Assembly: GCF_018917965.1 (NCBI RefSeq)
Contig: NZ_JAHLPP010000001.1
Span: forward strand, 682,001 to 746,000
Direction of reading: 5' to 3'
From: Pseudoflavonifractor sp. MSJ-37
GTDB lineage: Bacteria; Bacillota; Clostridia; Oscillospirales; Oscillospiraceae
DNA: 64,000 nucleotides
Shown here: positions 1 through 64,000 of the stretch, piece by piece
How the letters are laid out: the number at the start of each line of letters is the position of its first letter
Position numbering within the stretch: the first letter of the stretch is position 1
Notes under the pieces: model-generated
Databases searched by the model: none
Told to the model about the DNA's origin: nothing
Seen by the model: the letters and a program-made list of their open reading frames with translations, nothing else
Made by a program: the position numbers and the translations under genes

Positions 1-1
1 C

Positions 2-403
2 ATGGACCTGCCTCTGGCCCTGACCCAGCGGCTGGGATTCTCCCACGGGGAGCGGATCGACACGCTGGTGTCCGATGTGATCGGGCAGAGCCGGGACCGG
101 GACGATATCTGTCAGTCAGAAGAGTGCCGGCAGGCGCTGGCCGACCTGCGGAGCTTCATGTTCGGGGCGGTCTATCTCTCACCCACCGCCAAGGCGGAGG
201 AGGGGAAGGCGCAGGACGTGCTCCGCTTCCTCTTCGAGCGCTACCGGAAGGACCCGGACGCCCTGCCGTCGGAGTTCCAGGACATCCGGGCCAGAGAGGG
301 CGTGGAGCGGGCCGTCTGCGACTACATCGCGGGCATGACGGACAAGTATGCTGTGGAGCGGTTCCGGGAGCTGGCGATCCCCCGGTCCTGGGCCGTGAAA
401 TGA
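2..403 (+). CDS. dgt: dGTP triphosphohydrolase (dGTPase), C-terminal part
   Basis: Only the last 133 codons are in the window; the frame is open to the left edge, so this is the 3' end of a longer gene. The visible part matches the C-terminal helical region of bacterial dGTPase-like HD-domain proteins, which hydrolyse dGTP to deoxyguanosine and triphosphate. The HD metal-binding motifs would lie upstream and cannot be checked. It ends 22 bases before dnaG and the order dgt-dnaG-rpoD is common in Clostridia, which supports the call. The ATG at base 2 is probably an internal methionine, not the start. Confidence 0.75.
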   Translation: MDLPLALTQRLGFSHGERIDTLVSDVIGQSRDRDDICQSEECRQALADLRSFMFGAVYLSPTAKAEEGKAQDVLRFLFERYRKDPDALPSEFQDIRAREGVERAVCDYIAGMTDKYAVERFRELAIPRSWAVK

Positions 404-425
404 CAGCGGGGAAGGAGGGGACCAT

Positions 426-2186
426 ATGGCCATACCAGAGGCGTTCATCGACGAGGTGGTGGCGCGGAACGAGATCTCAGACGTGGTCTCTTCCTACGTC
501 CATCTGACCCGGAAGGGGAACAATATGTGGGGCCTGTGCCCCTTCCACAATGAAAAGACCCCGTCCTTCTCCGTGTCTACGGAAAAGCAGATCTATCACT
601 GCTTCGGCTGCGGCAAGGGGGGCGGCGTGATCTCCTTCATCATGGAGATCGAAAACCTGCCCTTCGTGGAGGCAGTGCGCCTCCTGGCCCAGCGGGCCGG
701 GCTGGAGATGCCGGAGAGCGGAGAGAATGAGGGCTGGCGCCGCCGGAAGGAGCGCCTCCTGACCTTGAACAAGGAAGCCGCCCGGTTCTTCCACGAGACG
801 CTCAAGTCCCCGGCGGGGGCGGCGGGCGCGGCCTATCTGTTCCAGAAGCGGGGGCTGTCCCGGGGCATCGTCACCCGGTTCGGCTTGGGCATGGCGCCGG
901 ACCGCTGGGACAGCCTGATCCAGGCCATGGCGGAGAAAGGATACTCCAAGCGGGAGCTCCTGGACGCCGGCCTGGCGGTAGACAACAAGAAGGGGCGGAT
1001 CTACGACCGGTTCCGGAACCGGGTCATGTTCCCCATCATCGACCTGCGGGGGGAGGTCATCGGCTTCGGCGGCCGGGTGCTGGACGACTCCACGCCCAAG
1101 TACCTGAACTCGCCGGACACGGTGATCTACAACAAGAGCCGGAACCTCTTCGCCCTGAACATCGCCAAGAAGTCCAAGCTGGGGCGGATCATCCTGACAG
1201 AGGGCTATATGGACACGATCTCCCTCCATCAGGCGGGGTTCGACTGCGCTGTGGCCAGTCTGGGCACCTCTCTGACGCAGGAGCACGCCCAGCTCCTCTC
1301 CCGGTACACGAAGGAGGCGGTGATCGCCTACGACGGTGACGGGGCGGGCGTGAAGGCCGCCCAGCGGGCCATCCCGATCTTGGAAAAGACGGGCATCCAG
1401 GTGAAGGTCCTCCAGATCCGGGGGGCCAAGGACCCGGACGAATACATCAAGAAATACGGCCGGGAGGCCTTCGCCAAGATGCTCGACCAGAGCGAGAACC
1501 ACATCGAGTACCGCCTGCGCCAGATCCAGGGGAAGTACGACCTGACGGACGATGCCCAAAAGGTGGAGTTCCTGCGGGAGGCCGCCGCCATGCTGGCCAC
1601 GCTCCCCAGCCCGGTGGAGCGGGAGATCTACGGCGGACGGGCCGCGGAGGCCGCCGGCGTGACTCCGGCCGCCATGGAGCAGGAGGTCAAGCGGGAGCTC
1701 TCCCGCCGCATCCGGCAGGCGAAGAAGCAGCAGGAGCGGCGGGACCTGACGCCCGCCGTCCAGCTCCAGCCCAAGGAGTACGGCATCCGATACCCCAATA
1801 TGCGCTCCGGACGGGCGGAAGAGGGCGTCCTGCGGCTGATGCTGCTGGAGCCCAGCCTCTTCCGGGAGACCGGGAGCTTGACGGCGGAGCAGTTCTCGGC
1901 GCCGCTTCTGGGGCGGATCTATTCGATCCTGCTCCGGCAGTTCCGGGAGGGCCGCACGCCCCAGGCGGCTAGTCTGGCCGGGGACTTGTCCCCAGAGGAG
2001 ATGAGCTTCCTGAGCGGGATCATGGGGAGGCCGGAGTCGCTGGCCAACAGCCGGCAGGCTCTGCGGGACTACATCAACGTGATACAGACGGAGGCCGTGA
2101 AGCGGTCCGGCGCCGGGGACGGCGCGGAGGACCCGCTGTTGACGGCCATGGAAAAATTCAGAGAAAAAAAGGCCTACGGAGGATGA
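426..2186 (+). CDS. dnaG: DNA primase DnaG
   Basis: Makes RNA primers for lagging-strand and origin replication. The 586-residue protein has the usual three parts. An N-terminal CHC2 zinc finger is visible as [12 protein letters not shown] followed by CFGCGKGG (about residues 38-65). A TOPRIM catalytic core shows ILTEGYMD and YDGDGAG (about 260-310). A C-terminal helicase-interaction domain is less conserved. Length is normal. The start follows a strong AGGAGGGG ribosome site. It lies between dgt and rpoD and stops 4 bases before the rpoD start, so the three genes look co-transcribed as a macromolecular synthesis operon. Confidence 0.97.
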
Positions 2187-2190
2187 GCAC

Positions 2191-3507
<1,317 letters not shown>

Positions 3508-3532
3508 TTTGAAAAAAGTTTGAAGAAAACGG

Positions 3533-3561
3533 TTGACAAATAGGGAAAGAACAGTTATAAT
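3533..3561 (+). promoter_or_regulatory. Promoter of tRNA-Ala
   Basis: A perfect sigma-A promoter: TTGACA at 3533-3538, 17-base spacer, TATAAT at 3556-3561. It lies 49 bases before the tRNA and right after rpoD, so the tRNA is expressed independently of the upstream operon. Confidence 0.85.
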
Positions 3562-3609
3562 ATCCATCGTTGACTCGCCGATGAGCAAGAGCGGCGGGCC
3601 GATGGATAT

Positions 3610-3685
<76 letters not shown>

Positions 3686-3686
3686 G

Positions 3687-3717
3687 ACCGGAACATCGAA
3701 AGATGTTCCGGTTTTTC
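3687..3717 (+). terminator. Terminator of tRNA-Ala
   Basis: An 11-bp stem (3687-3697 with 3702-3712) closed by a GAAA tetraloop, followed by a T run. It starts two bases after the tRNA CCA end. Confidence 0.9.
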
Positions 3718-3753
3718 TATATCCAGATCGCTTTATGAGAAGAGTTATGTACA

Positions 3754-3790
3754 AACAGCGAGAAGCCCCGTTCGGGGCTCCTCGCTGTTT
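3754..3790. terminator. Terminator-like hairpin downstream of alkyltransferase-like gene
   Basis: Inverted repeat AACAGCGAG-AGCCCC / GGGGCT-CTCGCTGTT, with a single mismatched base each side and a GTTC loop. It lies between the tRNA terminator and the converging minus-strand gene ending at 3841, so it most likely ends that minus-strand transcript. The T run on the minus side is short. Confidence 0.6.
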
Positions 3791-3840
3791 CCATCGGGAT
3801 CCAGAAACCACCGGCCCGGCGGTCAGACAGGACGGTCCCC

Positions 3841-4149
3841 TCAACACGCCCACTGCCATACCTTCATATCCACCTTGCCGTTCGCCTTGAAGCCGACGCC
3901 CTCCATCTCCAGCAGACCTCGCTGTTCCGGCCAGCCGGGGGCGGTGCGGCCGCTCTGGTCCACCACCCGATGACAGGGGAAGTCGCCATAGGCGCTGGCC
4001 TGCCGCAGGACCCGGCCCACCAGACGGGCGTTCTTCGGCCGGCCGATCAGACGCGCGATCTGTCCGTAGGAGGCTACCCGGCCCTCCGGGATCTCGGACA
4101 CGGCGGACAGGATCTCATAGCGCAGGTCCTCATCCAGTACCTGGCTCAT
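3841..4149 (-). CDS. MGMT-type methyltransferase, DNA-binding domain only
   Basis: A 102-residue protein of the O6-alkylguanine-DNA alkyltransferase DNA-binding domain family. It keeps the active-site motif PCHRVV (about residue 59), so unlike true ATL proteins (PWHR) it retains the acceptor cysteine. It also keeps the helix segment with NARLVGRVLRQ. The N-terminal Ada/Ogt ribonuclease-H-like domain is absent. The start ATG overlaps the stop of the upstream exonuclease gene by 4 bases (ATGA), so translation is probably coupled. The role could be direct repair of alkylated DNA or recruiting excision repair; which of the two cannot be told from sequence. Confidence 0.85.
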   Translation of the reverse strand: MSQVLDEDLRYEILSAVSEIPEGRVASYGQIARLIGRPKNARLVGRVLRQASAYGDFPCHRVVDQSGRTAPGWPEQRGLLEMEGVGFKANGKVDMKVWQWAC

Positions 4150-5096
4150 GGGCGTCCCCTCCGATGGCCCCAGCAGCGGGAACGGCGGCGATGCCGTTTC
4201 TTGGAGGAGCCCTTGCAGAGGTGGGGCGTCCGGCACAGGGCGGTCTTGTAATCCCAGACCCGCTCCCGCGTGGCCGCCGGGATGGTCAGACGACCCTGCC
4301 AGAGGCCGTCCTCGGGCTGGCTCAGAGTCATGGAGCACAGGAACCGGCCGTGCTCCTCACAGCAGAAGGAGGACAGGTACTCCTGGTCGTTGCCGGGATA
4401 CCAGGAGGTGATCCAGGACCGCTTCCCACACAGGGGACAGGCCCGGAGCCGGGCCCGGGGGGCGTCCAGCACCTGCATGGGATCGGGGAGCGGACCGATC
4501 TTCCGCTGGGGCTGGTCAGGGAAGGGACGGTCGCAGAGCTTCCCCTTCCCGGGAAGCCTGGGAGGCGGCTCCCAGGAAAGGGCCTCATCGGTCAGGAACT
4601 GCGCCACCATGGCGGTGTAGACCACATCGGACAGAGCGTCGTGGTAGTCGAAGATGTCCGGGATCCGGCAGTACTCCACCGCCCGCCACAGGGCGATCTG
4701 CTGGCCTTCAGCCCCGGCCTGGTGGCTGAACGCCCGCTGCACATCGCAGACCGGACGGAGCGGGGGGATAGGGACGTCCCAGTAGGAACCGTTCTGCTCC
4801 AGGGCGTCCAGATCGCCGGGGCCCCAGGCGGCACACTCGGTGTCCCCGCCGCACCAGTCCCGGAAGGCGGCCATGGCGGCGGAGAAGGTGAGCTCAGACT
4901 CCAGAGATGCCCGGAGAGAGGGGAGCTTTTTGGCGCCCTTGTCGAACTTTTTGTGGACCACCGGGCGGATGTAGACGTTGAATACGCCGGTGATCGGTCC
5001 GCCCAGACGGTCCAGCCGGACCGCGCCGATCTGCAGGATCTCGTCCAGGGGCTTCTGGTCATAGCCCCGATTCCATTCCAGGTCTAATATGATCAT
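4146..5096 (-). CDS. DEDDh 3'-5' exonuclease family protein
   Basis: A 316-residue protein whose N-terminal half is an RNase T/DNA polymerase III epsilon-type exonuclease. The first motif is MIILDLEWNRG (Asp5, Glu7), and the last is YHDALSDVVYTA near residue 150, giving the DEDDh catalytic set. The C-terminal 100 residues contain several Cys and His (CPLCGKRSW, CCEEHGRF), which look like a small zinc-binding module not typical of plain epsilon domains. Downstream it overlaps the MGMT-like gene; upstream, 27 bases separate it from pcrA. The setting suggests a DNA repair group. Substrate (DNA or RNA) is unknown. Confidence 0.85.
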   Translation of the reverse strand: MIILDLEWNRGYDQKPLDEILQIGAVRLDRLGGPITGVFNVYIRPVVHKKFDKGAKKLPSLRASLESELTFSAAMAAFRDWCGGDTECAAWGPGDLDALEQNGSYWDVPIPPLRPVCDVQRAFSHQAGAEGQQIALWRAVEYCRIPDIFDYHDALSDVVYTAMVAQFLTDEALSWEPPPRLPGKGKLCDRPFPDQPQRKIGPLPDPMQVLDAPRARLRACPLCGKRSWITSWYPGNDQEYLSSFCCEEHGRFLCSMTLSQPEDGLWQGRLTIPAATRERVWDYKTALCRTPHLCKGSSKKRHRRRSRCWGHRRGRP

Positions 5097-5123
5097 CGTA
5101 TCGGTCCTTTGTCTCGTTCTCGT

Positions 5124-7277
5124 TCAGCGCCGCTCCAGCTTGGCCCGGAAGGAGATACGGCGGGGAGTCTCCAGATCGTCGAAGCGGATCAGGTGCGCAC
5201 GCTTGTCCCGGTCCACCTCCAGCACGGTGCCCAGCCCGAACAGGGCGTGCTCCACCCGCTGGCCCACCGGGAGGGCCGGGTCATGCGCCTCCTCGGCCAG
5301 CCATTTGCTGTTATGGGCGATGTAGTCCCGGGCGGAGCGGATCAGCCCCTCCTGGGGCTCTCTGGGGAAGGTGAGCAGATCCCGGTCGATGTCCAGCAGG
5401 AACCGGGAGGGCCAGCAGGGGGAGCCGTCGAAGCTCCGGCCGTCCGCCTCGGAGAGGAAGAGGCCCTTCTGGGCCCGGGTCATAGCCACGAAGGCCAGAC
5501 GGCGCTCCTCCTCCATGGCGGGCCGGGTGCGTACCTTCCGGGAGGGGAACACCCCCTCGTTCATGCCGCACAGGAACACATAGGGGAACTCCAGCCCCTT
5601 GGCGGCGTGGACGGTCATGAGCTTCACCCTATCGCCAGGCTCGGCCCGGTCCCGATCCGTGAAGAGGGCCACGTGGGAGAGGTAGTGCTCCAGGTCGCTC
5701 TCCTCGCCGCAGGAGACCTCGTACTCGTAGACCGACTGCTTCAGCTCCGCCAGGTCGTCCAGACGGGTCTGACTGCCCTCGGTCCGGAGCATCTGCTCGT
5801 AGCCGCTCTGGTCCAGGATGGCGGAGAGGACCTCAGAGATGGGCCGGCCCGAACGGCCGGCGGAGAAGCTCTCGATGAGGGAGACGAAGGAACGGGCTTT
5901 GGTGCCTTTGAAGAGCGGGTCCTCCAGCGAGTCCCGCAGGGCCTGATAGAGGGTGCAATCCCGCCGCTGGGCCTCCTCCTGGAGGAAAGCCATCCGCCGC
6001 CGGCCCAGGTTCCGCTTGGGCACGTTGACGATCCGCCGGAAGGACAGATCGTCCTGATAGACGATCATCCGCAGATAAGACAGGGCGTCCTTGATCTCGG
6101 CCCGGTCGAAGAACTGGACCCCGCTGTAGATGGCGTAGGGGAGCTTTTCGTGGAGGAACACCTCCTCCACCGGCCGGGTCACATAATGGGCCCGGTAGAG
6201 GATCGTCATGTCCCGGTATGGGACGCCCTGCTCCTCGTGGAGGGCCCGGATCTGCGCATAGATCCATTTGGCCTCGGCCTCCCGGCTCTCCGCGAAGCAG
6301 CATACCACCGGCCCGCCGGAGGGGAGGGTGGGACGCAGGTCCTTCTCCATCCGGTCCCGGTTCCGGCGGATCAGGGAGTTGGCCGCCGCCAGGATCTCCG
6401 GCGTGGAGCGGTAGTTCTCCATCATCAGGATGGTGCGGACGCGAGGAAAATGCTGGTCGAAGTCCAGCAGATGCCGGATGTCGGCGCCGCGCCAGGTGTA
6501 GATCGTCTGGTCCGGGTCGCCTACCACGAACAGGTTCCCATGATAGCCGCAGAGCACCTCCATGAGTTGGTACTGGATGGAGTCGATGTCCTGGAACTCG
6601 TCGATCATGATGTACTCCAGCCGCTGCTGCCACTTGCGCTTGATGTCCTCGTGCTGCTGGAAGAGGTACAGGGAGAATTTGAGCAGGTCGTTGTAGTCCA
6701 GGCCGAAGCACTTCTTCTCCTGATAGAGATAGCCGTAGAAGATGATATCGGCAGGGGAGGCGGCCTGGTCATACTTGCCCTTGAGGATCTCCAGAGACAG
6801 GTCGATCATATCCTTGTAGTACTCCGGCTCCTGGAAGAGCTTCCGGATCTCGATCATGTCCCGGGCGGCGGAGAAGGTCATGTCCCGGAGGCTGAGGCCC
6901 CGCTCCTCATAGATGATCTGGAGCATGGCGTCGATGTCCGAGTTGTCCAGCACCAGGAAGCTCTTGGGATACTGCACGGCGTGGCCGTCCTCCTGGAGGA
7001 TGGAGACACAGAAGCCGTGGAAGGTGTTGATGTAGCCGGTATCGTCATCTCCGGTGAGCGAATGGATCCGCTGGCGCATCTCGTTGGCGGACTTGTTGGT
7101 GAAGGTCACGCACAGGATGTTCCCCGGCAGGATGCCCAGCTCCTCCACCAGATAGGCAAAGCGGCGGGTGAGGGCCCGGGTCTTGCCGGAGCCCGCCCCG
7201 GCGATGACGCGGACATAGCCCTCGGTCGCCGTGACCGCCGCCCGCTGTGCCTCATTGAGTCCCTCCAACAGATCCAT
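5124..7277 (-). CDS. pcrA: ATP-dependent DNA helicase, UvrD/PcrA family
   Basis: SF1A helicase of 717 residues acting in excision repair and removal of protein roadblocks. Motif I is GAGSGKT (about residue 28), motif II IDEFQDID, motif III VGDPDQTIYTWRGA, motif VI VAMTRAQKGLFLS. The C-terminal end shows a Tudor-like PcrA tail (VEHALFGLGTVLEVDRD), which binds RNA polymerase in relatives. The start at 7277 was chosen over upstream in-frame codons because it follows GGAGAGGAG and precedes the conserved first residues MDLLEGLN. It shares the repair group with the two genes downstream. Confidence 0.93.
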   Translation of the reverse strand: MDLLEGLNEAQRAAVTATEGYVRVIAGAGSGKTRALTRRFAYLVEELGILPGNILCVTFTNKSANEMRQRIHSLTGDDDTGYINTFHGFCVSILQEDGHAVQYPKSFLVLDNSDIDAMLQIIYEERGLSLRDMTFSAARDMIEIRKLFQEPEYYKDMIDLSLEILKGKYDQAASPADIIFYGYLYQEKKCFGLDYNDLLKFSLYLFQQHEDIKRKWQQRLEYIMIDEFQDIDSIQYQLMEVLCGYHGNLFVVGDPDQTIYTWRGADIRHLLDFDQHFPRVRTILMMENYRSTPEILAAANSLIRRNRDRMEKDLRPTLPSGGPVVCCFAESREAEAKWIYAQIRALHEEQGVPYRDMTILYRAHYVTRPVEEVFLHEKLPYAIYSGVQFFDRAEIKDALSYLRMIVYQDDLSFRRIVNVPKRNLGRRRMAFLQEEAQRRDCTLYQALRDSLEDPLFKGTKARSFVSLIESFSAGRSGRPISEVLSAILDQSGYEQMLRTEGSQTRLDDLAELKQSVYEYEVSCGEESDLEHYLSHVALFTDRDRAEPGDRVKLMTVHAAKGLEFPYVFLCGMNEGVFPSRKVRTRPAMEEERRLAFVAMTRAQKGLFLSEADGRSFDGSPCWPSRFLLDIDRDLLTFPREPQEGLIRSARDYIAHNSKWLAEEAHDPALPVGQRVEHALFGLGTVLEVDRDKRAHLIRFDDLETPRRISFRAKLERR

Positions 7278-7311
7278 CCGATCCGCTCCTCTCCAAACAT
7301 ACGTTCCCCTT

Positions 7312-7340
7312 ATTATATCAGACGGAGGGCCGGCGCTCAA
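7312..7340 (-). promoter_or_regulatory. Promoter of pcrA
   Basis: On the minus strand: TTGAGC (7335-7340), 17-base spacer, TATAAT (7312-7317), about 35 bases ahead of the pcrA start. Confidence 0.75.
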
Positions 7341-7353
7341 GAGCGGGGAACGA

Positions 7354-7387
7354 GAAGAAAAGGTCCCGGAGCGTATGCTCCGGGACC
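7354..7387 (-). terminator. Terminator of tsf
   Basis: Perfect 11-bp stem (7362-7372 with 7377-7387), four-base loop, then a T-rich tract TTTTCTTC on the minus strand. It lies 36 bases after the tsf stop. Confidence 0.88.
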
Positions 7388-7422
7388 CGCTTGCGCTCAG
7401 TGATGTTCCGCAGGGGAGAGGA

Positions 7423-8340
7423 TCACTTCGCCAGCTGCTTGGCGATCTCCTCAGCAAAGTTCTCCTGCTTCTTCTCGATGCCCTCGCCCTTCTCGAAGCG
7501 GACGGCGTTCTTGAAGGTGATGGTGCCGCCCAGAGCCTTGGCGCTGGCGGCGATATACTTCTCCACGGACAGGGAGCCGTCCTTCACGAACTCCTGCTGC
7601 AGCAGGCAGTTCTCGGAGTAGAACTTGTTCAGCTTGCCCATGACGATCTTCTCGCGGACCTGCTCAGGCTTGGAAGCCATCTTGGGGTCGTTGGCCATCT
7701 GGACCATCATGATCTTCTTCTCCTCGTCCAGGACGTCAGCGGTGACCTGGCTCTTGTCCCAGAAGCGGGGGTTCAGAGCGGCGATCTGCATGGCCACGTC
7801 CTTGCCCACGGTCTCGACCTGCTCGGCGGAGAGGTCGGTGTCCAGGTCGACCAGCACGCCGATCTTGCCGCCAGCATGGATATAGGGGACGGAAACGCCC
7901 TCGGTGAAGAAGGCGAAACGGCGGACCTTGATGTTCTCACCGATGACCAGGACCATCTCCTGCTGCTGCTCGGTGACGGTCAGGTCGGTGCCCACATACT
8001 TGCAGGCCATCAGGGCGTCCAGGTCGGCGGGCTTGTTGGCGGCCACGGTAGCGGCCACGCCCTTGACGAAGTCCACGAACTTCTCGTTCTTGGACACGAA
8101 GTCGGTCTCAGCGTTGACCTCGACCACCACGCCCATGCCGTCGATGACGGCGGCGTAGGCCATGCCCTCGGCGGCGATGCGGCCGGCCTTCTTCTGGGAA
8201 GCGGCCAGGCCCTTCTCGCGCAGGAGCTCGACGGCCTTGTCCATATCGCCCTCGGCCTCGGTCAGGGCCTTCTTGCAGTCCATCATGCCGACGCCGGTCA
8301 TCTCGCGCAGCTTTTTAACGTCATTAGCAGTGATCGCCAT
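7423..8340 (-). CDS. tsf: Elongation factor Ts
   Basis: Nucleotide exchange factor that reloads EF-Tu with GTP. The 305-residue protein opens with the UBA-like domain (MAITANDVKKLREMTG, VGMMDCKKAL) and carries the signature EVNAETDFVSKNEKF near residue 80. The length is that of the two-subdomain form. It lies downstream of rpsB in the usual rpsB-tsf pair, but an intrinsic terminator sits between the two genes, so part of tsf expression may be set by readthrough. Confidence 0.97.
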   Translation of the reverse strand: MAITANDVKKLREMTGVGMMDCKKALTEAEGDMDKAVELLREKGLAASQKKAGRIAAEGMAYAAVIDGMGVVVEVNAETDFVSKNEKFVDFVKGVAATVAANKPADLDALMACKYVGTDLTVTEQQQEMVLVIGENIKVRRFAFFTEGVSVPYIHAGGKIGVLVDLDTDLSAEQVETVGKDVAMQIAALNPRFWDKSQVTADVLDEEKKIMMVQMANDPKMASKPEQVREKIVMGKLNKFYSENCLLQQEFVKDGSLSVEKYIAASAKALGGTITFKNAVRFEKGEGIEKKQENFAEEIAKQLAK

Positions 8341-8375
8341 ATTAGATTACCTCCAGTTCGTAAATATGAAAGCGT

Positions 8376-8408
8376 AAAAAAGGAGCGCCCGCCCGCGCGG
8401 GCGGGCGC
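8376..8408 (-). terminator. Intercistronic terminator between rpsB and tsf
   Basis: A perfect 24-base GC palindrome (8385-8408) followed on the minus strand by TCC and six Ts. It lies after the rpsB stop and before the tsf start, so it probably attenuates tsf relative to rpsB. Confidence 0.8.
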
Positions 8409-8442
8409 TTCCCGTTCATCCTGTGTGCGGTAGGACGCTGAC

Positions 8443-9165
8443 TTACTCAGCGGCGGCCCCGGACTCCTCAGCGGGAGCGTCCTGGCCCTGCTTGCCCTCC
8501 TGGATGGCGTTGGCCATCACGCCGGAGATCAGCTTGATGGCGCGGATGGCGTCATCGTTGCCGGGGATCACATAGTCGATCTCGTCGGGGTCGCAGTTGG
8601 TGTCCACGATGGCCACGATGGGGATGTGGAGCTTGCGGGCCTCGTTGATGGCATTGCGCTCCTTGCGGGGATCCACGACGAACAGAGCGCCGGGGAGCTT
8701 CTTCATCTCGACGACGCCGCCCAGATACTTCTCCAGCTTGGCGATTTCGCCCAGATGCTTCATGACTTCCTTCTTGGGCAGCATATCGAAGGTGCCGTCC
8801 TCCTGCATCTTCTTCAGCTGGTTCAGACGGTCCACGCGGCCGCGCATGGTCTTGAAGTTGGTGAGCATGCCGCCCAGCCAGCGGGCGTTGACATAGTACA
8901 TGCCGCAGCGGGTGGCCTCTTCCTTGATGGCCTCCTGGGCCTGCTTCTTGGTGCCGACGAACAGCAGGGTCTGGCCGGACTCGCCCAGAGAACGGACGAA
9001 GTTATAGGCCTCCTCCAGCTTCTTCACGGTCTTCTGCAGGTCGATGATATAGATGCCGTTGCGCTCGGTGTAGATGTAGGTGGCCATCTTGGGGTTCCAC
9101 CGACGGGTCTGGTGACCGAAGTGGACACCGGCCTCCAAAAGCTGCTTCATAGAAACGACTGCCAT
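8443..9165 (-). CDS. rpsB: 30S ribosomal protein S2
   Basis: Ribosomal small-subunit protein of 240 residues. The N-terminus [18 protein letters not shown] and the motifs GNDDAIRAI and FVGTKKQAQ are typical. The start at 9165 follows AGGAGG with a 9-base gap; longer in-frame upstream reading is not conserved. It heads the rpsB-tsf unit with a leader of about 100 bases, which could hold an S2 autoregulatory structure, although I could not fold one confidently. The extra C-terminal acidic/alanine tail (about 15 residues) is common in Clostridia. Confidence 0.97.
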
Positions 9166-9272
9166 GATCAATTTCCTCCTTTTGTTGTTGCCTCCACCCG
9201 CCTCATCTCCACTGCCCACCCTCGTGGGGCACCGGACATCAGATCGGCAGGTGTGCGTGATCATACCCGACT

Positions 9273-9301
9273 ATTATATGATAGCTTTCCCGGAAATGCA
9301 A
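9273..9301 (-). promoter_or_regulatory. Promoter of rpsB-tsf
   Basis: On the minus strand: TTGCAT (9296-9301), 17-base spacer, TATAAT (9273-9278). It leaves a leader of about 100 bases before rpsB. Confidence 0.8.
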
Positions 9302-9309
9302 GCATTATT

Positions 9310-9891
9310 TTATGGATCCGGCTCTTTCGGCTTCGGCGGGAGCGGCCAGCCATCGGCGTCCAGCCGGATCTGGAGCCACAGCCGCCCTTCCAGACAGACC
9401 GGCTCCATGAGGCAGAAGAGGGGCGTCAGCGGGAGGGGACGGCCGGGCAGGAAGGGGAGCGCGGTCAGCCTGCCCCCGGCGCCGTCCCGGCAGACCGAGC
9501 CGGAGACACCGGAGGCCGCCGCCCGGAGCACCGGGTCCCGGAAGCACATGGACAGATCGCGCACGGAAGCCCATCCCGCCGGGACGGTGTGGGAGAGGCC
9601 GCGCTCCGGCCCGGAAGGACCGGCCTGGAAGGCCAGGACCGCCTCCCCGCCCGCGGGCGGCCAGAGGCCCTGCCGCTCCAGCTCGGACCGGGCCAAGTCC
9701 CGCCGGAGGACCAGCGCCCCGTCCTCGGGCAGGAAAGTCCCCAGCAGGAGCCGCCGGCCCTCTGGGCCGAGGAGCCAGCCCTTCCAGAGCCCCTGCCGGT
9801 CTTCCGGCCGCCGGGCCGCGATCCGCACCCGGCCGTCATGCTCCCGGAGGGACAGCTCACCGCCTCCGATGAGGGGGAAACTCCGGTCCAT
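9310..9891 (-). CDS. Hypothetical protein
   Basis: A 193-residue protein with no family I can name. It is rich in Gly, Arg and Leu, has repeated beta-strand-like stretches (GRRLLLGTFLPEDGALVLRR) and no signal peptide or membrane segment. Two cysteines and a proline-rich C-terminus are visible. The start at 9891 follows GAGGAGGT with normal spacing; the longer in-frame reading upstream enters the promoter of the divergent methyltransferase gene. Codon use and GC match neighbouring core genes, so it is likely a real lineage-conserved gene, not a shadow. Confidence 0.65.
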   Translation of the reverse strand: MDRSFPLIGGGELSLREHDGRVRIAARRPEDRQGLWKGWLLGPEGRRLLLGTFLPEDGALVLRRDLARSELERQGLWPPAGGEAVLAFQAGPSGPERGLSHTVPAGWASVRDLSMCFRDPVLRAAASGVSGSVCRDGAGGRLTALPFLPGRPLPLTPLFCLMEPVCLEGRLWLQIRLDADGWPLPPKPKEPDP

Positions 9892-9927
9892 GCGCGACAC
9901 CTCCTCGATATCATCCCGGCGGAACGG

Positions 9928-9956
9928 TTGTGTTTCCGGCGGATCTGCGGTATACT
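9928..9956 (+). promoter_or_regulatory. Promoter of rRNA methyltransferase gene
   Basis: TTGTGT (9928-9933), 17-base spacer, TATACT (9951-9956), about 41 bases ahead of the start codon. It overlaps the 5' side of the divergent hypothetical gene at 9891. Confidence 0.65.
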
Positions 9957-9997
9957 GGACTGTCAAAAGCCTTACGAACAGAACAGGAGAGGAAACT

Positions 9998-11230
9998 ATG
10001 AAGCAGGAGCGCGGATTCGCGAGATGTGTGATCACGCCCAAGGGCGAGCGGGCCCTCACCGGCGGACACCCATGGGTATATGAAGGGGAGGTCGTCTCCA
10101 TCGAAGGGGACTGCGAGAACGGCGGGCTGCTGGACGTGGTCAGCGGGAAGGGCCGCTATCTGGGCACTGGACTGCTCAGCGAGACCTCCAAGATCCGGGT
10201 CCGGCTGATCTCCCGCAACGCCAACGACAAGTTCGACGCCGCCTTCTGGGAGCGCCGGATCCGCTATGCCTGGGAGTACCGCAAGGCCGTCATGGGCCCG
10301 GTGGACATCGACTGCTGCCGGGTGATCTTCGGCGAGGCGGACCAGTTCCCCGGGCTGACCGTGGACCGGTTCCACGATCTGCTGGTGACCCAGACCCTGT
10401 CTCTGGGCATGGAGAAGCTCAAGCCGGTGATCTTCCCGCTCCTTTATCGGGTGCTGACCGAGGACGGCCAGACCATCCGGGGCATCTATGAGCGCAACGA
10501 CGCGGCCCTCCGGGCGCACGAGGGCCTGGAGCAGAACAAGGGCTGGTATCCGCTGGAGGGCGTCCCCCAGCCGGAGCGGCCCCTGACCACTATCGTGGAG
10601 AACGGGGTGGAGTATGCTGTGGACGTGGAGAACGGCCAAAAGACCGGCTTCTTCCTGGATCAGAAATACGACCGTCTGGCCGTGGCCAAGCTGGCCCGGG
10701 GCCGGAGGGTGCTGGACTGCTTCACCCATACCGGCTCCTTCGCTCTGAACGCCGCCAAAGGCGGGGCGGCCCATGTCACCGCGGTGGACATATCTGAAAC
10801 GGCGGTGGAGATGGCCCGGGCCAACGCCCGCCGCAACGGTCTGGAGGACGTCATGGACTTCCGGGCGGCGGACGTGTTCGACCTGCTCCCGGCGCTGGAG
10901 GCCCAGGGGGGACGGCCCTATGACTTCATCATCCTGGATCCTCCGGCGTTCACCAAGAGCCGCAAGACTATCGACGCCGCGGCCCGGGGCTACAAGGAGA
11001 TCAATTACCGGGCCATGAAGCTCCTGCCCCGGGGCGGCTATCTGGCCACCTGCTCCTGCTCCCACTTCATGGATCCGGAGCGCTTCGAGCGGATGCTCCG
11101 CAGCGCCGCCCGGGACGCGGGCGTCCAGCTCCGGCAGATCGAGGCCCGCCAGCAGGCCCCTGACCACCCCATCCTGTGGAACGTGCCGGAGACCGATTAT
11201 CTGAAATTCTACCTGTTCCAGGTGGTATGA
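9998..11230 (+). CDS. Class I rRNA methyltransferase, RlmI family (PUA + Rossmann)
   Basis: A 410-residue SAM-dependent methyltransferase. The N-terminal PUA RNA-binding domain contains GGHPWVYEGEV (about residues 22-32). The Rossmann core shows motif I DCFTHTGSFALNAA (about 238-251), the DPPAF motif and a late SCSH segment. This arrangement is that of RlmI/YccW-type m5C methyltransferases acting on 23S rRNA. The exact target base is inference. The start follows AGGAGAGG. It begins a plus-strand group continuing into Mini-III and the NFACT gene. Confidence 0.88.
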   Translation: MKQERGFARCVITPKGERALTGGHPWVYEGEVVSIEGDCENGGLLDVVSGKGRYLGTGLLSETSKIRVRLISRNANDKFDAAFWERRIRYAWEYRKAVMGPVDIDCCRVIFGEADQFPGLTVDRFHDLLVTQTLSLGMEKLKPVIFPLLYRVLTEDGQTIRGIYERNDAALRAHEGLEQNKGWYPLEGVPQPERPLTTIVENGVEYAVDVENGQKTGFFLDQKYDRLAVAKLARGRRVLDCFTHTGSFALNAAKGGAAHVTAVDISETAVEMARANARRNGLEDVMDFRAADVFDLLPALEAQGGRPYDFIILDPPAFTKSRKTIDAAARGYKEINYRAMKLLPRGGYLATCSCSHFMDPERFERMLRSAARDAGVQLRQIEARQQAPDHPILWNVPETDYLKFYLFQVV

Positions 11231-11282
11231 GGAACGATCCACTATCAGCGTTGAACGCTCAACTGACCAAAGAGGAGACGTT

Positions 11283-11684
11283 ATGGACTATTTTCATTTG
11301 AATGCGTCCCAGGACCAGATCGCGGGCATCAGCAATCTGGGTCTGGCCCATCTGGGGGACGCGGTGTTCGAGCTCATGGTGCGCTCCTGGCTCTGCCTCC
11401 ACGGCAAGGCCAGCGCCCGGGGCCTGCACAAAGCCACGGTCCACTATGTGGCCGCCCCCGCCCAGGCGCGGGCCATGGAGAAGATCATGCCCTTGCTGAG
11501 CGAGGAGGAGGCCGACGTGTACCGCCGGGGCCGGAACTCCAGCCCCCATTCCATCCCCCAGAAGGCCAGCCGGGCCGAGTACCAGAGCGCCACCGGGCTG
11601 GAGGCCCTGTTCGGCTGGCTCTACCTCCAGGGCCGGACCGAGCGTCTGGATGCGCTCTTCGAGCGCATGATGATGGAGGGATGA
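11283..11684 (+). CDS. mrnC: Mini-ribonuclease III
   Basis: A 133-residue RNase III catalytic domain without a double-stranded RNA-binding domain, the form that matures 23S rRNA in Bacillus. The catalytic helix reads LAHLGDAVFELMVR (Asp26) and the second acidic motif is TGLEALFGWLYLQG near residue 105. It begins 52 bases after the methyltransferase and ends 3 bases before the NFACT gene, so the three genes probably form one RNA-processing and ribosome-quality operon. Confidence 0.93.
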   Translation: MDYFHLNASQDQIAGISNLGLAHLGDAVFELMVRSWLCLHGKASARGLHKATVHYVAAPAQARAMEKIMPLLSEEEADVYRRGRNSSPHSIPQKASRAEYQSATGLEALFGWLYLQGRTERLDALFERMMMEG

Positions 11685-11687
11685 GCC

Positions 11688-13415
11688 ATGCCGTTGGACG
11701 CTGTCTGCCTCTCCGCTGTGGCGGAGGAGCTCCGCGCCTCCATCCAGGGAGGGCGGATCGATAAGATCTATCAGCCGGGCCGGGACGAGGTGGTGCTGGC
11801 CGTCCGGGGGAACGCCGGGAACGGGAAGCTCCTCCTGTCGGCCAGCCCCCAGCAGCCCCGGGCCCAGCTCACCACCGTCAGCCGGGAGAACCCCGGCACG
11901 CCGCCCATGTTCTGTATGCTCCTGCGGAAGCACCTGACCGGCGGCCGCATCCTGGAGATCCTCCAGCCCCCCATGGAGCGCCTGCTGGACTTCCGGCTGG
12001 AGACCATCGACGAGCTGGGCGACCGGGTGGAGCGCCATCTGATCCTGGAGTGTATGGGCCGCCGGGCCAACCTGATCCTGCTGGACGGGGAGGGGCGGAT
12101 CACGGACTGCCTCCGCCGGATCGACGGAGACATCGCCTCCGGCCAGCGGCAGGTCCTGCCGGGGATGTTCTACCGTCTGCCCCAAAAGCCTGACAAGCTG
12201 GATCCCTTGACATGCACGGAGACAGAGATGGATGCCGCGCTGGCGGACCCCACCGGGAAAGCGCCGGACAAGCTTCTGCTGGACGGCTTCACAGGGCTCT
12301 CGCCCCTGATCGCGCGGGAGCTGGTGTTCCGGGCCGGAGAGGACAAGGAGGTCCTGCGGGCGGAGCTGGAGAAGTTCGTTTCTTCTGTAAAGGAGAAACA
12401 GTTTACACCATATCTGCTGGTGCGGGACGGCCGCCCGGTGGACTTCACCTTCCTGCCCATCCTGCAATACGGACCGGAGACTGCGTGCATCCGGCAGGAG
12501 AGCTTCTCTCAGCTGCTGGACGACTTCTACGCGGCCCGGGACCAGTCGGAGCGGGTGCGCCAGCGGGGCCAGGACCTGATCAAGTCTGTGACCAATGCCC
12601 GGGACCGGGTGGCCCGGAAGCTGGGCAGCCAGCGCCGGGAGCTGGACGCCGCCATGGACCGGGAGCGGCTCCGGGAGCTGGGGGACATCATCACCTCCAA
12701 CCTCCACGCCATGCACAAGGGGCAGAGCGTCCTGCGGGCGCTGGACTTCTATGACCCGGAGGGCCGGGAGACCGACATCCCTCTGGATCCCCTGCGCACC
12801 CCCCAGCAGAACGCCGCCAAGTATTACAAGGACTACAATAAGGCCAAGACCGCCGAGGAGATGCTGACCATCCAGATCGAGAAGGGCGGGAAGGAGCTGG
12901 AGTATCTCAACAGCGTGCTGGAGAACATCGGTCTGGCCGAGGGCGAGCGGGATCTGCAGGAGATCCGGCAGGAGCTCGTCGACACCGGTTATCTCCGCCG
13001 CCCAAAGACCGCCGCCAAGCGGGAGAAGCGGGTCACCGGCAAGCCCATGGAGTTCCGCTCCACCGCCGGACTGCGGATCTCCGTGGGCAAGAACAACAGC
13101 CAGAACGACCAGCTCACCACCAAGATGGCCTATAAGAGCGACATCTGGTTCCACACTCAGAAGATCCACGGCTCTCATGTGATCCTCTGGACCGGGGGCG
13201 AGTCCCCGGACGCCCAGAGCCTCCACGAGGCGGCGGTGCTGGCGGCCTGGTTCTCCCAGGGCCGGGAGGGGAGGAAGGTCCCGGTGGACTACGCCCCGGT
13301 GAAGTATGTGAAGAAGCCCGCCGGCGCCCGGCCGGGCATGGTGATCTACACCACCTGTCAGACCGCCTATGTGGACCCGGACGAGGAGCTGGTGAAGCGG
13401 CTTCGCGTGAAGTGA
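11688..13415 (+). CDS. rqcH: NFACT family protein RqcH (ribosome quality control)
   Basis: A 575-residue homologue of Rqc2/NEMF. It binds stalled 50S subunits carrying peptidyl-tRNA and adds C-terminal alanine tails in Bacillus. The N-terminal NFACT-N domain starts MPLDAVCLSAVAEELR, followed by helix-hairpin-helix and coiled-coil parts (about 270-430). The C-terminal NFACT-R domain carries FRSTAGLRISVGKNNSQND and DIWFHTQKIHGSHVIL. Older annotation would call it fibronectin-binding protein. It overlaps no neighbour and sits 3 bases after mrnC, with the response regulator 12 bases downstream. Confidence 0.93.
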   Translation: MPLDAVCLSAVAEELRASIQGGRIDKIYQPGRDEVVLAVRGNAGNGKLLLSASPQQPRAQLTTVSRENPGTPPMFCMLLRKHLTGGRILEILQPPMERLLDFRLETIDELGDRVERHLILECMGRRANLILLDGEGRITDCLRRIDGDIASGQRQVLPGMFYRLPQKPDKLDPLTCTETEMDAALADPTGKAPDKLLLDGFTGLSPLIARELVFRAGEDKEVLRAELEKFVSSVKEKQFTPYLLVRDGRPVDFTFLPILQYGPETACIRQESFSQLLDDFYAARDQSERVRQRGQDLIKSVTNARDRVARKLGSQRRELDAAMDRERLRELGDIITSNLHAMHKGQSVLRALDFYDPEGRETDIPLDPLRTPQQNAAKYYKDYNKAKTAEEMLTIQIEKGGKELEYLNSVLENIGLAEGERDLQEIRQELVDTGYLRRPKTAAKREKRVTGKPMEFRSTAGLRISVGKNNSQNDQLTTKMAYKSDIWFHTQKIHGSHVILWTGGESPDAQSLHEAAVLAAWFSQGREGRKVPVDYAPVKYVKKPAGARPGMVIYTTCQTAYVDPDEELVKRLRVK

Positions 13416-13427
13416 GGAGGGACGACC

Positions 13428-14120
13428 ATGGAGAACTGTCATGTCCTCGTGGTGGAGGACGACCCGGATATCAACCGTCTGCTGTGTACGATCCTGGGGG
13501 ACGCGGGCTATGACTGCCGTCCGGCCTTTTCGGGCAGTGAGGCGGAGCTTTGGGCCACCCAGTACGACTACGACCTGGTCCTGCTGGACCTGATGCTCCC
13601 CGGCCTCACCGGGGAGGAGTTCATCCAGCGGATGCGGAAGAAAAAGACCATGCCGATCATCGTCCTCTCCGCCAAAGCGGAGCTGGAGGACCGGGTGAAC
13701 GTCCTGCGTCTGGGCGCGGACGACTTCATCTCCAAACCCTTCGACAACGTGGAGGTACTGGCCCGGGTCGAGGCCCAGCTCCGCCGCGCCAGGGAGTTCT
13801 CCGGCGGGACGTCCGGCGGATCGATCCTCACCCACGGGGACCTGGTGCTGGACAAGGAGGGCGTCACCGTCACGGCGGGCGGGAAGCCCGTGGCCCTCAC
13901 CGCCCGGGAGTTCGAGATCCTGGCCCTCCTCATGTCCTACCCCAAGAAGGTATTCACCCGGGAACAGCTCTATGAGCAGGTCTGGGGCGGGACCTTCATG
14001 GGCGATGACAATACGGTCAATGTCCATATCTCGAATCTGCGGGCAAAGCTGAAACACGCGAATGACGTGGAACATATCAAGACCGTGTGGGGCATCGGGT
14101 TCAAGATGGCGGACCAGTAA
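13428..14120 (+). CDS. OmpR/PhoB-family response regulator (orphan)
   Basis: A 230-residue two-component regulator. The receiver domain has acidic residues 10-12, phospho-acceptor Asp54 (LVLLDLMLPG), the conserved SAK and FISKPFD lysine. The C-terminal winged helix (about 130-230) ends DNTVNVHISNLRAKL and KTVWGIGFKM. No histidine kinase gene is adjacent: the 3' side is a strong terminator followed by unknown genes. It reads like VanR/PhoP relatives. A candidate target is the pair of 11-bp-spaced repeats near 38580, but that link is speculative. Confidence 0.93.
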   Translation: MENCHVLVVEDDPDINRLLCTILGDAGYDCRPAFSGSEAELWATQYDYDLVLLDLMLPGLTGEEFIQRMRKKKTMPIIVLSAKAELEDRVNVLRLGADDFISKPFDNVEVLARVEAQLRRAREFSGGTSGGSILTHGDLVLDKEGVTVTAGGKPVALTAREFEILALLMSYPKKVFTREQLYEQVWGGTFMGDDNTVNVHISNLRAKLKHANDVEHIKTVWGIGFKMADQ

Positions 14121-14136
14121 CAGCATATCAGCGGCG

Positions 14137-14180
14137 AAGATCCAGACCGTTCCGGAACGTGGAGCGGTCTGGATCTTTTT
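14137..14180 (+). terminator. Terminator after response regulator
   Basis: A 13-bp stem (14137-14149 with 14165-14177) containing the loop TTCCGGAACGTGGAG, followed by Ts. It closes the RNA methyltransferase to response regulator group. Confidence 0.88.
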
Positions 14181-14367
14181 GCGCGCTGCCAGTGAGGGTG
14201 ACTCTCCCTTGCGGTGTTGAACGGGACGAAAGCGGTCCTCGGCATCTGAGCGGCGGGAGCGTGGGACACGACGGACTGACTCAGCGGTCAGTGGTATACA
14301 GCGCCGTCTATAGAAATGTGGGACGTCCCCAAAAACGAACGGGATACGAGAAAGGAGCAAAACGAAT

Positions 14368-14718
14368 ATGGATGAGATCTTTGACCTGATCGCCGCGCAA
14401 ATATGGAACGAGAGAGAGGATCTGGTGGCCTATGGGGAGGTGGACAGCAGCCGCTTCCGGGTCTTGCTGGACGTGTACGGCTGGCTCGAGCAGGCGTTTC
14501 TGAAAAAGGGGATGACGCTGATCAAGTCCTATCTGACGGACAGTTCGCTCAGCATGTCGGCGATGACCTCCAAGGCGGAGCTGGACGGGGCGCGGCTGGA
14601 GGCCTTCCGGCGGGCGCTGAGCGAGGCCTCGGACTGTTCGCTCACCCCGCTGACCAATGGGCTGGTAGAAGTGACGGCCTCGGTGAAGGGCGTCGTGACC
14701 ATCCCGGGGACCCAATGA
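14368..14718 (+). CDS. Hypothetical protein (accessory island)
   Basis: A 116-residue protein I do not recognise. It appears helical, with no signal peptide or transmembrane segment, and starts MDEIFDLIAAQIWNERED after AGAAAGGAG. It is the first of a run of unknown genes reading the same way (14368-17972) between two core regions. A weak promoter may lie near TATACA (14295). Its frame is open with a clear ribosome site, which is why I count it as a gene. Function unknown; possible association with the small downstream proteins is based on order only. Confidence 0.6.
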   Translation: MDEIFDLIAAQIWNEREDLVAYGEVDSSRFRVLLDVYGWLEQAFLKKGMTLIKSYLTDSSLSMSAMTSKAELDGARLEAFRRALSEASDCSLTPLTNGLVEVTASVKGVVTIPGTQ

Positions 14719-14785
14719 TCGTCCGCCAGACAGGGTGGACGATCGACCGAGAATATGATAGGATACAGAAAGAAGGATACGAAAT

Positions 14786-15094
14786 ATGAACATCGCATAC
14801 ATCCAGGATCCTAGGAAGAGAGACGATCTGGAGCAGATCCGGAGCTTTTTCCTCGACTACAGCCGGGAGGAACCGTGGAGCGACACGTTCGTCAGCGAGG
14901 TGCCGGACTTCGACGGCTCCGTGGATGCCGTCCTCCGGGTGGATACGGCGCTGATGGACTTCGCCGGCAAGACGCGCGTGGGATTCCTCGACGTCCTCGA
15001 TAAGATCGACGGTCTGGAGGTCGAGCACGCAGGGTCGGATCACATCATCCTCAGACTCACGGTGAAGGATGTCTGGAAGCGAGTGGCCCTGTGA
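14786..15094 (+). CDS. Hypothetical protein (accessory island)
   Basis: A 102-residue acidic protein of unknown family, starting MNIAYIQDPRKRDDLEQIR after an AGAAAGAAGG ribosome site. It seems soluble and mixed alpha/beta (RVGFLDVLDKIDGLEVEHAG). It follows the previous unknown gene by 67 bases and precedes the split gene at 15144 by 49 bases, all on the plus strand, so co-transcription is likely. I see no catalytic motif. Confidence 0.55.
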   Translation: MNIAYIQDPRKRDDLEQIRSFFLDYSREEPWSDTFVSEVPDFDGSVDAVLRVDTALMDFAGKTRVGFLDVLDKIDGLEVEHAGSDHIILRLTVKDVWKRVAL

Positions 15095-15143
15095 GAGGGA
15101 CACTCATGACGGGAACATTCGTCCGATCAGACAGGAGGTCATC

Positions 15144-15227
15144 ATGGCGCTACTCGATATGACGGCCGCCGCCGCGGTATACGCCTACCAGAGCCACGAG
15201 CGTGCCAAGCAGGCGGACTGGGATTAG
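15144..15227 (+). pseudogene. Short 5' ORF cut by in-frame TAG
   Basis: A 27-codon frame with a strong AGGAGGT site 6 bases ahead of its ATG. It ends at TAG (15225-15227). The same frame reopens with CGC-ATG and continues as the next entry without another stop. The simplest reading is that both are one gene whose codon, perhaps TGG, mutated to TAG. A sequencing error or a genuine leader peptide with reinitiation are alternatives. Confidence 0.4.
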
Positions 15228-15230
15228 CGC

Positions 15231-15752
15231 ATGGCGGCGATGCGAGCGGAGGGCGAACGCCAGCGTGCGGTCGAACGTCTTTCCGAACAGCAGCGGGAAG
15301 AGGCGGTCAAGGCGGCGCTCCCGAGCGACCGTAAATTGGAGAGCCGCCTGCGTGCGGCGGTCCAGAACTGCACCCGCGAGGAGTCCGACGCGATCATCCG
15401 TGCGGTCTTTCGATATGCTTATGAGCATCTGGAGGAGGTCATGTGGGCGTCGGAACTGGGGAGCGGCTCTTGGGGCCGCTTCCTCAACGGGCCTTTGCGC
15501 GGTCAGCCATTCTCTCTCTGCACAGAGGAGTATCTGGAACAGGTGGCGAGCCAAAAGGGGAGAGAGGCGCTGGAGGACCGCGACACCGCTCAGGTGCTTG
15601 CCCGATTGGAGGACGCGGCGGTCGAGATCCTGCTCAATATGTCCGGCTATTACTCGTCTGCTCAGCTCGACAAATTCCGGCTGAGACGGGAAGAAGGAAA
15701 GGAGTTGGTCCCTCGTTATGAACGACTGCTTGGAATCCGTCCTCAAAAGTGA
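15231..15752 (+). CDS. Hypothetical coiled-coil/helical protein, probably 5'-truncated
   Basis: A 173-residue frame of unknown family beginning MAAMRAEGERQRAVERL, highly charged and helical, possibly coiled coil over the first 60 residues. No membrane segment. It has only a weak ribosome site. It is in the same frame as the 27-codon ORF directly upstream, separated by a single TAG, and so likely lacks its native N-terminus. It overlaps the start of the next gene by 35 bases in a different frame, implying coupled translation. Part of the unknown island at 14.3-18.0 kb. Confidence 0.5.
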   Translation: MAAMRAEGERQRAVERLSEQQREEAVKAALPSDRKLESRLRAAVQNCTREESDAIIRAVFRYAYEHLEEVMWASELGSGSWGRFLNGPLRGQPFSLCTEEYLEQVASQKGREALEDRDTAQVLARLEDAAVEILLNMSGYYSSAQLDKFRLRREEGKELVPRYERLLGIRPQK

Positions 15753-17103
15753 ATGTTCGCTCATCGATCGGACGCTCCAGGCCGCGAAAAGGAACCAGAT
15801 GTCCAGCGCGGCGGTCGTCTCTTCCCGTCTGGACGATCGGGTCGCGCATCTGATGGAGCAGGCGAAGCAGAAATCAGACGAACTGCGTGCGGCGGAACAG
15901 AGGCTCGATGACCTCTATCCCGGACTTCTGGTGGAGGAAGTCTCCAAAGTGGAGTACGCCGTCTGGTTCCGTGAGATCGAGTCGTTCCTGCGGACGGCCT
16001 CCGGAGAGGACTACGATGCGGTCTGCTGCTATCTCGGTGGGCACGACTACCTGCCGACCGACCCAAAGTCCGTTCATATGGCGGCTTATACGATCATCGA
16101 GAACGCGGCGTTCTCCGTATGCCATTTCTACTATGACGGCTCGAAGCTCGACCGGCCCCGGTATCTGATCGGCGACGTGCGTGGTGAGGTCTACACGCCC
16201 GGCCTTGCGGATTGGGCGGACCGGAAGCGGAAGGAGAGAGCGGAGCGGTATCAGAGCAAGATCGACTTGGGAGGAGGGTTTTGTCCGAGGTCTCAGTGGC
16301 TTTTGGATGAGATCCACAAGCTCCAGGATGTGATGCGGCGCAAGAAGTATACCGACCCGTTGGGTCTGAAGCGGCCGATCATGAACACAGACCGCTTCCT
16401 CTATCGTACCATCAAAGGCGGTGGGGTCCAGAACTACTGGGAGGAGTTGAGCAGAGTCGTCTCGGAAGGGGGCGACTCGATCTATGACACGGTGAGCTGG
16501 CTCCTGGGTGAGATCGACTATGACCCGGCGGATCCGGATGCGGTCTCAGTCGTGACGGATCTCCTGCTCCAGAAGGCGACGGCTCCTCTGGACAGCCGGT
16601 TCACGGTCCCGCCGTATTACGGCGGCGGCTGGTCCCTGTATAAAGATGTGACCAGCGCGGTCGGCGGCGCCCCGGAACGTGTGGTGTCTGTGTCGTTGGC
16701 GCGGAGGGAGCGTCTGCGGAAGCTGAGGCGCAGCAAAAAGAACATCCCATTCATCCGATATGACTACGAGCTGATGTGCAAACTGAGCGAGATCATGCAC
16801 GCTCCGCCCTATCAGGAGGAGCGCGTTTTGGTATATGGGCCGCCGTTCGACAAGCTGGAATCCCAGGAGCAACACTCTGCAAGGATGCGCGTGGCAGAGC
16901 AAAAGGCGAAGGAGACGCAGAAAAAAGTCGCATGGAGTCTCGTTGCGTTCGCGTTCGTAGCGCTCGTGGTGTTTGCGATGGGAGCTGGCAATACGCTGGA
17001 AGAGGCGCTTGCCGGAGTCGTACCGATGTTCGCGGTCCCTGGCGGGATCGCAGCTATATGTGTCGGGATCTCGAAATACAGCGACTATGTCACTCATAAC
17101 TGA
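15718..17103 (+). CDS. Hypothetical protein with C-terminal membrane segments
   Basis: A 461-residue protein with no recognised domain. Residues 1-70 are predicted coiled coil (LDDRVAHLMEQAKQKSDELR). The middle part is soluble and rich in Tyr, Trp and Asp. A basic stretch (RRERLRKLRRSKKN) precedes a C-terminal region with two hydrophobic segments, the first AWSLVAFAFVALVVFAMGAG (about residues 400-420) and the second near 435-450. A membrane-anchored protein with a large cytoplasmic part is likely. It overlaps the upstream gene by 35 bases and is followed by a strong terminator. Function unknown. Confidence 0.6.
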   Translation: MNDCLESVLKSECSLIDRTLQAAKRNQMSSAAVVSSRLDDRVAHLMEQAKQKSDELRAAEQRLDDLYPGLLVEEVSKVEYAVWFREIESFLRTASGEDYDAVCCYLGGHDYLPTDPKSVHMAAYTIIENAAFSVCHFYYDGSKLDRPRYLIGDVRGEVYTPGLADWADRKRKERAERYQSKIDLGGGFCPRSQWLLDEIHKLQDVMRRKKYTDPLGLKRPIMNTDRFLYRTIKGGGVQNYWEELSRVVSEGGDSIYDTVSWLLGEIDYDPADPDAVSVVTDLLLQKATAPLDSRFTVPPYYGGGWSLYKDVTSAVGGAPERVVSVSLARRERLRKLRRSKKNIPFIRYDYELMCKLSEIMHAPPYQEERVLVYGPPFDKLESQEQHSARMRVAEQKAKETQKKVAWSLVAFAFVALVVFAMGAGNTLEEALAGVVPMFAVPGGIAAICVGISKYSDYVTHN

Positions 17104-17105
17104 TA

Positions 17106-17134
17106 AAAGCCGAGGCGTCCAGCCTCGGCTTTCT
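17106..17134 (+). terminator. Terminator of unknown-gene operon
   Basis: Perfect 11-bp stem (17106-17116 with 17122-17132), loop GTCCA, then TTTCT. It starts 3 bases after the stop of the 461-residue gene. Confidence 0.88.
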
Positions 17135-17139
17135 CATGC

Positions 17140-17235
17140 TCAAAAATAAGAGGGGAGTGGGATCCGGTGCATCAGGACCTTCCCGATGACCGTCAGGGTG
17201 GAGCTGGAGTCCGGGAGCAGGACGACGTTCGACAT
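17140..17235 (-). pseudogene. Possible remnant of a LexA/S24-like repressor C-terminus
   Basis: A minus-strand frame of 31 codons beginning MSNVVLLPDSSS and containing TLTVIGKVLMHRIP. The pattern of a hydrophobic strand followed by IGKV resembles the C-terminal end of S24-family repressors. It has no upstream body, and an apparent plus-strand promoter overlaps the region just beyond it. This is a weak similarity judged by eye. Confidence 0.2.
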
Positions 17236-17254
17236 CGCCCCCTCGGCATCCATC

Positions 17255-17283
17255 TTGTCAAAACACACCGGTGACGATATAAT
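17255..17283 (+). promoter_or_regulatory. Promoter of zinc-ribbon hypothetical gene
   Basis: TTGTCA (17255-17260), 17-base spacer, perfect TATAAT (17278-17283), ending 35 bases before the ATG at 17319. Confidence 0.75.
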
Positions 17284-17318
17284 GCTCTTGGAACGATCGA
17301 CGGAAAAGGGGCGATACC

Positions 17319-17972
17319 ATGCGCTGTCCATATTGCAGAAATCCGGTCAAGATCTCTAAATGGTTCGGAAATATATACCGCTGGGAGTGCGGCTGGTGCG
17401 GAAACTTCGGCGACTATATAGTGCTCCCGCCGGCGCGGAAGCAGATCTTCAAGGTGGATCTGGCCCAGACCTGGGCGGGGCTCCAGGAGGAGCTCCGGGC
17501 GGCTCTTCCGGGACTGTATGACGAACTGGCGCCGGACCTCGGGAAGGTGTTCCTCCATGAAGTGACCTCCGCCCTGATCCGCGGGCTGGACCCGCTGGAC
17601 GAAGAGAAGAAGGATGAGCTCTGGCTGTTCCTGGATGAGGCGGAGGGGCTGGGGTGCGCCTGCGGTCTGACAGACATCGAAGAGGCCGTGCGGCAGAAGA
17701 AGGCGCTCTACGCGGAGGAAGCGCTCCTGACGGCCAAGGACTGCGGGACCTTTTGGCAGGCGGTGGTGAAGACTGTCCCGACGGACACGCCGAAGAGAAG
17801 ATCGGAGCTGGACCCGCATCTGGAGCAGTTCCTGTGGGGATTGGCTTACCTCGGGACCTATTTCGACCGGGCGCCAGCCGGAAAGGAGGCGCTCCGCGCC
17901 GCGGAGGTCCGGTATGAGCTGCTGCGGGACCGCCTCGCCGAGTATTGGCGGGAGCACCTGTGCCGGACGTAG
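17319..17972 (+). CDS. Hypothetical protein with N-terminal zinc ribbon
   Basis: A 217-residue protein. Residues 3-27 hold two CxxC knuckles (CPYC and CGWC with a preceding Cys), which look like a zinc ribbon. The rest is helical and acidic, with a local run DEEKKDELWLFLDEAEGLG. I recognise no further domain. It is transcribed from its own near-consensus promoter and ends at a bidirectional terminator, so it is a single-gene unit at the right end of the unknown island. Function unknown. Confidence 0.6.
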   Translation: MRCPYCRNPVKISKWFGNIYRWECGWCGNFGDYIVLPPARKQIFKVDLAQTWAGLQEELRAALPGLYDELAPDLGKVFLHEVTSALIRGLDPLDEEKKDELWLFLDEAEGLGCACGLTDIEEAVRQKKALYAEEALLTAKDCGTFWQAVVKTVPTDTPKRRSELDPHLEQFLWGLAYLGTYFDRAPAGKEALRAAEVRYELLRDRLAEYWREHLCRT

Positions 17973-18004
17973 ACCGACCCGATATCAGGACGGCGGAGGA
18001 GAAC

Positions 18005-18046
18005 GAAAAAGCAGAGACGGCCGCGATCGGCCGTCTCTGCTTTTTT
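18005..18046. terminator. Bidirectional terminator
   Basis: A 13-bp stem (18011-18023 with 18028-18040) with loop CGAT, flanked by five As and six Ts. It serves the converging genes ending at 17972 (plus) and 18054 (minus). Confidence 0.9.
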
Positions 18047-18053
18047 CATAAGA

Positions 18054-18629
18054 TCACTGGATATCCAGAGGATCCTCGTCGATGGGGCCGGCGTCCCGCA
18101 GGAGCTTCATGACCCGGGAGAGCTTCCACAGGGACCAGAGGTCGCTGATGCCCAGGAAGAGGAACGCGCCGCCGATCAGCATCGTCACCATCTCCGCCGC
18201 CGCGAAGGGCTTGCGGAACAGGACCACGCCCAGCGCGATCCCCAGCAAGCTCAGCAGGAGGGACACCCACCAGAGCCGATAGCCGTACCGGCACAGGGAG
18301 ACGGCACGGCTCAGGGCCACCAGAGCGTCTACGATCACATAGAGCCCCACCGCCATGGACAGCACCTGGAACATGGCCAGGGGCCGGAGCAGGAAGGACA
18401 GGCCCACCACCGCGGCGATGATGCCGAAGAAGAGCTCCAGATAGAACCCGCCCACGGCCCGGTCCCGCAGGAGGAAGGCGATGATGTCCACCAGCCCGTA
18501 CAGCAGGAGGGCAGTGCCCAGGATCTGGCACAGGGCGATCCCGCCGATCCCGGGCCAGGCCAGCAGGAGGCCGCCCAGGATCACATACAGGATCGAGGCC
18601 GCCAGAAAACTCAATTTGAAGCGTTTCAT
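18054..18629 (-). CDS. HdeD/DUF308-family membrane protein
   Basis: A 191-residue integral membrane protein with six hydrophobic segments, arranged as three pairs typical of HdeD/DUF308 proteins (for example ILYVILGGLLLAWPGIGG at the N-terminus). The C-terminal tail is soluble and acidic. HdeD is linked to acid resistance in E. coli, but Firmicute members have no proven role. I chose the ATG at 18629; a GTG at 18641 is in frame but lies too close to the AAAGGA site. It stands alone, ending at a bidirectional terminator. Confidence 0.8.
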   Translation of the reverse strand: MKRFKLSFLAASILYVILGGLLLAWPGIGGIALCQILGTALLLYGLVDIIAFLLRDRAVGGFYLELFFGIIAAVVGLSFLLRPLAMFQVLSMAVGLYVIVDALVALSRAVSLCRYGYRLWWVSLLLSLLGIALGVVLFRKPFAAAEMVTMLIGGAFLFLGISDLWSLWKLSRVMKLLRDAGPIDEDPLDIQ

Positions 18630-18699
18630 AGACAGGGACACTTCCTTTCATCCGTCATCCGTTAGGATGGACTGGACGGGCGGGATCCGTCCGTCCGGG

Positions 18700-19173
18700 T
18701 CATGCCCAATTCTTGCATACGTCGATCCAGCCGGCGCTGTGGGCGTACTCCTCCAGCTCCGGGCAGGTGAGCTCGATCGCGGAGTTGGAGCTCCCGGCGG
18801 CGGGATAGACCGTCTGGAAACGCTGGAGAGACACGTCCAGATAGGCGGTCACGTCGTCCCGGTCGATGCCGAAGGGACACACGCCGCCCACCGCGTGGCC
18901 GGTGAAGTCCAGCACCTGCTCCGGCGTGAGCATCTTGGCCTTGGTGTGGAACTGGGCCTTGTACTTGGCGTTGTCGATCTTGGCGTCCCCGGCGGCCACG
19001 ATCAGGACGCACCGGTCCTCCACCAAAAAGGAGAGGGTCTTGGCGATCCGGGCGGGCTCCACGCCCACGGCCTGAGCGGCCAGCTCCACGGTGGCGCTGG
19101 AGATGGGGAACTCCAGGATGTCCCCCTCCCGGCCCAGGGTCCGGAAATAGGCCCGGCATCTCTCGATGGACAT
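18700..19173 (-). CDS. YbaK/EbsC-family aminoacyl-tRNA deacylase
   Basis: A 157-residue protein of the YbaK fold that hydrolyses mischarged Cys- or Ala-tRNA(Pro) and related species. Visible motifs are the early RIAKTLSFLVEDRCVLIVAAGD strand-loop (given here as RIAKTLSFLVEDR and VLIVAAGDAKID), the middle Lys-containing FHTKAKMLT, and GHAVGGVCPFG near residue 95. Length is normal. Its start overlaps the last base of the thioesterase stop, so the two genes are translationally coupled. The exact tRNA specificity cannot be told. Confidence 0.9.
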   Translation of the reverse strand: MSIERCRAYFRTLGREGDILEFPISSATVELAAQAVGVEPARIAKTLSFLVEDRCVLIVAAGDAKIDNAKYKAQFHTKAKMLTPEQVLDFTGHAVGGVCPFGIDRDDVTAYLDVSLQRFQTVYPAAGSSNSAIELTCPELEEYAHSAGWIDVCKNWA

Positions 19174-19565
19174 CAGGCCTCGCCCCGCTTCTGCGCTTTG
19201 GCCAGGAACCGGTCGTTGGCGATGATGAACCGCTCATGGGTGCCGCCGCCGATCGGGCCTGCGGCGTCGAAAGCCCGGACGGCGAAGGTCAGCTTCCGGC
19301 CGTCCACGGCGGTGAGCTCCGCTTCGGCCCGGACGGCCATGCCCACAGGAGAGGCGGCGTCGTGGCTGATGTCCAGACGGGTGCCCACGGTGCCGGAACC
19401 CTCTTCCAGCTCAGACTGGCAGGCGTCCACGGCGGCCTGTTCCATCAGGGCCACCATAGCGGGGGTGGCAAAGACGGGGAGGAGGCCGCTGCCCATGGCG
19501 GCGGCGGTGTTGGACTCAGAGACGATAGTCTCGGCATGGCCGATGAGGCCGGGATGGAGGGACAT
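19173..19565 (-). CDS. FlK-like hotdog thioesterase
   Basis: A 130-residue hotdog-fold protein related to fluoroacetyl-CoA thioesterase FlK. The catalytic triad spacing is kept: Thr34 in FATPAMVALMEQAA, Glu42 in the same helix, and His68 in DISHDAASPVG, giving gaps of 8 and 26 residues as in FlK (Thr42, Glu50, His76). The FlK-family motif GGGTHERFII is near the C-terminus. Most Firmicute members act on unknown acyl-CoA substrates, so defluorination should not be assumed. It is first in a two-gene unit with the YbaK gene. Confidence 0.88.
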   Translation of the reverse strand: MSLHPGLIGHAETIVSESNTAAAMGSGLLPVFATPAMVALMEQAAVDACQSELEEGSGTVGTRLDISHDAASPVGMAVRAEAELTAVDGRKLTFAVRAFDAAGPIGGGTHERFIIANDRFLAKAQKRGEA

Positions 19566-19622
19566 AGTGAAAAACTCCTTTCAAACTGACACGCTTCCGC
19601 GCGGCAGAGTCGATCTGTGAGA

Positions 19623-19652
19623 CATTGTACCCCAAGCGGCAGGAAATGGCAA
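19623..19652 (-). promoter_or_regulatory. Promoter of thioesterase-ybaK unit
   Basis: On the minus strand: TTGCCA (19647-19652), 18-base spacer, TACAAT (19623-19628). Confidence 0.6.
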
Positions 19653-19662
19653 GCATCGACCG

Positions 19663-19703
19663 AAAAAGAGCGCCGCGCCTCTCCGTAGAAAGGCGCGGCG
19701 CTC
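19663..19703 (-). terminator. Terminator of pot operon
   Basis: Perfect 13-bp GC stem (19668-19680 with 19691-19703), ten-base loop, five Ts on the minus strand. It follows potD by about 23 bases. Confidence 0.9.
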
Positions 19704-19726
19704 GATACGCGCGGGGACAGATGAGA

Positions 19727-20791
19727 TCAGCCTGCGTTCATCAGGCGGACCCACTGGTCGTTGTAGAGGGTCCGGGTCTCAGCGGGGAGGACGTTGTAGA
19801 CCTCACACTGCTCGGTGGCGAACGTGGCGTCGGGGTAGGCGTAGGGATCGTTGGCCAGCTCCTCGTCCAGCTCCTCGCGGACGGAGAGCAGGGGGGAGGA
19901 GTAGTAGGTGGCCTCGCAGTTCTTCAGGCCCGCGTCGGTGGAGCACATGAAGTTGATGAAGGCCTCGGCGTTCTCCTTGTTCTCACAGCCCTTGGGGATG
20001 CACATGGCGTCCACATAGCGGTTGGTGCCCTCACGGGGCACGGCGAAGGCCAGATCCTCGTTGTTCTCGTGCATGGTCAGATAGTCGCCGTAGTAGTACA
20101 CGCCGATGGCGGCGTTGCCGCCCTCCATCTTCTCGAAAATATCATCCATGACATAGGCCTGGACCAGAGGACGCTGGGCGATCAGCTCATCCACAGCGGC
20201 AGTGATCTCAGCCTCATCGGTGGTGTTGTAGGAATAGCCCAGCTTCTTCAGCGCGATGCCGATGGTGTCCCGGGAGTTGTCGAACATGAGGATGTCCCCG
20301 GAATACTTCTCGTTCCACAGCACGTCCCACGTCTCCATGTCCTCGCCCTCATCCACCATGGTGGGGTTGTAGATGATGCCCAGCGTACCGAACATATAGG
20401 GTACGGAGTACAGGTTCTCGGGATCATAGGCGGGGTTTTTCAGAGTCTCGTCGATGTCGCTGAAATTGGGGATGTTGTCGAAGTCCAGCGGCTCCAGCAT
20501 ATCCTCCTCGATCATCTGGCCGATCATATAGTCGGAGGGGATGATCACGTCATAGCCGGTGGCGCCGCCGGCCAGCTTGCCGTAGAGGGCCTCGTTGGAC
20601 TCGAAGGTGGTGTAGTTGACCTTGATGCCGGTCTGCGCGGTGAAGTCATCGAAGATGGACTCGTCGATGTACTCACCCCAGTTGTAGACATTGACGACGC
20701 CGTTGGAGGCATCTGCGGCGGAGCCGCCGCCGCAGGCGGTCAGGCTCATGAGGCTGGCACCGGCCAGCGCGAGAGAGATCCACTTTTTCAA
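19727..20791 (-). CDS. potD: Spermidine/putrescine ABC transporter, substrate-binding lipoprotein PotD
   Basis: A 354-residue extracellular binding protein. The N-terminus is a lipoprotein signal peptide with lipobox LTAC (Cys20). The body is a family 1 solute-binding fold with the typical early VNVYNWGEYIDE strand, YDVIIPSDYMIGQM and PNFSDID motifs of PotD/PotF proteins. It captures polyamines for PotABC. It is last of four minus-strand genes potA-potB-potC-potD, with 77 bases between potC and potD. Choice between spermidine and putrescine cannot be made by eye. Confidence 0.95.
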   Translation of the reverse strand: MKKWISLALAGASLMSLTACGGGSAADASNGVVNVYNWGEYIDESIFDDFTAQTGIKVNYTTFESNEALYGKLAGGATGYDVIIPSDYMIGQMIEEDMLEPLDFDNIPNFSDIDETLKNPAYDPENLYSVPYMFGTLGIIYNPTMVDEGEDMETWDVLWNEKYSGDILMFDNSRDTIGIALKKLGYSYNTTDEAEITAAVDELIAQRPLVQAYVMDDIFEKMEGGNAAIGVYYYGDYLTMHENNEDLAFAVPREGTNRYVDAMCIPKGCENKENAEAFINFMCSTDAGLKNCEATYYSSPLLSVREELDEELANDPYAYPDATFATEQCEVYNVLPAETRTLYNDQWVRLMNAG

Positions 20792-20868
20792 TTCGATTCA
20801 GTTTGCTCCTTCCGATGTGGGATGATGATATCTTCAAGGCGTTCCGCCTCAAAGCCGGGGGGAGGGGG

Positions 20869-21723
20869 TCACTTGCCGTAGAGGGCCTTCCGGCGCTCCT
20901 GGGCCTGGCGGGCCTGATGGGCCTGCCGCAGGTTGAAGATCACCATGAGGATCACCACGGCTAGGAACATGAGGGTGCTCAGGGCGTTGATCTCCGGGCT
21001 GACCCGCTTCTTGGCCATGGAGTAGATCACCATGGACAGGGTCTGGGTCTGGGCGCCGGCGGTGAAATAGCTGACCACGAAGTCGTCGATGGACAGGGTG
21101 AAGGCCATGATGAGGCCATTGACCACGCCGGGCATGATCTCGGGCAGGACCACCTTCACGAAGGCGTGGAGACCGTGGTCGCCCAGATCCTGAGCCGCCT
21201 CATAGATGTTGGGGTCCAGCTGGCGCAGCTTGGGCGTGACGGACAGGATCACGTTGGGCACATCGAAGGTGATGTGGGCGATCAGCAGGGACCAGAAGCC
21301 CAGATTGAACCGCAGGCCCAGCGCCCGGCCGATGCCGCCGTTCCAGGCGTCCACCGCCAGGATGAAGAGGAGCATCATGCTCACGCCGGTGATGATGTCC
21401 GCGTTGGTCAGGGGGATGTTGTTGATGGTCATGCACACATTGCGGCTACGGCGCTTCATGTTGTAGAAGCCGATGGCCGCCGCGGTGCCCATGATGGTGG
21501 CGATCACCGCCGCGATGGCGGAGACCGCCAGCGTGATCCAGAGGGCGTTGAGGATCGCGGAATTGTCCAGCAGGTCCGCGTACCAGTCCAGCGTGAAGCC
21601 GGCCCACACCGCCCGGGATTTGGAAGCGTTGAAGGAAAAGACCACCAGCACCAGGATCGGGGCGTACAGGAAGAGAAAGCACAGGGCCAGGAACAGCCGG
21701 CTGAGGATACCGTTCTTTTTCAC
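20869..21723 (-). CDS. potC: Polyamine ABC transporter permease PotC
   Basis: A 284-residue inner membrane permease with six transmembrane segments and the cytoplasmic EAA loop (YEAAQDLGDHGLHAFVKVVLP). It begins with GTG at 21723, which overlaps the potB stop by 4 bases (GTGA), so the two are translationally coupled; a GGAGAGGAGGG site lies about 10 bases upstream. PotC partners PotB to form the channel for polyamines delivered by PotD and driven by PotA. Confidence 0.93.
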   Translation of the reverse strand: MKKNGILSRLFLALCFLFLYAPILVLVVFSFNASKSRAVWAGFTLDWYADLLDNSAILNALWITLAVSAIAAVIATIMGTAAAIGFYNMKRRSRNVCMTINNIPLTNADIITGVSMMLLFILAVDAWNGGIGRALGLRFNLGFWSLLIAHITFDVPNVILSVTPKLRQLDPNIYEAAQDLGDHGLHAFVKVVLPEIMPGVVNGLIMAFTLSIDDFVVSYFTAGAQTQTLSMVIYSMAKKRVSPEINALSTLMFLAVVILMVIFNLRQAHQARQAQERRKALYGK

Positions 21724-22529
21724 AGCGTGACGCCCTCCTCTCCATCGCCGAAGTGGTTCATGACAGCCATGCAGACCATGACGATGACCATCATGACCAG
21801 AGACACCGCCGAGCCAAGATGGGGGTTGTAGGCGCTGCCCAGGAACTGCATATCGATCAGGTTGCCCAGCAGGAGGGTCTTGCTGCCGCCCAGCAGGCGG
21901 GAGATCGCGAAGGTGGACACCGAGGGGATGAACACCATAGTGATGCCGGACAGCACACCGGGGAGGGACAGGGGGAAGATCACCCGGCGGAACACGGTGA
22001 CGCTGTTGGCGCCCAGATCCTGAGCCGCCTCCACCACCTTGGGGTCGATCTTGGCGATGACCGAGAAGATGGGGAGCACCATGTAGGGCAGATAGTTGTA
22101 CACCATGCCCAGCACGATGGCGCCCTGGGTGTCGATCATCTGGAAGGGCCCCAGGCCGATCAGGCCGAACAGGGTGTTGAGGAGACCGTTGCGCTCCAGC
22201 AGGAACTTCCAGGAGTAGGTCCGCAGGAGGAAGTTCATCCACATGGGCAGCATGATGAGCATGGTGGCCATGCGGTGGATCCAGCCCCGCTCCCGGGCCA
22301 GGAAGTAGGCCAGGGGATAGCCTGCCAGCAGGCAGACCACTGTGGCCACCGCGGCCAGCAGGAAGGAACGGCCAAAGGCGGTGGCGTACTGGGCCATGCT
22401 GTGGAAGTTCTCCAGCGAGAAGCCGCCGCCCGCCGCCGTGAAGGCATAGACGACGATGATGACGATGGGGGCCACCACGAAGAGGGCCATCCACGCCACA
22501 TAGGGATAGGAGATGGCTTTACTCTTCAT
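21720..22529 (-). CDS. potB: Polyamine ABC transporter permease PotB
   Basis: A 269-residue permease with six hydrophobic segments. The EAA coupling motif is [21 protein letters not shown] near residue 180 (shown in part as [19 protein letters not shown]). I chose the ATG at 22529, giving N-terminus [16 protein letters not shown]; the longer in-frame reading lies inside potA. Its first codons overlap the potA stop by 11 bases and its stop overlaps potC, so potA, potB and potC are tightly coupled. Confidence 0.93.
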
Positions 22530-23646
22530 CGTCGTCCGCCTCCCGATCCTCGTTGAGCTCGTCATACTCAGAGGAGTAGGAGCTGTAATCACCGAACATA
22601 CCGGAATAGCGGCTCTTCTTCATGATATGGAAGCCGTCGGGGTCGATCTTCACCCCGATCTTCGCCCCCTCGGGGGAGTAGTCTGTGGTCTGGATCAGCC
22701 ACTTGAAGCCCTGGAAGTCCACGATGATGTCGTAGTGCATCCCCTTGAAGGTGACCTCCGTGACGGTGCCGGTGAGCTGGCCCTGCTCCACAGGGACGAT
22801 GTCGATGTCCTCGGGGCGGACCACCACGTCCACGGGCTCGTTGGGGGCGAAGCCGCTGTCCAGACAGGGGAACTTCTTGCCGTACATCTGGATCACGCCG
22901 TCCTGCACCATGATGCCGTCGATGATGTTGGACTCGCCGATGAAATCGGCCACGAAGGCGTTCTTGGGCTCATTGTAGATGTCCTGCGGAGTGCCGATCT
23001 GCTGGATGTTGCCCTTGTCCATGACCACCACGGTGTCGGACATGGTGAGGGCCTCTTCCTGATCGTGGGTGACATAGATGAAGGTGATGCCCACCTGCTG
23101 CTGGATGCGCTTCAGCTCCACCTGCATATCCTTGCGGAGCTTCAGGTCCAGGGCGCCCAGAGGCTCGTCCAGCAGGAGGACCTGGGGGCGGTTGACGATG
23201 GCCCGGGCGATGGCCACCCGCTGCTGCTGGCCGCCGGAGAGCGAGTCCACAGCGCGCTTGCCATAGCCGGCCAGGTTGACCAGCTCCAGAGCCTCCTCCA
23301 CCCGCGTCTGGATCTCCGGCTCCGGCACTTTGGCGATGCGCAGGCCGAAGGCCACGTTCTCGAAAATGTTCATATGGGTGAAGAGAGCATACTTCTGGAA
23401 GACCGTGTTGATCTTCCGCTTGTAGGGCGGCATATCATTGATCCGTTTGCCGTCGAAGAACACATCGCCGGAGGTGGGCTTCTGGAAGCCTCCGATGATG
23501 CGCAGGGTCGTGGTCTTGCCGCAGCCGCTGGGTCCCAACAGCGTAAGGAACTCCTTGTCATTGATATAGAGATCGATGTGATCCAGGATGACATCGTCGT
23601 CGAACTGCATATACAGGTCGGACAGACGGATCAACTCTTTTGCCAT
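22519..23646 (-). CDS. potA: Polyamine ABC transporter ATP-binding protein PotA
   Basis: A 375-residue ATPase. Walker A is GPSGCGKTT (about residue 38), the signature is [14 protein letters not shown], Walker B is [12 protein letters not shown]. The C-terminal third is the TOBE-type regulatory domain seen in PotA ([12 protein letters not shown]), followed by an unusual acidic tail (last 25 residues, many Asp/Glu) not needed for catalysis. It is first in the potABCD operon. A promoter and a strong hairpin lie in the 160-base leader upstream. Confidence 0.96.
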
Positions 23647-23671
23647 GTATCCTCCCCCATTTCATAGAGAT

Positions 23672-23706
23672 AAGGGCGTACCCATTTGGCGGATGGGTAC
23701 GCCCTT
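23672..23706. promoter_or_regulatory. Stable hairpin in the potA leader
   Basis: A perfect 14-bp inverted repeat (23672-23685 with 23693-23706) and 7-base loop. It would form about 10-15 bases after the predicted start of the pot transcript and 26 bases before the potA ATG. On the plus strand it is followed by Ts, so it could also be a plus-direction terminator, but no plus-strand gene leads into it. A cis-regulatory or mRNA-stabilising role is inference. Confidence 0.55.
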
Positions 23707-23721
23707 TTTGCAACGAGTCAA

Positions 23722-23750
23722 CTATATCCGTTTCTGTCGAAAATGTCAAT
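23722..23750 (-). promoter_or_regulatory. Promoter of pot operon
   Basis: On the minus strand: TTGACA (23745-23750), 17-base spacer, TATAGT (23722-23727). Confidence 0.8.
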
Positions 23751-23804
23751 AACATTTACGGGAATTTTGCAAAGGAGACCGGAAGCCGGGCGGACGGCCC
23801 GCCG

Positions 23805-24773
23805 TCAGGGACGGCCGTCGCCAAAATATTCCTCCACGAAGTCCACCTGTCCGACCTGGAAGGACTTCCCGTCCATATACTGGAGGATCCCGGCGTCGGT
23901 GGTGAAATCGAAGGAGAGACGGTAGGAATACAGAGCCTGGAAGGAGCGACCGTAACGCTTATTGTCCTTCTCCCGGCCATACTTGCCGTCGCCCAGCAGA
24001 GGATGGCCCGCCGCGGCGAACTGGGCCCGGATCTGGTGAGTCCGGCCGGTGAGAAGGTCGCACTCCACCAGAGAGAGGCCGTTCCGGACCTTCAGCGTCT
24101 TGTAGTCGGTGACGGCGGTCTTGCCGCCAGGGACGGGATGGTCGAACACCTTGACCTGCTTCCGGGCCTCGTCCTTCAGGAGGAAGCCCTCCAGACGGCC
24201 GCTGGGGGGCGTCATCTTCCCGTGGATGATGGCCAGATAGTACTTGGAGAGCTCCCGGTCCCGGATCTTCTGGTTCATGATGCGCAGGGTCTCAGCGTTC
24301 TTGGCGGCGATGACGATCCCGCCGGTGTTCCGGTCGATCCGGTTGCACAGGGCGGGGGCGAAGGAGTTCTCCCGATAGGGGCTCCACTCCTTCTTCTGAT
24401 AGAGGTAGGCCTGGATATGGGTGATGAGGGTGTTCACCCGCTCCGTCTCGTCCGGGTGGACCACCAGACCGGGCCGCTTGTTCACCAGCAGGAGGTTCTC
24501 GTCCTCGTACACCAGGTCCAGATGGGGCTTGAAGACGGAGAGGAAGGCGTTCTCCGGGGTGGGCGTGTCGAAGAACTCATCGTTGATGTAGAGCTGGAGC
24601 AGGTCGCCGATCTGGAGCCGCACGTCCCGCTTGGAGCCCTTGCCGTTGACTTTCACCCGCTTGAGGCGGATATACTTCTGGGCCAGCGGAGCGGGGAGGA
24701 GGGGCAGGGTCTTGGACAGCCAGCGGTCCAGGCGCTGTCCGGCGTCGTTCTTTCCGATGGTGAATTCTCTCAT
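23805..24773 (-). CDS. RluA/RluD-family RNA pseudouridine synthase
   Basis: A 322-residue enzyme converting uridine to pseudouridine in 23S rRNA or tRNA. The N-terminal S4-like RNA-binding segment is followed by the catalytic motif NRIDRNTGGIVIAAK with its Asp near residue 147. The RluA-family RLLTGRTHQIR-type motif appears as CDLLTGRTHQIRAQF. Length fits the RluD type. It has its own promoter and is not obviously co-transcribed with the pot genes downstream, which have another promoter. Exact target position is unknown. Confidence 0.92.
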   Translation of the reverse strand: MREFTIGKNDAGQRLDRWLSKTLPLLPAPLAQKYIRLKRVKVNGKGSKRDVRLQIGDLLQLYINDEFFDTPTPENAFLSVFKPHLDLVYEDENLLLVNKRPGLVVHPDETERVNTLITHIQAYLYQKKEWSPYRENSFAPALCNRIDRNTGGIVIAAKNAETLRIMNQKIRDRELSKYYLAIIHGKMTPPSGRLEGFLLKDEARKQVKVFDHPVPGGKTAVTDYKTLKVRNGLSLVECDLLTGRTHQIRAQFAAAGHPLLGDGKYGREKDNKRYGRSFQALYSYRLSFDFTTDAGILQYMDGKSFQVGQVDFVEEYFGDGRP

Positions 24774-24804
24774 AACACAAGCCTCGTTTATTCAAAGTGA
24801 GAAG

Positions 24805-24833
24805 AGTATAGCACAGATCGGCGGAAAGCGCAA
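24805..24833 (-). promoter_or_regulatory. Promoter of RluD-type gene
   Basis: On the minus strand: TTGCGC (24828-24833), 17-base spacer, TATACT (24805-24810). Confidence 0.6.
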
Positions 24834-24865
24834 GATCTCCCACGGAACACGGGATGTCCGAGGCA

Positions 24866-26051
24866 TCAGGGGCGCTCCGCCGCCCAGCGGCAGAGAGCCT
24901 GGTCCATCCGCTCCCCCGTCAGGAGCGGCACCTGGTCCCAGTGGAGGCAGCTGGACACAGCGGGGTGGGGGAGATCCGTCCGCCACCGCCACTGGAGGGG
25001 CGGGAGATGGGTGATGAGCGGGTCCGCGATGGCTCCCTGGAACTGCCCGGCCTTCAGGAGGCGGAGCAGATGGGCCTCGCCCTCCAGAGCCAGGTCGCCG
25101 GGAGCGGTCAGCGCGGGGTCCAGACCGAAGAAGCTGGCCACGGAGAGAGGACGCGGGTCCCCGTTCAAAAGAAGGGCCGCGCGCAGAGGATCGGCCATCA
25201 CCTGATCGCCCACCAGCAGGAGAGGGTGACGGTCGGGGGAGGAGGGGGCTTGCTGGGTGTCTCGCAGAACGCGGCTCTTCCCATCCCGCAGAGCATCCCG
25301 GAGGAGCTCGGCCACCCGGTCGGCACACCGGGAGTCGATGGGGACCCCGGCCACATAGGGGATGCCCCAGCGCTGCTCCAGCTCCCGGGCGGCCCGGAGG
25401 CCGCTGCGGGACACCACCAGAGAGACCTGGGCGGAGGCGGCCCGGCGGACCTGCTCCAGACAGGTCCCCATGGCCAGAGAGCTGACCACGGAGAAGCCTC
25501 GGGCCGCCAGCGCGTCCCGGATGGCGCCGTCATTGCCGCCGGCGCCGAAGTCCAGAGGGGTCAGCCCCAGGATCGTGACGCCGTTGGGGACCGGCCGCTC
25601 CGGCGGACGCGTGAAACGCCTGATCAGAGCGGAGAGAGCCATCTCCACGCCCCGGTCGTAAGTGGAGAAGCCAGTGGTGGAGAAGCCCAGTGTGGGGATC
25701 CCGGTCCGAGCCTCCACCTCCCGGGCGATGCCGGGGAAGTCGGTGCCGATGATGGCGGGCACAGGACTGCCCAGCAGGGCGATGAAGTCCGGGTGATGCT
25801 CTTCCGCGGCCTGGACGGCCTTGTCCACCAGCTTATCGTCCCGCCCCAGGACCGCGTCCAGGGTGCGGTCCTGGGCGCAGAGGGTGGTACGGCGCGTTCG
25901 GTCCCAGCGGGGCTCATCGTAGTCCACATAGTTCCGGGTACAGCAGGAGGCGTCCTGGATCAGGATTAGACAGTTGAAGTCGAAGAGCGCGGAGCACACG
26001 CCGGAGTAGTCCCCGGCGAAGGGGGGGGAGATAGATCGAGAGCTGTCCCAT
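24866..26051 (-). CDS. Nitrogenase component 1-like protein (NifK/NifN-like), frameshifted near its start
   Basis: About 395 residues of nitrogenase component 1-type oxidoreductase. The natural start is ATG at 26049-26051, after GGAGGTG and 3 bases past the upstream stop, giving MGQLSIYLPP. A run of eight Cs (8 Gs at 26021-26028 on the plus strand) then throws the frame; seven Cs would restore FAGDYSGVCSALFDFNCL and the rest of the protein. Corrected numbering puts cysteines at 19, 27, 36 and 37 (QDASCCTRNYVDYDEPRW), plausible Fe-S ligands like those of P-cluster-type proteins. It is last of an operon with a NifH-type Fe protein and another component 1 protein. The shift may be real decay, slippage or a sequencing error. 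Confidence 0.8.
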
Positions 26052-26054
26052 GGT

Positions 26055-27251
26055 TCACCTCCAGGAAGTCGTATGGAGCGCCGCCTCAGCGATCCGCTCC
26101 ATGAGCCGGACCACGCCGTGGTAGCCGAAGAGCCCCTCGTCCCGTTGGATGTCCACGAAATGGCGGGCCCGGAGCAGATAGGCGCTGTCGTAGCCGATGG
26201 CCAGACAGTTCCGGGGGATGCCGCAGGCGGTGATGTCCTCGTAGCGCTCACTGCACAGGACCGGGAGGTCCGGGAGCTGGGCGGTCAGCCAGTCCCGGTC
26301 GGCCCGGTCGGTCTCCTTCCAGTGGGCGGCGTAGACGGCTCGGAGCTGGAAGCCGTACCGGTGGAGGGCGGCGGCCAGGGCGAAGGGCTGCATAGCGGCG
26401 GAGGAGTCCACGACCACTGGCAGGTCTCGGGCACAGCCGAGCGCTCCGGCGATGGCCTGCTCTGCCGCCTGACGCTCCGCCGTCAGCGGGGGACAGGGCG
26501 CCCCCAGCGCGTCGGCAATGGTCTGGTAGTTGGCACGGATCTGGTCCAGGTCATAGGTGGCGGGGAGGAAGCGCCAGGGGATCCCCAACCGCTCTTCCAG
26601 CTTCTGGGCGGCGAAGCGCCCCATCTGCATGAGCACCAGGTCCAGACGGCTGGCGGCCATCTGCTGGTAGTCCTCATAGGTGGTCCGGTCGGTGATGGAG
26701 CGCACCTCGGTGACGCCGCAGGCCCGCAGGAAGGGATAGAGCTCCGAGGCCGGGTCCGGCTGGACGAAGGTCCCCAGCAGGTTGACGCCGCCATCCTTCT
26801 CCCGGGGGCGCAGGAAGGAGTACAGCCGTTCCTGCTGGCGCATCCCGGGAGGGATCGGGCCGTCCATGGCCACCGGATCGATGTGGAACACGGCGAAGGC
26901 TGTGTCCGGAAAACGGGCCTCCAGACCTGCCACCAGAGCGTCCTCGTCGGTGCCCAGAAAGTCGTCGATACAGTTCACATAGATCTGGAAGGCCCGGGGG
27001 CGGGGGGAGAGGAGCTCCAGCAGATCGGCCACCGCGTCGCCTACCATGTCCTCATATCCGCCGGAGCTCACATCGGCCTCGGTGATATAAAGGAAGGAGA
27101 CGTGCTCCTTGGTGCCGTTGCGGATGGCCCGGATACCGCTCCTCCGGCCGCAGGCGGCGGGACATACATGGAGGCTGTGGCTCTCCGGGATCCGCAGGCT
27201 GATCTTAGGCCGGCCGTGGTGCGGGATGAAATAGGACAGACCCTCACTCAT
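26055..27251 (-). CDS. Nitrogenase component 1-like protein (NifD/NifE-like)
   Basis: A 398-residue protein of the nitrogenase component 1 superfamily, shorter than NifD (about 480-490). Candidate cluster ligands are Cys30 and Cys34 (HVCPAACGRR) and Cys94 (VNCIDDFLGTD), the latter matching the family's Cys-Asp-Gly-Asp type motif after the second strand. The start at 27251 overlaps the end of the NifH-like gene by 8 bases. No FeMo-cofactor ligand pair (Cys275/His442 of NifD) is evident by eye. With the Fe protein it should form an electron-accepting heteromer with the next gene's product. Substrate unknown. Confidence 0.85.
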   Translation of the reverse strand: MSEGLSYFIPHHGRPKISLRIPESHSLHVCPAACGRRSGIRAIRNGTKEHVSFLYITEADVSSGGYEDMVGDAVADLLELLSPRPRAFQIYVNCIDDFLGTDEDALVAGLEARFPDTAFAVFHIDPVAMDGPIPPGMRQQERLYSFLRPREKDGGVNLLGTFVQPDPASELYPFLRACGVTEVRSITDRTTYEDYQQMAASRLDLVLMQMGRFAAQKLEERLGIPWRFLPATYDLDQIRANYQTIADALGAPCPPLTAERQAAEQAIAGALGCARDLPVVVDSSAAMQPFALAAALHRYGFQLRAVYAAHWKETDRADRDWLTAQLPDLPVLCSERYEDITACGIPRNCLAIGYDSAYLLRARHFVDIQRDEGLFGYHGVVRLMERIAEAALHTTSWR

Positions 27252-27999
27252 GACCGCACACCTCCAGCATACGCGCCGCCAGAGCGCGGTAGGCGTCCGC
27301 CATGGGGGAGGCGGGCAGGGCATCCATGACGGTCCGGTCCATGGACTCCGCCTCCTGCACCGCCGGGGAGCGGGGGAGATCGGCGAGGATAGAGGTGCCC
27401 AGCTCTCCGGCCAGACGCTCCACCTGTTCCCGCTCCCGCGCCACGTTCCGGCGGTTGAGGATGAGCCCGCCGAAGCGGGCATAGCCCCGATCTTGGAAGC
27501 GGGCCACCGCCCCGGCGATGTTGGACGCGGCGTACATGGACATCATCTCACCAGAGGTCACCACGAAGACTACATCGGAGTACTCGCCCCGCAGAGGCAT
27601 GGCGAAGCCGCCGCAGACTACGTCCCCCAGCACGTCGTAGAGCACTACGTCCGGCCGGTAGACGCCGTAGGCATCCAGTTGGCTCAGAGTCTCGAAGGCG
27701 GTGATGATGCCCCGTCCGGCACAGCCGATGCCAGGCGTGGGCCCGCCGGCTTCTACGCAGAGGACGCCGCCCACGCCGGGGTGGACCAGATCCTCCAGAG
27801 CGGGGGTCCCGCCGGAGCGGAGCAGGTCCAGTACCGTCGGGATGGGGGCCCCGCCGGTCAGGAGCCGGGTGGAATCGGACTTGGGGTCGCAGCCGATCTG
27901 CATCACCCCCAGCCCTCGCTCCCGCAGGGCCAGAGACAGGTTCGCGGTGGTGGTGGATTTTCCGATGCCGCCTTTGCCGTAGATGGCGATCCGTAACAT
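27244..27999 (-). CDS. NifH-type Fe protein (nitrogenase reductase-like ATPase)
   Basis: A 251-residue P-loop ATPase. Walker A is YGKGGIGKSTT (residues 7-17). Cys93 (GIGCAGRG) and Cys129 (DVVCGGFAMP) match the two cysteines that bridge a [4Fe-4S] cluster between subunits in NifH, BchL and CfbC. Asp/Lys in CDPKSDST fit switch I. The C-terminal tail of NifH is missing, so it is shorter than NifH (about 275-290). The ATG at 27999 follows GGAGGT with a 7-base gap. It should pass electrons with ATP hydrolysis to the two component 1 proteins directly downstream. Confidence 0.92.
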   Translation of the reverse strand: MLRIAIYGKGGIGKSTTTANLSLALRERGLGVMQIGCDPKSDSTRLLTGGAPIPTVLDLLRSGGTPALEDLVHPGVGGVLCVEAGGPTPGIGCAGRGIITAFETLSQLDAYGVYRPDVVLYDVLGDVVCGGFAMPLRGEYSDVVFVVTSGEMMSMYAASNIAGAVARFQDRGYARFGGLILNRRNVAREREQVERLAGELGTSILADLPRSPAVQEAESMDRTVMDALPASPMADAYRALAARMLEVCGHE

Positions 28000-29213
28000 A
28001 GCGATGACCTCCGGTGGAAGATATAGGCCGTTTTGTCGCAAAACGGGCCGTTCAGAACGATAGGGACAGATGGCAGACGAGGACCGTCCCTGCCCGGCAG
28101 ATCCCGGGCGGGGCGGTCCTGTCGTTTTCGAAGATACAGGAGCGGGGATCGACCGATGATCTTGGCGATCTCCTCGTCGGTCATATCATAGAGGAAGTAG
28201 TGGGAGTAGAAGTCCCGGACGTCCTGGGTCAGCTCCTCAGTGGAGTACAGGTCAGGATAGAGCTTGTTCAGGGTCCACAGGATGGTCAGGGGCTGCTCCA
28301 CGGTGCGGTTGCCCCAGACATGAGCCACGGTGGGCACATAGTAGATGGCGTCGTCCCGGATAGCGGTGATGCCGGAGAGCTGGCTGTCGGCCTTGAGCTC
28401 GTCGGCCTGCTTGGAGGTGACCAGCATCACGTCGGGATCCCACTGGAGCAGGTCCTCGGTGGTGTAGGTCAGTGACTCCTCCGTGTGGGCGTCTTTGGTG
28501 ACGCTGATGCCGCCGGCGGCCTCGATCCACCACTCGGCGATCATATGGGGCTGAGAACGGCCCGCCACATCGCCGTAGAGGACCGTCTTGCGGGTCTCGT
28601 CGGTGAGGCCGGAGGTCAGCTCCGCAGCACGGGCCACGGTATCGTCAAAGTAGGTGATGTAGTCCCCGGCCACGTCCTGTTTGCCAAGGATATCGCCCAT
28701 GAGCTCTACGGCGGTCTTGACGTCCCCCACCTCGGACCAGGACAGGTAGACACAGGTCAGGCCCTTGTCGGCCAGCTCCTCGGCGGTGGACTTGGTCATG
28801 GTGAGGCACAGGTCGGGCTTGAGCTTGAGGACCTCTTCGATCAGCACCTCACGGTCGGCGTTCTCCAGCACGGGACCGTCGGCGATCTGGGGGGCGAACT
28901 TGTACTGCATGGCCCATTTGTCGTTCTTGGTGAAGCTGGGGGCCATCTCGTTGCAGATCTTGTCGCCGCAGCCCATGAGCTCGACGAACGCGTTGAGCAC
29001 GCCCACCGCGCCGAAGGTGGCGATGGAATCGATCTCGGCGGGGATCTCCACCTCGCGACCGGCCATGTCGGTGATGGTCCGGGTGCCGGAGACCGCGGCA
29101 CTCTCGGTGGGAGCGGGGGCGGCGGACTGGGCGGAGCCAGTGCCGGAGCAGCCGGCCAGAGTGCTGCTCAGGATGCTCACGGAGAGCAGGGAAGCGATCA
29201 GTTTACGGTCCAT
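27903..29213 (-). CDS. Class III ABC transporter substrate-binding lipoprotein (BtuF/FepB/MolA-like)
   Basis: Extracellular binding protein with a lipoprotein signal (lipobox TLAGC, Cys22 from the 29213 start) and a two-lobe helical-backbone fold: TITDMAGREVEIPAEIDSI, then KPDLCLTM, then WDPDVMLVTSKQADEL and RDDAIYYVP. The start could be 29222 or 29213; AGGAGG spacing favours 29213. The usual end near DEEIAKIIG (about 28160) is followed by no stop; the frame runs 85 more codons and 97 bases into the NifH-like gene. This suggests a lost stop. Nearby moeA and mobA-modE suggest molybdate or tungstate (as MolA of Haemophilus), but iron or a metal chelate is equally possible. Confidence 0.85.
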   Translation of the reverse strand: MDRKLIASLLSVSILSSTLAGCSGTGSAQSAAPAPTESAAVSGTRTITDMAGREVEIPAEIDSIATFGAVGVLNAFVELMGCGDKICNEMAPSFTKNDKWAMQYKFAPQIADGPVLENADREVLIEEVLKLKPDLCLTMTKSTAEELADKGLTCVYLSWSEVGDVKTAVELMGDILGKQDVAGDYITYFDDTVARAAELTSGLTDETRKTVLYGDVAGRSQPHMIAEWWIEAAGGISVTKDAHTEESLTYTTEDLLQWDPDVMLVTSKQADELKADSQLSGITAIRDDAIYYVPTVAHVWGNRTVEQPLTILWTLNKLYPDLYSTEELTQDVRDFYSHYFLYDMTDEEIAKIIGRSPLLYLRKRQDRPARDLPGRDGPRLPSVPIVLNGPFCDKTAYIFHRRSSLCYGSPSTAKAASENPPPPRTCLWPCGSEGWG

Positions 29214-29251
29214 GTGTTTCATTTCCTCCTAAAATGGTCGTCGTTGGGGAT

Positions 29252-30043
29252 CTATCGTGACTGACGGAGCAGGGGCACGCAGACAGGGACGGGAGGCATC
29301 CCATCCACCGAAGCGGTACTGACGCACACAGGCGTCTGGTAGAGGGCGGTGAGGGCCTCCGTGGTGACTACGTCGCCGGGAGCGCCCCAGGCCATGACCC
29401 GGCCGTCCCGCATGAGGACGGCCTTGGTGCAGACCAGGAAGGCGTGGTCGGGATAGTGGGACGTCATGAGGATGCCGTAGCCGGACTGGGCCAGCTCGTC
29501 CACCACCCGGAGGATCTTCACCTGATTGCCATAGTCCAGATTGGCGGTGGGCTCGTCCATGACCAGATAGTTGGCCTGCTGGGCCAGGGCCCGGGCCACC
29601 AACACCATCTGACGCTCGCCGCCGGAGAGCTCCTGGAACTTTCGGCGGGCCAGATGACCGATCTGGAGACGGTCCAGAGCTTCGGCCACCGTGTCGTGGT
29701 CCGCCTGTCGGTAGGACGCACCCGGCGGCAGGTGGGGGACCCGCCCCATGAGGACCACCTCACGGACCTCATAAGGGAAGGCCATGGCGGTGGACTGAGG
29801 GACATAGGCCAGCCGTTTGGCTCTGCCCCGATGGGAGAGATGGGACAGGCTCTGTCCGTCCAGCACGACCTCGCCGCCCTTGGCCTGGCTCAAACCGAGG
29901 AGACAGCGGAGGAGGGTGGTCTTTCCAGTGCCGTTGGGCCCCAGCAGACAGAGGATGTCGCCGCCCTCCAGCGCGAAGGACACGTCTTCCAGTACCGGTC
30001 GTCCGGGCTGGTACCAATAGCGCAGATGTTCGATGGAAAGCAT
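29252..30043 (-). CDS. Class III ABC transporter ATP-binding protein (FecE/BtuD/MolC-like)
   Basis: A 263-residue ATPase. Walker A is GPNGTGKTTLL (about residue 37), the Q-loop is YVPQS, signature LSGGERQMVLVARAL, Walker B YLVMDEPTANLD. This is the FecE/FepC/BtuD subfamily. The start ATG shares one base with the permease stop (TGATG), so coupling is tight. With the permease and binding protein it forms one importer for metal chelate, cobalamin or oxyanion. Confidence 0.93.
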   Translation of the reverse strand: MLSIEHLRYWYQPGRPVLEDVSFALEGGDILCLLGPNGTGKTTLLRCLLGLSQAKGGEVVLDGQSLSHLSHRGRAKRLAYVPQSTAMAFPYEVREVVLMGRVPHLPPGASYRQADHDTVAEALDRLQIGHLARRKFQELSGGERQMVLVARALAQQANYLVMDEPTANLDYGNQVKILRVVDELAQSGYGILMTSHYPDHAFLVCTKAVLMRDGRVMAWGAPGDVVTTEALTALYQTPVCVSTASVDGMPPVPVCVPLLRQSR

Positions 30044-31083
30044 CAGGACCACACCTTCCTCGTCTGGGACAGCAGGAGCACGAACACCGGCGTGCCCACC
30101 AGCGCGGTGACGACGCCCAGGGGCAGGTCTACGCCGAAGGAGCCCCGGATCAGGTCGTCGATGAAGAGCAGGAACAGTCCGCCCACCAGGAAGGACGTGG
30201 AGGCCAGACGGTGATAGGAAGCCCCTGTCAGCAGACGGGCGATATGAGGCACTACCATGCCGATCCAGCCGATGATGCCGCACACGCTGACCGAGGAGAC
30301 CGTCAACAGGGTGGAGGACACGATGACCACCAGCTTGACCAGGGGCACATCGACCCCCATGGAGGCGGCCTCGTCCTCGCCGGCGGCCAGCGCGTCGATG
30401 GAGTGGCGGAAGAAGAACAGCAGGAGCAGGGAGACCACGGCCGCGGGCAGGAGGACCAACACGTCCTGCCCGTCCGCCTTGCCTAGACTGCCCATGAGCC
30501 AGAAGGTGATGGAGGGGAGGGCGTCATCCGGGTCAGCCAGCGTCTTGATGATAGAGAGGAGGGCCTGGAACAGGCTGGACACCACCACGCCCGCCAGGAC
30601 CAGGATGGTCAAGTTGTCGCCGCCGAACATCCGGCTGATGAGGTAAGCTGCCGCCACCGCCAAGACACCGAAGCAGAAGGCGGAGAGCTGAGTCTGCCAC
30701 CAGCTCATCCTCCACAGCATGGTGAGGGCCGCGCCGAAGCCCGCTCCGGCGGAGACGCCCAGGATATCCGGAGAGACCATGGGGTTCTTGAATAGGGTCT
30801 GGTAAGACGCGCCGGAGATGGACAGAGCTCCGCCCACCAGCAAAGCGGCCAGGATCCTGGGGAGGCGGACCTCCATGACCACTGTGATCAGAGTGTCCTC
30901 CACTGGAAGTGTCCGATGCAGGAGGCTGGCCCGGATGATGTCGAATACCGTGCCCGGCTCCACCGGGTAGCGCCCGATCAGGAAGGAACCGAAGAAAGCC
31001 GCCACCCACAACAGGGCAAAGAGGAGCGTCTTGAGCCAGAACCCATGGGAGGGATCCCGCTCAGAAGAAAGTCGTCGTTCCAT
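30043..31083 (-). CDS. Class III ABC transporter permease (FecCD/BtuC/MolB-like)
   Basis: A 346-residue membrane protein with about ten hydrophobic segments typical of FecCD/BtuC permeases. Diagnostic pieces are RLPRILAALLVGGALSISGA and the cytoplasmic loop GWIGMVVPHIARLLTG that contacts the ATPase, plus LARLVGA-type closing LPLGVVTALVGTPVFVLLL. It lies 4 bases after moeA and couples to the ATPase gene. The role is transport of a chelated or oxyanion metal across the cell membrane; substrate inferred from context only. Confidence 0.93.
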   Translation of the reverse strand: MERRLSSERDPSHGFWLKTLLFALLWVAAFFGSFLIGRYPVEPGTVFDIIRASLLHRTLPVEDTLITVVMEVRLPRILAALLVGGALSISGASYQTLFKNPMVSPDILGVSAGAGFGAALTMLWRMSWWQTQLSAFCFGVLAVAAAYLISRMFGGDNLTILVLAGVVVSSLFQALLSIIKTLADPDDALPSITFWLMGSLGKADGQDVLVLLPAAVVSLLLLFFFRHSIDALAAGEDEAASMGVDVPLVKLVVIVSSTLLTVSSVSVCGIIGWIGMVVPHIARLLTGASYHRLASTSFLVGGLFLLFIDDLIRGSFGVDLPLGVVTALVGTPVFVLLLSQTRKVWS

Positions 31084-31087
31084 TCGA

Positions 31088-32311
31088 TCACACCAGCGGG
31101 GGGATCCCGGAGATCAGCTCGGGGGCCTTGAGGAGCTCCGCCTTCACCAGATCGCCGGCGGCATAGCCCTCCACGCCGATGGGGACGGTGACGAAGGCGT
31201 CGGTCTGGTAGAGGAGGGCGGGGACGCCGTCCAGCTTCCAGTCCAGCGGCGTGGCAGTGAACTCCGTCCCATCCCAGGCCAGAGCCACCCGGGAGATCCG
31301 CTCGAAGCTCTTGGGGGACTTCATGGGCTCGGTGAGCCGGGCAGTGACAGTGGGGGCCAGCGGGGCAGGGAGGCCGTAATAGTGGGCCGTCAGGGCGGAC
31401 AGACACCAGTAGGCCGCCAGATAGCAGGCGCCCACGGGGCCGGGGACGTTGAGCACGGGCTTCCCGTCGATCATAGAGAGCCCGGCGGGACGGCCGGGGA
31501 CCGCCCGGATGCCGTGGCGAAAGAAGGAAGCGCGGCGCTCCAGCATGGCGGCGTTGAAGTCCTCCTCGCCCCGGGAGGTACCGTCGTTGATGAGGATCAG
31601 GTCGGCGGCGGTGAGGGCCTGGTCCAGCGTGCGCTCCAGAGCGGCGGGGTCATCCTTGGTGATGGAGAACACCTGGACCTCCGCGCCGTACCGGCCCAGA
31701 TAGCCGGAGAGGAGGCTGTTGACCTCGATGTTCTGGCCCCGCTGAGGCTTCTGACCGGCGGGGATCAGCTCGCTGCCGGTGGGCAGGAACGCGATCTTCA
31801 GAGGCCGGAAGACGGGGACCTCCGTGATGCCGCCCATGGCCAGAGAGGCCACCAGCTCCGGCGTCAGCCGGGTATGGGCGGGGACCAGGAGGGCGCCGGA
31901 GCGGACCAGGTCTCCCGCGGGGGCCACGGTCACCTCGTCCGGGTCGAAGCGGAAGCCCTCCCGGAAGCGGACGCCGTCCCCCTCCAGGATCACGTCCTCC
32001 ACCGCGATGACCGTATCGAAGGCGTCGGGGAAATCATCGCCGGTGTCGGCCTGGACGAAATCACGGCCCTTCACCCAGCGGGAGGGATCGGGCAGGCCGT
32101 CAGCGAAGTCGGCTTTGCGGACCGCGATGCCATCGAAGCGGGAGGAGCGGACCACGGGCAGGGTGTTCACGGAGGTCAGGTCCTCCGCGGTGACCCGGCC
32201 CAGGCTCTGGGTCAGAGGGATCCGTTCGAGCTCCGGGGCCGGCTTCCAATGAGCTCGCATGAGGTCCAGTGCCTCTGAGCGGGTGACGCTGCGTTCCGGT
32301 TCGAATTTCAC
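31088..32311 (-). CDS. MoeA-like molybdopterin molybdenumtransferase
   Basis: A 407-residue MoeA-family protein, which inserts molybdate into adenylated molybdopterin. The fold-defining segments are present: RSSRFDGIAVRKAD replaces the usual SAMDGYAV motif, PTGSELIPAG replaces STGDEL, and NDGTSRGEEDF stands where GGVSxGDYD is normal. These substitutions at the active-site loops mean it could be a divergent paralogue rather than the main MoeA. It is the first gene of the apparent operon with the ABC importer and nitrogenase-like proteins. A promoter is seen about 70 bases upstream. Confidence 0.85.
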   Translation of the reverse strand: MKFEPERSVTRSEALDLMRAHWKPAPELERIPLTQSLGRVTAEDLTSVNTLPVVRSSRFDGIAVRKADFADGLPDPSRWVKGRDFVQADTGDDFPDAFDTVIAVEDVILEGDGVRFREGFRFDPDEVTVAPAGDLVRSGALLVPAHTRLTPELVASLAMGGITEVPVFRPLKIAFLPTGSELIPAGQKPQRGQNIEVNSLLSGYLGRYGAEVQVFSITKDDPAALERTLDQALTAADLILINDGTSRGEEDFNAAMLERRASFFRHGIRAVPGRPAGLSMIDGKPVLNVPGPVGACYLAAYWCLSALTAHYYGLPAPLAPTVTARLTEPMKSPKSFERISRVALAWDGTEFTATPLDWKLDGVPALLYQTDAFVTVPIGVEGYAAGDLVKAELLKAPELISGIPPLV

Positions 32312-32381
32312 GATGATGCATCCTTTCTCTTTGTTCTGATCGTTCTGACGCTCTGGTATGAATGCGCCGATCGATATGCTC

Positions 32382-32410
32382 TATATAAGACTTTAAAAAA
32401 CGAATCGCAA
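32382..32410 (-). promoter_or_regulatory. Promoter of moeA-importer-nitrogenase-like operon
   Basis: On the minus strand: TTGCGA (32405-32410), 17-base spacer, TATATA (32382-32387), about 70 bases before the moeA-like start. The spacer and flank are AT-rich, unlike the surrounding sequence. Confidence 0.6.
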
Positions 32411-32437
32411 TAAAAAAGCATACGATGAGTAGAAGGA

Positions 32438-32461
32438 AAGGAGCGGAACGTTCCGCTCCTT
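32438..32461 (-). terminator. Palindromic terminator after mobA-modE fusion gene
   Basis: A perfect 24-base palindrome 18 bases past the stop at 32479 and followed on the minus strand by TTCC and T-rich sequence. It separates the fusion gene from the moeA operon promoter. Confidence 0.65.
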
Positions 32462-32478
32462 CGATGATGGGGCGTATC

Positions 32479-33393
32479 TCAGTCGGCACTGGGATGGTCG
32501 GAGAAGATCTCGTCATAGGCCTGCCGGACCATGGCCTGACAACGTTCCTCCAGGGCTCGGAACCGGTCGATCAGGTCCTTGCCGTAGTCGGTGAGGAAGG
32601 CGGCGCCGCCGTTCCGCCCGCCCTGCTGGCGCAGGACGACGGGCTTGCCAAGCTCATCCTCCATGATGAGGATCATGTGCCGGCCCTTGCTGTAGGAGAG
32701 GCCCATCTGCTGGCAGGCCTCCCGGACGGAGCCGGTGATCTCGATGAGGCTGAGGAGCTGTGCGGAGCCGGGGCCGAAAAAGGGCCGGTCGCCGCAGAGG
32801 CGCAGCTTGACGGTGGCGTGGATGCCGTGCGCCTGGCTCCGGGCCAAAAGCTGGGGGAAGAGGCCCATGGCGCGGGCCTGAGGCAGGGCACCCTCGTCCT
32901 CCAGAGGCAGGGGCGTCACCTGTCCCAACAGGTCCTCCAATGTGCCCATCTTCTCCAGCAGGACGGAGAGGGCCGCGGCCGGATCCACAGAGAGGATGCC
33001 GCCCGGCCGACCATCGATGACGGGACGGCACACAGGCGCCTCGGACTCCAGCAGGGCCTTCACAGAGGTCTGGGACAGGAAGGGGATATCGGCGGCGGTC
33101 AGAAGGACCCGGCCGCACAGCGGCGCGAGGAGCTCCAGCCCCCGGCGGAGCTGCTCCTCCGGGCTGGCCTGGGGAGAGACCTCCACGCAGAGGACGCCCC
33201 AGTGGGACATATGCTTTTCCATGGCCTCCCGGCCCCGGGCGGGGACGGGGAGCACCACATGGCGCACGCCGCTGAGCTGGAAGGTGCGAACCAGACGCTG
33301 GAGCACCGAACAGGAGCCCAGGACCTCCATAGAGTCGAAGGAGCCTGTTCGGGAGAAGGATGTAGTGGTCAGGATGACGGCTCCGGCAGTCAT
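32479..33393 (-). CDS. MobA-like nucleotidyltransferase fused to ModE-type DNA-binding domain
   Basis: A 304-residue fusion. Residues 1-185 resemble the MobA/MocA NTP-transferase fold (start MTAGAVILTT, and LLTAADIPFLS for the metal-binding Asp), but the usual GGxSxRMGxxK loop is degenerate (TTTSFSRTGSF), so catalysis is uncertain. Residues 195-304 are a winged-helix like the N-terminal half of ModE: GSVREACQQMGLSYSKGRHMI and QGGRNGGAAFLTDYG. No TOBE/Mop molybdate-binding repeat follows. It may be a molybdenum- or cofactor-state-responsive regulator of the operon downstream. It has its own promoter. Confidence 0.8.
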   Translation of the reverse strand: MTAGAVILTTTSFSRTGSFDSMEVLGSCSVLQRLVRTFQLSGVRHVVLPVPARGREAMEKHMSHWGVLCVEVSPQASPEEQLRRGLELLAPLCGRVLLTAADIPFLSQTSVKALLESEAPVCRPVIDGRPGGILSVDPAAALSVLLEKMGTLEDLLGQVTPLPLEDEGALPQARAMGLFPQLLARSQAHGIHATVKLRLCGDRPFFGPGSAQLLSLIEITGSVREACQQMGLSYSKGRHMILIMEDELGKPVVLRQQGGRNGGAAFLTDYGKDLIDRFRALEERCQAMVRQAYDEIFSDHPSAD

Positions 33394-33406
33394 AACAGCA
33401 CCTCAC

Positions 33407-33430
33407 ACGAATGATTTTCACGGATGATTC
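33407..33430 (-). promoter_or_regulatory. Direct repeat at the mobA-modE promoter
   Basis: Two copies of ACGRATGATT (33407-33416 and 33420-33429), 13 bases apart start to start, lie at and just after the predicted transcription start. They could be an operator. Two copies only, so this may be chance. Confidence 0.3.
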
Positions 33431-33435
33431 GTTTC

Positions 33436-33465
33436 ATTATAACATAGGCCGATCCAGATCGTCAA
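33436..33465 (-). promoter_or_regulatory. Promoter of mobA-modE fusion gene
   Basis: On the minus strand: TTGACG (33460-33465), 18-base spacer, TATAAT (33436-33441). Confidence 0.75.
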
Positions 33466-33514
33466 TCTATCCAGTGCGAAAAAGGTCGAGAGGGAGAGAC
33501 GCTCCGGCCCTGCC

Positions 33515-33543
33515 TTGTTTTCGCGGGAGAGATGGGGTAAAAT
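33515..33543 (+). promoter_or_regulatory. Promoter of tandem cupin genes
   Basis: TTGTTT (33515-33520), 17-base spacer, TAAAAT (33538-33543), 35 bases ahead of the first cupin. Confidence 0.7.
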
Positions 33544-33578
33544 AGCGGAAGTACGATCTCAAAAAGGGAGGATGCAGG

Positions 33579-33908
33579 ATGGAACAGCTCCGGAACCTGC
33601 CCACCGGCGGACCAGAGGCTCTGGTGGGGATGATCCAGATCCAGCCCGGACGGGTGGTCAGCATGGCCCTGTCCCGGAACGAGCACTGTCAGATGACCCT
33701 GCTGGCCTTCGCCGACGGCGAGAGCGTCAGCGAGGAGCAGTATTTCGGCGATACCTTCTATTATGTGCTGGAGGGCGAGATGCCGGTGCGCCTGGGCGGG
33801 ACTGAGTACCGGCTCCGGGCGGGGGAGTGCATGGCCGTCCCGGCCCATACGCTCCACGCCGTGGGCGGGAGCGAGCCCTTCAAGCTCCTGCAGATCACCG
33901 TGCAGTGA
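33579..33908 (+). CDS. Cupin domain protein (first of tandem pair)
   Basis: A 109-residue small cupin barrel. The region GDTFYYVLEGEMPVRLGG and the second motif GECMAVPAHTLHAVGG mark the double-stranded beta helix. The usual His-X-His metal ligands of motif 1 are replaced (SEEQYFGDTF), so metal binding may be lost; one His in motif 2 remains. It is paralogous with the next gene: the same PGRVVSMALS and MTLLAFADGE blocks recur. Both sit under one promoter with 38 bases between them. Substrate unknown. Confidence 0.85.
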   Translation: MEQLRNLPTGGPEALVGMIQIQPGRVVSMALSRNEHCQMTLLAFADGESVSEEQYFGDTFYYVLEGEMPVRLGGTEYRLRAGECMAVPAHTLHAVGGSEPFKLLQITVQ

Positions 33909-33946
33909 CCCCGAACGAAAGAACGAGATACAGGAGGAGACATATC

Positions 33947-34285
33947 ATGGAAAAACTGATCCGCAATGTCGAGCACGCCGTCCCTCTGCCTCTGAAGGAG
34001 CTGGTCTCCTATGAGCCGGGCAAGGTGGTGAGCCTCACCATGTCCCAGCAGCCGGGCGTGGGCATGACCCTCTTCGCCTTCGATGCGGGGGAGGGCGTCA
34101 GCACCCATGCCGCCCCCGGCGATGCCATGGCCCACATCCTGGAGGGCGAAGCCCAGATCACGATCGACGGCACCGTCCACACGGTCCCCGCCGGGAGCGC
34201 GATCGTCATGCCCGCCGGCGTCCCCCACGCCGTGAAGGCAGAGCAGCGCTTCAAGATGCTCCTCACAGTAGTCAAGAAGGTCTGA
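33947..34285 (+). CDS. Cupin domain protein (second of tandem pair)
   Basis: A 112-residue cupin starting MEKLIRNVEHAVPLPL after AGGAGGAG. Motif 1 keeps one His (GVSTHAAPGDAMAHILEGE) and motif 2 reads VMPAGVPHAVKAEQRF. The PGKVVSLTMS and MTLFAFDAGE blocks match the preceding gene, so it arose by tandem duplication. The differing metal-ligand content suggests the two have diverged. Followed by a bidirectional terminator. Confidence 0.88.
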   Translation: MEKLIRNVEHAVPLPLKELVSYEPGKVVSLTMSQQPGVGMTLFAFDAGEGVSTHAAPGDAMAHILEGEAQITIDGTVHTVPAGSAIVMPAGVPHAVKAEQRFKMLLTVVKKV

Positions 34286-34310
34286 TTCCATCGGCGCATG
34301 GAACGAAAAT

Positions 34311-34354
34311 GGCCCCGGACCCGCACGATCGGTGCGTGGCCCGGGACCTTTTTT
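34311..34354. terminator. Bidirectional terminator between cupins and DUF4340 gene
   Basis: An imperfect stem of about 15 bp centred on CGCAC-GATCG-GTGCG (34322-34335), flanked by GGCCCCGG/CCCGGGACC, then six Ts on the plus strand and four As on the other side. Ends the cupin unit and the minus-strand ABC operon. Confidence 0.75.
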
Positions 34355-34368
34355 CTTGGCGGATCCGT

Positions 34369-35370
34369 TCAGGAGGCGCTGTCCGGCGCGGCCAGAAGGG
34401 CCTCCCGGCTCAAGTCCTCCAGCACCTCTGCTGTGGTGGCGGGGAGCCGCTGGATGGCATCAGAGCCCTCCAGACGGGCGAAGCGGTAGGTGCCGTCTCC
34501 GTCCGCAAGGCCCACATCCAGCGTCAGACTCTGGCCGTCGCCATAGTCCACTGTCAGCCGCAGGGCCGGGGCATCCAGCCCGCAGGAGGCCATGGCGGCC
34601 TCGTCCGCCTGATAGTGATAGCAGGAGGAGAAGCGCAGATAGCTCAGCTCGGACAGGAAGGAACTCAAAGCGCTGTTGCTGTCGGGGACTGGCTCGCCGT
34701 CCACGGACCAGTGGTGCTCCACGGACTCGGAGGCATTGCCGTCCTCGTCCTCGGTGGTGACGGCCTCATCGGTCTTGGTGAGGGTCAGGACGGTGCCGTC
34801 CTTCTCCCAGCGGATCGAGGAGATATCATCCTCCGCCAGGTCGGGGATGTCCTCCGGCTGGGCCAGATCCATGAGCCCCACGTCCAGCGCGTCCGGCAGA
34901 GCGGAGGAGATGGTGTAGACCGTCCCCTCATCGCCCTCCACGGCGGCATAGCAGCCCTCGCCCACCGAAGAGCCGAGCAGCACGGTGACGGTCTCGCCGT
35001 CCGCACCGGTGACGGAGACGGTGCGGGTGGGGGCGTCCAGCCCATAGGCGGACAGGGCCTCCGGGTCGGGGATGGCCCGGACCGCGTCCAACTCGCCGAT
35101 GTCATCGGCCAGAGCGTCCAGCTTGTCCGCGTCTGCCGGGAAGGCGGCGTCGCCGTCCCAGCTCCACCCGTCGCCGTCCTTGGTGAAGGAGAGGACCTCG
35201 CCGTCGTTGGCGGTGAAGGAGAGGCCGGAGATGTCGGACACCTCGGTCACATGGACGGTCTCGTCCGTTGCTTCCTGACGGCTGTTCCAGATCCGGAGGG
35301 CTCCATAGACGCCGCCGCACAGGACCAGGACGGCCCCCAGGACGGCCAGGGTCTTGGCTTGCTTGTCCAT
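34369..35370 (-). CDS. DUF4340 domain protein, membrane-anchored
   Basis: A 333-residue protein with an N-terminal hydrophobic anchor (LAVLGAVLVLCGGVYGALRI, residues 8-27) and an exported acidic beta-rich body containing repeated LDAPTRTVSV and LDAPALRLTV patterns typical of DUF4340. It has very high Asp/Glu content. It is last of a four-gene operon with a GldG-like protein and an ABC-2 exporter, the usual partners of DUF4340 proteins. It probably associates with that transporter at the cell surface. Function unproven. Confidence 0.82.
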   Translation of the reverse strand: MDKQAKTLAVLGAVLVLCGGVYGALRIWNSRQEATDETVHVTEVSDISGLSFTANDGEVLSFTKDGDGWSWDGDAAFPADADKLDALADDIGELDAVRAIPDPEALSAYGLDAPTRTVSVTGADGETVTVLLGSSVGEGCYAAVEGDEGTVYTISSALPDALDVGLMDLAQPEDIPDLAEDDISSIRWEKDGTVLTLTKTDEAVTTEDEDGNASESVEHHWSVDGEPVPDSNSALSSFLSELSYLRFSSCYHYQADEAAMASCGLDAPALRLTVDYGDGQSLTLDVGLADGDGTYRFARLEGSDAIQRLPATTAEVLEDLSREALLAAPDSAS

Positions 35371-35371
35371 A

Positions 35372-36763
35372 TCAGCGCTTCCTCCGTTTCGTCCAGACCA
35401 CGAAGCCCAGGATCAGGATCCCCACCGGGAGGATCAGGAGATAGAGCGTGCTCCACAGTCCGGGGCTGGAGATCGTATTATAAGTGACGCTCAGGCTCTT
35501 GGCCGGGATAGACAGGTCGGTGATGTCGTCGAACCCGGCGGTGAGGACCTTCACGAAAAGACTCTGGTTCACCAGACTGGGGTAAGAGGCGAGCACGTCT
35601 CCGTCGATGAGAGAGGCGGAGCCCAGCACGGTCAGACGGCCGGTGACGCCATCCTCACCGGTCTTTTGAGAGACCGCGCCCAGCACATAGGTCCCCTGGA
35701 TCTGCTGGCCGTCGGTGGTGACGGCATAGCCGCTGGCAGAGGTGGAGAGGAAGGCGCTCACGTCGGCGTCCGTGTCTTCGGACACCAGGAAGCCGCGGCT
35801 GTTGGTCAGGAGGGTCAGGCTGTCGGAGCTGAGGCCGCTGGTCACGTCAGAGCCGCTCATGATCTCGCCGGCGATGGCGAAGGGGGAGCCAAACTGGGGA
35901 TAGTACCGCTCCGTATCGGCGATATAGCCGTCCTGGAGCTCCAGGCCCCAGTCGGACAGGAGCGCGGTCCAGTTGGGCAGATCCGCCTCGCTGTCGGCAC
36001 AGAGGAACACCATCTGGCCGCCGCCGGACAGGTAGTCGGACAGCATGGCGCTCTCGTCGGCGGACAGGTCCGAGGTGGGGCCGTTCACGAGGAGCAGGTC
36101 GCAGTCCTCCGGCACCGCGCCGCTGAGCAGGAGGGTCAGGTCCTCTACATCGAAGTTGGACTTGTCGATGGCGTCCCGGATAGCGGCGGAGAGGGAGGAC
36201 TCCCCGTGGCCGGAGACCGTATAGATCTTCTTGCTCACATCTCCGGTGACGGCAGAGATGGCGGAGGTGAGTTGGCCGTCCGCGTCGAAGCTGTCCTCTG
36301 AGGAGGAGAACATATCATAAGTGTAGGTGATGATCTCGCTGTAAGGGATCGTCTCCTGCTTGCCAGTGTCATCGCAGATCACCACCAGAGCGTCCGTGGA
36401 GGCGTCGTAGGCGGAGGCCTCGTTAGGATGGGCCACCGGGTCTACCTCCTTCACGGAGAGCCGGTCGGAGAGGGCGGCGTAGTGGTCCAAAAACTTGAGG
36501 ATCCGCTCATCTGTGGCGCCATCCTCGGCCAGGACCACGATCTCTACGTCCTTATCCAGACCGGCCAGGAACTCTTTCGAGGTATCGCTGACCTGATAGA
36601 GGCTGTTGTCGGTCAGGTCGAACTCCCGCAGATGGGAGGGGAGCTGGCCCACGATCAGGTCCACCAGGATCACGATCGCCACGGCGGCGGCGGTGACGCC
36701 CGCCAGATAGCCGCCCCGGCGGAGGGCCCCAGTGTCACGCTTGGTCTCGTTCTTCCGTTTCAT
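35372..36763 (-). CDS. GldG-family ABC transporter accessory protein
   Basis: A 463-residue protein with an N-terminal transmembrane segment (AGVTAAAVAIVILVDLIVG), a large exported domain with the GldG/IFT52-like features (SHGESSL-type VSGHGESSL, LLLVNGPTSDLSADE), and a C-terminal anchor before a basic tail (ILPVGILILGFVVW). The start at 36763 follows AGGAGG at 7 bases; the upstream ATG overlaps that ribosome site. It ends 1 base before the DUF4340 gene. In gliding bacteria GldG pairs with GldA/GldF, but in Firmicutes the role is unknown. Confidence 0.85.
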   Translation of the reverse strand: MKRKNETKRDTGALRRGGYLAGVTAAAVAIVILVDLIVGQLPSHLREFDLTDNSLYQVSDTSKEFLAGLDKDVEIVVLAEDGATDERILKFLDHYAALSDRLSVKEVDPVAHPNEASAYDASTDALVVICDDTGKQETIPYSEIITYTYDMFSSSEDSFDADGQLTSAISAVTGDVSKKIYTVSGHGESSLSAAIRDAIDKSNFDVEDLTLLLSGAVPEDCDLLLVNGPTSDLSADESAMLSDYLSGGGQMVFLCADSEADLPNWTALLSDWGLELQDGYIADTERYYPQFGSPFAIAGEIMSGSDVTSGLSSDSLTLLTNSRGFLVSEDTDADVSAFLSTSASGYAVTTDGQQIQGTYVLGAVSQKTGEDGVTGRLTVLGSASLIDGDVLASYPSLVNQSLFVKVLTAGFDDITDLSIPAKSLSVTYNTISSPGLWSTLYLLILPVGILILGFVVWTKRRKR

Positions 36764-36777
36764 ATCGAGCCCTCCTT

Positions 36778-37482
36778 TCAATTCCAGCGGCGCTTCTGGA
36801 GCGCCTGCACAGTCAGGAACACGAACAGGAAGGCCATGGACAGGTAGAGGATCAGGCCGCTCACATCGAAGACGTCATACTGGGCGAAGTTCTGGAACAC
36901 GCCGGTGAAGGAAAAGACGGAGAGCGCGTCGCCCAGCTTGTCAGGCAGGAAGCCAGTGAGGCTGTCCCACAGGAAGAGGATCAGGAGGACGGCGAAGGTG
37001 CCGACGGCGGCGATGATCTGGCTCTCTGTCAGGGCAGAGAGGAACATGCCGATGGCCAGGAACACGCACCCCATCAGGAAGAAGGCCAGCAGGGCGGCGT
37101 AGTCCGACTTGAGATAGGCCTGCCCATTGGCGGCGATGATCAGGGGACAGAACGCCGCCAGAGCCACCGGCACCAGGAACACCGTCACCATGGCCAGATA
37201 CTTGCCCATCACCACGGAGCTCAGAGAGACCGGGGCGGTGAGGAGGAGCTGGTCGGTGCGGGCCCGGCGGTCCTCCGCCATGGAGCGCATGGTCAGGATG
37301 GGGATGGTGAACATAAGGATGGTCATCAGGCTCATCAGAGCATAGGAGAACCGGGGATAGCCGTTATAGATATTGTAGGCCATGAAGTAGATGCCGGTGA
37401 AGAACACCAGAGCGGCCACGAACACATAGCCCGTCATGGAAGTGAAATAGGAGCGGAGCTCCCGCTTATAGATCGCGCGCAT
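36778..37482 (-). CDS. ABC-2 type transporter permease (GldF-like)
   Basis: A 234-residue membrane protein with six hydrophobic segments in the ABC-2 exporter arrangement. The N-terminus MRAIYKRELRSYFTSMTGYV and the loop RTDQLLLTAPVSLSSVVMGKY are typical of GldF/NosY-type permeases. Its start shares one base with the ATPase stop, and the GldG gene follows 14 bases later, so the four genes form one operon. The exported molecule is not known. Confidence 0.9.
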   Translation of the reverse strand: MRAIYKRELRSYFTSMTGYVFVAALVFFTGIYFMAYNIYNGYPRFSYALMSLMTILMFTIPILTMRSMAEDRRARTDQLLLTAPVSLSSVVMGKYLAMVTVFLVPVALAAFCPLIIAANGQAYLKSDYAALLAFFLMGCVFLAIGMFLSALTESQIIAAVGTFAVLLILFLWDSLTGFLPDKLGDALSVFSFTGVFQNFAQYDVFDVSGLILYLSMAFLFVFLTVQALQKRRWN

Positions 37483-38519
37483 CAGTCCTCATCCTCCTCT
37501 CGCGGTCCATCGGAGGGCGCGGCCTTCGGCGAGCCTCCAGGGTTCTCCGTGTCCGGCCCGTCATCGGCCGGGGCGGGGGAGAGGGCATCGTCGGAGGTGA
37601 GCCTTAGGAAGATGTCCTCCAGCGTCATCCGGTCCCGGCGCAGCTCCAGGATGGGCAGCCCCGCCCCGGCGCAGGCTTGGAACAGGGACTCCCGGGCGTC
37701 GCAGTCCGGGGACTGCTTCAGCCGGAAGGCTGCCGCGCCTTCCTCGGGACAGGGCCGCGCTTCCACGGACATGACTCCGGGCAGAGCGCCCAGCAGAGAG
37801 AGGGCCTTGGCGGCATCGCCCTTCACAGTGACCTCCAGGGACGAGTCACCGGCCAGTTCCCGCTCCAGCTCCGCCGGGGAGCCGGCGGCCACCTTCCTGC
37901 CGTGGTGGATGATGAGGAGGTGGTCGCACATCTCCTGGATCTCGGACAGGATATGGGAGCTGAGGATCACCGTGTGGTCCTTGGCCAGGGAACGGATCAG
38001 GGAACGGATCTCGATGATCTGCTTAGGATCCAGGCCCACCGTGGGCTCATCCAGGATCAGCACCTTGGGGGACCCGAGCAGGGCTTGGGCCAGCCCCACC
38101 CGCTGTTTGTAGCCCTTGGACAGGTTGCGGATCAGCCGCTCCCGCACGGGGAACAGACCGGTCATCTCCATGACCTGATCGGTCTGATCCCGGCGCTCTC
38201 TTTTGGGGACTTTCTTCAGCTCCGCCGCGAAGGCCAGATATTCCTCCACGCCCATGTCGGGATACAGGGGCGGGATCTCGGGCAGATAGCCGATGGACTG
38301 CTTCACCCGCCCCGGCTCCTTTTGGATGGAATGGCCGTCTACGGATACATCGCCCTCCGTGGGGCCGAGATATCCAGTCATCAGGTTCATGGTGGTGGAC
38401 TTCCCGGCGCCGTTCGGCCCCAGGAATCCGAAGATCTGGCCATCCGGGACAGTGAAGCTCAGATGGTCCACAGCGGTATGGCCCCCATACCGCTTGACCA
38501 GATCGCGTACTTCGATCAC
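37482..38519 (-). CDS. ABC transporter ATP-binding protein (GldA-like)
   Basis: A 345-residue ATPase. Walker A is GPNGAGKST (about residue 36), signature LSKGYKQRVGLAQALLG, Walker B LILDEPTVGLDPKQ. Residues 215-300 are the ABC-2 type C-terminal domain; the last 35 residues are an acidic, proline-rich tail (ALSPAPADDGPD) with no clear role. It heads the operon with GldF-like permease, GldG-like protein and DUF4340 protein. Two 11-bp-spaced repeats precede the predicted -10 region, suggesting control by an activator. Confidence 0.92.
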   Translation of the reverse strand: MIEVRDLVKRYGGHTAVDHLSFTVPDGQIFGFLGPNGAGKSTTMNLMTGYLGPTEGDVSVDGHSIQKEPGRVKQSIGYLPEIPPLYPDMGVEEYLAFAAELKKVPKRERRDQTDQVMEMTGLFPVRERLIRNLSKGYKQRVGLAQALLGSPKVLILDEPTVGLDPKQIIEIRSLIRSLAKDHTVILSSHILSEIQEMCDHLLIIHHGRKVAAGSPAELERELAGDSSLEVTVKGDAAKALSLLGALPGVMSVEARPCPEEGAAAFRLKQSPDCDARESLFQACAGAGLPILELRRDRMTLEDIFLRLTSDDALSPAPADDGPDTENPGGSPKAAPSDGPREEDED

Positions 38520-38565
38520 AGTTGGTCTCCTCCTTCTGTCGTTTGCACAGTCGCGCTGGTGTCCA

Positions 38566-38597
38566 TAGTAGTGCGCCAGTCTGAAAATGGTCTGAAA
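38566..38597 (-). promoter_or_regulatory. Promoter of Gld-type operon with two PhoB/OmpR-like direct repeats
   Basis: On the minus strand TTTCAGAC occurs twice with an 11-base period (plus-strand GTCTGAAA at 38579-38586 and 38590-38597). A -10 like TACTAT (38566-38571) lies 17 bases from the position a -35 would take, and no -35 consensus is present there. This layout fits an activator-dependent promoter bound by an OmpR-type regulator. Confidence 0.45.
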
Positions 38598-38650
38598 CTT
38601 TTATGAACTTTCTGTAAAATATCGGAGAGCGGAGGATCCCCTATCGGCGC

Positions 38651-38679
38651 TTGACGGGCCCCGCTCAGAGGAGTAGACT
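38651..38679 (+). promoter_or_regulatory. Promoter of anion permease gene
   Basis: TTGACG (38651-38656), 17-base spacer, TAGACT (38674-38679), 36 bases before the ATG at 38716. Confidence 0.65.
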
Positions 38680-38715
38680 GTTTCTGACAAGAAAGAAGGA
38701 GAGAGGACGGATGGC

Positions 38716-39834
38716 ATGAGAGAGAAGATCCTGAGGTGGGTCCGGGAGGAGCCGGTGCTCTTTGCGTCGGCGGTATGCGCGGTCGGGTCCATGGCATTGA
38801 CGCCGCCGTCGGCGGCCTATCTGGGCTATCTGGACGGCCGGGTGCTGATCCTGCTGTTCAGCCTGATGGCGGTGGTGGCGGGGTTCCAGGACTGCGGGCT
38901 CTTCGAGGTGCTGGCCCAGCGGATGCTCTCCGGCCGGCATCCGGTCCGGGTCTTGGAGCTGACATTGGTCCTGCTGCCCTTCTTCGCGTCCATGCTGATC
39001 ACCAACGACGTGGCGCTGATCGCCTTCGTGCCCTTCGCGGTAGTGGTGCTGGAGCGGCTGGACCGGAGGGGGCGGCTGATCCCGGTGGTGGTCCTCCAGA
39101 CATTGGCCGCGAACCTGGGCAGCATGGCCACCCCGGTGGGCAATCCGCAGAACCTGCTCCTCTACGGCCGGTTCCATCTGAGCCTGGGGGACTTCTTCTC
39201 TGTGGTAGGCCCGGCGGCGGCGGTCAGCGGCATCGCCCTGACGCTGGTCTGCCTGACCGGGGAGCGGGAGAGCGTACAGGTGGATTTCCCCGAGCGGGCG
39301 GTCCTGCGGAAGCCCCGCCGGATGGTCCTGCTGACCGTGCTCTTCCTGCTGTGTCTGCTTTGCGTGTTCCGGGTCATCCCGGCCCCGGTGCTTTTGGCTG
39401 TGGTGCTGGGGAGCCTGCTCCTCTTCGGACGAGATCTGCTGCCGCAGGTGGACTACGGACTGCTGATGACCTTCGTGTGCTTCTTCGTGTTCGCGGGGAA
39501 CATCGGCGGCAGTCCGCCGGTCCGGGGCTTGCTCACGGCGGTACTGTCCCGAAATACCGCGCTGATCACCGGGCTGGCCAGTCAGGTGATCAGCAATGTG
39601 CCCGCCGCTTTGCTCCTGTCCGGTTTCACAGAGGACTGGCGGGGGCTCCTGCTGGGAGCGGACATCGGCGGCCTGGGTACGCCGGTGGCCTCACTGGCCA
39701 GCCTGATCTCCATGCGGCTCTGCCTGAAAGCCGGCGCGGAGCCGGGGAAGTATCTGCGGACCTTCCTGCTGGCCAATGCCGCCGGGCTGGTCCTGCTCTC
39801 CGCTGTGGCCTGGCTATGGAGGCTGGCTGGATGA
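38716..39834 (+). CDS. SLC13/ArsB-type anion permease (CitMHS-like)
   Basis: A 372-residue membrane protein with about ten segments of the ion transporter superfamily. Family pieces are LLITNDVALIAFVPF (two-part re-entrant loop) and LGSMATPVGNPQNLLLY near residue 135, and the second VISNVPAALLLSGF motif near 290, the internal repeat with Asn-Pro typical of ArsB/NhaD/CitM. It likely moves an organic acid, sulfate, arsenite or another anion; substrate is not resolvable. It has a clear promoter and stands alone. Confidence 0.85.
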   Translation: MREKILRWVREEPVLFASAVCAVGSMALTPPSAAYLGYLDGRVLILLFSLMAVVAGFQDCGLFEVLAQRMLSGRHPVRVLELTLVLLPFFASMLITNDVALIAFVPFAVVVLERLDRRGRLIPVVVLQTLAANLGSMATPVGNPQNLLLYGRFHLSLGDFFSVVGPAAAVSGIALTLVCLTGERESVQVDFPERAVLRKPRRMVLLTVLFLLCLLCVFRVIPAPVLLAVVLGSLLLFGRDLLPQVDYGLLMTFVCFFVFAGNIGGSPPVRGLLTAVLSRNTALITGLASQVISNVPAALLLSGFTEDWRGLLLGADIGGLGTPVASLASLISMRLCLKAGAEPGKYLRTFLLANAAGLVLLSAVAWLWRLAG

Positions 39835-39843
39835 ATCGACCAT

Positions 39844-39878
39844 AAAAACGCGCGCCATCCCGTTTATCGGGATGGCGC
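39844..39878 (-). terminator. Terminator of YqfO-like gene
   Basis: Perfect 11-bp stem (39852-39862 with 39868-39878), loop TTTAT, and five Ts on the minus strand after GCG. It also lies 10 bases past the converging permease gene. Confidence 0.85.
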
Positions 39879-39886
39879 ACGTTCGT

Positions 39887-40228
39887 TCATCGGGAGCAGT
39901 CGAGTCCCGTCCGCCAGAGCGGGATCACGTCGATCACCGGCTCTTCATAGGGATGGACCCGCTTGATGGCGGCGATGGTCTCATCCACCCGCTCGGTGCG
40001 GCAGGTGACCTCCACTTTCAGCTCCGGCTCCACGCTGAGTTCGCCGGGGCGGCCCAGGTAGGGATCGGTGCCCTCCAGAGGACGCCAGGAGCTGATGACC
40101 CGGCTGTAAGAGAGGCAGGAGTCGTAATGCCCGATGTGCCCCGCGTCTACGGAGCGCAGGGCCTCCCGCAGAGGCTCCAGATGGGACTCGGGCAGGAAGA
40201 TCTCCAGCTTGCAGAAGGCGAAGTCCAC
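39887..40228 (-). CDS. YqfO/CutA-fold (PII-like) small protein
   Basis: A 113-residue protein resembling the PII/CutA-like insert domain of YqfO (NIF3 family) expressed alone. Recognisable pieces are KLEIFLPESHLEPLREAL, GHIGHYDSCLSYSRV, RPLEGTDPYLGRPGEL and HPYEEPVIDVIPL. The NIF3 metal-binding domains are absent. Such stand-alone proteins are frequent in Clostridia and of unproven function. It follows the SpoU methyltransferase gene by 13 bases on the same strand, so the two are likely co-transcribed. Confidence 0.85.
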   Translation of the reverse strand: MDFAFCKLEIFLPESHLEPLREALRSVDAGHIGHYDSCLSYSRVISSWRPLEGTDPYLGRPGELSVEPELKVEVTCRTERVDETIAAIKRVHPYEEPVIDVIPLWRTGLDCSR

Positions 40229-40241
40229 GTGGCGCCCCTCC

Positions 40242-41069
40242 TTACCGGGCCCGGAGCTGCCAGAAAGCCACAGCGCTGGCGGCGGCCACGTTCAGGGAGT
40301 CCACCCCGTGGGCCATGGGGATCCGTACCGTGTAGTCGCAGGCGGCAGTGGTCCGGTCGGAGAGACCGTCGCCCTCGGTGCCCAGCACGACAGCCAGCTT
40401 CTCTTCGACCATGAGCTTGGGGTCATCGATGGATACGGAGTCATCACTGAGGGCCATGGCGGCGGTGCGGAAGCCCAGCGCGCGCAAACGCTCCAGACCG
40501 GGGTGGGGCCAATCGCCGGGCGTATCTCCGATGCGGCCCCAGGGGACCTGGAACACGGTGCCCATGCTCACCCGGGCCGCCCGGCGGCACAGGGGGTCAC
40601 AGCAGGTGGGGGTCAGCAGGACCGCGTCTACGCCAAGCGCGGCGGCGGAGCGGAAGATCGCGCCGACATTGGTGGTGTCCACGATGCCCTCCAGCACGGC
40701 CACCCGCCGGGCCCCGGCGCACAGCTCCTCCACGGCGGGGAGCTTGGGGCGGCGCATGGCGCACAGGATGCCCCGGGTGAGCTGGTAGCCGGTGAGGGCC
40801 TCCAGCACCGTCCGGCCAGCGGTATAGACGGGGATGTCCCCACAGCGGGCGATGATCCCGCTGGCCTGCCCCTCGATGTGGCGGCGCTCCATCAGGAGGG
40901 AGACCGGCTCATAGCCGGCATCCAGAGCCCGGTCGATGACTTTTGGGCTCTCAGCGATGAACACGCCCTTCTCTGGCTCCAGCCGATCGCGGAGCTGGGC
41001 CTCGGTGAGTCGGGCGAACACGTCCAGTTCCGGAGCGGAAAGATCGGTCAGTTCGATGATGTTCGGCAT
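40242..41069 (-). CDS. SpoU/TrmH-family RNA 2'-O-methyltransferase
   Basis: A 275-residue enzyme with an N-terminal substrate-binding domain and a C-terminal SPOUT knot. Motif 1 is TNVGAIFRSAAALGVDAVLL, motif 2 VLGTEGDGLS, motif 3 IPMAHGVDSLNVAAASAV. It transfers methyl from SAM to a ribose in rRNA or tRNA, probably in the RlmB type. Start at 41069 is clear. It is upstream of the YqfO-like gene. Confidence 0.93.
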   Translation of the reverse strand: MPNIIELTDLSAPELDVFARLTEAQLRDRLEPEKGVFIAESPKVIDRALDAGYEPVSLLMERRHIEGQASGIIARCGDIPVYTAGRTVLEALTGYQLTRGILCAMRRPKLPAVEELCAGARRVAVLEGIVDTTNVGAIFRSAAALGVDAVLLTPTCCDPLCRRAARVSMGTVFQVPWGRIGDTPGDWPHPGLERLRALGFRTAAMALSDDSVSIDDPKLMVEEKLAVVLGTEGDGLSDRTTAACDYTVRIPMAHGVDSLNVAAASAVAFWQLRAR

Positions 41070-41210
41070 AGGAGCCCTTCCTCTCTGTCGTCAGTCCCGG
41101 GCCGCAGGGACGGCACGGGCATCGGCGCGGCCGTCTGCGCGGCGCGCCGATGAAAAATGTCATTTTATGATATATGATATCCCATCCGCGCTCAGGACGC
41201 AAGAGACAAG

Positions 41211-41242
41211 AAAATGGCCCCGTGCCGAACGACACGGAGCCA
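41211..41242 (-). terminator. Terminator of rpmB
   Basis: Hairpin TGGCYCCGTG / CACGGRGCCA (41215-41242) followed on the minus strand by TTTTCTT. It lies 30 bases after the L28 stop. Confidence 0.85.
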
Positions 41243-41272
41243 TCGTTTCTCTCGTCCTGTGAGGGATATGGA

Positions 41273-41461
41273 TCACACAGCGCGGGTGACCTTACCCGAA
41301 CGGAGGCATCTGGTGCACACATAGACGTGCTTGGGCGTACCATCGACCACCGCCTTGACGCGCTTCACATTGGGCTTCCAGGGACGATTGGAGCGGCGGT
41401 GAGAGTGAGAGACCTGGATACCGAACACGACGCCCTTGTCGCAGAATTCACATTTAGCCAT
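41273..41461 (-). CDS. rpmB: 50S ribosomal protein L28
   Basis: A 62-residue ribosomal protein beginning MAKCEFCDKGVVFG. It has two CxxC pairs (CEFC and CTRC), the zinc-binding C+ form, and the family segment SHSHRRSNRPWKPNV. The start at 41461 follows GAGGT; an ATG 30 bases further upstream only lengthens into the leader. Single-gene unit, transcribed opposite to hprK. Confidence 0.96.
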   Translation of the reverse strand: MAKCEFCDKGVVFGIQVSHSHRRSNRPWKPNVKRVKAVVDGTPKHVYVCTRCLRSGKVTRAV

Positions 41462-41640
41462 TCGCTTGACCTCCTCGCTTGTTGATATCACGCTATAAAA
41501 GCATCGAATGATATGATAGCAGAAAGAACGAAGGATTGCAAGGGGTTTTTACAAAAAAATCACACAGTTTTCGCCGGAGGATGGGGGAGCGCTTCCTACA
41601 AAAAGTTGGGAGAGACGGGGGTGGATACCGCCGGAAAGAG

Positions 41641-41670
41641 TTGCCAGACCGGCCGGAGACGTGGTATACT
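41641..41670 (+). promoter_or_regulatory. Promoter of hprK
   Basis: TTGCCA (41641-41646), 18-base spacer, TATACT (41665-41670), 35 bases before the hprK start. Confidence 0.7.
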
Positions 41671-41705
41671 ATCCACACAGACCCATATGTAGGGAGGAAG
41701 CAGTC

Positions 41706-42650
41706 ATGTCTACGCCGCAGAGCGTCAAACTCGGTACCCTCATCGATGAATTCGACCTGGAAGTCCTCCGTGGGGCAGAGGGGCACCGGGACAGGGAGAT
41801 CAATATCGAGGACATCAACCGGCCCGGCCTCCAGCTCACCGGCTTTTTCGACTATTTCGACCCGAGCCGCATCCAGGTGGTCGGTCTGGTGGAGAGCACC
41901 TATCTGGACGGCATCTCCAGCGAGGAGCGCCGCGCCCGCTTCGAGGCCCTGTTCCGCCACGATATCCCGGCCTTCATCATCGCCCGCGGGATGGAACCCT
42001 TCCCCGAGTGCATGGAGATGGCGGAGCAGTACGACCGCACGGTCCTGCGCACCAAGGAATCCACCTCGGGGATCATCAGCGCCATCGTCACCTCGCTCCA
42101 CAACCATCTGGCCCCCCGCATCACCCGTCACGGCGTGCTGGTGGAGATCTACGGCGAGGGCGTCCTCATCCTGGGCGACTCCGGCGTAGGCAAGAGCGAG
42201 ACAGCCATCGAGCTGGTCAAGCGCGGACACCGCCTGATCGCCGACGACGCGGTGGAGATCCGCCGGATGAACAACCGCACCCTCATGGGCACAGCCCCCG
42301 AACTGATCCGCCACTACATCGAGCTGCGCGGCATCGGCGTGGTGGATGTGCGGCGCATCTTCGGTATGGTGGCCATCAAGGAGGAGTCCGAGATCGACAT
42401 GGTGGTCAATCTGGAGCCCTGGCGGGAGGACGCAGTCTATGACCGGCTGGGCCTGGACGAGCTCTATGTGGATATCCTGGACGTGAAGGTCCCCAACATC
42501 ACCATCCCGGTGAAGCCCGGCCGGAACCTGGCGGTCATCATCGAGGTGGCGGCCATGAACAACCGAAACAAAAAGATGGGCTTCAACTCCGCTCTGGAGT
42601 TCACCAAGCAGATCGAGAGCCATTTCGATCAGGCGATGGGCAATATCTAA
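41706..42650 (+). CDS. hprK: HPr kinase/phosphorylase
   Basis: A 314-residue bifunctional enzyme that phosphorylates HPr on Ser46 and removes that phosphate, setting carbon catabolite control in Firmicutes. The Walker A is GDSGVGKSE (about residue 152), the HprK signature appears as ELRGIGVVDVRRIFG, and Asp179-type DDAVEIRR follows. Length is normal. The start at 41706 follows GGGAGGAAG; an upstream ATG lies inside the promoter. It is not in the common lgt/uvrB setting and appears as a single-gene unit. Confidence 0.96.
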   Translation: MSTPQSVKLGTLIDEFDLEVLRGAEGHRDREINIEDINRPGLQLTGFFDYFDPSRIQVVGLVESTYLDGISSEERRARFEALFRHDIPAFIIARGMEPFPECMEMAEQYDRTVLRTKESTSGIISAIVTSLHNHLAPRITRHGVLVEIYGEGVLILGDSGVGKSETAIELVKRGHRLIADDAVEIRRMNNRTLMGTAPELIRHYIELRGIGVVDVRRIFGMVAIKEESEIDMVVNLEPWREDAVYDRLGLDELYVDILDVKVPNITIPVKPGRNLAVIIEVAAMNNRNKKMGFNSALEFTKQIESHFDQAMGNI

Positions 42651-42661
42651 GCCATCTCAGA

Positions 42662-42710
42662 TGGAACAGGGGAGAGTACGGGCCCGAAGCCCCGGCCTCT
42701 CCCTGTTCCA
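42662..42710 (+). terminator. Hairpin after hprK
   Basis: A 14-bp stem with one bulge (42662-42676 with 42697-42710). No T run follows; a second GC hairpin (42711-42745) directly abuts it. Possibly a Rho-independent terminator of poor form, or a REP-like element. Confidence 0.5.
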
Positions 42711-42998
42711 TGTCCGGCGGCGCTTCAGAGCGCCGGATCCGGACATCCGGCCATGACGGTCTCCGCCAGATAGCGGACGAAGGCGGCGTGGGTCTCCACT
42801 GACAGCGGCGGCGGGCAGACCATCAGCCGCAGAGGACGGGCCGAAGAAAAAACTTTGCCTCTGGGCCTATGCAAACAGAGGAAAATACGTTAAAATAGCA
42901 AAAGACTGGGACTGGGCGGAGCGGGTCCGCGTGTCTCTACGCGGCGGACGCCCAGAACGACATAGAAGACAGAACAGATAGTATGGAGGGAACGATAT
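42711..42998. other. Intergenic stretch before pyrH
   Basis: It holds a 14-bp GC hairpin (42711-42745) and, on the minus strand, an open frame ending in TGA at 42725-42727 that reads LRLMVCPPPLSVETHAAFVR in part and has no convincing start or ribosome site. This may be the 3' remnant of a lost gene. Toward pyrH the sequence turns AT-rich with a weak -10-like TAAAAT at 42891-42896, probably the pyrH promoter, and a short CCTCTG/CAGAGG inverted repeat at 42858-42881. Confidence 0.35.
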
Positions 42999-43721
42999 AT
43001 GAAAGAACCGCGATATCGCCGTATCCTGTTGAAGATCAGCGGAGAGGCTCTGGCCGGGGATGCCGGCCGGGGGCTGGACTTCGGCGTGATCGGCCGGGTC
43101 TGCGCCGCCGTGAAGGAGGCCCGGGCCATGGGCGTCCAGGTGGGCATCGTCATCGGCGGAGGCAACTTCTGGCGCGGCGTGAAGGACGGCGGCGGACGCA
43201 TGGAGCGTACCCGCGCCGACCATATGGGCATGCTGGCCACGACGCTGAACTGTCTCGCTCTGGCAGACGTGCTGGAGCAGATGGGCGTGGAGGTCCGGGT
43301 GCAGACCGCCATCGAGATGCGGTCCATCGCTGAGCCCTATATCCGTTCCAAGGCCATCCGGCATCTGGAGAAGGGACGGGTGGTCATCTTCGGCTGCGGT
43401 ACCGGCAATCCGTTCTTCTCCACCGACACGGCGGCGGTGCTCCGTGCCGCGGAGATCGACGCCGACGTGATCCTGCTGGCCAAGAACATCGACGGCGTGT
43501 ACAGCGCCGACCCCAACAAGGATCCCACCGCGGTGAAGTACGACTCCATCACCTATGACGACGTGCTGGCTCAGCACCTGCAGGTCATGGACTCCACCGC
43601 CACCAGCCTGTCCATGGACAACAAGATCCCCGTGATCCTCTTCGCGCTGAAGGACCCCCAGAACATCATCCGGGTGCTGGAAGGCGAGAAGATCGGTACT
43701 ATCGTGAAGGAGGAACAGTGA
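42999..43721 (+). CDS. pyrH: UMP kinase
   Basis: A 240-residue uridylate kinase making UDP from UMP. N-terminal [10 protein letters not shown] and the [12 protein letters not shown] glycine loop are characteristic of bacterial PyrH, which belongs to the amino acid kinase fold. The phosphate-binding strand [11 protein letters not shown] and [13 protein letters not shown] are seen. Length is normal. It is first in the pyrH-frr-uppS-cdsA-dxr-rseP-ispG-polC run. In most relatives rpsB-tsf lies directly upstream; here it is 34 kb away. Confidence 0.97.
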
Positions 43722-43722
43722 G

Positions 43723-44277
43723 ATGAACGAGATCCACAAGCCCTATGATGAGAAGATGCAGAAGACCCTCGACGTAGTCGCCAGCGACTTCGCCAGCGTC
43801 CGCGCCGGCCGTGCCAACGCCGCTGTGCTGGACAAGATCGCCGTAGATTACTATGGCACCCCCACCCCCATCAACCAGGTGGCTTCCATCTCGTCCCCCG
43901 ACCCCCGCACTCTGACCATCCAGCCCTGGGACGGCACGATCCTGAAGGCCATCGAGAAGGCCATCCAGACCTCCGACCTGGGCATCAACCCTCAGAACGA
44001 CGGCCGTGTGATCCGCCTGTCCTTCCCCCAGCTCACGGAGGAGCGCCGCAAGGAGCTCTCCAAGCAGGTGAAGAAGTACGCCGAGGCCGGCAAGGTCGCC
44101 ATCCGCAACATCCGCCGGGACGCTGTGGACGTGTACAAGGCCATGAAGAAAAAGAGCGAGATCACCGAGGACGATCTGAAGGAGTACGAGAAGGAGATGC
44201 AGGATCTCACCGAGAAGCGCTGCAAGCAGATCGACGAGCTGGCCGCCAAGAAGGAGACCGAGCTCATGGCCGTGTGA
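43723..44277 (+). CDS. frr: Ribosome recycling factor
   Basis: A 184-residue factor that, with EF-G, splits post-termination ribosomes. The family segments RAGRANAAVLDKI, YYGTPTPINQVAS and RNIRRDAVDVYKAMKK are present. Start is one base after the pyrH stop, with GGAGGAACAG ahead, so the pair is translationally linked. Normal length. Confidence 0.97.
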   Translation: MNEIHKPYDEKMQKTLDVVASDFASVRAGRANAAVLDKIAVDYYGTPTPINQVASISSPDPRTLTIQPWDGTILKAIEKAIQTSDLGINPQNDGRVIRLSFPQLTEERRKELSKQVKKYAEAGKVAIRNIRRDAVDVYKAMKKKSEITEDDLKEYEKEMQDLTEKRCKQIDELAAKKETELMAV

Positions 44278-44323
44278 TCCACGGCGTCCACCCTGATCCT
44301 GTATAATTGGTAGGAAATGACTT

Positions 44324-45088
44324 ATGCCGATCATACCCATCTTTCAATCGAAACAGAGCGGGGCGGGCTCCGAGGCGGAGCTGGACCGGAGCCGCCTGCC
44401 CCGGCATGTGGCCATCATCATGGACGGGAACGGCCGCTGGGCGAAGAAGCGGGGCCTCCCACGGACGGCGGGCCACGCCGCCGGGGCGGAGACCTTCCGT
44501 ACCATCGCCACCTATGCAAAGGACATCGGTCTGGACTATCTGACGGTCTATGCCTTCTCTACGGAGAACTGGAAGCGTCCGGTGGAGGAGGTCTCCGCCA
44601 TCATGGGCCTGCTGAAGAAGTATCTCCTGGAGGCCATCGGCAAGATGGAGAAGGACCGGGTCAAGATGAAGTTCCTGGGCGACCTGAGCCCCCTCGATGA
44701 CGAACTGAGGGAGCTCTGCCGCCGGACGGAGGAGATCTCCACCCACTATGAGGGCTGTCAGGTGAACATCTGCCTGAACTACGGCGGCCGGGACGAGATC
44801 GTCCGGGCCGTGCGGGCCTTCGCCGCCGACTGTGCCGCCGGGAAGGCGGACCCCGCCGCCCTGACAGCGGAGGGGTTCTCCGAGTACCTCTATACCGGCG
44901 GCATCCCGGATCCCGACTTGGTGATCCGGCCCAGCGGGGAGCTGAGGCTCTCCAATTTCCTGCCTTGGCAGTCGGCCTACGCGGAGTTCTACTTCACCGA
45001 CGTGCTATGGCCTGATTTCGCTCCGGCGGAGCTGGACAAGGCGCTGATCGCCTATCAGTCCCGCTCCCGGCGGTTTGGAGGTGTCTGA
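44324..45088 (+). CDS. uppS: Isoprenyl transferase (undecaprenyl diphosphate synthase)
   Basis: A 254-residue cis-prenyltransferase supplying the lipid carrier for peptidoglycan. The catalytic Asp lies in MDGNGRWAKKRGLPR, with TVYAFSTENWKRP and the C-terminal DLVIRPSGELRLSNFLPWQ. It follows frr by 46 bases and precedes cdsA by 1 base. The N-terminal 20 residues are less conserved. Confidence 0.96.
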   Translation: MPIIPIFQSKQSGAGSEAELDRSRLPRHVAIIMDGNGRWAKKRGLPRTAGHAAGAETFRTIATYAKDIGLDYLTVYAFSTENWKRPVEEVSAIMGLLKKYLLEAIGKMEKDRVKMKFLGDLSPLDDELRELCRRTEEISTHYEGCQVNICLNYGGRDEIVRAVRAFAADCAAGKADPAALTAEGFSEYLYTGGIPDPDLVIRPSGELRLSNFLPWQSAYAEFYFTDVLWPDFAPAELDKALIAYQSRSRRFGGV

Positions 45089-45089
45089 G

Positions 45090-45914
45090 ATGGGGAAGCG
45101 CATCCTGGTGGCGGTGGTGTTCATCCCCGTCATCCTCCTGGTGATCTTCGGGATCGCGCCGCTCCATCCGGCGGTCCTGCCGGCGGCGATCGCGGTCCTG
45201 TCGGTCATCGCGATCCATGAGGTCCTCTGGGCCACCGGACTGGTCCGGGAGCGGCTGGTGACGGCCGCGTCTCTGGTCCTGGCCGCACTGATCCCCTTCT
45301 GGGTGTTCCTGGGCGGGAGCGAGGCGTGGGCCATGACCGGGCTCTGGGTCTATGTAGTCCTCCTTTTCATCGCGGCGATCCATAGCCGGAAGACCCTCAC
45401 CACCGAGCAGATGGGGGGCGCCTTCTTTTTTTCGGTATTCATCCCGTTCTTCCTGTCCTCCTTCGTGCGCATCCGCGCCATGGAGGAGTGGCGCTTCCTG
45501 ATCATGCTGCCCTTCGTGGCGGCCTTCCTGAGCGATGCCTTCGCCCTCTTCGCCGGGATGCTCTTCGGCCGGCATAAGCTGGCTCCGGAGCTCTCTCCGA
45601 AAAAGACGGTGGAGGGCGCGGTGGGCGGCTTCGTGGGCGCGGTCGTGTCCCTGCTGGTCTATGGAGCGGTGCTCCAGCTCGGCTTCGGTCTGGGCGTGAG
45701 CTATCCTAGGATGGCCCTGTATGGGGCGCTGGGCAGTCTGGTCTCCCAACTGGGCGACCTGGCGTTCTCCTATATCAAGCGGGAGTACGGCATCAAGGAC
45801 TATGGCAAGATCTTCCCCGGCCACGGCGGTGTGCTGGACCGGTTCGACAGCGTGATCTTCTGTGCGCCGCTCATCGAGGTGCTGGTCCGCTGTCTGCCTG
45901 CCATTTCTTTCTGA
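45090..45914 (+). CDS. cdsA: Phosphatidate cytidylyltransferase
   Basis: A 274-residue membrane enzyme making CDP-diacylglycerol. It has about eight hydrophobic segments and the full CdsA signature near the C-terminus (SYIKREYGIKDYGKIFPGHG followed by GVLDR). The ATG at 45090 follows GGAGGT at 7 bases and gives the normal short N-terminus; an ATG at 45075 overlaps that site. It starts one base after uppS and ends 17 bases before dxr, within the isoprenoid and lipid run. Confidence 0.95.
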   Translation: MGKRILVAVVFIPVILLVIFGIAPLHPAVLPAAIAVLSVIAIHEVLWATGLVRERLVTAASLVLAALIPFWVFLGGSEAWAMTGLWVYVVLLFIAAIHSRKTLTTEQMGGAFFFSVFIPFFLSSFVRIRAMEEWRFLIMLPFVAAFLSDAFALFAGMLFGRHKLAPELSPKKTVEGAVGGFVGAVVSLLVYGAVLQLGFGLGVSYPRMALYGALGSLVSQLGDLAFSYIKREYGIKDYGKIFPGHGGVLDRFDSVIFCAPLIEVLVRCLPAISF

Positions 45915-45931
45915 GAGGAGAGGAGGGAACC

Positions 45932-47071
45932 ATGCAAAAACGGATCTCGATCTTGGGCTCCACCGGCTCCATCGGCCGGCAGGCGCTGGATGTGGCCCGC
46001 TCCTGTGGGGTAAAGGCCGCAGCCTTGACAGCTGACAAGAGCACAGACCGGATGGAGGCCCAGTGCCGGGAGTTCCAGCCGGAGCTGGCCGTGATGATGG
46101 ATCCCGGGGCGGCAGAGGACCTGCGGGTCCGGCTGGCCGATACGTCCATCCGGGTGGCCGCCGGGATGGAGGGACTCATCGAGGCCGCCACCCTCCCCAA
46201 GGCCGACACGGTGATCACCGCCGTGGTGGGCATCGTGGGGCTCCGGCCCACTGTGGCCGCCATCCAGGCGGGGAAGCGGATCGGCCTGGCCAACAAGGAG
46301 ACACTGGTCTGCGCCGGTGAGCTGGTCATGGACGAGGCCGACCGCTGGGGGGCCCAGATCGTGCCTGTGGATTCTGAGCACTCCGCGATCTTCCAGTGCC
46401 TCCAGGGGTGCCGGGACCGGAAGCAGGTCAAAAAGCTGATCCTCACTGCCTCCGGAGGTCCCTTCTGGGGCAAAAGCCGGGCGGAACTGGAGGGCGTGAC
46501 GGTGGCCGACGCCCTGAAACACCCCAACTGGTCCATGGGAGCCAAGATCACGGTGGACTCCGCCAGTCTGATGAACAAGGGACTGGAGTTCATCGAGGCC
46601 ATGCGCCTCTACCGGCTCCCGCCGGAGCAGATCGACATCGTGGTCCACCGGCAGAGCATCATCCACTCTCTGGTGGAATATACTGACAACGCCATCCTGG
46701 CCCAGCTGGGCGTCCCCGATATGCGGGTGCCCATCGAGTATGCCCTGACATGGCCCGACCGCGGCCCGGCGGTGGCCCAGCCGCTGGACCTGACGGCCTG
46801 CGGCGCTCTGACCTTCGCCAAGCCGGATGAGGAGGCGTTCCCCTGTCTGGCGCTGGCCAAGGCGGCGGCCCGGCGGGGCGGCACGGCGACGGCCATCCTG
46901 AACGGCGCCAACGAGGCCGCTGTGGCTCTCTTCCTGGCGGGGAAGATCGGCTTCCTGGACATCCCCCGTCTGGTGGAGGATGCCCTGCGGGCGGTCCCCG
47001 TCGGACCGGCGGATTCGCTGGAGGCGGTCTTTGCCGCGGACGAGGCGGCCCGGGCCTGTGTCAAGATCTGA
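45932..47071 (+). CDS. dxr: 1-deoxy-D-xylulose 5-phosphate reductoisomerase
   Basis: A 379-residue NADPH-dependent enzyme of the MEP isoprenoid pathway. The nucleotide-binding turn is GSTGSIGRQALDV, the metal/substrate region shows VDSEHSAIFQCLQG and the HPNWSMGAKITVDSASLMNK motif. Length is usual. It lies between cdsA and rseP as in most Firmicutes. With ispG, 1.2 kb downstream, it confirms that the organism uses the MEP route. Confidence 0.96.
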   Translation: MQKRISILGSTGSIGRQALDVARSCGVKAAALTADKSTDRMEAQCREFQPELAVMMDPGAAEDLRVRLADTSIRVAAGMEGLIEAATLPKADTVITAVVGIVGLRPTVAAIQAGKRIGLANKETLVCAGELVMDEADRWGAQIVPVDSEHSAIFQCLQGCRDRKQVKKLILTASGGPFWGKSRAELEGVTVADALKHPNWSMGAKITVDSASLMNKGLEFIEAMRLYRLPPEQIDIVVHRQSIIHSLVEYTDNAILAQLGVPDMRVPIEYALTWPDRGPAVAQPLDLTACGALTFAKPDEEAFPCLALAKAAARRGGTATAILNGANEAAVALFLAGKIGFLDIPRLVEDALRAVPVGPADSLEAVFAADEAARACVKI

Positions 47072-47130
47072 TCGCACTGGGGCGGCGCCGCATCGCGCCG
47101 CCCCATCCTTGCTTTTTATCTGGAGGTACT

Positions 47131-48186
47131 ATGGTCTATATCCTGATCGCCATCCTGATGTTCGGGATGCTCATCGCCATCCATGAGTTCGGCCACTTCA
47201 TCACCGCCAAGCTCCTGGGCGTCCGGGTGGAGGAGTTCTCCATCGGCATGGGCCCGCAGCTCCTGTCCCGGAAGCGGGGGGAGACCCGATACACCCTGCG
47301 GCTCCTGCCCATCGGCGGATTCTGCGCCATGGAGGGCGAGGAGGAGGATACGGACAGCCCCGGCTCCTTCCAGAGCAAGCCGGTGTGGGCCCGGCTCATC
47401 ATCCTGGCGGCGGGGGCCTTCCTGAACTTCGTTACCGGACTGCTGATCGTGCTGATCCTCTTCGTGCCCGCCAAGGGCTTCCGCATGGAGACCGTGGGGG
47501 GCTTCCTGGAGGGCTATGGCATCGAGGGATGCGGCCTCCAGCCCGGAGACCGCTTCCTGGCCGTGGACGGCCAGCCTGTCCTGGTCTACGGAGACGCGGC
47601 CTTCCTGCTGGGCCGGGCCGGAGATACGGTGGACTTCCTGGTCCTGCGGGATGGAGAGAAGGTGGAGGTGGAGGCCCAGATCCCCTATCAGGAAAAAGAC
47701 ACGGAGGAGGGCCATACCCGCCTCCGGGGCATCCAGCTGGGGACGGAGGTCCGGCCAGCCACGCCGCTGGTGACGGTGGAGATGGCGGCGCGCCAGTCCC
47801 TGGACTATGTGCGCATGGTGTGGTACAGTTTGGGCGACCTGATCCGGGGCGCGGTGGGCTTCCGGGACCTGTCCGGACCGATCGGCATCGTCAGCGCCAT
47901 CGGTCAGGTGGGGAGCCAGGCGGAGACCACGGCCCAGGCCTTCACCGGGATCATGACGCTGGTGGCCTTCATCGCCATCAACCTGGCGGTGATGAACCTC
48001 CTGCCGATCCCGGCTTTGGATGGGGGACGGATCTTCTTCCTGCTGGTGGGGGCTGTGGTGCGCCTCTTCACCCATGAGAAGCTGGATCCCAAGTATGAGA
48101 ACGCGGTGAACATGGCGGGCTTTTTCTGCCTGCTGGCGCTGATGGTGGTGGTCGCCATCAACGATATATCCAAGCTGATCCGCTGA
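47131..48186 (+). CDS. rseP: RIP metalloprotease RseP/RasP
   Basis: A 351-residue site-2 protease. HExxH is seen as IHEFGHFITAKLLG near residue 19, a PDZ domain lies in the middle (GLQPGDRFLAVDGQPVL), and the second zinc-ligand motif is NLLPIPALDGGRI. Four membrane segments are visible. It cleaves membrane-bound anti-sigma factors or signal peptides. It lies between dxr and ispG. Confidence 0.95.
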   Translation: MVYILIAILMFGMLIAIHEFGHFITAKLLGVRVEEFSIGMGPQLLSRKRGETRYTLRLLPIGGFCAMEGEEEDTDSPGSFQSKPVWARLIILAAGAFLNFVTGLLIVLILFVPAKGFRMETVGGFLEGYGIEGCGLQPGDRFLAVDGQPVLVYGDAAFLLGRAGDTVDFLVLRDGEKVEVEAQIPYQEKDTEEGHTRLRGIQLGTEVRPATPLVTVEMAARQSLDYVRMVWYSLGDLIRGAVGFRDLSGPIGIVSAIGQVGSQAETTAQAFTGIMTLVAFIAINLAVMNLLPIPALDGGRIFFLLVGAVVRLFTHEKLDPKYENAVNMAGFFCLLALMVVVAINDISKLIR

Positions 48187-48211
48187 ACGGACAAAAAGGA
48201 GCGATGGGAGC

Positions 48212-49249
48212 ATGAGCAAGCAGATCCTGGTGGGAGGCGTCCCCGTGGGCGGAGGCGCCCCGGTGACCATCCAGTCCATGACCAACACCCGCACCGACGA
48301 TGTGGAGGCCACCGCCGCCCAGATCCTTCGGCTGGAGGCCGCCGGATGCCAGATCATCCGGTGCGCCGTGCCGGACCTGGCGGCGGCCAGGGCGGTGTCC
48401 GCCATCAAGGCCCGGATCCACATCCCATTGGTGGTGGATATCCACTTCGACTACCGGCTGGCGCTGGAGGCCGCGGCGGCGGGGGCCGACGCGGTGCGAA
48501 TCAACCCCGGCAACATCGGCGGGGAGGACCGGGTGGAGGCGGTGGCCCGGGCGTGTATGGACCGGGGCATCCCCATCCGCATCGGCGTGAACGGCGGCTC
48601 GCTGGAGAAGCCTCTGCTGGCCAAGTACGGCGGTCCTACGCCGGAGGCCCTGGTGGAGTCCGCCTTTGGGCACATCGCCCTGCTGGAGCGCTATGGCTTC
48701 CGGGACATCTGCGTCTCGCTCAAGACCTCCAGCGTGCCCAATACGATCGCCGCCTACCGCCTCATGGCGGAGCGGAGCGACTATCCACTCCACGTGGGGC
48801 TCACTGAGGCGGGCACGCCCCGGATGGGCGTCCTCAAGTCCGCGGTGGGCATCGGCGGCCTGCTGGCCCTGGGCATCGGCGATACGATCCGGGTGTCCCT
48901 CTCCGCCGACCCGATCCAGGAGGTCTATGCCGCCCGGGACATCCTCAAGGTGGTCGGTCTGCGGCATGAGGGGGCGGAGCTGGTCTCCTGTCCCACCTGC
49001 GGCCGCACGCGGATCGATCTGATCGGACTGGCCGAAGAGGTGGAGGAGCGGCTCAAGACGGTCACCAAGCCCATCACGGTGGCGGTCATGGGCTGCGTGG
49101 TCAACGGCCCGGGTGAAGCCCGCTCCGCCGATGTGGGTATCGCCGGCGGCGACGGGGAGGGCCTGCTCTTCCGCCATGGCGAGATCGTGAAGAAGGTCCC
49201 TCAGGACCAGCTCGTGGACGAGCTCTTCCGGCTCATCGACACCATCTGA
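48212..49249 (+). CDS. ispG: (E)-4-hydroxy-3-methylbut-2-enyl diphosphate synthase
   Basis: A 345-residue MEP pathway enzyme with an N-terminal TIM barrel (VPVGGGAPVTIQSMTNTRTDD) and C-terminal Fe-S domain. The [4Fe-4S] ligands are seen in SCPTCGRTRIDL and GCVVNGPGEA. Short Firmicute form without an inserted A* domain. Ends 35 bases before polC, from which it is slightly separated. Confidence 0.96.
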   Translation: MSKQILVGGVPVGGGAPVTIQSMTNTRTDDVEATAAQILRLEAAGCQIIRCAVPDLAAARAVSAIKARIHIPLVVDIHFDYRLALEAAAAGADAVRINPGNIGGEDRVEAVARACMDRGIPIRIGVNGGSLEKPLLAKYGGPTPEALVESAFGHIALLERYGFRDICVSLKTSSVPNTIAAYRLMAERSDYPLHVGLTEAGTPRMGVLKSAVGIGGLLALGIGDTIRVSLSADPIQEVYAARDILKVVGLRHEGAELVSCPTCGRTRIDLIGLAEEVEERLKTVTKPITVAVMGCVVNGPGEARSADVGIAGGDGEGLLFRHGEIVKKVPQDQLVDELFRLIDTI

Positions 49250-49284
49250 CCCATTTTCCTGATATCGTTGAGGAGCGTTGGTAC

Positions 49285-52200
49285 ATGTCTGCACAGAAGA
49301 TCCCCTTTTTCACTCTGTTCTCCGCCTGGGAGCCGGAGGCGGCGCTGGGAGCCCAGCTCCGGCCGCTGATGGTGACCGGAGCGGTGATCGACCGGAAGGC
49401 CCGGACGCTCCAGGCGGAGCTGGAGGGGCCCGGTCCGCTCCCGGCCCAGCTCCTGGAGCAGACAGCCCGGGCGTTGGAGCGGGTCTATCGCCTGAGCCGG
49501 GCCGAGCTGGTCCAGCGGATGGCAGAACCGGTCCCGGTCCCCGCCCCGGTCCAGCCGGCGCCCGCCGTTCCCGCGGAGCAGGCGGTGCCGAAGGGACCGG
49601 CCGCGCCCTCTGACGAGGCGGGGGGGGGGGACTCCGCGGCGGACGCCTTCGCGAAGACCGAGGCCATCCGTCAGGCCGCCCTGAAAAAGATCAAGGCCGC
49701 TCCCGGACGGGACAAGCCGGAGCGGAAGAGCGCCTCACGGAGCGCGAAGCTCCTCTTCGGCAAGCGGGAGATCCGGGGCGTCCCGGTGCCCATGCATACG
49801 CTGGAGCTGGACATGGGCACCGTGATCGTGGAGGGCGATGTGTTCGCCGTGGACCATAAGGAGCTGAAGAAGCGGGGAGCCTGGGTGGTCTCCTTCGATG
49901 TGACCGATTACACCGGATCGGTGCGGATCAACAAGTTCTTCCCCGGCGAAGAGGGCAAGCCCATCGTGGACGGGGTGAAGAAGGGCCAGCATCTGGTGAT
50001 CCAGGGCCGCTTGAACATCGACCGCTTCACCAACGACATGGTGCTGGAGCCCTATGCCATCATGGAGGGGACCAAGCCGGTCAAGACCGACGATGCCCCG
50101 GAGAAGCGGGTGGAGCTCCACCTCCATACCACCATGTCCAGCATGGACGCGCTGACCCAGGTGGGCCCCAAGCTGGGCCCGGACAAGAACGTGGTCAAAC
50201 GGGCGGAGTCCTGGGGCCACCGGGCGATCGCCATCACCGACCACGGCGTGGCCCAATCCTTCCCGGACGCCTGGCACTCCGCCAAGAAGATCAAGATCCT
50301 ATACGGGGTGGAGGCCTACTTCATCAACGACGTGGACGACCGGGTGGTGGTCCACGGAGGGGCGGATCAGGGCTTTGACGGTGAGATCGTCTGCTTCGAC
50401 ATCGAGACCACCGGCCTCAACCGGAAGAAGGATCTGATCACCGAGATCGGCGCGGTGGTCCTCCGCAACGGAGAGGTGGCGGAGACCTTCAACACCTTTG
50501 CTGACCCGGGCCGCCCGCTGGACCGGAAGATCGTGGAGCTGACGGGCATCACCGACGAGATGCTCCAGGGCGCCCCCAGCCAGGAGGAGGCCATCGACGC
50601 CTTTCTGGACTTCGCCGCCGGACGGCCTCTGGCCGCCCACAATGCGGACTTCGATATGGGCTTCATCGCCGAAGGCTGCCGCCGGATGGGCCGTCCCTTC
50701 GAGAACACCTCGCTGGACAGTCTGATCCTGGCCCAGAACCTGCTGCCCCAGCTCTCCAAACACAAGCTGGACGTCGTGGCGGAGCACCTGAACCTGCCCG
50801 CCTTCAACCACCACCGTGCCAGCGACGACGCGGCCACTGTGGCCTATATGCTGGTGCCCTTCTTCAAGATGCTGGAGGATCTGGGGGTCCATTCGATCCA
50901 GGCGATCAACCCGGCCATGACCAAGCTCCGGGGCGCGGGCAAGGCCAAGCGCCAGCCCAAGCATCTGATCGTGCTGGCCAAGAACCAACTGGGCCTGCGC
51001 AATTTGTACCAGCTGGTGTCCAAGTCCCATCTGGAGCACTACAAGCGCTATCCCATCATGCCAAAGAGCCTGATCGACCAGCACCGGGAGGGCCTCATCA
51101 TCGGGTCTGCCTGTGAAGCCGGAGAGCTTTACAGAGCTGTGGTGGAGGGGAAGGAGTTCAGCGAACTCAAGCGCATCGCCTCCTGGTACGACTATCTGGA
51201 GATCCAGCCCCTGTGCAACAACGCCTTCATGCTCCGCAAGGGCATCGTCCAGAGCGAAGAGGAGATCCGGGCATTCAACCGGACCATCGTAGAGCTGGGC
51301 AAGGCCCTGGACAAGCCAGTCTGTGCCACCGGAGACGTCCACTTCCTGGATCCGGAGGACGAGATCTACCGGCACATCCTCCTGGCGACCAAGGGCTTCG
51401 ACGATGCCGACTCGCCCCTGCCGATCTACTTCAAGACCACCGGTGAGATGCTCCAGGAGTTCTCCTATCTGGGGAAGGAGGAGGCCTATAACGTGGTGGT
51501 CCGCAACACCAATCTGGTGGCGGACTGGTGCGAGGACGTGGTGCCTCTGCCCAACGGCCTCTTTGCGCCCAAGTTGGAGGACTCCGAGGGCGAGCTCAAG
51601 CGGCTGGTATGGGGGAAAGCAAAAGCCCTTTACGGCGAGGAGCCGCCGAAGATCGTGGTGGACCGGATCGAGGTGGAGCTGGACGCCATCCTGGGCCGGC
51701 ACTACGACGTGATCTATATGTCCGCCCAGAAGCTGGTGCAGGACTCGCTGGAGCACGGCTACCTGGTGGGCTCCCGAGGGTCCGTGGGATCCTCGCTGGT
51801 GGCCTTCATGTCGGGCATCACGGAGGTCAACTCCCTGCCGCCCCACTACCGCTGTCCCAACTGCAAGCACTCGGACTTTGAGACCGGACCGAAGGAGGGC
51901 TACGGCTGCGGCGCGGATATGCCGGACGCGGTATGTCCGGTCTGCGGGACCCCCTATGTGAAGGACGGGTTCAACATCCCCTTCGAGACCTTCCTGGGCT
52001 TCGGCGGAGACAAGGTCCCTGATATCGACCTGAACTTCTCCGGCGAGTACCAGGCCAAGGCCCATCGCCATACCTTCGAGCTCTTCGGAGAGAGCCATGT
52101 GTTCCGGGCGGGCACCATCGGCACCGTGGCGGAAAAGACCGCCTTCGGCTATGTGAAGAAGTATCTGGACGAGCGGGCCATCCATGTGAGCCGGGCGGAG

Positions 52201-53448
52201 GAGAACCGGCTGGCTCTGGGCTGTACCGGCGTGAAGCGCACCACCGGCCAGCATCCCGGCGGCATGGTGGTCATCCCTCAGGACCGGGAGATCTACGATT
52301 TCTGCCCGGTCCAGCATCCGGCGGACGACACCGGCACTGACATCGTCACCACCCATTTCGAATATCACTGCATGGAGTCCAACATCCTGAAGCTGGATAT
52401 GCTGGGGCACGATGACCCGTCCATGATCCGCATGCTGGAGGACCTGACCCGGATGGACGCCAAGACCATCCCGCTGGACGACCCGGACACCATGTCCATC
52501 TTCACCTCCTCCGAGGTGCTCGGCTTCTCCGATGACCCGGTGCTGGGCCCCACCGGCGCGGTGGCCATCCCGGAGTTCGGCACGTCCTTCGTCCGGGGGA
52601 TGCTGGTGGATACCCAGCCCACCCAGTTCGACATCCTGGTCCGGCTGTCCGGCTTCTCCCACGGCACCGACGTGTGGCTGGGCAACGCAAAGGACCTGAT
52701 CGTAGATCAGGGCATCCCCGTCGGACAGGCCATCGGCTGCCGCGACGATATCATGCTCTTCCTGATCTCCTGCGGGATGCCGGAGAAGCGCTCCTTCAAG
52801 ATCATGGAGGCGGTCCGAAAGGGCAGGGGACTGCCCGAGGGCGCCGAGGAGGAGATGCAGGCCGCCGGCGTGCCTGACTGGTACATCGGCTCCTGCAAGA
52901 AGATCAAGTACCTGTTCCCCAAGGCCCACGCCGTGGCCTACGTGATGATGGCCTACCGGATCGCGTGGTTCAAGGTCCACGAGCCGCTGGCCTTCTACGC
53001 GGCCTACTTCTCCATCCGGGCCAAGGCCTTCGATGCCACCTGCATGTGCTGGGGCATGGACACGGCCCGGGCCAAGATGAAGGAGATCGCCGCCAAGGAG
53101 AAGGGGGCCACCGCGGTAGAGCAGGACATGATGACCACGCTGGAGGTGGTCTACGAGTTCTACCTCCGGGGCTTCACCTTCCGGCATGTGGACCTCTATG
53201 AGTCCCACGCCACCCTCTTCCGGGTGGACCGGGAGAAGAAGGCCCTGATCCCGCCCTTCACGGCCATCCCCGGCTTGGGCGAGACGGCGGCCTGGTCCAT
53301 CCTGGAACAGCGGGAGGGGAAGCACTTCATCTCCGTCGAGGAGTTCTCCGCCGCCTGCCCCAAGGTCTCCAAGACCCATATCGAACAGCTCAAGACCGCC
53401 GGCGCTCTGGACGGGATGCCGGACACGAGCCAGATCACCCTGTTTTGA
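49285..53448 (+). CDS. polC: DNA polymerase III PolC-type alpha subunit
   Basis: A 1387-residue replicative polymerase of low-GC-type Firmicutes. Order seen: N-terminal domain and a proline/alanine linker that contains an 11-G tract (49620-49630, Gly-Gly-Gly-Asp); OB fold (GDVFAVDHKELKKRGAWVVSF); PHP domain (VELHLHTTMSSMDALTQ and AITDHG); DEDD exonuclease (CFDIETTGLNRKKDLITE); polymerase core with GSRGSVGSSLVAFMSG and PDIDLNFSGEYQ; a CPNC...CPVC zinc finger; and the C-terminal beta-binding end (SQITLF). Start MSAQKIPFF follows GAGGAGCG. Residues 1-100 are poorly conserved. Confidence 0.97.
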   Translation: MSAQKIPFFTLFSAWEPEAALGAQLRPLMVTGAVIDRKARTLQAELEGPGPLPAQLLEQTARALERVYRLSRAELVQRMAEPVPVPAPVQPAPAVPAEQAVPKGPAAPSDEAGGGDSAADAFAKTEAIRQAALKKIKAAPGRDKPERKSASRSAKLLFGKREIRGVPVPMHTLELDMGTVIVEGDVFAVDHKELKKRGAWVVSFDVTDYTGSVRINKFFPGEEGKPIVDGVKKGQHLVIQGRLNIDRFTNDMVLEPYAIMEGTKPVKTDDAPEKRVELHLHTTMSSMDALTQVGPKLGPDKNVVKRAESWGHRAIAITDHGVAQSFPDAWHSAKKIKILYGVEAYFINDVDDRVVVHGGADQGFDGEIVCFDIETTGLNRKKDLITEIGAVVLRNGEVAETFNTFADPGRPLDRKIVELTGITDEMLQGAPSQEEAIDAFLDFAAGRPLAAHNADFDMGFIAEGCRRMGRPFENTSLDSLILAQNLLPQLSKHKLDVVAEHLNLPAFNHHRASDDAATVAYMLVPFFKMLEDLGVHSIQAINPAMTKLRGAGKAKRQPKHLIVLAKNQLGLRNLYQLVSKSHLEHYKRYPIMPKSLIDQHREGLIIGSACEAGELYRAVVEGKEFSELKRIASWYDYLEIQPLCNNAFMLRKGIVQSEEEIRAFNRTIVELGKALDKPVCATGDVHFLDPEDEIYRHILLATKGFDDADSPLPIYFKTTGEMLQEFSYLGKEEAYNVVVRNTNLVADWCEDVVPLPNGLFAPKLEDSEGELKRLVWGKAKALYGEEPPKIVVDRIEVELDAILGRHYDVIYMSAQKLVQDSLEHGYLVGSRGSVGSSLVAFMSGITEVNSLPPHYRCPNCKHSDFETGPKEGYGCGADMPDAVCPVCGTPYVKDGFNIPFETFLGFGGDKVPDIDLNFSGEYQAKAHRHTFELFGESHVFRAGTIGTVAEKTAFGYVKKYLDERAIHVSRAEENRLALGCTGVKRTTGQHPGGMVVIPQDREIYDFCPVQHPADDTGTDIVTTHFEYHCMESNILKLDMLGHDDPSMIRMLEDLTRMDAKTIPLDDPDTMSIFTSSEVLGFSDDPVLGPTGAVAIPEFGTSFVRGMLVDTQPTQFDILVRLSGFSHGTDVWLGNAKDLIVDQGIPVGQAIGCRDDIMLFLISCGMPEKRSFKIMEAVRKGRGLPEGAEEEMQAAGVPDWYIGSCKKIKYLFPKAHAVAYVMMAYRIAWFKVHEPLAFYAAYFSIRAKAFDATCMCWGMDTARAKMKEIAAKEKGATAVEQDMMTTLEVVYEFYLRGFTFRHVDLYESHATLFRVDREKKALIPPFTAIPGLGETAAWSILEQREGKHFISVEEFSAACPKVSKTHIEQLKTAGALDGMPDTSQITLF

Positions 53449-53459
53449 TGGGTGGAACG

Positions 53460-53529
53460 GTGGACCGCAGACCGTCGGGCTCCCGTCGAAGCATCCCGCT
53501 TCGATGAGAGCCGGCGGCCCGCGGTCCAC
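53460..53529. terminator. Long hairpin between polC and ypeB
   Basis: Outer stem GTGGACCGC/GCGGTCCAC (53460-53468 with 53521-53529) encloses an inner TCGAAGC/GCTTCGA stem. It sits between converging genes and probably ends polC transcription, but the T run is only three bases. Confidence 0.55.
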
Positions 53530-53532
53530 GTT

Positions 53533-54897
53533 TCATATCACCAGCGTGCCGCTCTCGTCCTCCAGCAGGATCAGGATCCGCTCCTGCTCTCCTGTTTGGG
53601 CGTCCACGTAGAGGATATAGTGCCGCCCCTGCCCGTCCTGACACTTGAACTCGTGGCAGAGGACCTCGTCCTGCCCGGCGGTGGGGATCAGGGCCAGCTG
53701 ATGGCCCAGCACCTCCAGACCGTCGGTCACCTGTTCCCGGGCGGACGTCTCAGAGACGGCCGGGGCGGGGAGATCCCGGGCCTGATGGGCCATGAGATAG
53801 TTCCGGGCCTCGAAGCCCACGATGGTCCCGTCGTCCAGCGCCACGGAGACCTTCACCTGATCGGGGTAGCAGAGCACGTCGCCCTCTTTGGCGGCGAAAT
53901 GGATGGTGAGGGTCGTGCCCTGATCGATGAAATAGGACTCCGCCATGTCGGCATAGCCCAGCCGGGTCAGGAAGGCGGCCGCCCTGGCCGCCGCGTCCTC
54001 CCGGCTGAGGAGGGTGTCCCCGAAGGGCCGGGCGGTGAGGATCTCCAGCACCGCGCCGCCCTGCCGGGTCAGCTCCACATAGAGTTCCCCACCGGACACC
54101 TGGGCGGCGAAGCCATAGGTGGGGATCTGCCCCTCGGACTGGGACTGGAGGACGAAGGCCTCCGCCGGGAGCCCGAAGAGGGCCGCCGCCCGGGCCTGAG
54201 CCTCCTCCACGCTGATCTCAGCCAGCCCATCCAGACAGTTCGGGACCCGTTCGGCCAGATGGTCGGAAAAGGGCCCGTCGTAGATCAGGGTGGGCAGTTC
54301 GGAAAATTCGCGCTCGATCTCCTGGAAGGAGCTCCCGGCGGTCGTCTGGCCCTCCTCCGTGGCCTGAGAGAGCCGGTCCTGTACCTGAGACAGGTCCTCC
54401 AGCGTCACGGTCCCGGCATAGAGCTCCTGTTCCAGAGAACGGAGAGTCCGGTCCAGGGAGGCGGCCCGCTGGGACAGGGCCGTTAACGTCTCCCGCTGGT
54501 CCTCCGTCAGCCCCTGTGCGGCGGAGCGGCTGAGGGACATGGCATAGTCGCCGGTCTTGGCCAGGAAGGCGGCGGTCTGCTCCAGCTCCACGTTCCCGTA
54601 GGGGAGGGAGCCCAGAGCGGTCTGAGCCGCCAGCGCGCTCCGGAAGGAGTCGGTGCAGAGGGAGCTGAAGAGCTGGGGCGAGGTGGCATAGACCCCCTTC
54701 TGGAGGGAGGCGTCCAGCTCGGAGACGGAGGTGCTCAGCTCGGCGAAGGCATATTCGTAGGTCTTGTTCAGCAGATAGCGGTAGTGGGCCGCCCGGGCCC
54801 GTTCCCGGATGGCCAGTCCGCCCAGCAGGACCACGGACGCCGCCAGCAGGACGGTGATCCAGGTCCTGGCTCTGGGGGAGAGTTTGGGATGGTCCAT
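53533..54897 (-). CDS. ypeB: Germination protein YpeB
   Basis: A 454-residue spore protein. An N-terminal signal-anchor (TWITVLLAASVVLLGGLAI) is followed by an alpha-helical part and three YpeB/PepSY-like repeats (YGFAAQVSGGELYVELTRQGG, shown partly). YpeB protects the cortex-lytic enzyme SleB in spores; sleB is not adjacent here. The ATG at 54897 is preceded by AAGGGG located inside the 3' arm of a strong hairpin (54901-54956). The presence of the gene marks an endospore former. Confidence 0.92.
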   Translation of the reverse strand: MDHPKLSPRARTWITVLLAASVVLLGGLAIRERARAAHYRYLLNKTYEYAFAELSTSVSELDASLQKGVYATSPQLFSSLCTDSFRSALAAQTALGSLPYGNVELEQTAAFLAKTGDYAMSLSRSAAQGLTEDQRETLTALSQRAASLDRTLRSLEQELYAGTVTLEDLSQVQDRLSQATEEGQTTAGSSFQEIEREFSELPTLIYDGPFSDHLAERVPNCLDGLAEISVEEAQARAAALFGLPAEAFVLQSQSEGQIPTYGFAAQVSGGELYVELTRQGGAVLEILTARPFGDTLLSREDAAARAAAFLTRLGYADMAESYFIDQGTTLTIHFAAKEGDVLCYPDQVKVSVALDDGTIVGFEARNYLMAHQARDLPAPAVSETSAREQVTDGLEVLGHQLALIPTAGQDEVLCHEFKCQDGQGRHYILYVDAQTGEQERILILLEDESGTLVI

Positions 54898-54900
54898 AGA

Positions 54901-54956
54901 AAAAACGCCCCTTTTTCGGTAGTACTGTTAGTGTGTACCGAAAAAGGGGCGTTTTT
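54901..54956 (-). terminator. Perfect 21-bp inverted repeat: terminator of gph overlapping ypeB ribosome site
   Basis: Arms 54901-54921 and 54936-54956 are perfect complements with a 14-base loop. On the minus strand it follows gph and ends with a T-rich 3' side, so it is a strong terminator. The same 3' arm holds the AAGGGG that would be the ypeB ribosome site, so ypeB translation from a readthrough transcript would be blocked. A separate ypeB promoter in the loop is possible. Confidence 0.85.
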
Positions 54957-54989
54957 GCCTGCTCATGAGAAGAAAAAGATACCATTTCG

Positions 54990-55643
54990 TCAGGGGGCCA
55001 GCAGGAACGATCCCAGCTCTTTGGGGTCCCGGGCGATGCGGGAAGCTCCATGGGCCTGGAGGAAGGGGATGTCCCGGAAGCCCCAGGACACAGAGATGCA
55101 GTCCATCCCCGCGTTGCGGGCCGTATCGATGTCCACGTCGGAGTCTCCGATATAGACGGCCCGCTCCGGCGGTACGTCCAGCTCCCGCAGGGCGGCGAAC
55201 ACGGTATCGGGGGCGGGCTTCCGGCGGATCTGGGCGGACTCGCCGATCGCCACGGGGACCGCGTCGCCAAAGTAGTCGCGGCACAGGTCCTTCACGGCGG
55301 CATCGAACTTGTTGGACACCACCGCCACGGCGATGCCCGTCTGCCGCAGATGGTCCAACAGCTCCGGGATGCCGGCATAGGGGGCGGTATGGTCCCGCAT
55401 ATGCGCCAGATAGTGGGCCCGGAAGAGCTCCAGACAACGGGCCTCATCCTCTGGGGCGGTCCCATCCGGCACGGCCCGGTGGAGGAGCATCGCCACACCA
55501 TTGCCCACGAAGCGGCGGACCTCGTCCACGGTCCGGGCCGGGAAGCCGCGGGCAGTCAGGGCGTAGTTGGCAGACCCGGCCAGGTCTCCCAGCGTATCGA
55601 GCAGAGTACCGTCCAGATCGAAGACGGCGGCATCATAGGACAT
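54990..55643 (-). CDS. gph: Phosphoglycolate phosphatase-type HAD hydrolase
   Basis: A 217-residue haloacid dehalogenase with a helical cap. Motif I is FDLDGTLLDTLGDL (nucleophile Asp9), motif II VVSNKF, motif III Lys in RRKPAPDT, and motif IV GDSDVDI. Length and cap match Gph/PGP-like enzymes, which hydrolyse 2-phosphoglycolate, though HAD specificity is hard to judge. It has its own promoter and a long terminator. Confidence 0.88.
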   Translation of the reverse strand: MSYDAAVFDLDGTLLDTLGDLAGSANYALTARGFPARTVDEVRRFVGNGVAMLLHRAVPDGTAPEDEARCLELFRAHYLAHMRDHTAPYAGIPELLDHLRQTGIAVAVVSNKFDAAVKDLCRDYFGDAVPVAIGESAQIRRKPAPDTVFAALRELDVPPERAVYIGDSDVDIDTARNAGMDCISVSWGFRDIPFLQAHGASRIARDPKELGSFLLAP

Positions 55644-55681
55644 ATCGATCCCTCGTTTTCCTTGGTATATCGGTCTGTGCT

Positions 55682-55710
55682 ATCATACCACCGGCCGGGA
55701 GCGGACGCAA
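55682..55710 (-). promoter_or_regulatory. Promoter of gph
   Basis: On the minus strand: TTGCGT (55705-55710), 17-base spacer, TATGAT (55682-55687). The -35 is 3 bases from the upstream PiT gene stop. Confidence 0.65.
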
Positions 55711-55713
55711 GCC

Positions 55714-56733
55714 TCACAGGGCAGACCGGGCCAGCAGGAAGGCCAGCAGTCCACAGCAGGGGAAGGTCAGGCCCCAGGCCAGCAGGAGGGAGCGGACCAC
55801 GGACCGGTCGGCTCGTCCGCCGAAGGCCTGCCCGGCCCCCAAGATCGCCGCCGCCTTGGTGTGGGTGGTGGAGACCGGGAGGCCCAGCAGGGTACAGAGC
55901 AGGAGGACGGCTCCGCCGCCCAGGTCCGCCGCGGTCCCGGCGGCGGGAGAGAGCGGGATCAGCTCCCCGCCCAGCTTTTCCACGATCCGCCGTCCGCCCA
56001 GCAGGGTCCCGAGTGCCATGACGGCGGCGCAGAGGACGGCCAGCCAGGCCGGGACAGAGGCTTCACCGCCCCAGCGGCCCTGAGAGAGGGCGGTCCCCAG
56101 CAGGAAGATGGCAAGGAGCTTCTGACCATCCTGGGCCCCGTGGAGGAAGGCCATGGCCGCCGCCCCGGGGATCTGGGCCAGACGGTACGCCTGCTCCGGC
56201 CAGGGATGGCGGCGGAGGAGCCTCCCGGCCTTCCGTCCGCCCCACGCCCCCAGCAAAAGGGAGAGGGACAGTCCCGCCAGCACCCGGCACCATGGACCGG
56301 GTCGCAGAGCATCCCATCCACCGGGACCGGCCAGGGACGCCCCGGCCAGTCCGGCCAGGAGAGCGTGGCTCTCGCTGGTAGGGAGGCCCCGGGTCCAGGC
56401 CAGTACGGCCCAGAGAGACACGGCGGCCAGAGCCGCGCAGAGAGACACATAGGCCAAAGTGGGATCGCGGCCCAGATCCACCGACCCGCGGACGGTCCGG
56501 GCCACGGCGGGGCACCAGAGGGCGGCGCACAGGCTCCCCGCCAGATCCCCCGCCGCCGCCAGGAGGACGGCCCGCCGGAAGGGGAGCGCGCCGGAGGCCA
56601 CCGCGGCGGCGATGGCATTGGGCGCATCCGTCCAGCCGTTCACCATCAGAACGGACAGGGCCAGCAGACTCACCAGAGCCAGACCGGGATCGTGCAGGGC
56701 TTGGGACAGGAAGCCGAGACAGGATGGGGACAA
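55714..56733 (-). CDS. PiT-family inorganic phosphate transporter
   Basis: A 339-residue membrane protein with about ten hydrophobic segments. The PiT signature with Asp and Asn appears as VNGWTDAPNAIAAAVASGAL near residue 31, and its internal repeat as LPVSTTHTKAAAILGAG near residue 280. It imports phosphate with H+ or Na+. The start is TTG (MSPSCLGF...), following GGAGGTGG that lies inside the 3' arm of the hairpin at 56735-56771. Other in-frame starts would cut the first membrane segment. Confidence 0.85.
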   Translation of the reverse strand: MSPSCLGFLSQALHDPGLALVSLLALSVLMVNGWTDAPNAIAAAVASGALPFRRAVLLAAAGDLAGSLCAALWCPAVARTVRGSVDLGRDPTLAYVSLCAALAAVSLWAVLAWTRGLPTSESHALLAGLAGASLAGPGGWDALRPGPWCRVLAGLSLSLLLGAWGGRKAGRLLRRHPWPEQAYRLAQIPGAAAMAFLHGAQDGQKLLAIFLLGTALSQGRWGGEASVPAWLAVLCAAVMALGTLLGGRRIVEKLGGELIPLSPAAGTAADLGGGAVLLLCTLLGLPVSTTHTKAAAILGAGQAFGGRADRSVVRSLLLAWGLTFPCCGLLAFLLARSAL

Positions 56734-56734
56734 A

Positions 56735-56771
56735 GGACCACCTCCGCCCTATGGTACGGCGGAGGTGGTCC
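56735..56771 (-). terminator. Hairpin overlapping PiT ribosome site
   Basis: Perfect 14-bp stem (56735-56748 with 56758-56771) and 9-base loop downstream of the aldo/keto reductase gene (minus). The PiT ribosome site (GGAGGTGG) lies in its 3' arm and the TTG start follows two bases after the stem. Terminator and translational block are both possible. Confidence 0.7.
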
Positions 56772-56804
56772 GATCATGTCAAGATCAGGATAGGAACGAT
56801 CGGT

Positions 56805-57755
56805 TCAGTCCAGATACTGATGGACGGCCTGGTCCAGCATCGCGGTCTCCTCCGGGGAGAGGGACCAGTCGAAGGCGGCGCAGTTCTGCTCGACCTTCGC
56901 CCGGCTTTGAGCGCCGACGATGCAGGCGGAGATATCGTCCTTCTGGGCGGTCCAGTTCAGCGCGATCTGGGCCAGCGGCGTGCCGCCCCGCTGTTCAGAG
57001 ATCCGGTCCATGACCTTCAGCAGCTCCATGATCTTGGAGAACATAGGCTCCTGAAAGTGCTTATAGAAGCGGTTCCGGCTGTCGGAGGGCGCGAAGGTCT
57101 GGAGCTGGCGGTAGGCTCCTGTGAGGATGCCGCCGCCCATGGCGCCGTAGGCCATGACGCCCATGCCCTGCCCGGCGGCCCAGTGGATCAGATCTTCACT
57201 GCCCCGGGCCACCATGGAGTACTGGGGCTGGAGAGCCTCGATAGGGCAGTACTGCCCAGCTTCCTCCATCTGAGCCTGAGAGAAGTTGGAGACGCCCACA
57301 TGCAGGATCTTGCCCTCCTGCTTGAGGCGGGCCAGAGTGCTCATGGTCTCCTCGAAGGGCGTCTTGGGGTCAGGCCAATGGACGAGATACAGGTCGATAT
57401 AGTCCGTCCGCAGGTTGCGGAGGGACTCCTCGCACTGCCGGCGGATCGTGCCGGCGGAGCCATCCCGGACATAGGTGCTGGCGTCCACGAACACATTGCC
57501 GCACTTGGTGGAGATGACCACGTCCTTCCGGGCGCCCATATCCTCCAGCGCTTTGCCCAGCAGACGCTCTGCCGCGCCACTGTTGTAGGCGGGAGCGGTG
57601 TCGATGAAGGTGACGCCATGCTCTACCGCGGCCCGGATGGCATCGGCGCGGGTATCCTCGGACTGCTCATACCACCCTACGCCGCCGATGCCCCAGGTGC
57701 CAAGACACAGCTCCGAGACCTTCATCCCCGTCTTTCCGAACATCTTGTATCGCAT
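56805..57755 (-). CDS. Aldo/keto reductase
   Basis: A 316-residue NAD(P)H-dependent oxidoreductase of the AKR superfamily. N-terminal MRYKMFGKTGMKVSELCLGT is typical. The catalytic tetrad is Asp in FIDTAPAYNSG, Tyr, Lys in VISTKCGN, and His in LVHWPDPKTP. Cofactor loop RVGAQSRAKVEQN follows late. Length is normal. Substrate unknown, probably sugars or aldehydes. It has a near-consensus promoter and transcribes away from feoB. Confidence 0.92.
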   Translation of the reverse strand: MRYKMFGKTGMKVSELCLGTWGIGGVGWYEQSEDTRADAIRAAVEHGVTFIDTAPAYNSGAAERLLGKALEDMGARKDVVISTKCGNVFVDASTYVRDGSAGTIRRQCEESLRNLRTDYIDLYLVHWPDPKTPFEETMSTLARLKQEGKILHVGVSNFSQAQMEEAGQYCPIEALQPQYSMVARGSEDLIHWAAGQGMGVMAYGAMGGGILTGAYRQLQTFAPSDSRNRFYKHFQEPMFSKIMELLKVMDRISEQRGGTPLAQIALNWTAQKDDISACIVGAQSRAKVEQNCAAFDWSLSPEETAMLDQAVHQYLD

Positions 57756-57801
57756 ACGCTCGACCTCCTGTATCGTTTATCCGTTTGCGGGATCTTCCTC
57801 C

Positions 57802-57830
57802 ATTATAGAACGTTCTCCGACGGATGACAA
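57802..57830 (-). promoter_or_regulatory. Promoter of aldo/keto reductase gene
   Basis: On the minus strand: TTGTCA (57825-57830), 17-base spacer, perfect TATAAT (57802-57807). Divergent with the feoAB promoter; the two -35s are 6 bases apart. Confidence 0.82.
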
Positions 57831-57836
57831 GTCTGC

Positions 57837-57865
57837 TCGACAGCCCTTGACGGGGGTGTTATACT
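57837..57865 (+). promoter_or_regulatory. Promoter of feoAB fusion gene
   Basis: TCGACA (57837-57842), 17-base spacer, TATACT (57860-57865). The following AACTAACGAACGG stretch may be an operator site for an iron regulator but has no Fur-box match by eye. Confidence 0.6.
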
Positions 57866-57948
57866 AAACTAACGAACGGGGCCCGTTTGGAGTCGGGCCG
57901 CCGCGTTTGGAGAAGTTTGAATGGATATGATCGGAGAGAAGGAGGCAT

Positions 57949-60300
57949 ATGACCGGCATGACATTGCGAGACCTGCCGATCGGCAAGACCGCCACGATCC
58001 GCACTGTAGGAGGAGAGGGGGCCCTGCGCCAGCATTTCTTGGACATGGGCCTGATCCCCAATGGTGAGGTGACCATGGTGAAATACGCGCCCATGGGGGA
58101 TCCCATGGAGCTGAGGATCCACAGCTATGAGCTGACCCTCCGGCTGGCCGACGCGGAGAAGATCGAGATCGGAGATGTGCGGGAGGCGGTGAAGGCACCG
58201 GCCCGCCCTACAGAGCGGCCGATCCCACACCCCGGCCTCGGCGAAGGCGGAAAGTTCCATAAAAAAGAGGGGGAGCATCCCCTGCCCGAGGGCACCGTCT
58301 TGACCTTCGCCCTGGCAGGGAACCAGAACTGCGGCAAGACCACCCTGTTCAACCAACTCACCGGCTCCAACCAGCACGTGGGCAATTTCCCCGGTGTCAC
58401 GGTGGACCGGAAGGACGGTGTGATCCGGGGGCAGAAGGACACGCTGGTGACCGATCTGCCCGGCATCTACTCCATGTCTCCTTACTCCAGTGAGGAGCTG
58501 GTGACCCGGGGCTTCCTGCTGGACGACCGGCCCAAGGGCATCATCAACATCGTGGACGCGGGCAACATCGAGCGCAACCTCTATCTGACCATGCAGCTCA
58601 TGGAGCTGGACATCCCGATGGTCCTGGCCCTGAACATGATGGACGAGGTCCGGGAGAACGGCGGTTCCATCCAGGTGAACCGGATGGAGGAGATGCTGGG
58701 CATCCCGGTGGTGCCGATCTCTGCCGCCAAGGACGAGGGCATCGATGAACTGATCGAGCATGCCGTCCATGTGGCCAGGTATCAGGAGAAGCCGGAGGAG
58801 ATGGATCTCTGCGACGTGAACGACGACGGCGGCGCGGTCCACCGGTGCCTCCATGCGATCATGCATCTGATCGAGGACCACGCGGTCCGGGCAGATATCC
58901 CGGTGCGGTTCGCCGCCTCCAAGCTGACGGAGGGGGATCCGCTGGTGCTGGAGAAGCTCCATCTGGATCAGAACGAGGAGGAGACGCTGGAGCACATCGT
59001 CAAGCAGATGGAGAAGGAGCGGGGACTGGACCGCGCCGCCGCCATCGCCCATATGCGCTTCGACTTCATCGAGAAGGTCTGTGATGAGACGGTGGTGCGT
59101 CCCCACGAGAGCAAAGAGCGGGTGCGGAGCGCTAAGCTCGACCGGATCCTCACGGGGCGGTACACGGCGATCCCCTGCTTCGTCGGGATCATGGCGCTGG
59201 TGTTCTTCCTGACCTTCGGGGTGATCGGCGCGGGACTGTCCGACCTGATGGCCGCCGGGATCGGGGCGCTGGGAGGATGGATCGACCAGGCTCTGACGGC
59301 CTGCGGCGCGGCCGATGTGCTCCGTTCTCTGGTGGTGGACGGGATCTTCAACGGCGTGGGCAGCGTATTGCAGTTCCTGCCTACCATCGTGACCCTGTTC
59401 TTCTTCCTGTCTCTGCTGGAAGACAGCGGCTACATGGCGCGGGTGGCCTTCGTCATGGACAAGCTCCTGCGGAAGATCGGGCTGTCCGGCCGGAGCATCG
59501 TGCCCATGCTGATCGGCTTCGGCTGTACGGTCCCCGGCGTCATGGCCAGCCGGACCCTGTCCTCCGAGCGGGACCGGAAGATGACCATCCTCCTGACCCC
59601 GTTCATGAGCTGTTCCGCCAAGCTGCCCATCTATGCGTTCTTTTCCGCGGCCTTCTTCCCGAATTGCAGCGCGCTGGTGATGATCGCCCTGTATTTTGGC
59701 GGCATCCTCATGGGCATCCTGATGGCTCTCCTCCTGCGGGGGACCATGTTCAGGGGCGAGGCGGTGCCCTTCGTCATGGAACTGCCGAACTACCGTCTGC
59801 CTGGGGCCAAGAACGTGGGACAGCTCCTGTGGGAGAAGGCCAAGGATTTCCTCCAGCGGGCCTTCACCGTGATCTTCGTCGCCACGCTGGTCATCTGGTT
59901 CCTCCAGACCTTCGACCTGCATCTGGGGCTGGTGTCCGATTCCAGGGACAGCATCCTGGCCCTGCTGGCCGGGAGGATCGCCCCGGTGTTCCGGCCCATG
60001 GGCTTCGGGGACTGGCGGATCTGCACCGCTCTGATCAGCGGCTTCATGGCCAAGGAGAGCGTGGTGTCCACCCTGTCCGTCCTGTTGAGCGGGACCACCG
60101 ACCTGCTGGCGGTCCTCACGGTCCGGTCGGCCGCCAGCCTGTTGACGTTCTGTCTGCTGTACACCCCATGTGTGGCGGCTGTCGCATCGATCCGCCGGGA
60201 GCTGGGCGGAAAGTGGGCGGCGTTCGTGGTGGTGGGCCAGTGTGTCCTGGCCTGGCTGGCGGCGTTCGCGGTCTATCAGATCGCCGGCCTGTTCCTGTGA
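57949..60300 (+). CDS. feoB: FeoA-FeoB fusion, ferrous iron transporter
   Basis: A 783-residue fusion of FeoA and FeoB. The first 80 residues are an SH3-like FeoA domain (TLRDLPIGKTATIRTV). The FeoB GTPase has P-loop GNQNCGKTTLFNQLTG near residue 125, the DLPGIYS G3 and NMMD-type G4 motifs. The membrane domain has eight to ten segments with the two Gate motifs (FSSEGCTVPGVMASR-type GFGCTVPGVMASR and later FMAKESVV). It takes up Fe(II) under anaerobic conditions. The start could also be the ATG at 57958; the 57949 codon is only 3 bases from AGGAGG. Confidence 0.94.
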   Translation: MTGMTLRDLPIGKTATIRTVGGEGALRQHFLDMGLIPNGEVTMVKYAPMGDPMELRIHSYELTLRLADAEKIEIGDVREAVKAPARPTERPIPHPGLGEGGKFHKKEGEHPLPEGTVLTFALAGNQNCGKTTLFNQLTGSNQHVGNFPGVTVDRKDGVIRGQKDTLVTDLPGIYSMSPYSSEELVTRGFLLDDRPKGIINIVDAGNIERNLYLTMQLMELDIPMVLALNMMDEVRENGGSIQVNRMEEMLGIPVVPISAAKDEGIDELIEHAVHVARYQEKPEEMDLCDVNDDGGAVHRCLHAIMHLIEDHAVRADIPVRFAASKLTEGDPLVLEKLHLDQNEEETLEHIVKQMEKERGLDRAAAIAHMRFDFIEKVCDETVVRPHESKERVRSAKLDRILTGRYTAIPCFVGIMALVFFLTFGVIGAGLSDLMAAGIGALGGWIDQALTACGAADVLRSLVVDGIFNGVGSVLQFLPTIVTLFFFLSLLEDSGYMARVAFVMDKLLRKIGLSGRSIVPMLIGFGCTVPGVMASRTLSSERDRKMTILLTPFMSCSAKLPIYAFFSAAFFPNCSALVMIALYFGGILMGILMALLLRGTMFRGEAVPFVMELPNYRLPGAKNVGQLLWEKAKDFLQRAFTVIFVATLVIWFLQTFDLHLGLVSDSRDSILALLAGRIAPVFRPMGFGDWRICTALISGFMAKESVVSTLSVLLSGTTDLLAVLTVRSAASLLTFCLLYTPCVAAVASIRRELGGKWAAFVVVGQCVLAWLAAFAVYQIAGLFL

Positions 60301-60318
60301 GCGGTCGAACATAGAACA

Positions 60319-60360
60319 AAGGCGTATGGGAGCGATCCCATACGCCTTCACATTTTTTGG
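60319..60360. terminator. Bidirectional terminator between feoB and molybdoenzyme genes
   Basis: A 12-bp stem (60319-60330 with 60337-60348) and loop AGCGAT, with six Ts at 60353-60358 on the plus side. It lies between converging genes. Confidence 0.82.
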
Positions 60361-60388
60361 GGCTTGGTCCCGACCGGGACGAGAGGAG

Positions 60389-62665
60389 TCAGCCGCGGTC
60401 CTCGATGCCGGAACGAGCGGCCTTGAGGACCTTTTCCAGATCGGCGGGCAGGCTCCGCACATAACAGCCGGTGGCATCCGCGATCGCATTGACGATGGCG
60501 GGAGCGACGGCGCAGGCGGTCGGTTCGCCCAGTCCGCGGGCACCATAGGGGCCGGTGTTGGTGGGCTCCTCCACCACGATGGGGGAGAGGTCCTCCGGCA
60601 TATCCATAGCGGTGGCGATCAGATAGCGGTCGAAGTTCCGGTTGCGGATCTCGCCGTCCTTGATGGCCAGGTCCTCATAGAGGGCGTAGCCAAGACCCAT
60701 GGAGACGCCGCCGTCGATCTGCCCCTTGACCTCCTCCTTGTCGAAGGCGTGGCCCACATCATGGACAGCCGTGAACTTCTCCACAGAGACCTGACCAGTA
60801 GCCAGATCCACCTCCACCTCGGCCATACACACACCGTAAGCATAAGACTGATAGGCCTCGCCATTGCCGTTGGCCCGGTCATATTTCAGACCGGTGACGG
60901 TGTACCAGCCGTGACCGTAAGCGTTCTGGCCCTGAGCGTGGATCTCCTGCACCAGATGGAGATAGGTGACGAAATGCTCCGGGTCGGCGGGATCATAGAT
61001 CTTCTCATCCTTGAACTCCAGCCGGCCGGCGGGGACGCCCAGCTCCTTGGCGGCGATGACGGACATCTTGTCCCGGACCTGCTGAGCGGCGTTCTTCATG
61101 GCATTGCCTACCACGACGGTGGTGCGTGTGGCCACGGTGGCGCCGCTGTTGGGCACATAGTTCGTATCCACAGGGCAGACCACGATCCGGTCCCGATGGA
61201 CGCCCAGTGTCTCACAGAGCACGTTCACCAGCATCGTGTGACAGCCCATGCCCACCTCGCTGACACTGGTGAGGATCACGATGCTGCCATCCCAGTTCGT
61301 GAGCATGGAGACAGCGGAGGTATCCAGCCCCTGACCGGCGGCGCCGAAGGCCTCTCCACGGTGGAGGAGGGCCATGCCTACGCCGCGGACCTTGCCGAGC
61401 CCTCTGCGCCGTGCGCGGCTGGCCTTGGCGGCCTCCCGCCGGTCGGCCCAGTGGAAGTCCTCGTCTGCCCGCGCCAGACACTTGCCCAGAGACACGCAGG
61501 TCATGGTCTGGCCCACGGCGGAGACATCGTTCTCCCGGATATGGTTCTTCCGGCGGAACTCCATGGGGTCCATGCCCAGCTCCCGGGCCACCTCGTCCAT
61601 GACGACCTCGCAGGAAAAGTCCACCTGCGGAGAGCCAAAGCCCCGCATGGAGTCAGAGTAGAGGTTGTTGGTGTAGGCGAAGGTCAGGTCGGTGTGGGCA
61701 TTGGGCACCACATAGGGGCCGCAGGACTCGATGGCGGAACGGGTGGCCACCGGGTGGGACTTGGAAGTATAGGCGCCGCCGTCGCCCAGGATCGTGACCT
61801 GGATGGCGGTGAGCGTGCCATCGTCCTTATAGCCGACCTGATAGCGGCAGTGATAGGGGTGCCGCTTGGTGCCCTCCAGGATGGACTCCTCACGGGTACA
61901 GACCAGACGGACCGGACGTCCGGTGATAGTGGCGGCCACGGCGGCCCGGGAGGACATGACGGCCAGATCGTAGTTCTTGCCGCCGAAGGAGCCTCCGATG
62001 GTGGGGATCCGCAGGCTCACCCGGTTCTCGGGCAGGCCCAGAGTCTCACACACAGTCTGGCGGACGTTATAGGCACTGTTGGTGGGGGCATAGACCACCA
62101 TGGACTGGAACTCGGGGACGGCCACTACGGCCTCGGGCTCGATGGGCATGTGCTCCTGACGCTGGGTGTCATACTCCCGGACCAGGATGTGGTCCGCCTC
62201 GGCGAAGCCAGCCTCCACATCGCCCTTGCCGGTCTGGTAGTGACAGAGCACATTGCCGTTGGGATGGAGCAGGGGAGCGCCGGGCTTGAGGGCCTCCTCC
62301 GGTGTGGTGACGGCAGGGAGGACCTCGTAGTCCACCTGGACCAGCCGGACGGCCTCCCGGGCCTGCTCCAGTGTCCCGGCCACCACCATGGCCACGCCCT
62401 CGCCCATGTACTTGGGCTCCACGGCGAAGATAGGCTTGTGAGTGGGCTGACAGGGGATGCCGGGGATATCCTTGGCGCTGACTATAGTGACGACGCCCTC
62501 TGCCGCGAGAGCGGCAGAGGCATCGATGGAGATCACCTTGGCGTGGGGATGGGGACAGCGGACCACTGCTCCGTGGAGCACGTCCGGAAATTTCAGGTCA
62601 TTGACGTATTTCGCTTTGCCAAGGACCTTTTCCAGAACATCGATGCGCTGGTTCTTCTGTCCCAT
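60389..62665 (-). CDS. Xanthine dehydrogenase-type molybdoenzyme, large (molybdopterin-binding) subunit
   Basis: A 758-residue molybdenum hydroxylase large subunit. The N-terminus GKAKYVNDLKFPDVLHGAVVR is the aldehyde oxidase/xanthine dehydrogenase a/b hammerhead domain; the Moco-binding region includes PTIGGSFGGKN and the catalytic Glu in YGARGLGEPT near residue 720. It uses the MCD or MGD-type molybdenum cofactor to hydroxylate a heterocycle such as a purine or nicotinate. Its start follows the 2Fe-2S gene by 5 bases and the FAD subunit lies upstream, giving the order FAD, Fe-S, Mo. Substrate is not resolvable. Confidence 0.9.
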   Translation of the reverse strand: MGQKNQRIDVLEKVLGKAKYVNDLKFPDVLHGAVVRCPHPHAKVISIDASAALAAEGVVTIVSAKDIPGIPCQPTHKPIFAVEPKYMGEGVAMVVAGTLEQAREAVRLVQVDYEVLPAVTTPEEALKPGAPLLHPNGNVLCHYQTGKGDVEAGFAEADHILVREYDTQRQEHMPIEPEAVVAVPEFQSMVVYAPTNSAYNVRQTVCETLGLPENRVSLRIPTIGGSFGGKNYDLAVMSSRAAVAATITGRPVRLVCTREESILEGTKRHPYHCRYQVGYKDDGTLTAIQVTILGDGGAYTSKSHPVATRSAIESCGPYVVPNAHTDLTFAYTNNLYSDSMRGFGSPQVDFSCEVVMDEVARELGMDPMEFRRKNHIRENDVSAVGQTMTCVSLGKCLARADEDFHWADRREAAKASRARRRGLGKVRGVGMALLHRGEAFGAAGQGLDTSAVSMLTNWDGSIVILTSVSEVGMGCHTMLVNVLCETLGVHRDRIVVCPVDTNYVPNSGATVATRTTVVVGNAMKNAAQQVRDKMSVIAAKELGVPAGRLEFKDEKIYDPADPEHFVTYLHLVQEIHAQGQNAYGHGWYTVTGLKYDRANGNGEAYQSYAYGVCMAEVEVDLATGQVSVEKFTAVHDVGHAFDKEEVKGQIDGGVSMGLGYALYEDLAIKDGEIRNRNFDRYLIATAMDMPEDLSPIVVEEPTNTGPYGARGLGEPTACAVAPAIVNAIADATGCYVRSLPADLEKVLKAARSGIEDRG

Positions 62666-62670
62666 CTCCC

Positions 62671-63150
62671 TTACTCCTCTCCCCGCATGGCCCGGGCGGC
62701 ATCTTCAGCGGCCTCGATCACCTGCTGATAGCCGGTGCAGCGGCACAGGTTGCCGGAGATGGCGGTCTTGATGGCCTCGCGGGAGGGGGCGGGATCCTTG
62801 TCCAGAAGGGCCTTCACAGACATGACCAGACCGGGGGTGCAGAAGCCGCACTGGAGGGCGTGGTGGTCCAGGAACGCCTGCTGGATGGGATGGAGAGACT
62901 CGTCGCTGGAGATGCCCTCTACGGTGACGATGCTCTTGCCCTCCATGGAGGAGGCCAGCACCAGGCAGGAGTTCACGTTCTCACCGTCCACCAGAACGGT
63001 GCAGGCACCGCACTCGCCTACGCCGCAGCCTTCTTTCGTACCGGTGAGGGCCAGATCCTCCCGCAGGACATCCAGGAGGCGGGCATAGGGCTTCACGTCC
63101 AGCTCTACCGGCTCACCATTGACCGTCATATGTACTTTGACCAGTTCCAT
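62671..63150 (-). CDS. Xanthine dehydrogenase-type (2Fe-2S) subunit
   Basis: A 159-residue electron transfer subunit with two [2Fe-2S] clusters. The N-terminal plant-type ferredoxin ligands are in GCGVGECGACTVLVDGENVN, and the C-terminal helical domain has CGFCTPG and GNLCRCTGYQQ. The start could be GTG at 63153 or ATG at 63150; both lie after GGAGGT. The GTG overlaps the stop of the FAD subunit by 4 bases, so expression is coupled. It passes electrons from the molybdenum site to FAD. Confidence 0.95.
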   Translation of the reverse strand: MELVKVHMTVNGEPVELDVKPYARLLDVLREDLALTGTKEGCGVGECGACTVLVDGENVNSCLVLASSMEGKSIVTVEGISSDESLHPIQQAFLDHHALQCGFCTPGLVMSVKALLDKDPAPSREAIKTAISGNLCRCTGYQQVIEAAEDAARAMRGEE

Positions 63151-64000
63151 CACTCAGCGACCTCCGTTCCATTCTCCAGAGCCCGACGGACCAAAGCGGT
63201 GATGACGGGCTGCTTATATTCCGTAGACCAGCGCACGCCGGTGCGCTCGATCATCTCATCGGCTACGGCCTTGGCGGCGTCATCGATGAGGGCGGCGTCG
63301 GGCCGGCGGCCCAGCAGGAGGGCCTCCGCCTTGCGGGCACGGTCCGGAGCGGCGAACACGCATCCGGGGGCCAGCGCCACATGGTCGATCACGCCCTCGG
63401 CGTCCTGATGGACCACCAGGGACACGTTCATCCGGGAGATGGACAGCGCCTTCCGGCGGCCCAGCTTCAGGAACACGGTGCGCATATGGGCCACAGAGGG
63501 GAAAGAGAACCCCAGAATGATCTCATCGGGAGCCAGAGCGGTCTTGCCGGGCTTTACGATCATGTCGGACATGGGGATGGTCCGCTGGCCGTTCGGGCCC
63601 TGGACTAGGGCATTGGCCTCCAGCGCGATCAGCACGGGCATCGGATCGGAGGCGGGGGAGGCGTTAGCGACCGCGCCGCCGATGGTGCCGCGGTTGCGGA
63701 TCTGGGGGCTGCCCACGCTGGCGCAGGCGGCGGCCAGCAGAGGGGCGTGCTCCGCCAGCACGGGGCTGTGTTCGGCGGCGGAGTGGGTGGTCATGGCGCC
63801 CACATGGACGATGCCGTCCTCCACCCGGATGCCGGACAGCTCGGGCAGAGCGGACAGGTCCACCACATATTGCAGATCTTTCCAGCGGGCGCTCTTCTCC
63901 CGGACCTGTACCAGAAAATCGGTACAGCCGGCGATGGGACAGCTCCTGCCCGGCGTCTTGAGCAGGAAGGCACAGGCCTCCTCTACGGAGGCGGGTCTCA
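63150..64000 (-). CDS. Xanthine dehydrogenase-type FAD-binding subunit, incomplete at window edge
   Basis: The minus-strand frame is open to the right window edge, so the 5' end is missing. The visible 283 residues read RPASVEEACAFLLKTPG, then CPIAGCTDFL (PCMH FAD-binding domain), VGSPQIRNRGTIGGAVANAS (FAD-binding Gly-rich), and the C-terminal CO dehydrogenase-type domain. The TGA stop overlaps the start of the Fe-S subunit. The first ORF Met at 63866 is internal. It transfers electrons to NAD+ or another acceptor. Confidence 0.9.
   Translation of the reverse strand, partial: RPASVEEACAFLLKTPGRSCPIAGCTDFLVQVREKSARWKDLQYVVDLSALPELSGIRVEDGIVHVGAMTTHSAAEHSPVLAEHAPLLAAACASVGSPQIRNRGTIGGAVANASPASDPMPVLIALEANALVQGPNGQRTIPMSDMIVKPGKTALAPDEIILGFSFPSVAHMRTVFLKLGRRKALSISRMNVSLVVHQDAEGVIDHVALAPGCVFAAPDRARKAEALLLGRRPDAALIDDAAKAVADEMIERTGVRWSTEYKQPVITALVRRALENGTEVAE

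Follow-up and report, generated by a model that had tools for sequence, protein, structure and literature searches.

Anaerobes commonly carry nitrogenase-like enzymes whose substrate is unknown, and few members of group IV have a function. Here, we ask what such an enzyme does in Pseudoflavonifractor sp. MSJ-37, in which one minus-strand block holds MoeA, a permease, an ATPase, a binding protein, a NifH-type Fe protein, and two component-1 proteins, A and B. The block lies in a 64,000-nucleotide stretch of DNA, called the window. All seven genes of the initial annotation are present, from MoeA (32311-31088) through component-1 B (ending at 24866). The MobA-ModE fusion, which had been called a neighbor, is present as the eighth member of a conserved unit, all eight genes of which occur at a related locus (L054). 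The features are as follows.

33436..33465, minus strand: promoter-like site ahead of MobA-ModE, TTGACG-18-TATAAT with TG (11/12 in a consensus scan, which is no evidence of function)
33393-32479, minus strand: first of the eight genes in the unit, a MobA-like nucleotidyltransferase carrying a ModE-type DNA-binding domain in one fusion
32311-31088, minus strand: MoeA-like protein, divergent paralog (Pfam MoeA N, middle, and C domains all matched)
31083-30043, minus strand: FecCD/BtuC-type ABC permease (PF01032, 286.9 bits)
30043-29252, minus strand: ABC ATPase, FecE/BtuD/heme type (PF00005, ABC_tran, 111 bits)
28148..29222, open frame to 27903, minus strand: substrate-binding protein (PF01497, Peripla_BP_2, 58 bits)
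28076..28123, minus strand: G+C-rich hairpin in the transcript, lying between the binding-protein and Fe-protein parts (a 111-nt segment folds at −40.3 kcal/mol; z −1.76)
27999-27244, minus strand: NifH-type Fe protein, P0001 (PF00142, Fer4_NifH, 296 bits)
27251-26055, minus strand: component-1 A, P0002 (PF00148, Oxidored_nitro, 81.7 bits; best PDB match, NifE)
26021..26028, minus strand: run of eight C that separates the ATG of component-1 B from its in-frame domain
26017-24866, minus strand: component-1 B, in-frame part (PF00148, 93.9 bits)

The genes had been described as packed with overlaps or gaps of 30 bases or less. Four measured spacings agree (MoeA-permease, 4 bp; permease-ATPase, −1; ATPase-binding protein, 29; Fe protein-component-1 A, −8). 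The binding-protein frame overshoots the stop used in L054 and L034 (...IIG) by about 80 codons, to 27903, and its 3′ end overlaps the Fe-protein gene in another frame; if the protein ends as in these relatives, about 145 bp separate it from the Fe protein and that part of the description fails. The hairpin in this interval is a weak case for an RNA element: 13/200 shuffles folded as well as the native sequence, and Rfam at gathering cut-offs returned one tRNA and nothing else. The second irregularity is in component-1 B, where the ATG at 26051 and the domain of the protein are in different frames in the DNA given, with the eight-C run (one of two C/G runs of at least 7 in the window) between them; the earlier numbering of its cysteines (19, 27, 36, and 37) presumed one continuous frame, which this DNA lacks. 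A displaced start at a homopolymer and a missing stop could be signs of decay or mis-assembly in this copy, with no working complex expressed in this strain. We consider this improbable, as the remaining frames are open, the cysteines are intact, and, in a draft assembly of 18 contigs, a homopolymer error is as likely as decay.

The Fe protein keeps the reported bridging cysteines (Cys93 and Cys129) and Walker A P-loop, all invariant in an alignment of 20 sequences, the window's included. Every curated cut-off was missed: CfbC, its best NCBIfam model, at 312/402 bits, NifH (TIGR01287) at 307/394, and BchL at 192/345. Neither component-1 protein reached the curated Nif, Bch, or Cfb cut-offs (component-1 B against BchB, 51/490), and NifE was also the best PDB match of the component-1 B family profile. 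The Fe protein was placed outside the NifH and Bch references in a tree from a quick search (as were all but the component-1 tree); over this tree and the component-1 tree, Bch was represented by one BchL, one BchN, and one BchB. Both component-1 families fell outside BchN/B and outside NifD/K/E in a FastTree tree in which long branches meet. A phylogeny with Nif, Vnf, Bch, Cfb, and Mar sequences had been proposed as a check; against the Nif and Bch references used here, all three proteins group outside. The accompanying claim, that the set belongs to none of the Bch, Cfb, and Mar systems, stands for Bch by cut-offs and trees; for Cfb and Mar it rests on the CfbC score and on the lack of a Cys275 equivalent.

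Component-1 A carries Cys30, Cys34, and Cys94 at the reported positions, and Cys34 and Cys94 are each found in 115/115 sequences of its family (113 distinct, counted after removal of weak matches and rows that looked nif-like). In the same set, the NifD Cys275 column holds Met in the window and Cys in 1/115. The NifD His442 column holds Val in the window and His in 0/115, an absence that depends on a loose alignment, since 46/115 sequences, the window's included, have a His two columns away. The component-1 B family has a cysteine of the NifD C88/NifK C95 type in 118/121 sequences and Pro at the NifK C153 column in 114/121. Read from the sequences, the cysteine pattern fits a single interface Fe-S cluster, with the FeMoco ligands missing. 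A nitrogenase proper, fixing N2, would account for the 307 bits on the NifH model. Against it, that score is under the cut-off, the ligands are absent, the proteins lie outside NifH/D/K/E in trees, and the genome has a single full-length NifH-family gene besides two short partial matches. N2 fixation was rejected on the cut-off and the missing ligands, and we give it virtually no chance, in line with the initial annotation, which had thought it unlikely.

The recurrent neighbors of the component-1 genes are importer genes. At L054, the eight genes occur in the same order with 57-83% identity, between flanks without match; gene order varies among relatives while the set persists, and its recurrence in many genera excludes chance. 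Within 6 kb of 61 component-1 loci without Hyd/Hyp genes (a sample including some short contigs, Hyd-type fragments, and nif loci), clustering placed a binding protein at 46, a permease at 43, and an ATPase at 43, and no other family near more than 7; the rarer neighbors named below were chosen from these. Counting labeled genes only and removing one duplicate locus gave 44/60, 42/60, and 42/60, respectively (L037 = L059 and L040 = L095, from G150 and G206, are the same loci and were counted once in the 60- and 56-locus counts). The expected importer association is therefore conserved, at 42-44 of 60 distinct loci, and this context narrows the problem to an importer-fed reductase without FeMoco. 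Close matches to component-1 A are few: at an E value of ≤1e-70, they were found in 1/394 genomes sampled from the order, which is the strain's own, and in 6/200 of the family sample. A related cluster on the Sporomusa termitida plasmid pSPTER is flanked by TonB-dependent receptors and includes an AraC regulator, two permeases, and a PF00756 esterase, a layout that looks like siderophore uptake. The Sporomusa type forms a distant subclade whose substrate may differ.

The binding protein bears a lipobox-like LAGC (by eye), and its PDB homologs are 4ovk, 9ht5/9hrj, and MolA HI1472 (3psa), followed by iron/siderophore and nickel binding proteins. Its ligand is not fixed by these matches, because the MolA match (E value, 7e-10) is weaker than those to binding proteins with no stated ligand and siderophore and nickel binders come next. 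The presence of MolA among the structurally solved homologs was counted in favor of a metal complex as cargo. The permease scores best on BtuC and the ATPase on models of corrinoid or heme ATPases, in every case under cut-off (for the ATPase, PRK09536 at 221 bits, cut-off 537). These models, together with the missing FeMoco ligands and the DPOR-like cluster layout, would suit a tetrapyrrole reductase that acts like DPOR or CfbCD on a corrinoid or heme brought in from outside, either at the metal or at one of the double bonds of the ring. With importer genes as the only recurrent neighbors and both component-1 families outside BchN/B, we regard it as a minority possibility.

Of the inferred link to molybdenum or tungsten, a Mo link is plausible from the retention of MobA-ModE and MoeA in L054 and from divergent MoeA-like genes near relatives (Sporobacter and two Acetobacterium). 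MobA-ModE matches NTP_transf_3 (36 bits) and ModE_repress (61.7 bits, under the cut-off of 98.5). The MoeA-like protein is under the NCBIfam equivalog cut-offs (142/440 for PRK10680 and 224/534 for PRK14498), and a higher-scoring MoeA is encoded elsewhere in the genome (C1:36608), near MoaA (C1:33972). MoeA is a minor partner, found within 6 kb at 4/60 distinct importer-type loci and not seen in the near relative L034 (8.4-kb contig); it does not define the system and was rejected as a defining partner.

Our preferred reading, to which we give a probability of roughly 45%, is that an ATP-driven reductase encoded by the operon acts on an imported metal complex, one linked to Mo/W in this lineage. 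Small in size, this complex would enter the cell through the class III (FecCD-type) importer. The Fe protein, a P-loop dimer bridged by one [4Fe-4S] cluster, would pass electrons with ATP hydrolysis to an A/B heteromer of component-1 proteins, a stoichiometry that we infer, as we do its single interface [4Fe-4S] cluster. The substrate is likely bound directly in the component-1 cavity, as in DPOR, because there is no FeMoco site, and the metal would be released or re-ligated upon reduction. The complex is probably molybdenum- or tungsten-linked, the divergent MoeA paralog presumably handling the product and MobA-ModE perhaps acting as sensor or regulator. The rarity of MoeA, the unfixed ligand, the loose His442 column, the irregular frames, and the few close component-1 A matches were counted against the metal-complex reading.

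By tree, the closest context is H-cluster maturation, absent from the earlier list of contexts. The focal Fe-protein clade (5 rows, 96) and a clade of 41 rows (96), here called Hyd-type, are sisters with a support of 90; Hyd-type sets sit among HydE, HydF, and HypCDEF genes. HydG was found in 2/43 HydF-positive genomes with a Hyd-type set versus 18/19 in which the set was not seen, "not seen" being defined by one component-1 A query plus Fe-protein counts, with two Sporobacter termitidis Fe-protein genes left out. C. citroniae switched sides in this comparison after a second cluster was seen, and the Fisher test was repeated, then run without a duplicate genome. As exceptions, L091 and L096 combine Hyd-type genes with HydG, and Pyramidobacter (L067) has HydF without HydG and no Hyd-type set seen; in the L116 genome, a HydG-like match stays below the cut-off (222 bits). 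Hyd-type sets are accompanied by an importer at 22 loci and by HypCDEF with a second nitrogenase-like set at 24, and by both together at 0/56 distinct loci. This exclusion is partly inherited, as two switches suffice on the Hyd-type tree, in which the importer group includes L088 (long branch, no Hyd genes in view) and L139/L141 are on a long branch.

There is, in our estimate, an even chance that the Hyd-type clade is a HydG substitute, its Fe protein and two-subunit partner making or remodeling a CO/CN-ligated iron synthon for HydE and HydF. Its feed would come either de novo, from HypCDEF and the second nitrogenase-like complex, or by salvage of an iron complex taken up from outside, and the window's operon would be an importer-fed sister passing its product to the MoeA paralog. 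Five of eight acetogenic clostridia have HydE and HydF with no typical HydG, and HypCDEF without HypA/HypB occurs in five, four of them shared with the HydG-less five (PMC9431212). The authors state that they see no simple explanation and weigh free diatomics as well as an atypical radical-SAM candidate. As a testable answer to that puzzle, we put forward a replacement of HydG by a nitrogenase-like enzyme. If true, it would explain [FeFe]-hydrogenase genomes without hydG, such as that of Ruminococcus albus AR67, and perhaps HydG-lacking Clostridium acetogens, of which Clostridium muellerianum (L085) is in this comparison. If confirmed, nature would have two routes to the H-cluster, and the Nif-like, Hyd, and Hyp organometallic pathways would be tied together. 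None of the matches listed in a literature search (open access, with subscription papers mostly outside) linked nitrogenase-like genes with HydG loss. Replacement of HydG by the window's own operon was rejected because HydE, HydG, and HydF lie together elsewhere in the same genome.

The sister relationship leaves a modest chance that the operon serves organometallic assembly toward a target other than the H-cluster, its complex making or processing an Fe-CO/CN-type ligand set or synthon. The company that Hyd-type sets keep suggests this, as do HmdB-like radical-SAM genes (below cut-off) near some relatives (Sporobacter, Acetobacterium, and Desulfosporosinus). Against it, the genome already has its HydE, HydG, and HydF, no Hyd/Hyp gene was recognized in the operon, and HydF is missing in 5/16 importer-type genomes tested.

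The system had been presented as uncharacterized; it had not gone unnoticed, as a Firmicutes/archaeal NifHEN-like group beside ABC transporters or hydrogenase maturation genes was described in 2012 (Dos Santos et al., PMC3464626). The window's proteins show the same cysteines (alpha C88/C154 type in one subunit and one of beta C95 type in the other), the same lack of FeMoco ligands, and ABC transporter neighbors, some of that group also lying by hydrogenase maturation genes. Compared by description, the available excerpts of PMC3464626 mention no HydG absence, importer/Hyp alternation, or MoeA/MobA-ModE lineage; the sister clade among HydE/HydF genes, the HydG absence pattern, and the importer/Hyp alternation are new here.

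DPOR (BchLNB) likewise has an Fe protein, two unlike component-1 subunits, no FeMoco site, and a single interface [4Fe-4S] cluster (in the window's enzyme, a predicted one); unlike it, the window's proteins are below the BchL/N/B cut-offs and separate in trees. The Asp cluster ligand of DPOR is located in subunit B. The window's enzyme would instead offer two or three Cys in A and one in B where DPOR uses this Asp (PMC3464626). CfbCD is alike in the best Fe-protein model and in alpha C88/C154-type cysteines, and differs in that its cut-off was missed, that no F430 context was seen at the window's operon, and that CfbD is a homodimer (PMC11423573) rather than two unlike subunits. Mar and Isr (methylthio-alkane and isethionate reductases) share the HDK layout and group IV type, and no radical-SAM gene is among the window's eight genes. 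The sulfur-linked group including Rhodospirillum rubrum we take to be Mar. Cys275 is present in that group (PMC3464626), unlike in the window's component-1 A. MolABC and other class III metal importers, finally, have the same FecCD permease and a PF01497 binding protein, with MolA among the homologs; the window's importer, assigned by homology, differs from them in being linked to a nitrogenase-like set.

The seven-gene minus-strand set described by the initial annotation, from MoeA to two component 1-like proteins, is present; 167 bp upstream of it is the gene for a MobA-ModE fusion. The features of the window considered here are as follows.

32311-24866, minus strand: genes for a MoeA-like protein, FecCD permease, ABC ATPase, PF01497 binding protein, NifH-type Fe protein and two PF00148 component-1 proteins (A and B)
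26021-26028, minus strand: run of eight C at the start of component-1 B, a possible phase-variable or error-prone site
49620, plus strand: run of eleven G, the only other C/G run of at least 7 in the window
19727-23646: genes of a spermidine/putrescine-type ABC importer, located downstream of the operon and identified by eye from translated ORFs

All eight genes were found in the same order in L054 (a MAG locus; 57-83% identity). Apart from antisense ORFs overlying these eight genes, no further L054 ORF passed the filter for a match to the window; the unit here therefore runs from MobA-ModE to component-1 B. Two frames are irregular: the ATG and domain of component-1 B lie in different frames with the eight C between them, and the binding-protein frame is without the stop present in relatives. 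Both may reflect error, decay or slippage; relatives with intact frames exist.

The Fe protein scored below NCBIfam cut-offs for CfbC (312/402 bits), NifH (307/394) and BchL (192/345), and component-1 A and B below that for NifE (31/505 and 61/505). The best PDB matches of both component-1 family profiles were NifE chains (93 and 127 bits; the top chain, of 919 residues, was matched twice). In the Fe-protein tree (127 rows, 126 different; BchL outgroup), 108 rows of the window's family formed one branch (98) apart from NifH rows, within which the window protein clustered with L054, L034, L055 and L056 (96) in a clade sister (support 90) to the 41-row Hyd-type clade (96). The component-1 tree (FastTree, midpoint root, long branches) placed an A group (119 rows at support 85, 116 of which reach 98) and a B group (121 rows, 100) apart from NifD/K/E and BchN/B references. 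Close matches to component-1 A at E<=1e-70 were few (1/394 order-sample and 6/200 family-sample genomes); at E<=1e-5, 31/200 family-sample genomes matched, own genome included.

Component-1 A Cys34 and Cys94 were kept in 115/115 sequences and aligned with NifD C88 and C154 (Azotobacter numbering). Cys30 was kept in 5/5 focal rows and 51/56 Hyd-type rows; the Cys275 column held Cys in 1/115 and the His442 column His in 0/115. The single cysteine of component-1 B was kept in 118/121. From these patterns, we infer that the window complex would hold one interface [4Fe-4S] and bind substrate directly. Hyd-type component-1 A (e.g., L040, L041, L043, L051) has a GLGCxxC-type C-terminal motif, its two cysteines present in 82-88% of rows filled there, which is absent from the window's protein. 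Dos Santos et al. 2012 (PMC3464626) already described the same cysteine pattern in such proteins, some beside ABC transporters and others beside hydrogenase maturation proteins, and suggested either that they couple the transport of metal to the assembly of a cofactor or that they help to assemble metalloclusters.

Co-occurrence with the importer, part of the system initially annotated, is conserved. Within 6 kb of 60 distinct importer-type loci (component-1 genes, no Hyd/Hyp genes in the locus), a binding protein was found at 44, permease at 42, ATPase at 42, MoeA at 4 and MobA-ModE at 2; the clustering count over 61 such loci gave 46, 43 and 43 for the importer genes. The own genome carries MoaA and a second MoeA elsewhere (156.7 bits vs 79.9), which makes the MoeA of the operon an additional, divergent copy. 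Sporobacter termitidis and two Acetobacterium have similar copies near their clusters, and Sporobacter, Acetobacterium paludosum and Desulfosporosinus have HmdB-like radical-SAM genes there.

HmdB-like radical-SAM proteins near importer-type nitrogenase-like genes (99-149 bits, cut-off 321)
L056:5853-6935
L056:16812-17843
L066:12265-13296
L065:341-1399

On Sporomusa termitida plasmid pSPTER (L180), genes for TonB-dependent receptors flank the importer and nitrogenase-like genes, and an AraC regulator and PF00756 esterase are also encoded there. Taken together, the importer is the constant of this context; its most probable cargo is a metal complex, and for the lineage of the window the most probable metal is Mo/W. 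A partial Avs5-like match (L060:6047-6895; 79.5 bits, cut-off 1000) also lies near importer-type genes. The window operon is a real lineage of a known but uncharacterized nitrogenase-like kind, and its function is most likely importer-fed metal-complex reduction.

A larger prize than that function is the sister group and HydG. Many relatives have their nitrogenase-like genes interspersed with those for HydE, HydF, HypF, HypD, HypE, aspartate ammonia-lyase and a TM1266-type regulator; among proteins scanned, HydE (3/3), HydF (2/2) and one each of HypD, HypE and HypF were over cut-off. An ORF that we take by its motif to be HypC-like lies between HypF and HypD in 6/6 loci inspected; pattern matching identified it in 2 further loci.

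Hyd-type layouts (FeH, Fe protein; C1A/C1B, component-1 A/B)
With importer (e.g., L100, L104, L133): TM1266-permease-ATPase-HydE-FeH-C1A-C1B-binding protein-HydF
With Hyp (Ruminococcus albus AR67; L126, L191): TM1266-HydF-HydE-FeH-C1A-C1B-FeH-C1A-C1B-HypF-HypC-HypD-HypE; here three additional ORFs separate HydF from HydE

Across 56 distinct Hyd-type loci, Hyp genes occurred in 24 and importer genes in 22, never together, and 10 loci had neither in view; the Hyd-type tree requires at least two switches. This alternation suggests that importer and Hyp module meet a common need, perhaps for an iron precursor carrying CN/CO. The 24 Hyp-bearing loci (e.g., L126, L101, L103, L116; also L191) combine nitrogenase-like sets and HypF-HypD-HypE in a single block, which often includes HydE and HydF as well, in genomes that have [FeFe]-hydrogenase; a [NiFe] large subunit was found in 1/18 named Hyp-bearing genomes tested (L085). 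In Loigolactobacillus rennini, a lactobacillus (L115), a Hyd-type set with HydF has as neighbors a short ORF resembling ModE and another, second importer of FecCD type (BLAST labels).

Fifty genomes (completeness unstated) from among 80 named loci were tested. Of the 34 Hyd-type genomes, 33 had HydF, 2 had HydG over cut-off, 32 had [FeFe]-hydrogenase (E<=1e-50) and 2 had a [NiFe] large subunit (E<=1e-10). Among the 16 importer-type genomes, 11 had HydF and 9 had HydG. C. citroniae, drawn as importer-type, also carries a Hyd-type cluster, and HydG is absent. HydF was over cut-off in 19 of 45 family-sample genomes tested (of 200): 10 were without HydG, all with Hyd-type genes (L139 and L141 divergent), and no Hyd-type genes were seen in the 9 HydF- and HydG-positive genomes. 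When the two sets were pooled and the one genome they share was entered a single time, HydG occurred in 2/43 HydF-positive genomes with Hyd-type genes vs 18/19 without (Fisher p 1.9e-12, kinship ignored), and on this basis we propose that the Hyd-type set takes the place of HydG.

In earlier publications, Isr, Mar and Cfb (PMC11423573), Mar-like genes (PMC10418091) and R. albus hydrogenases (PMC6776011) are treated, HydG-less acetogens are reported without straightforward explanation (PMC9431212), and the accepted route is HydG-HydE-HydF with an ammonia-lyase link (PMC11736057).
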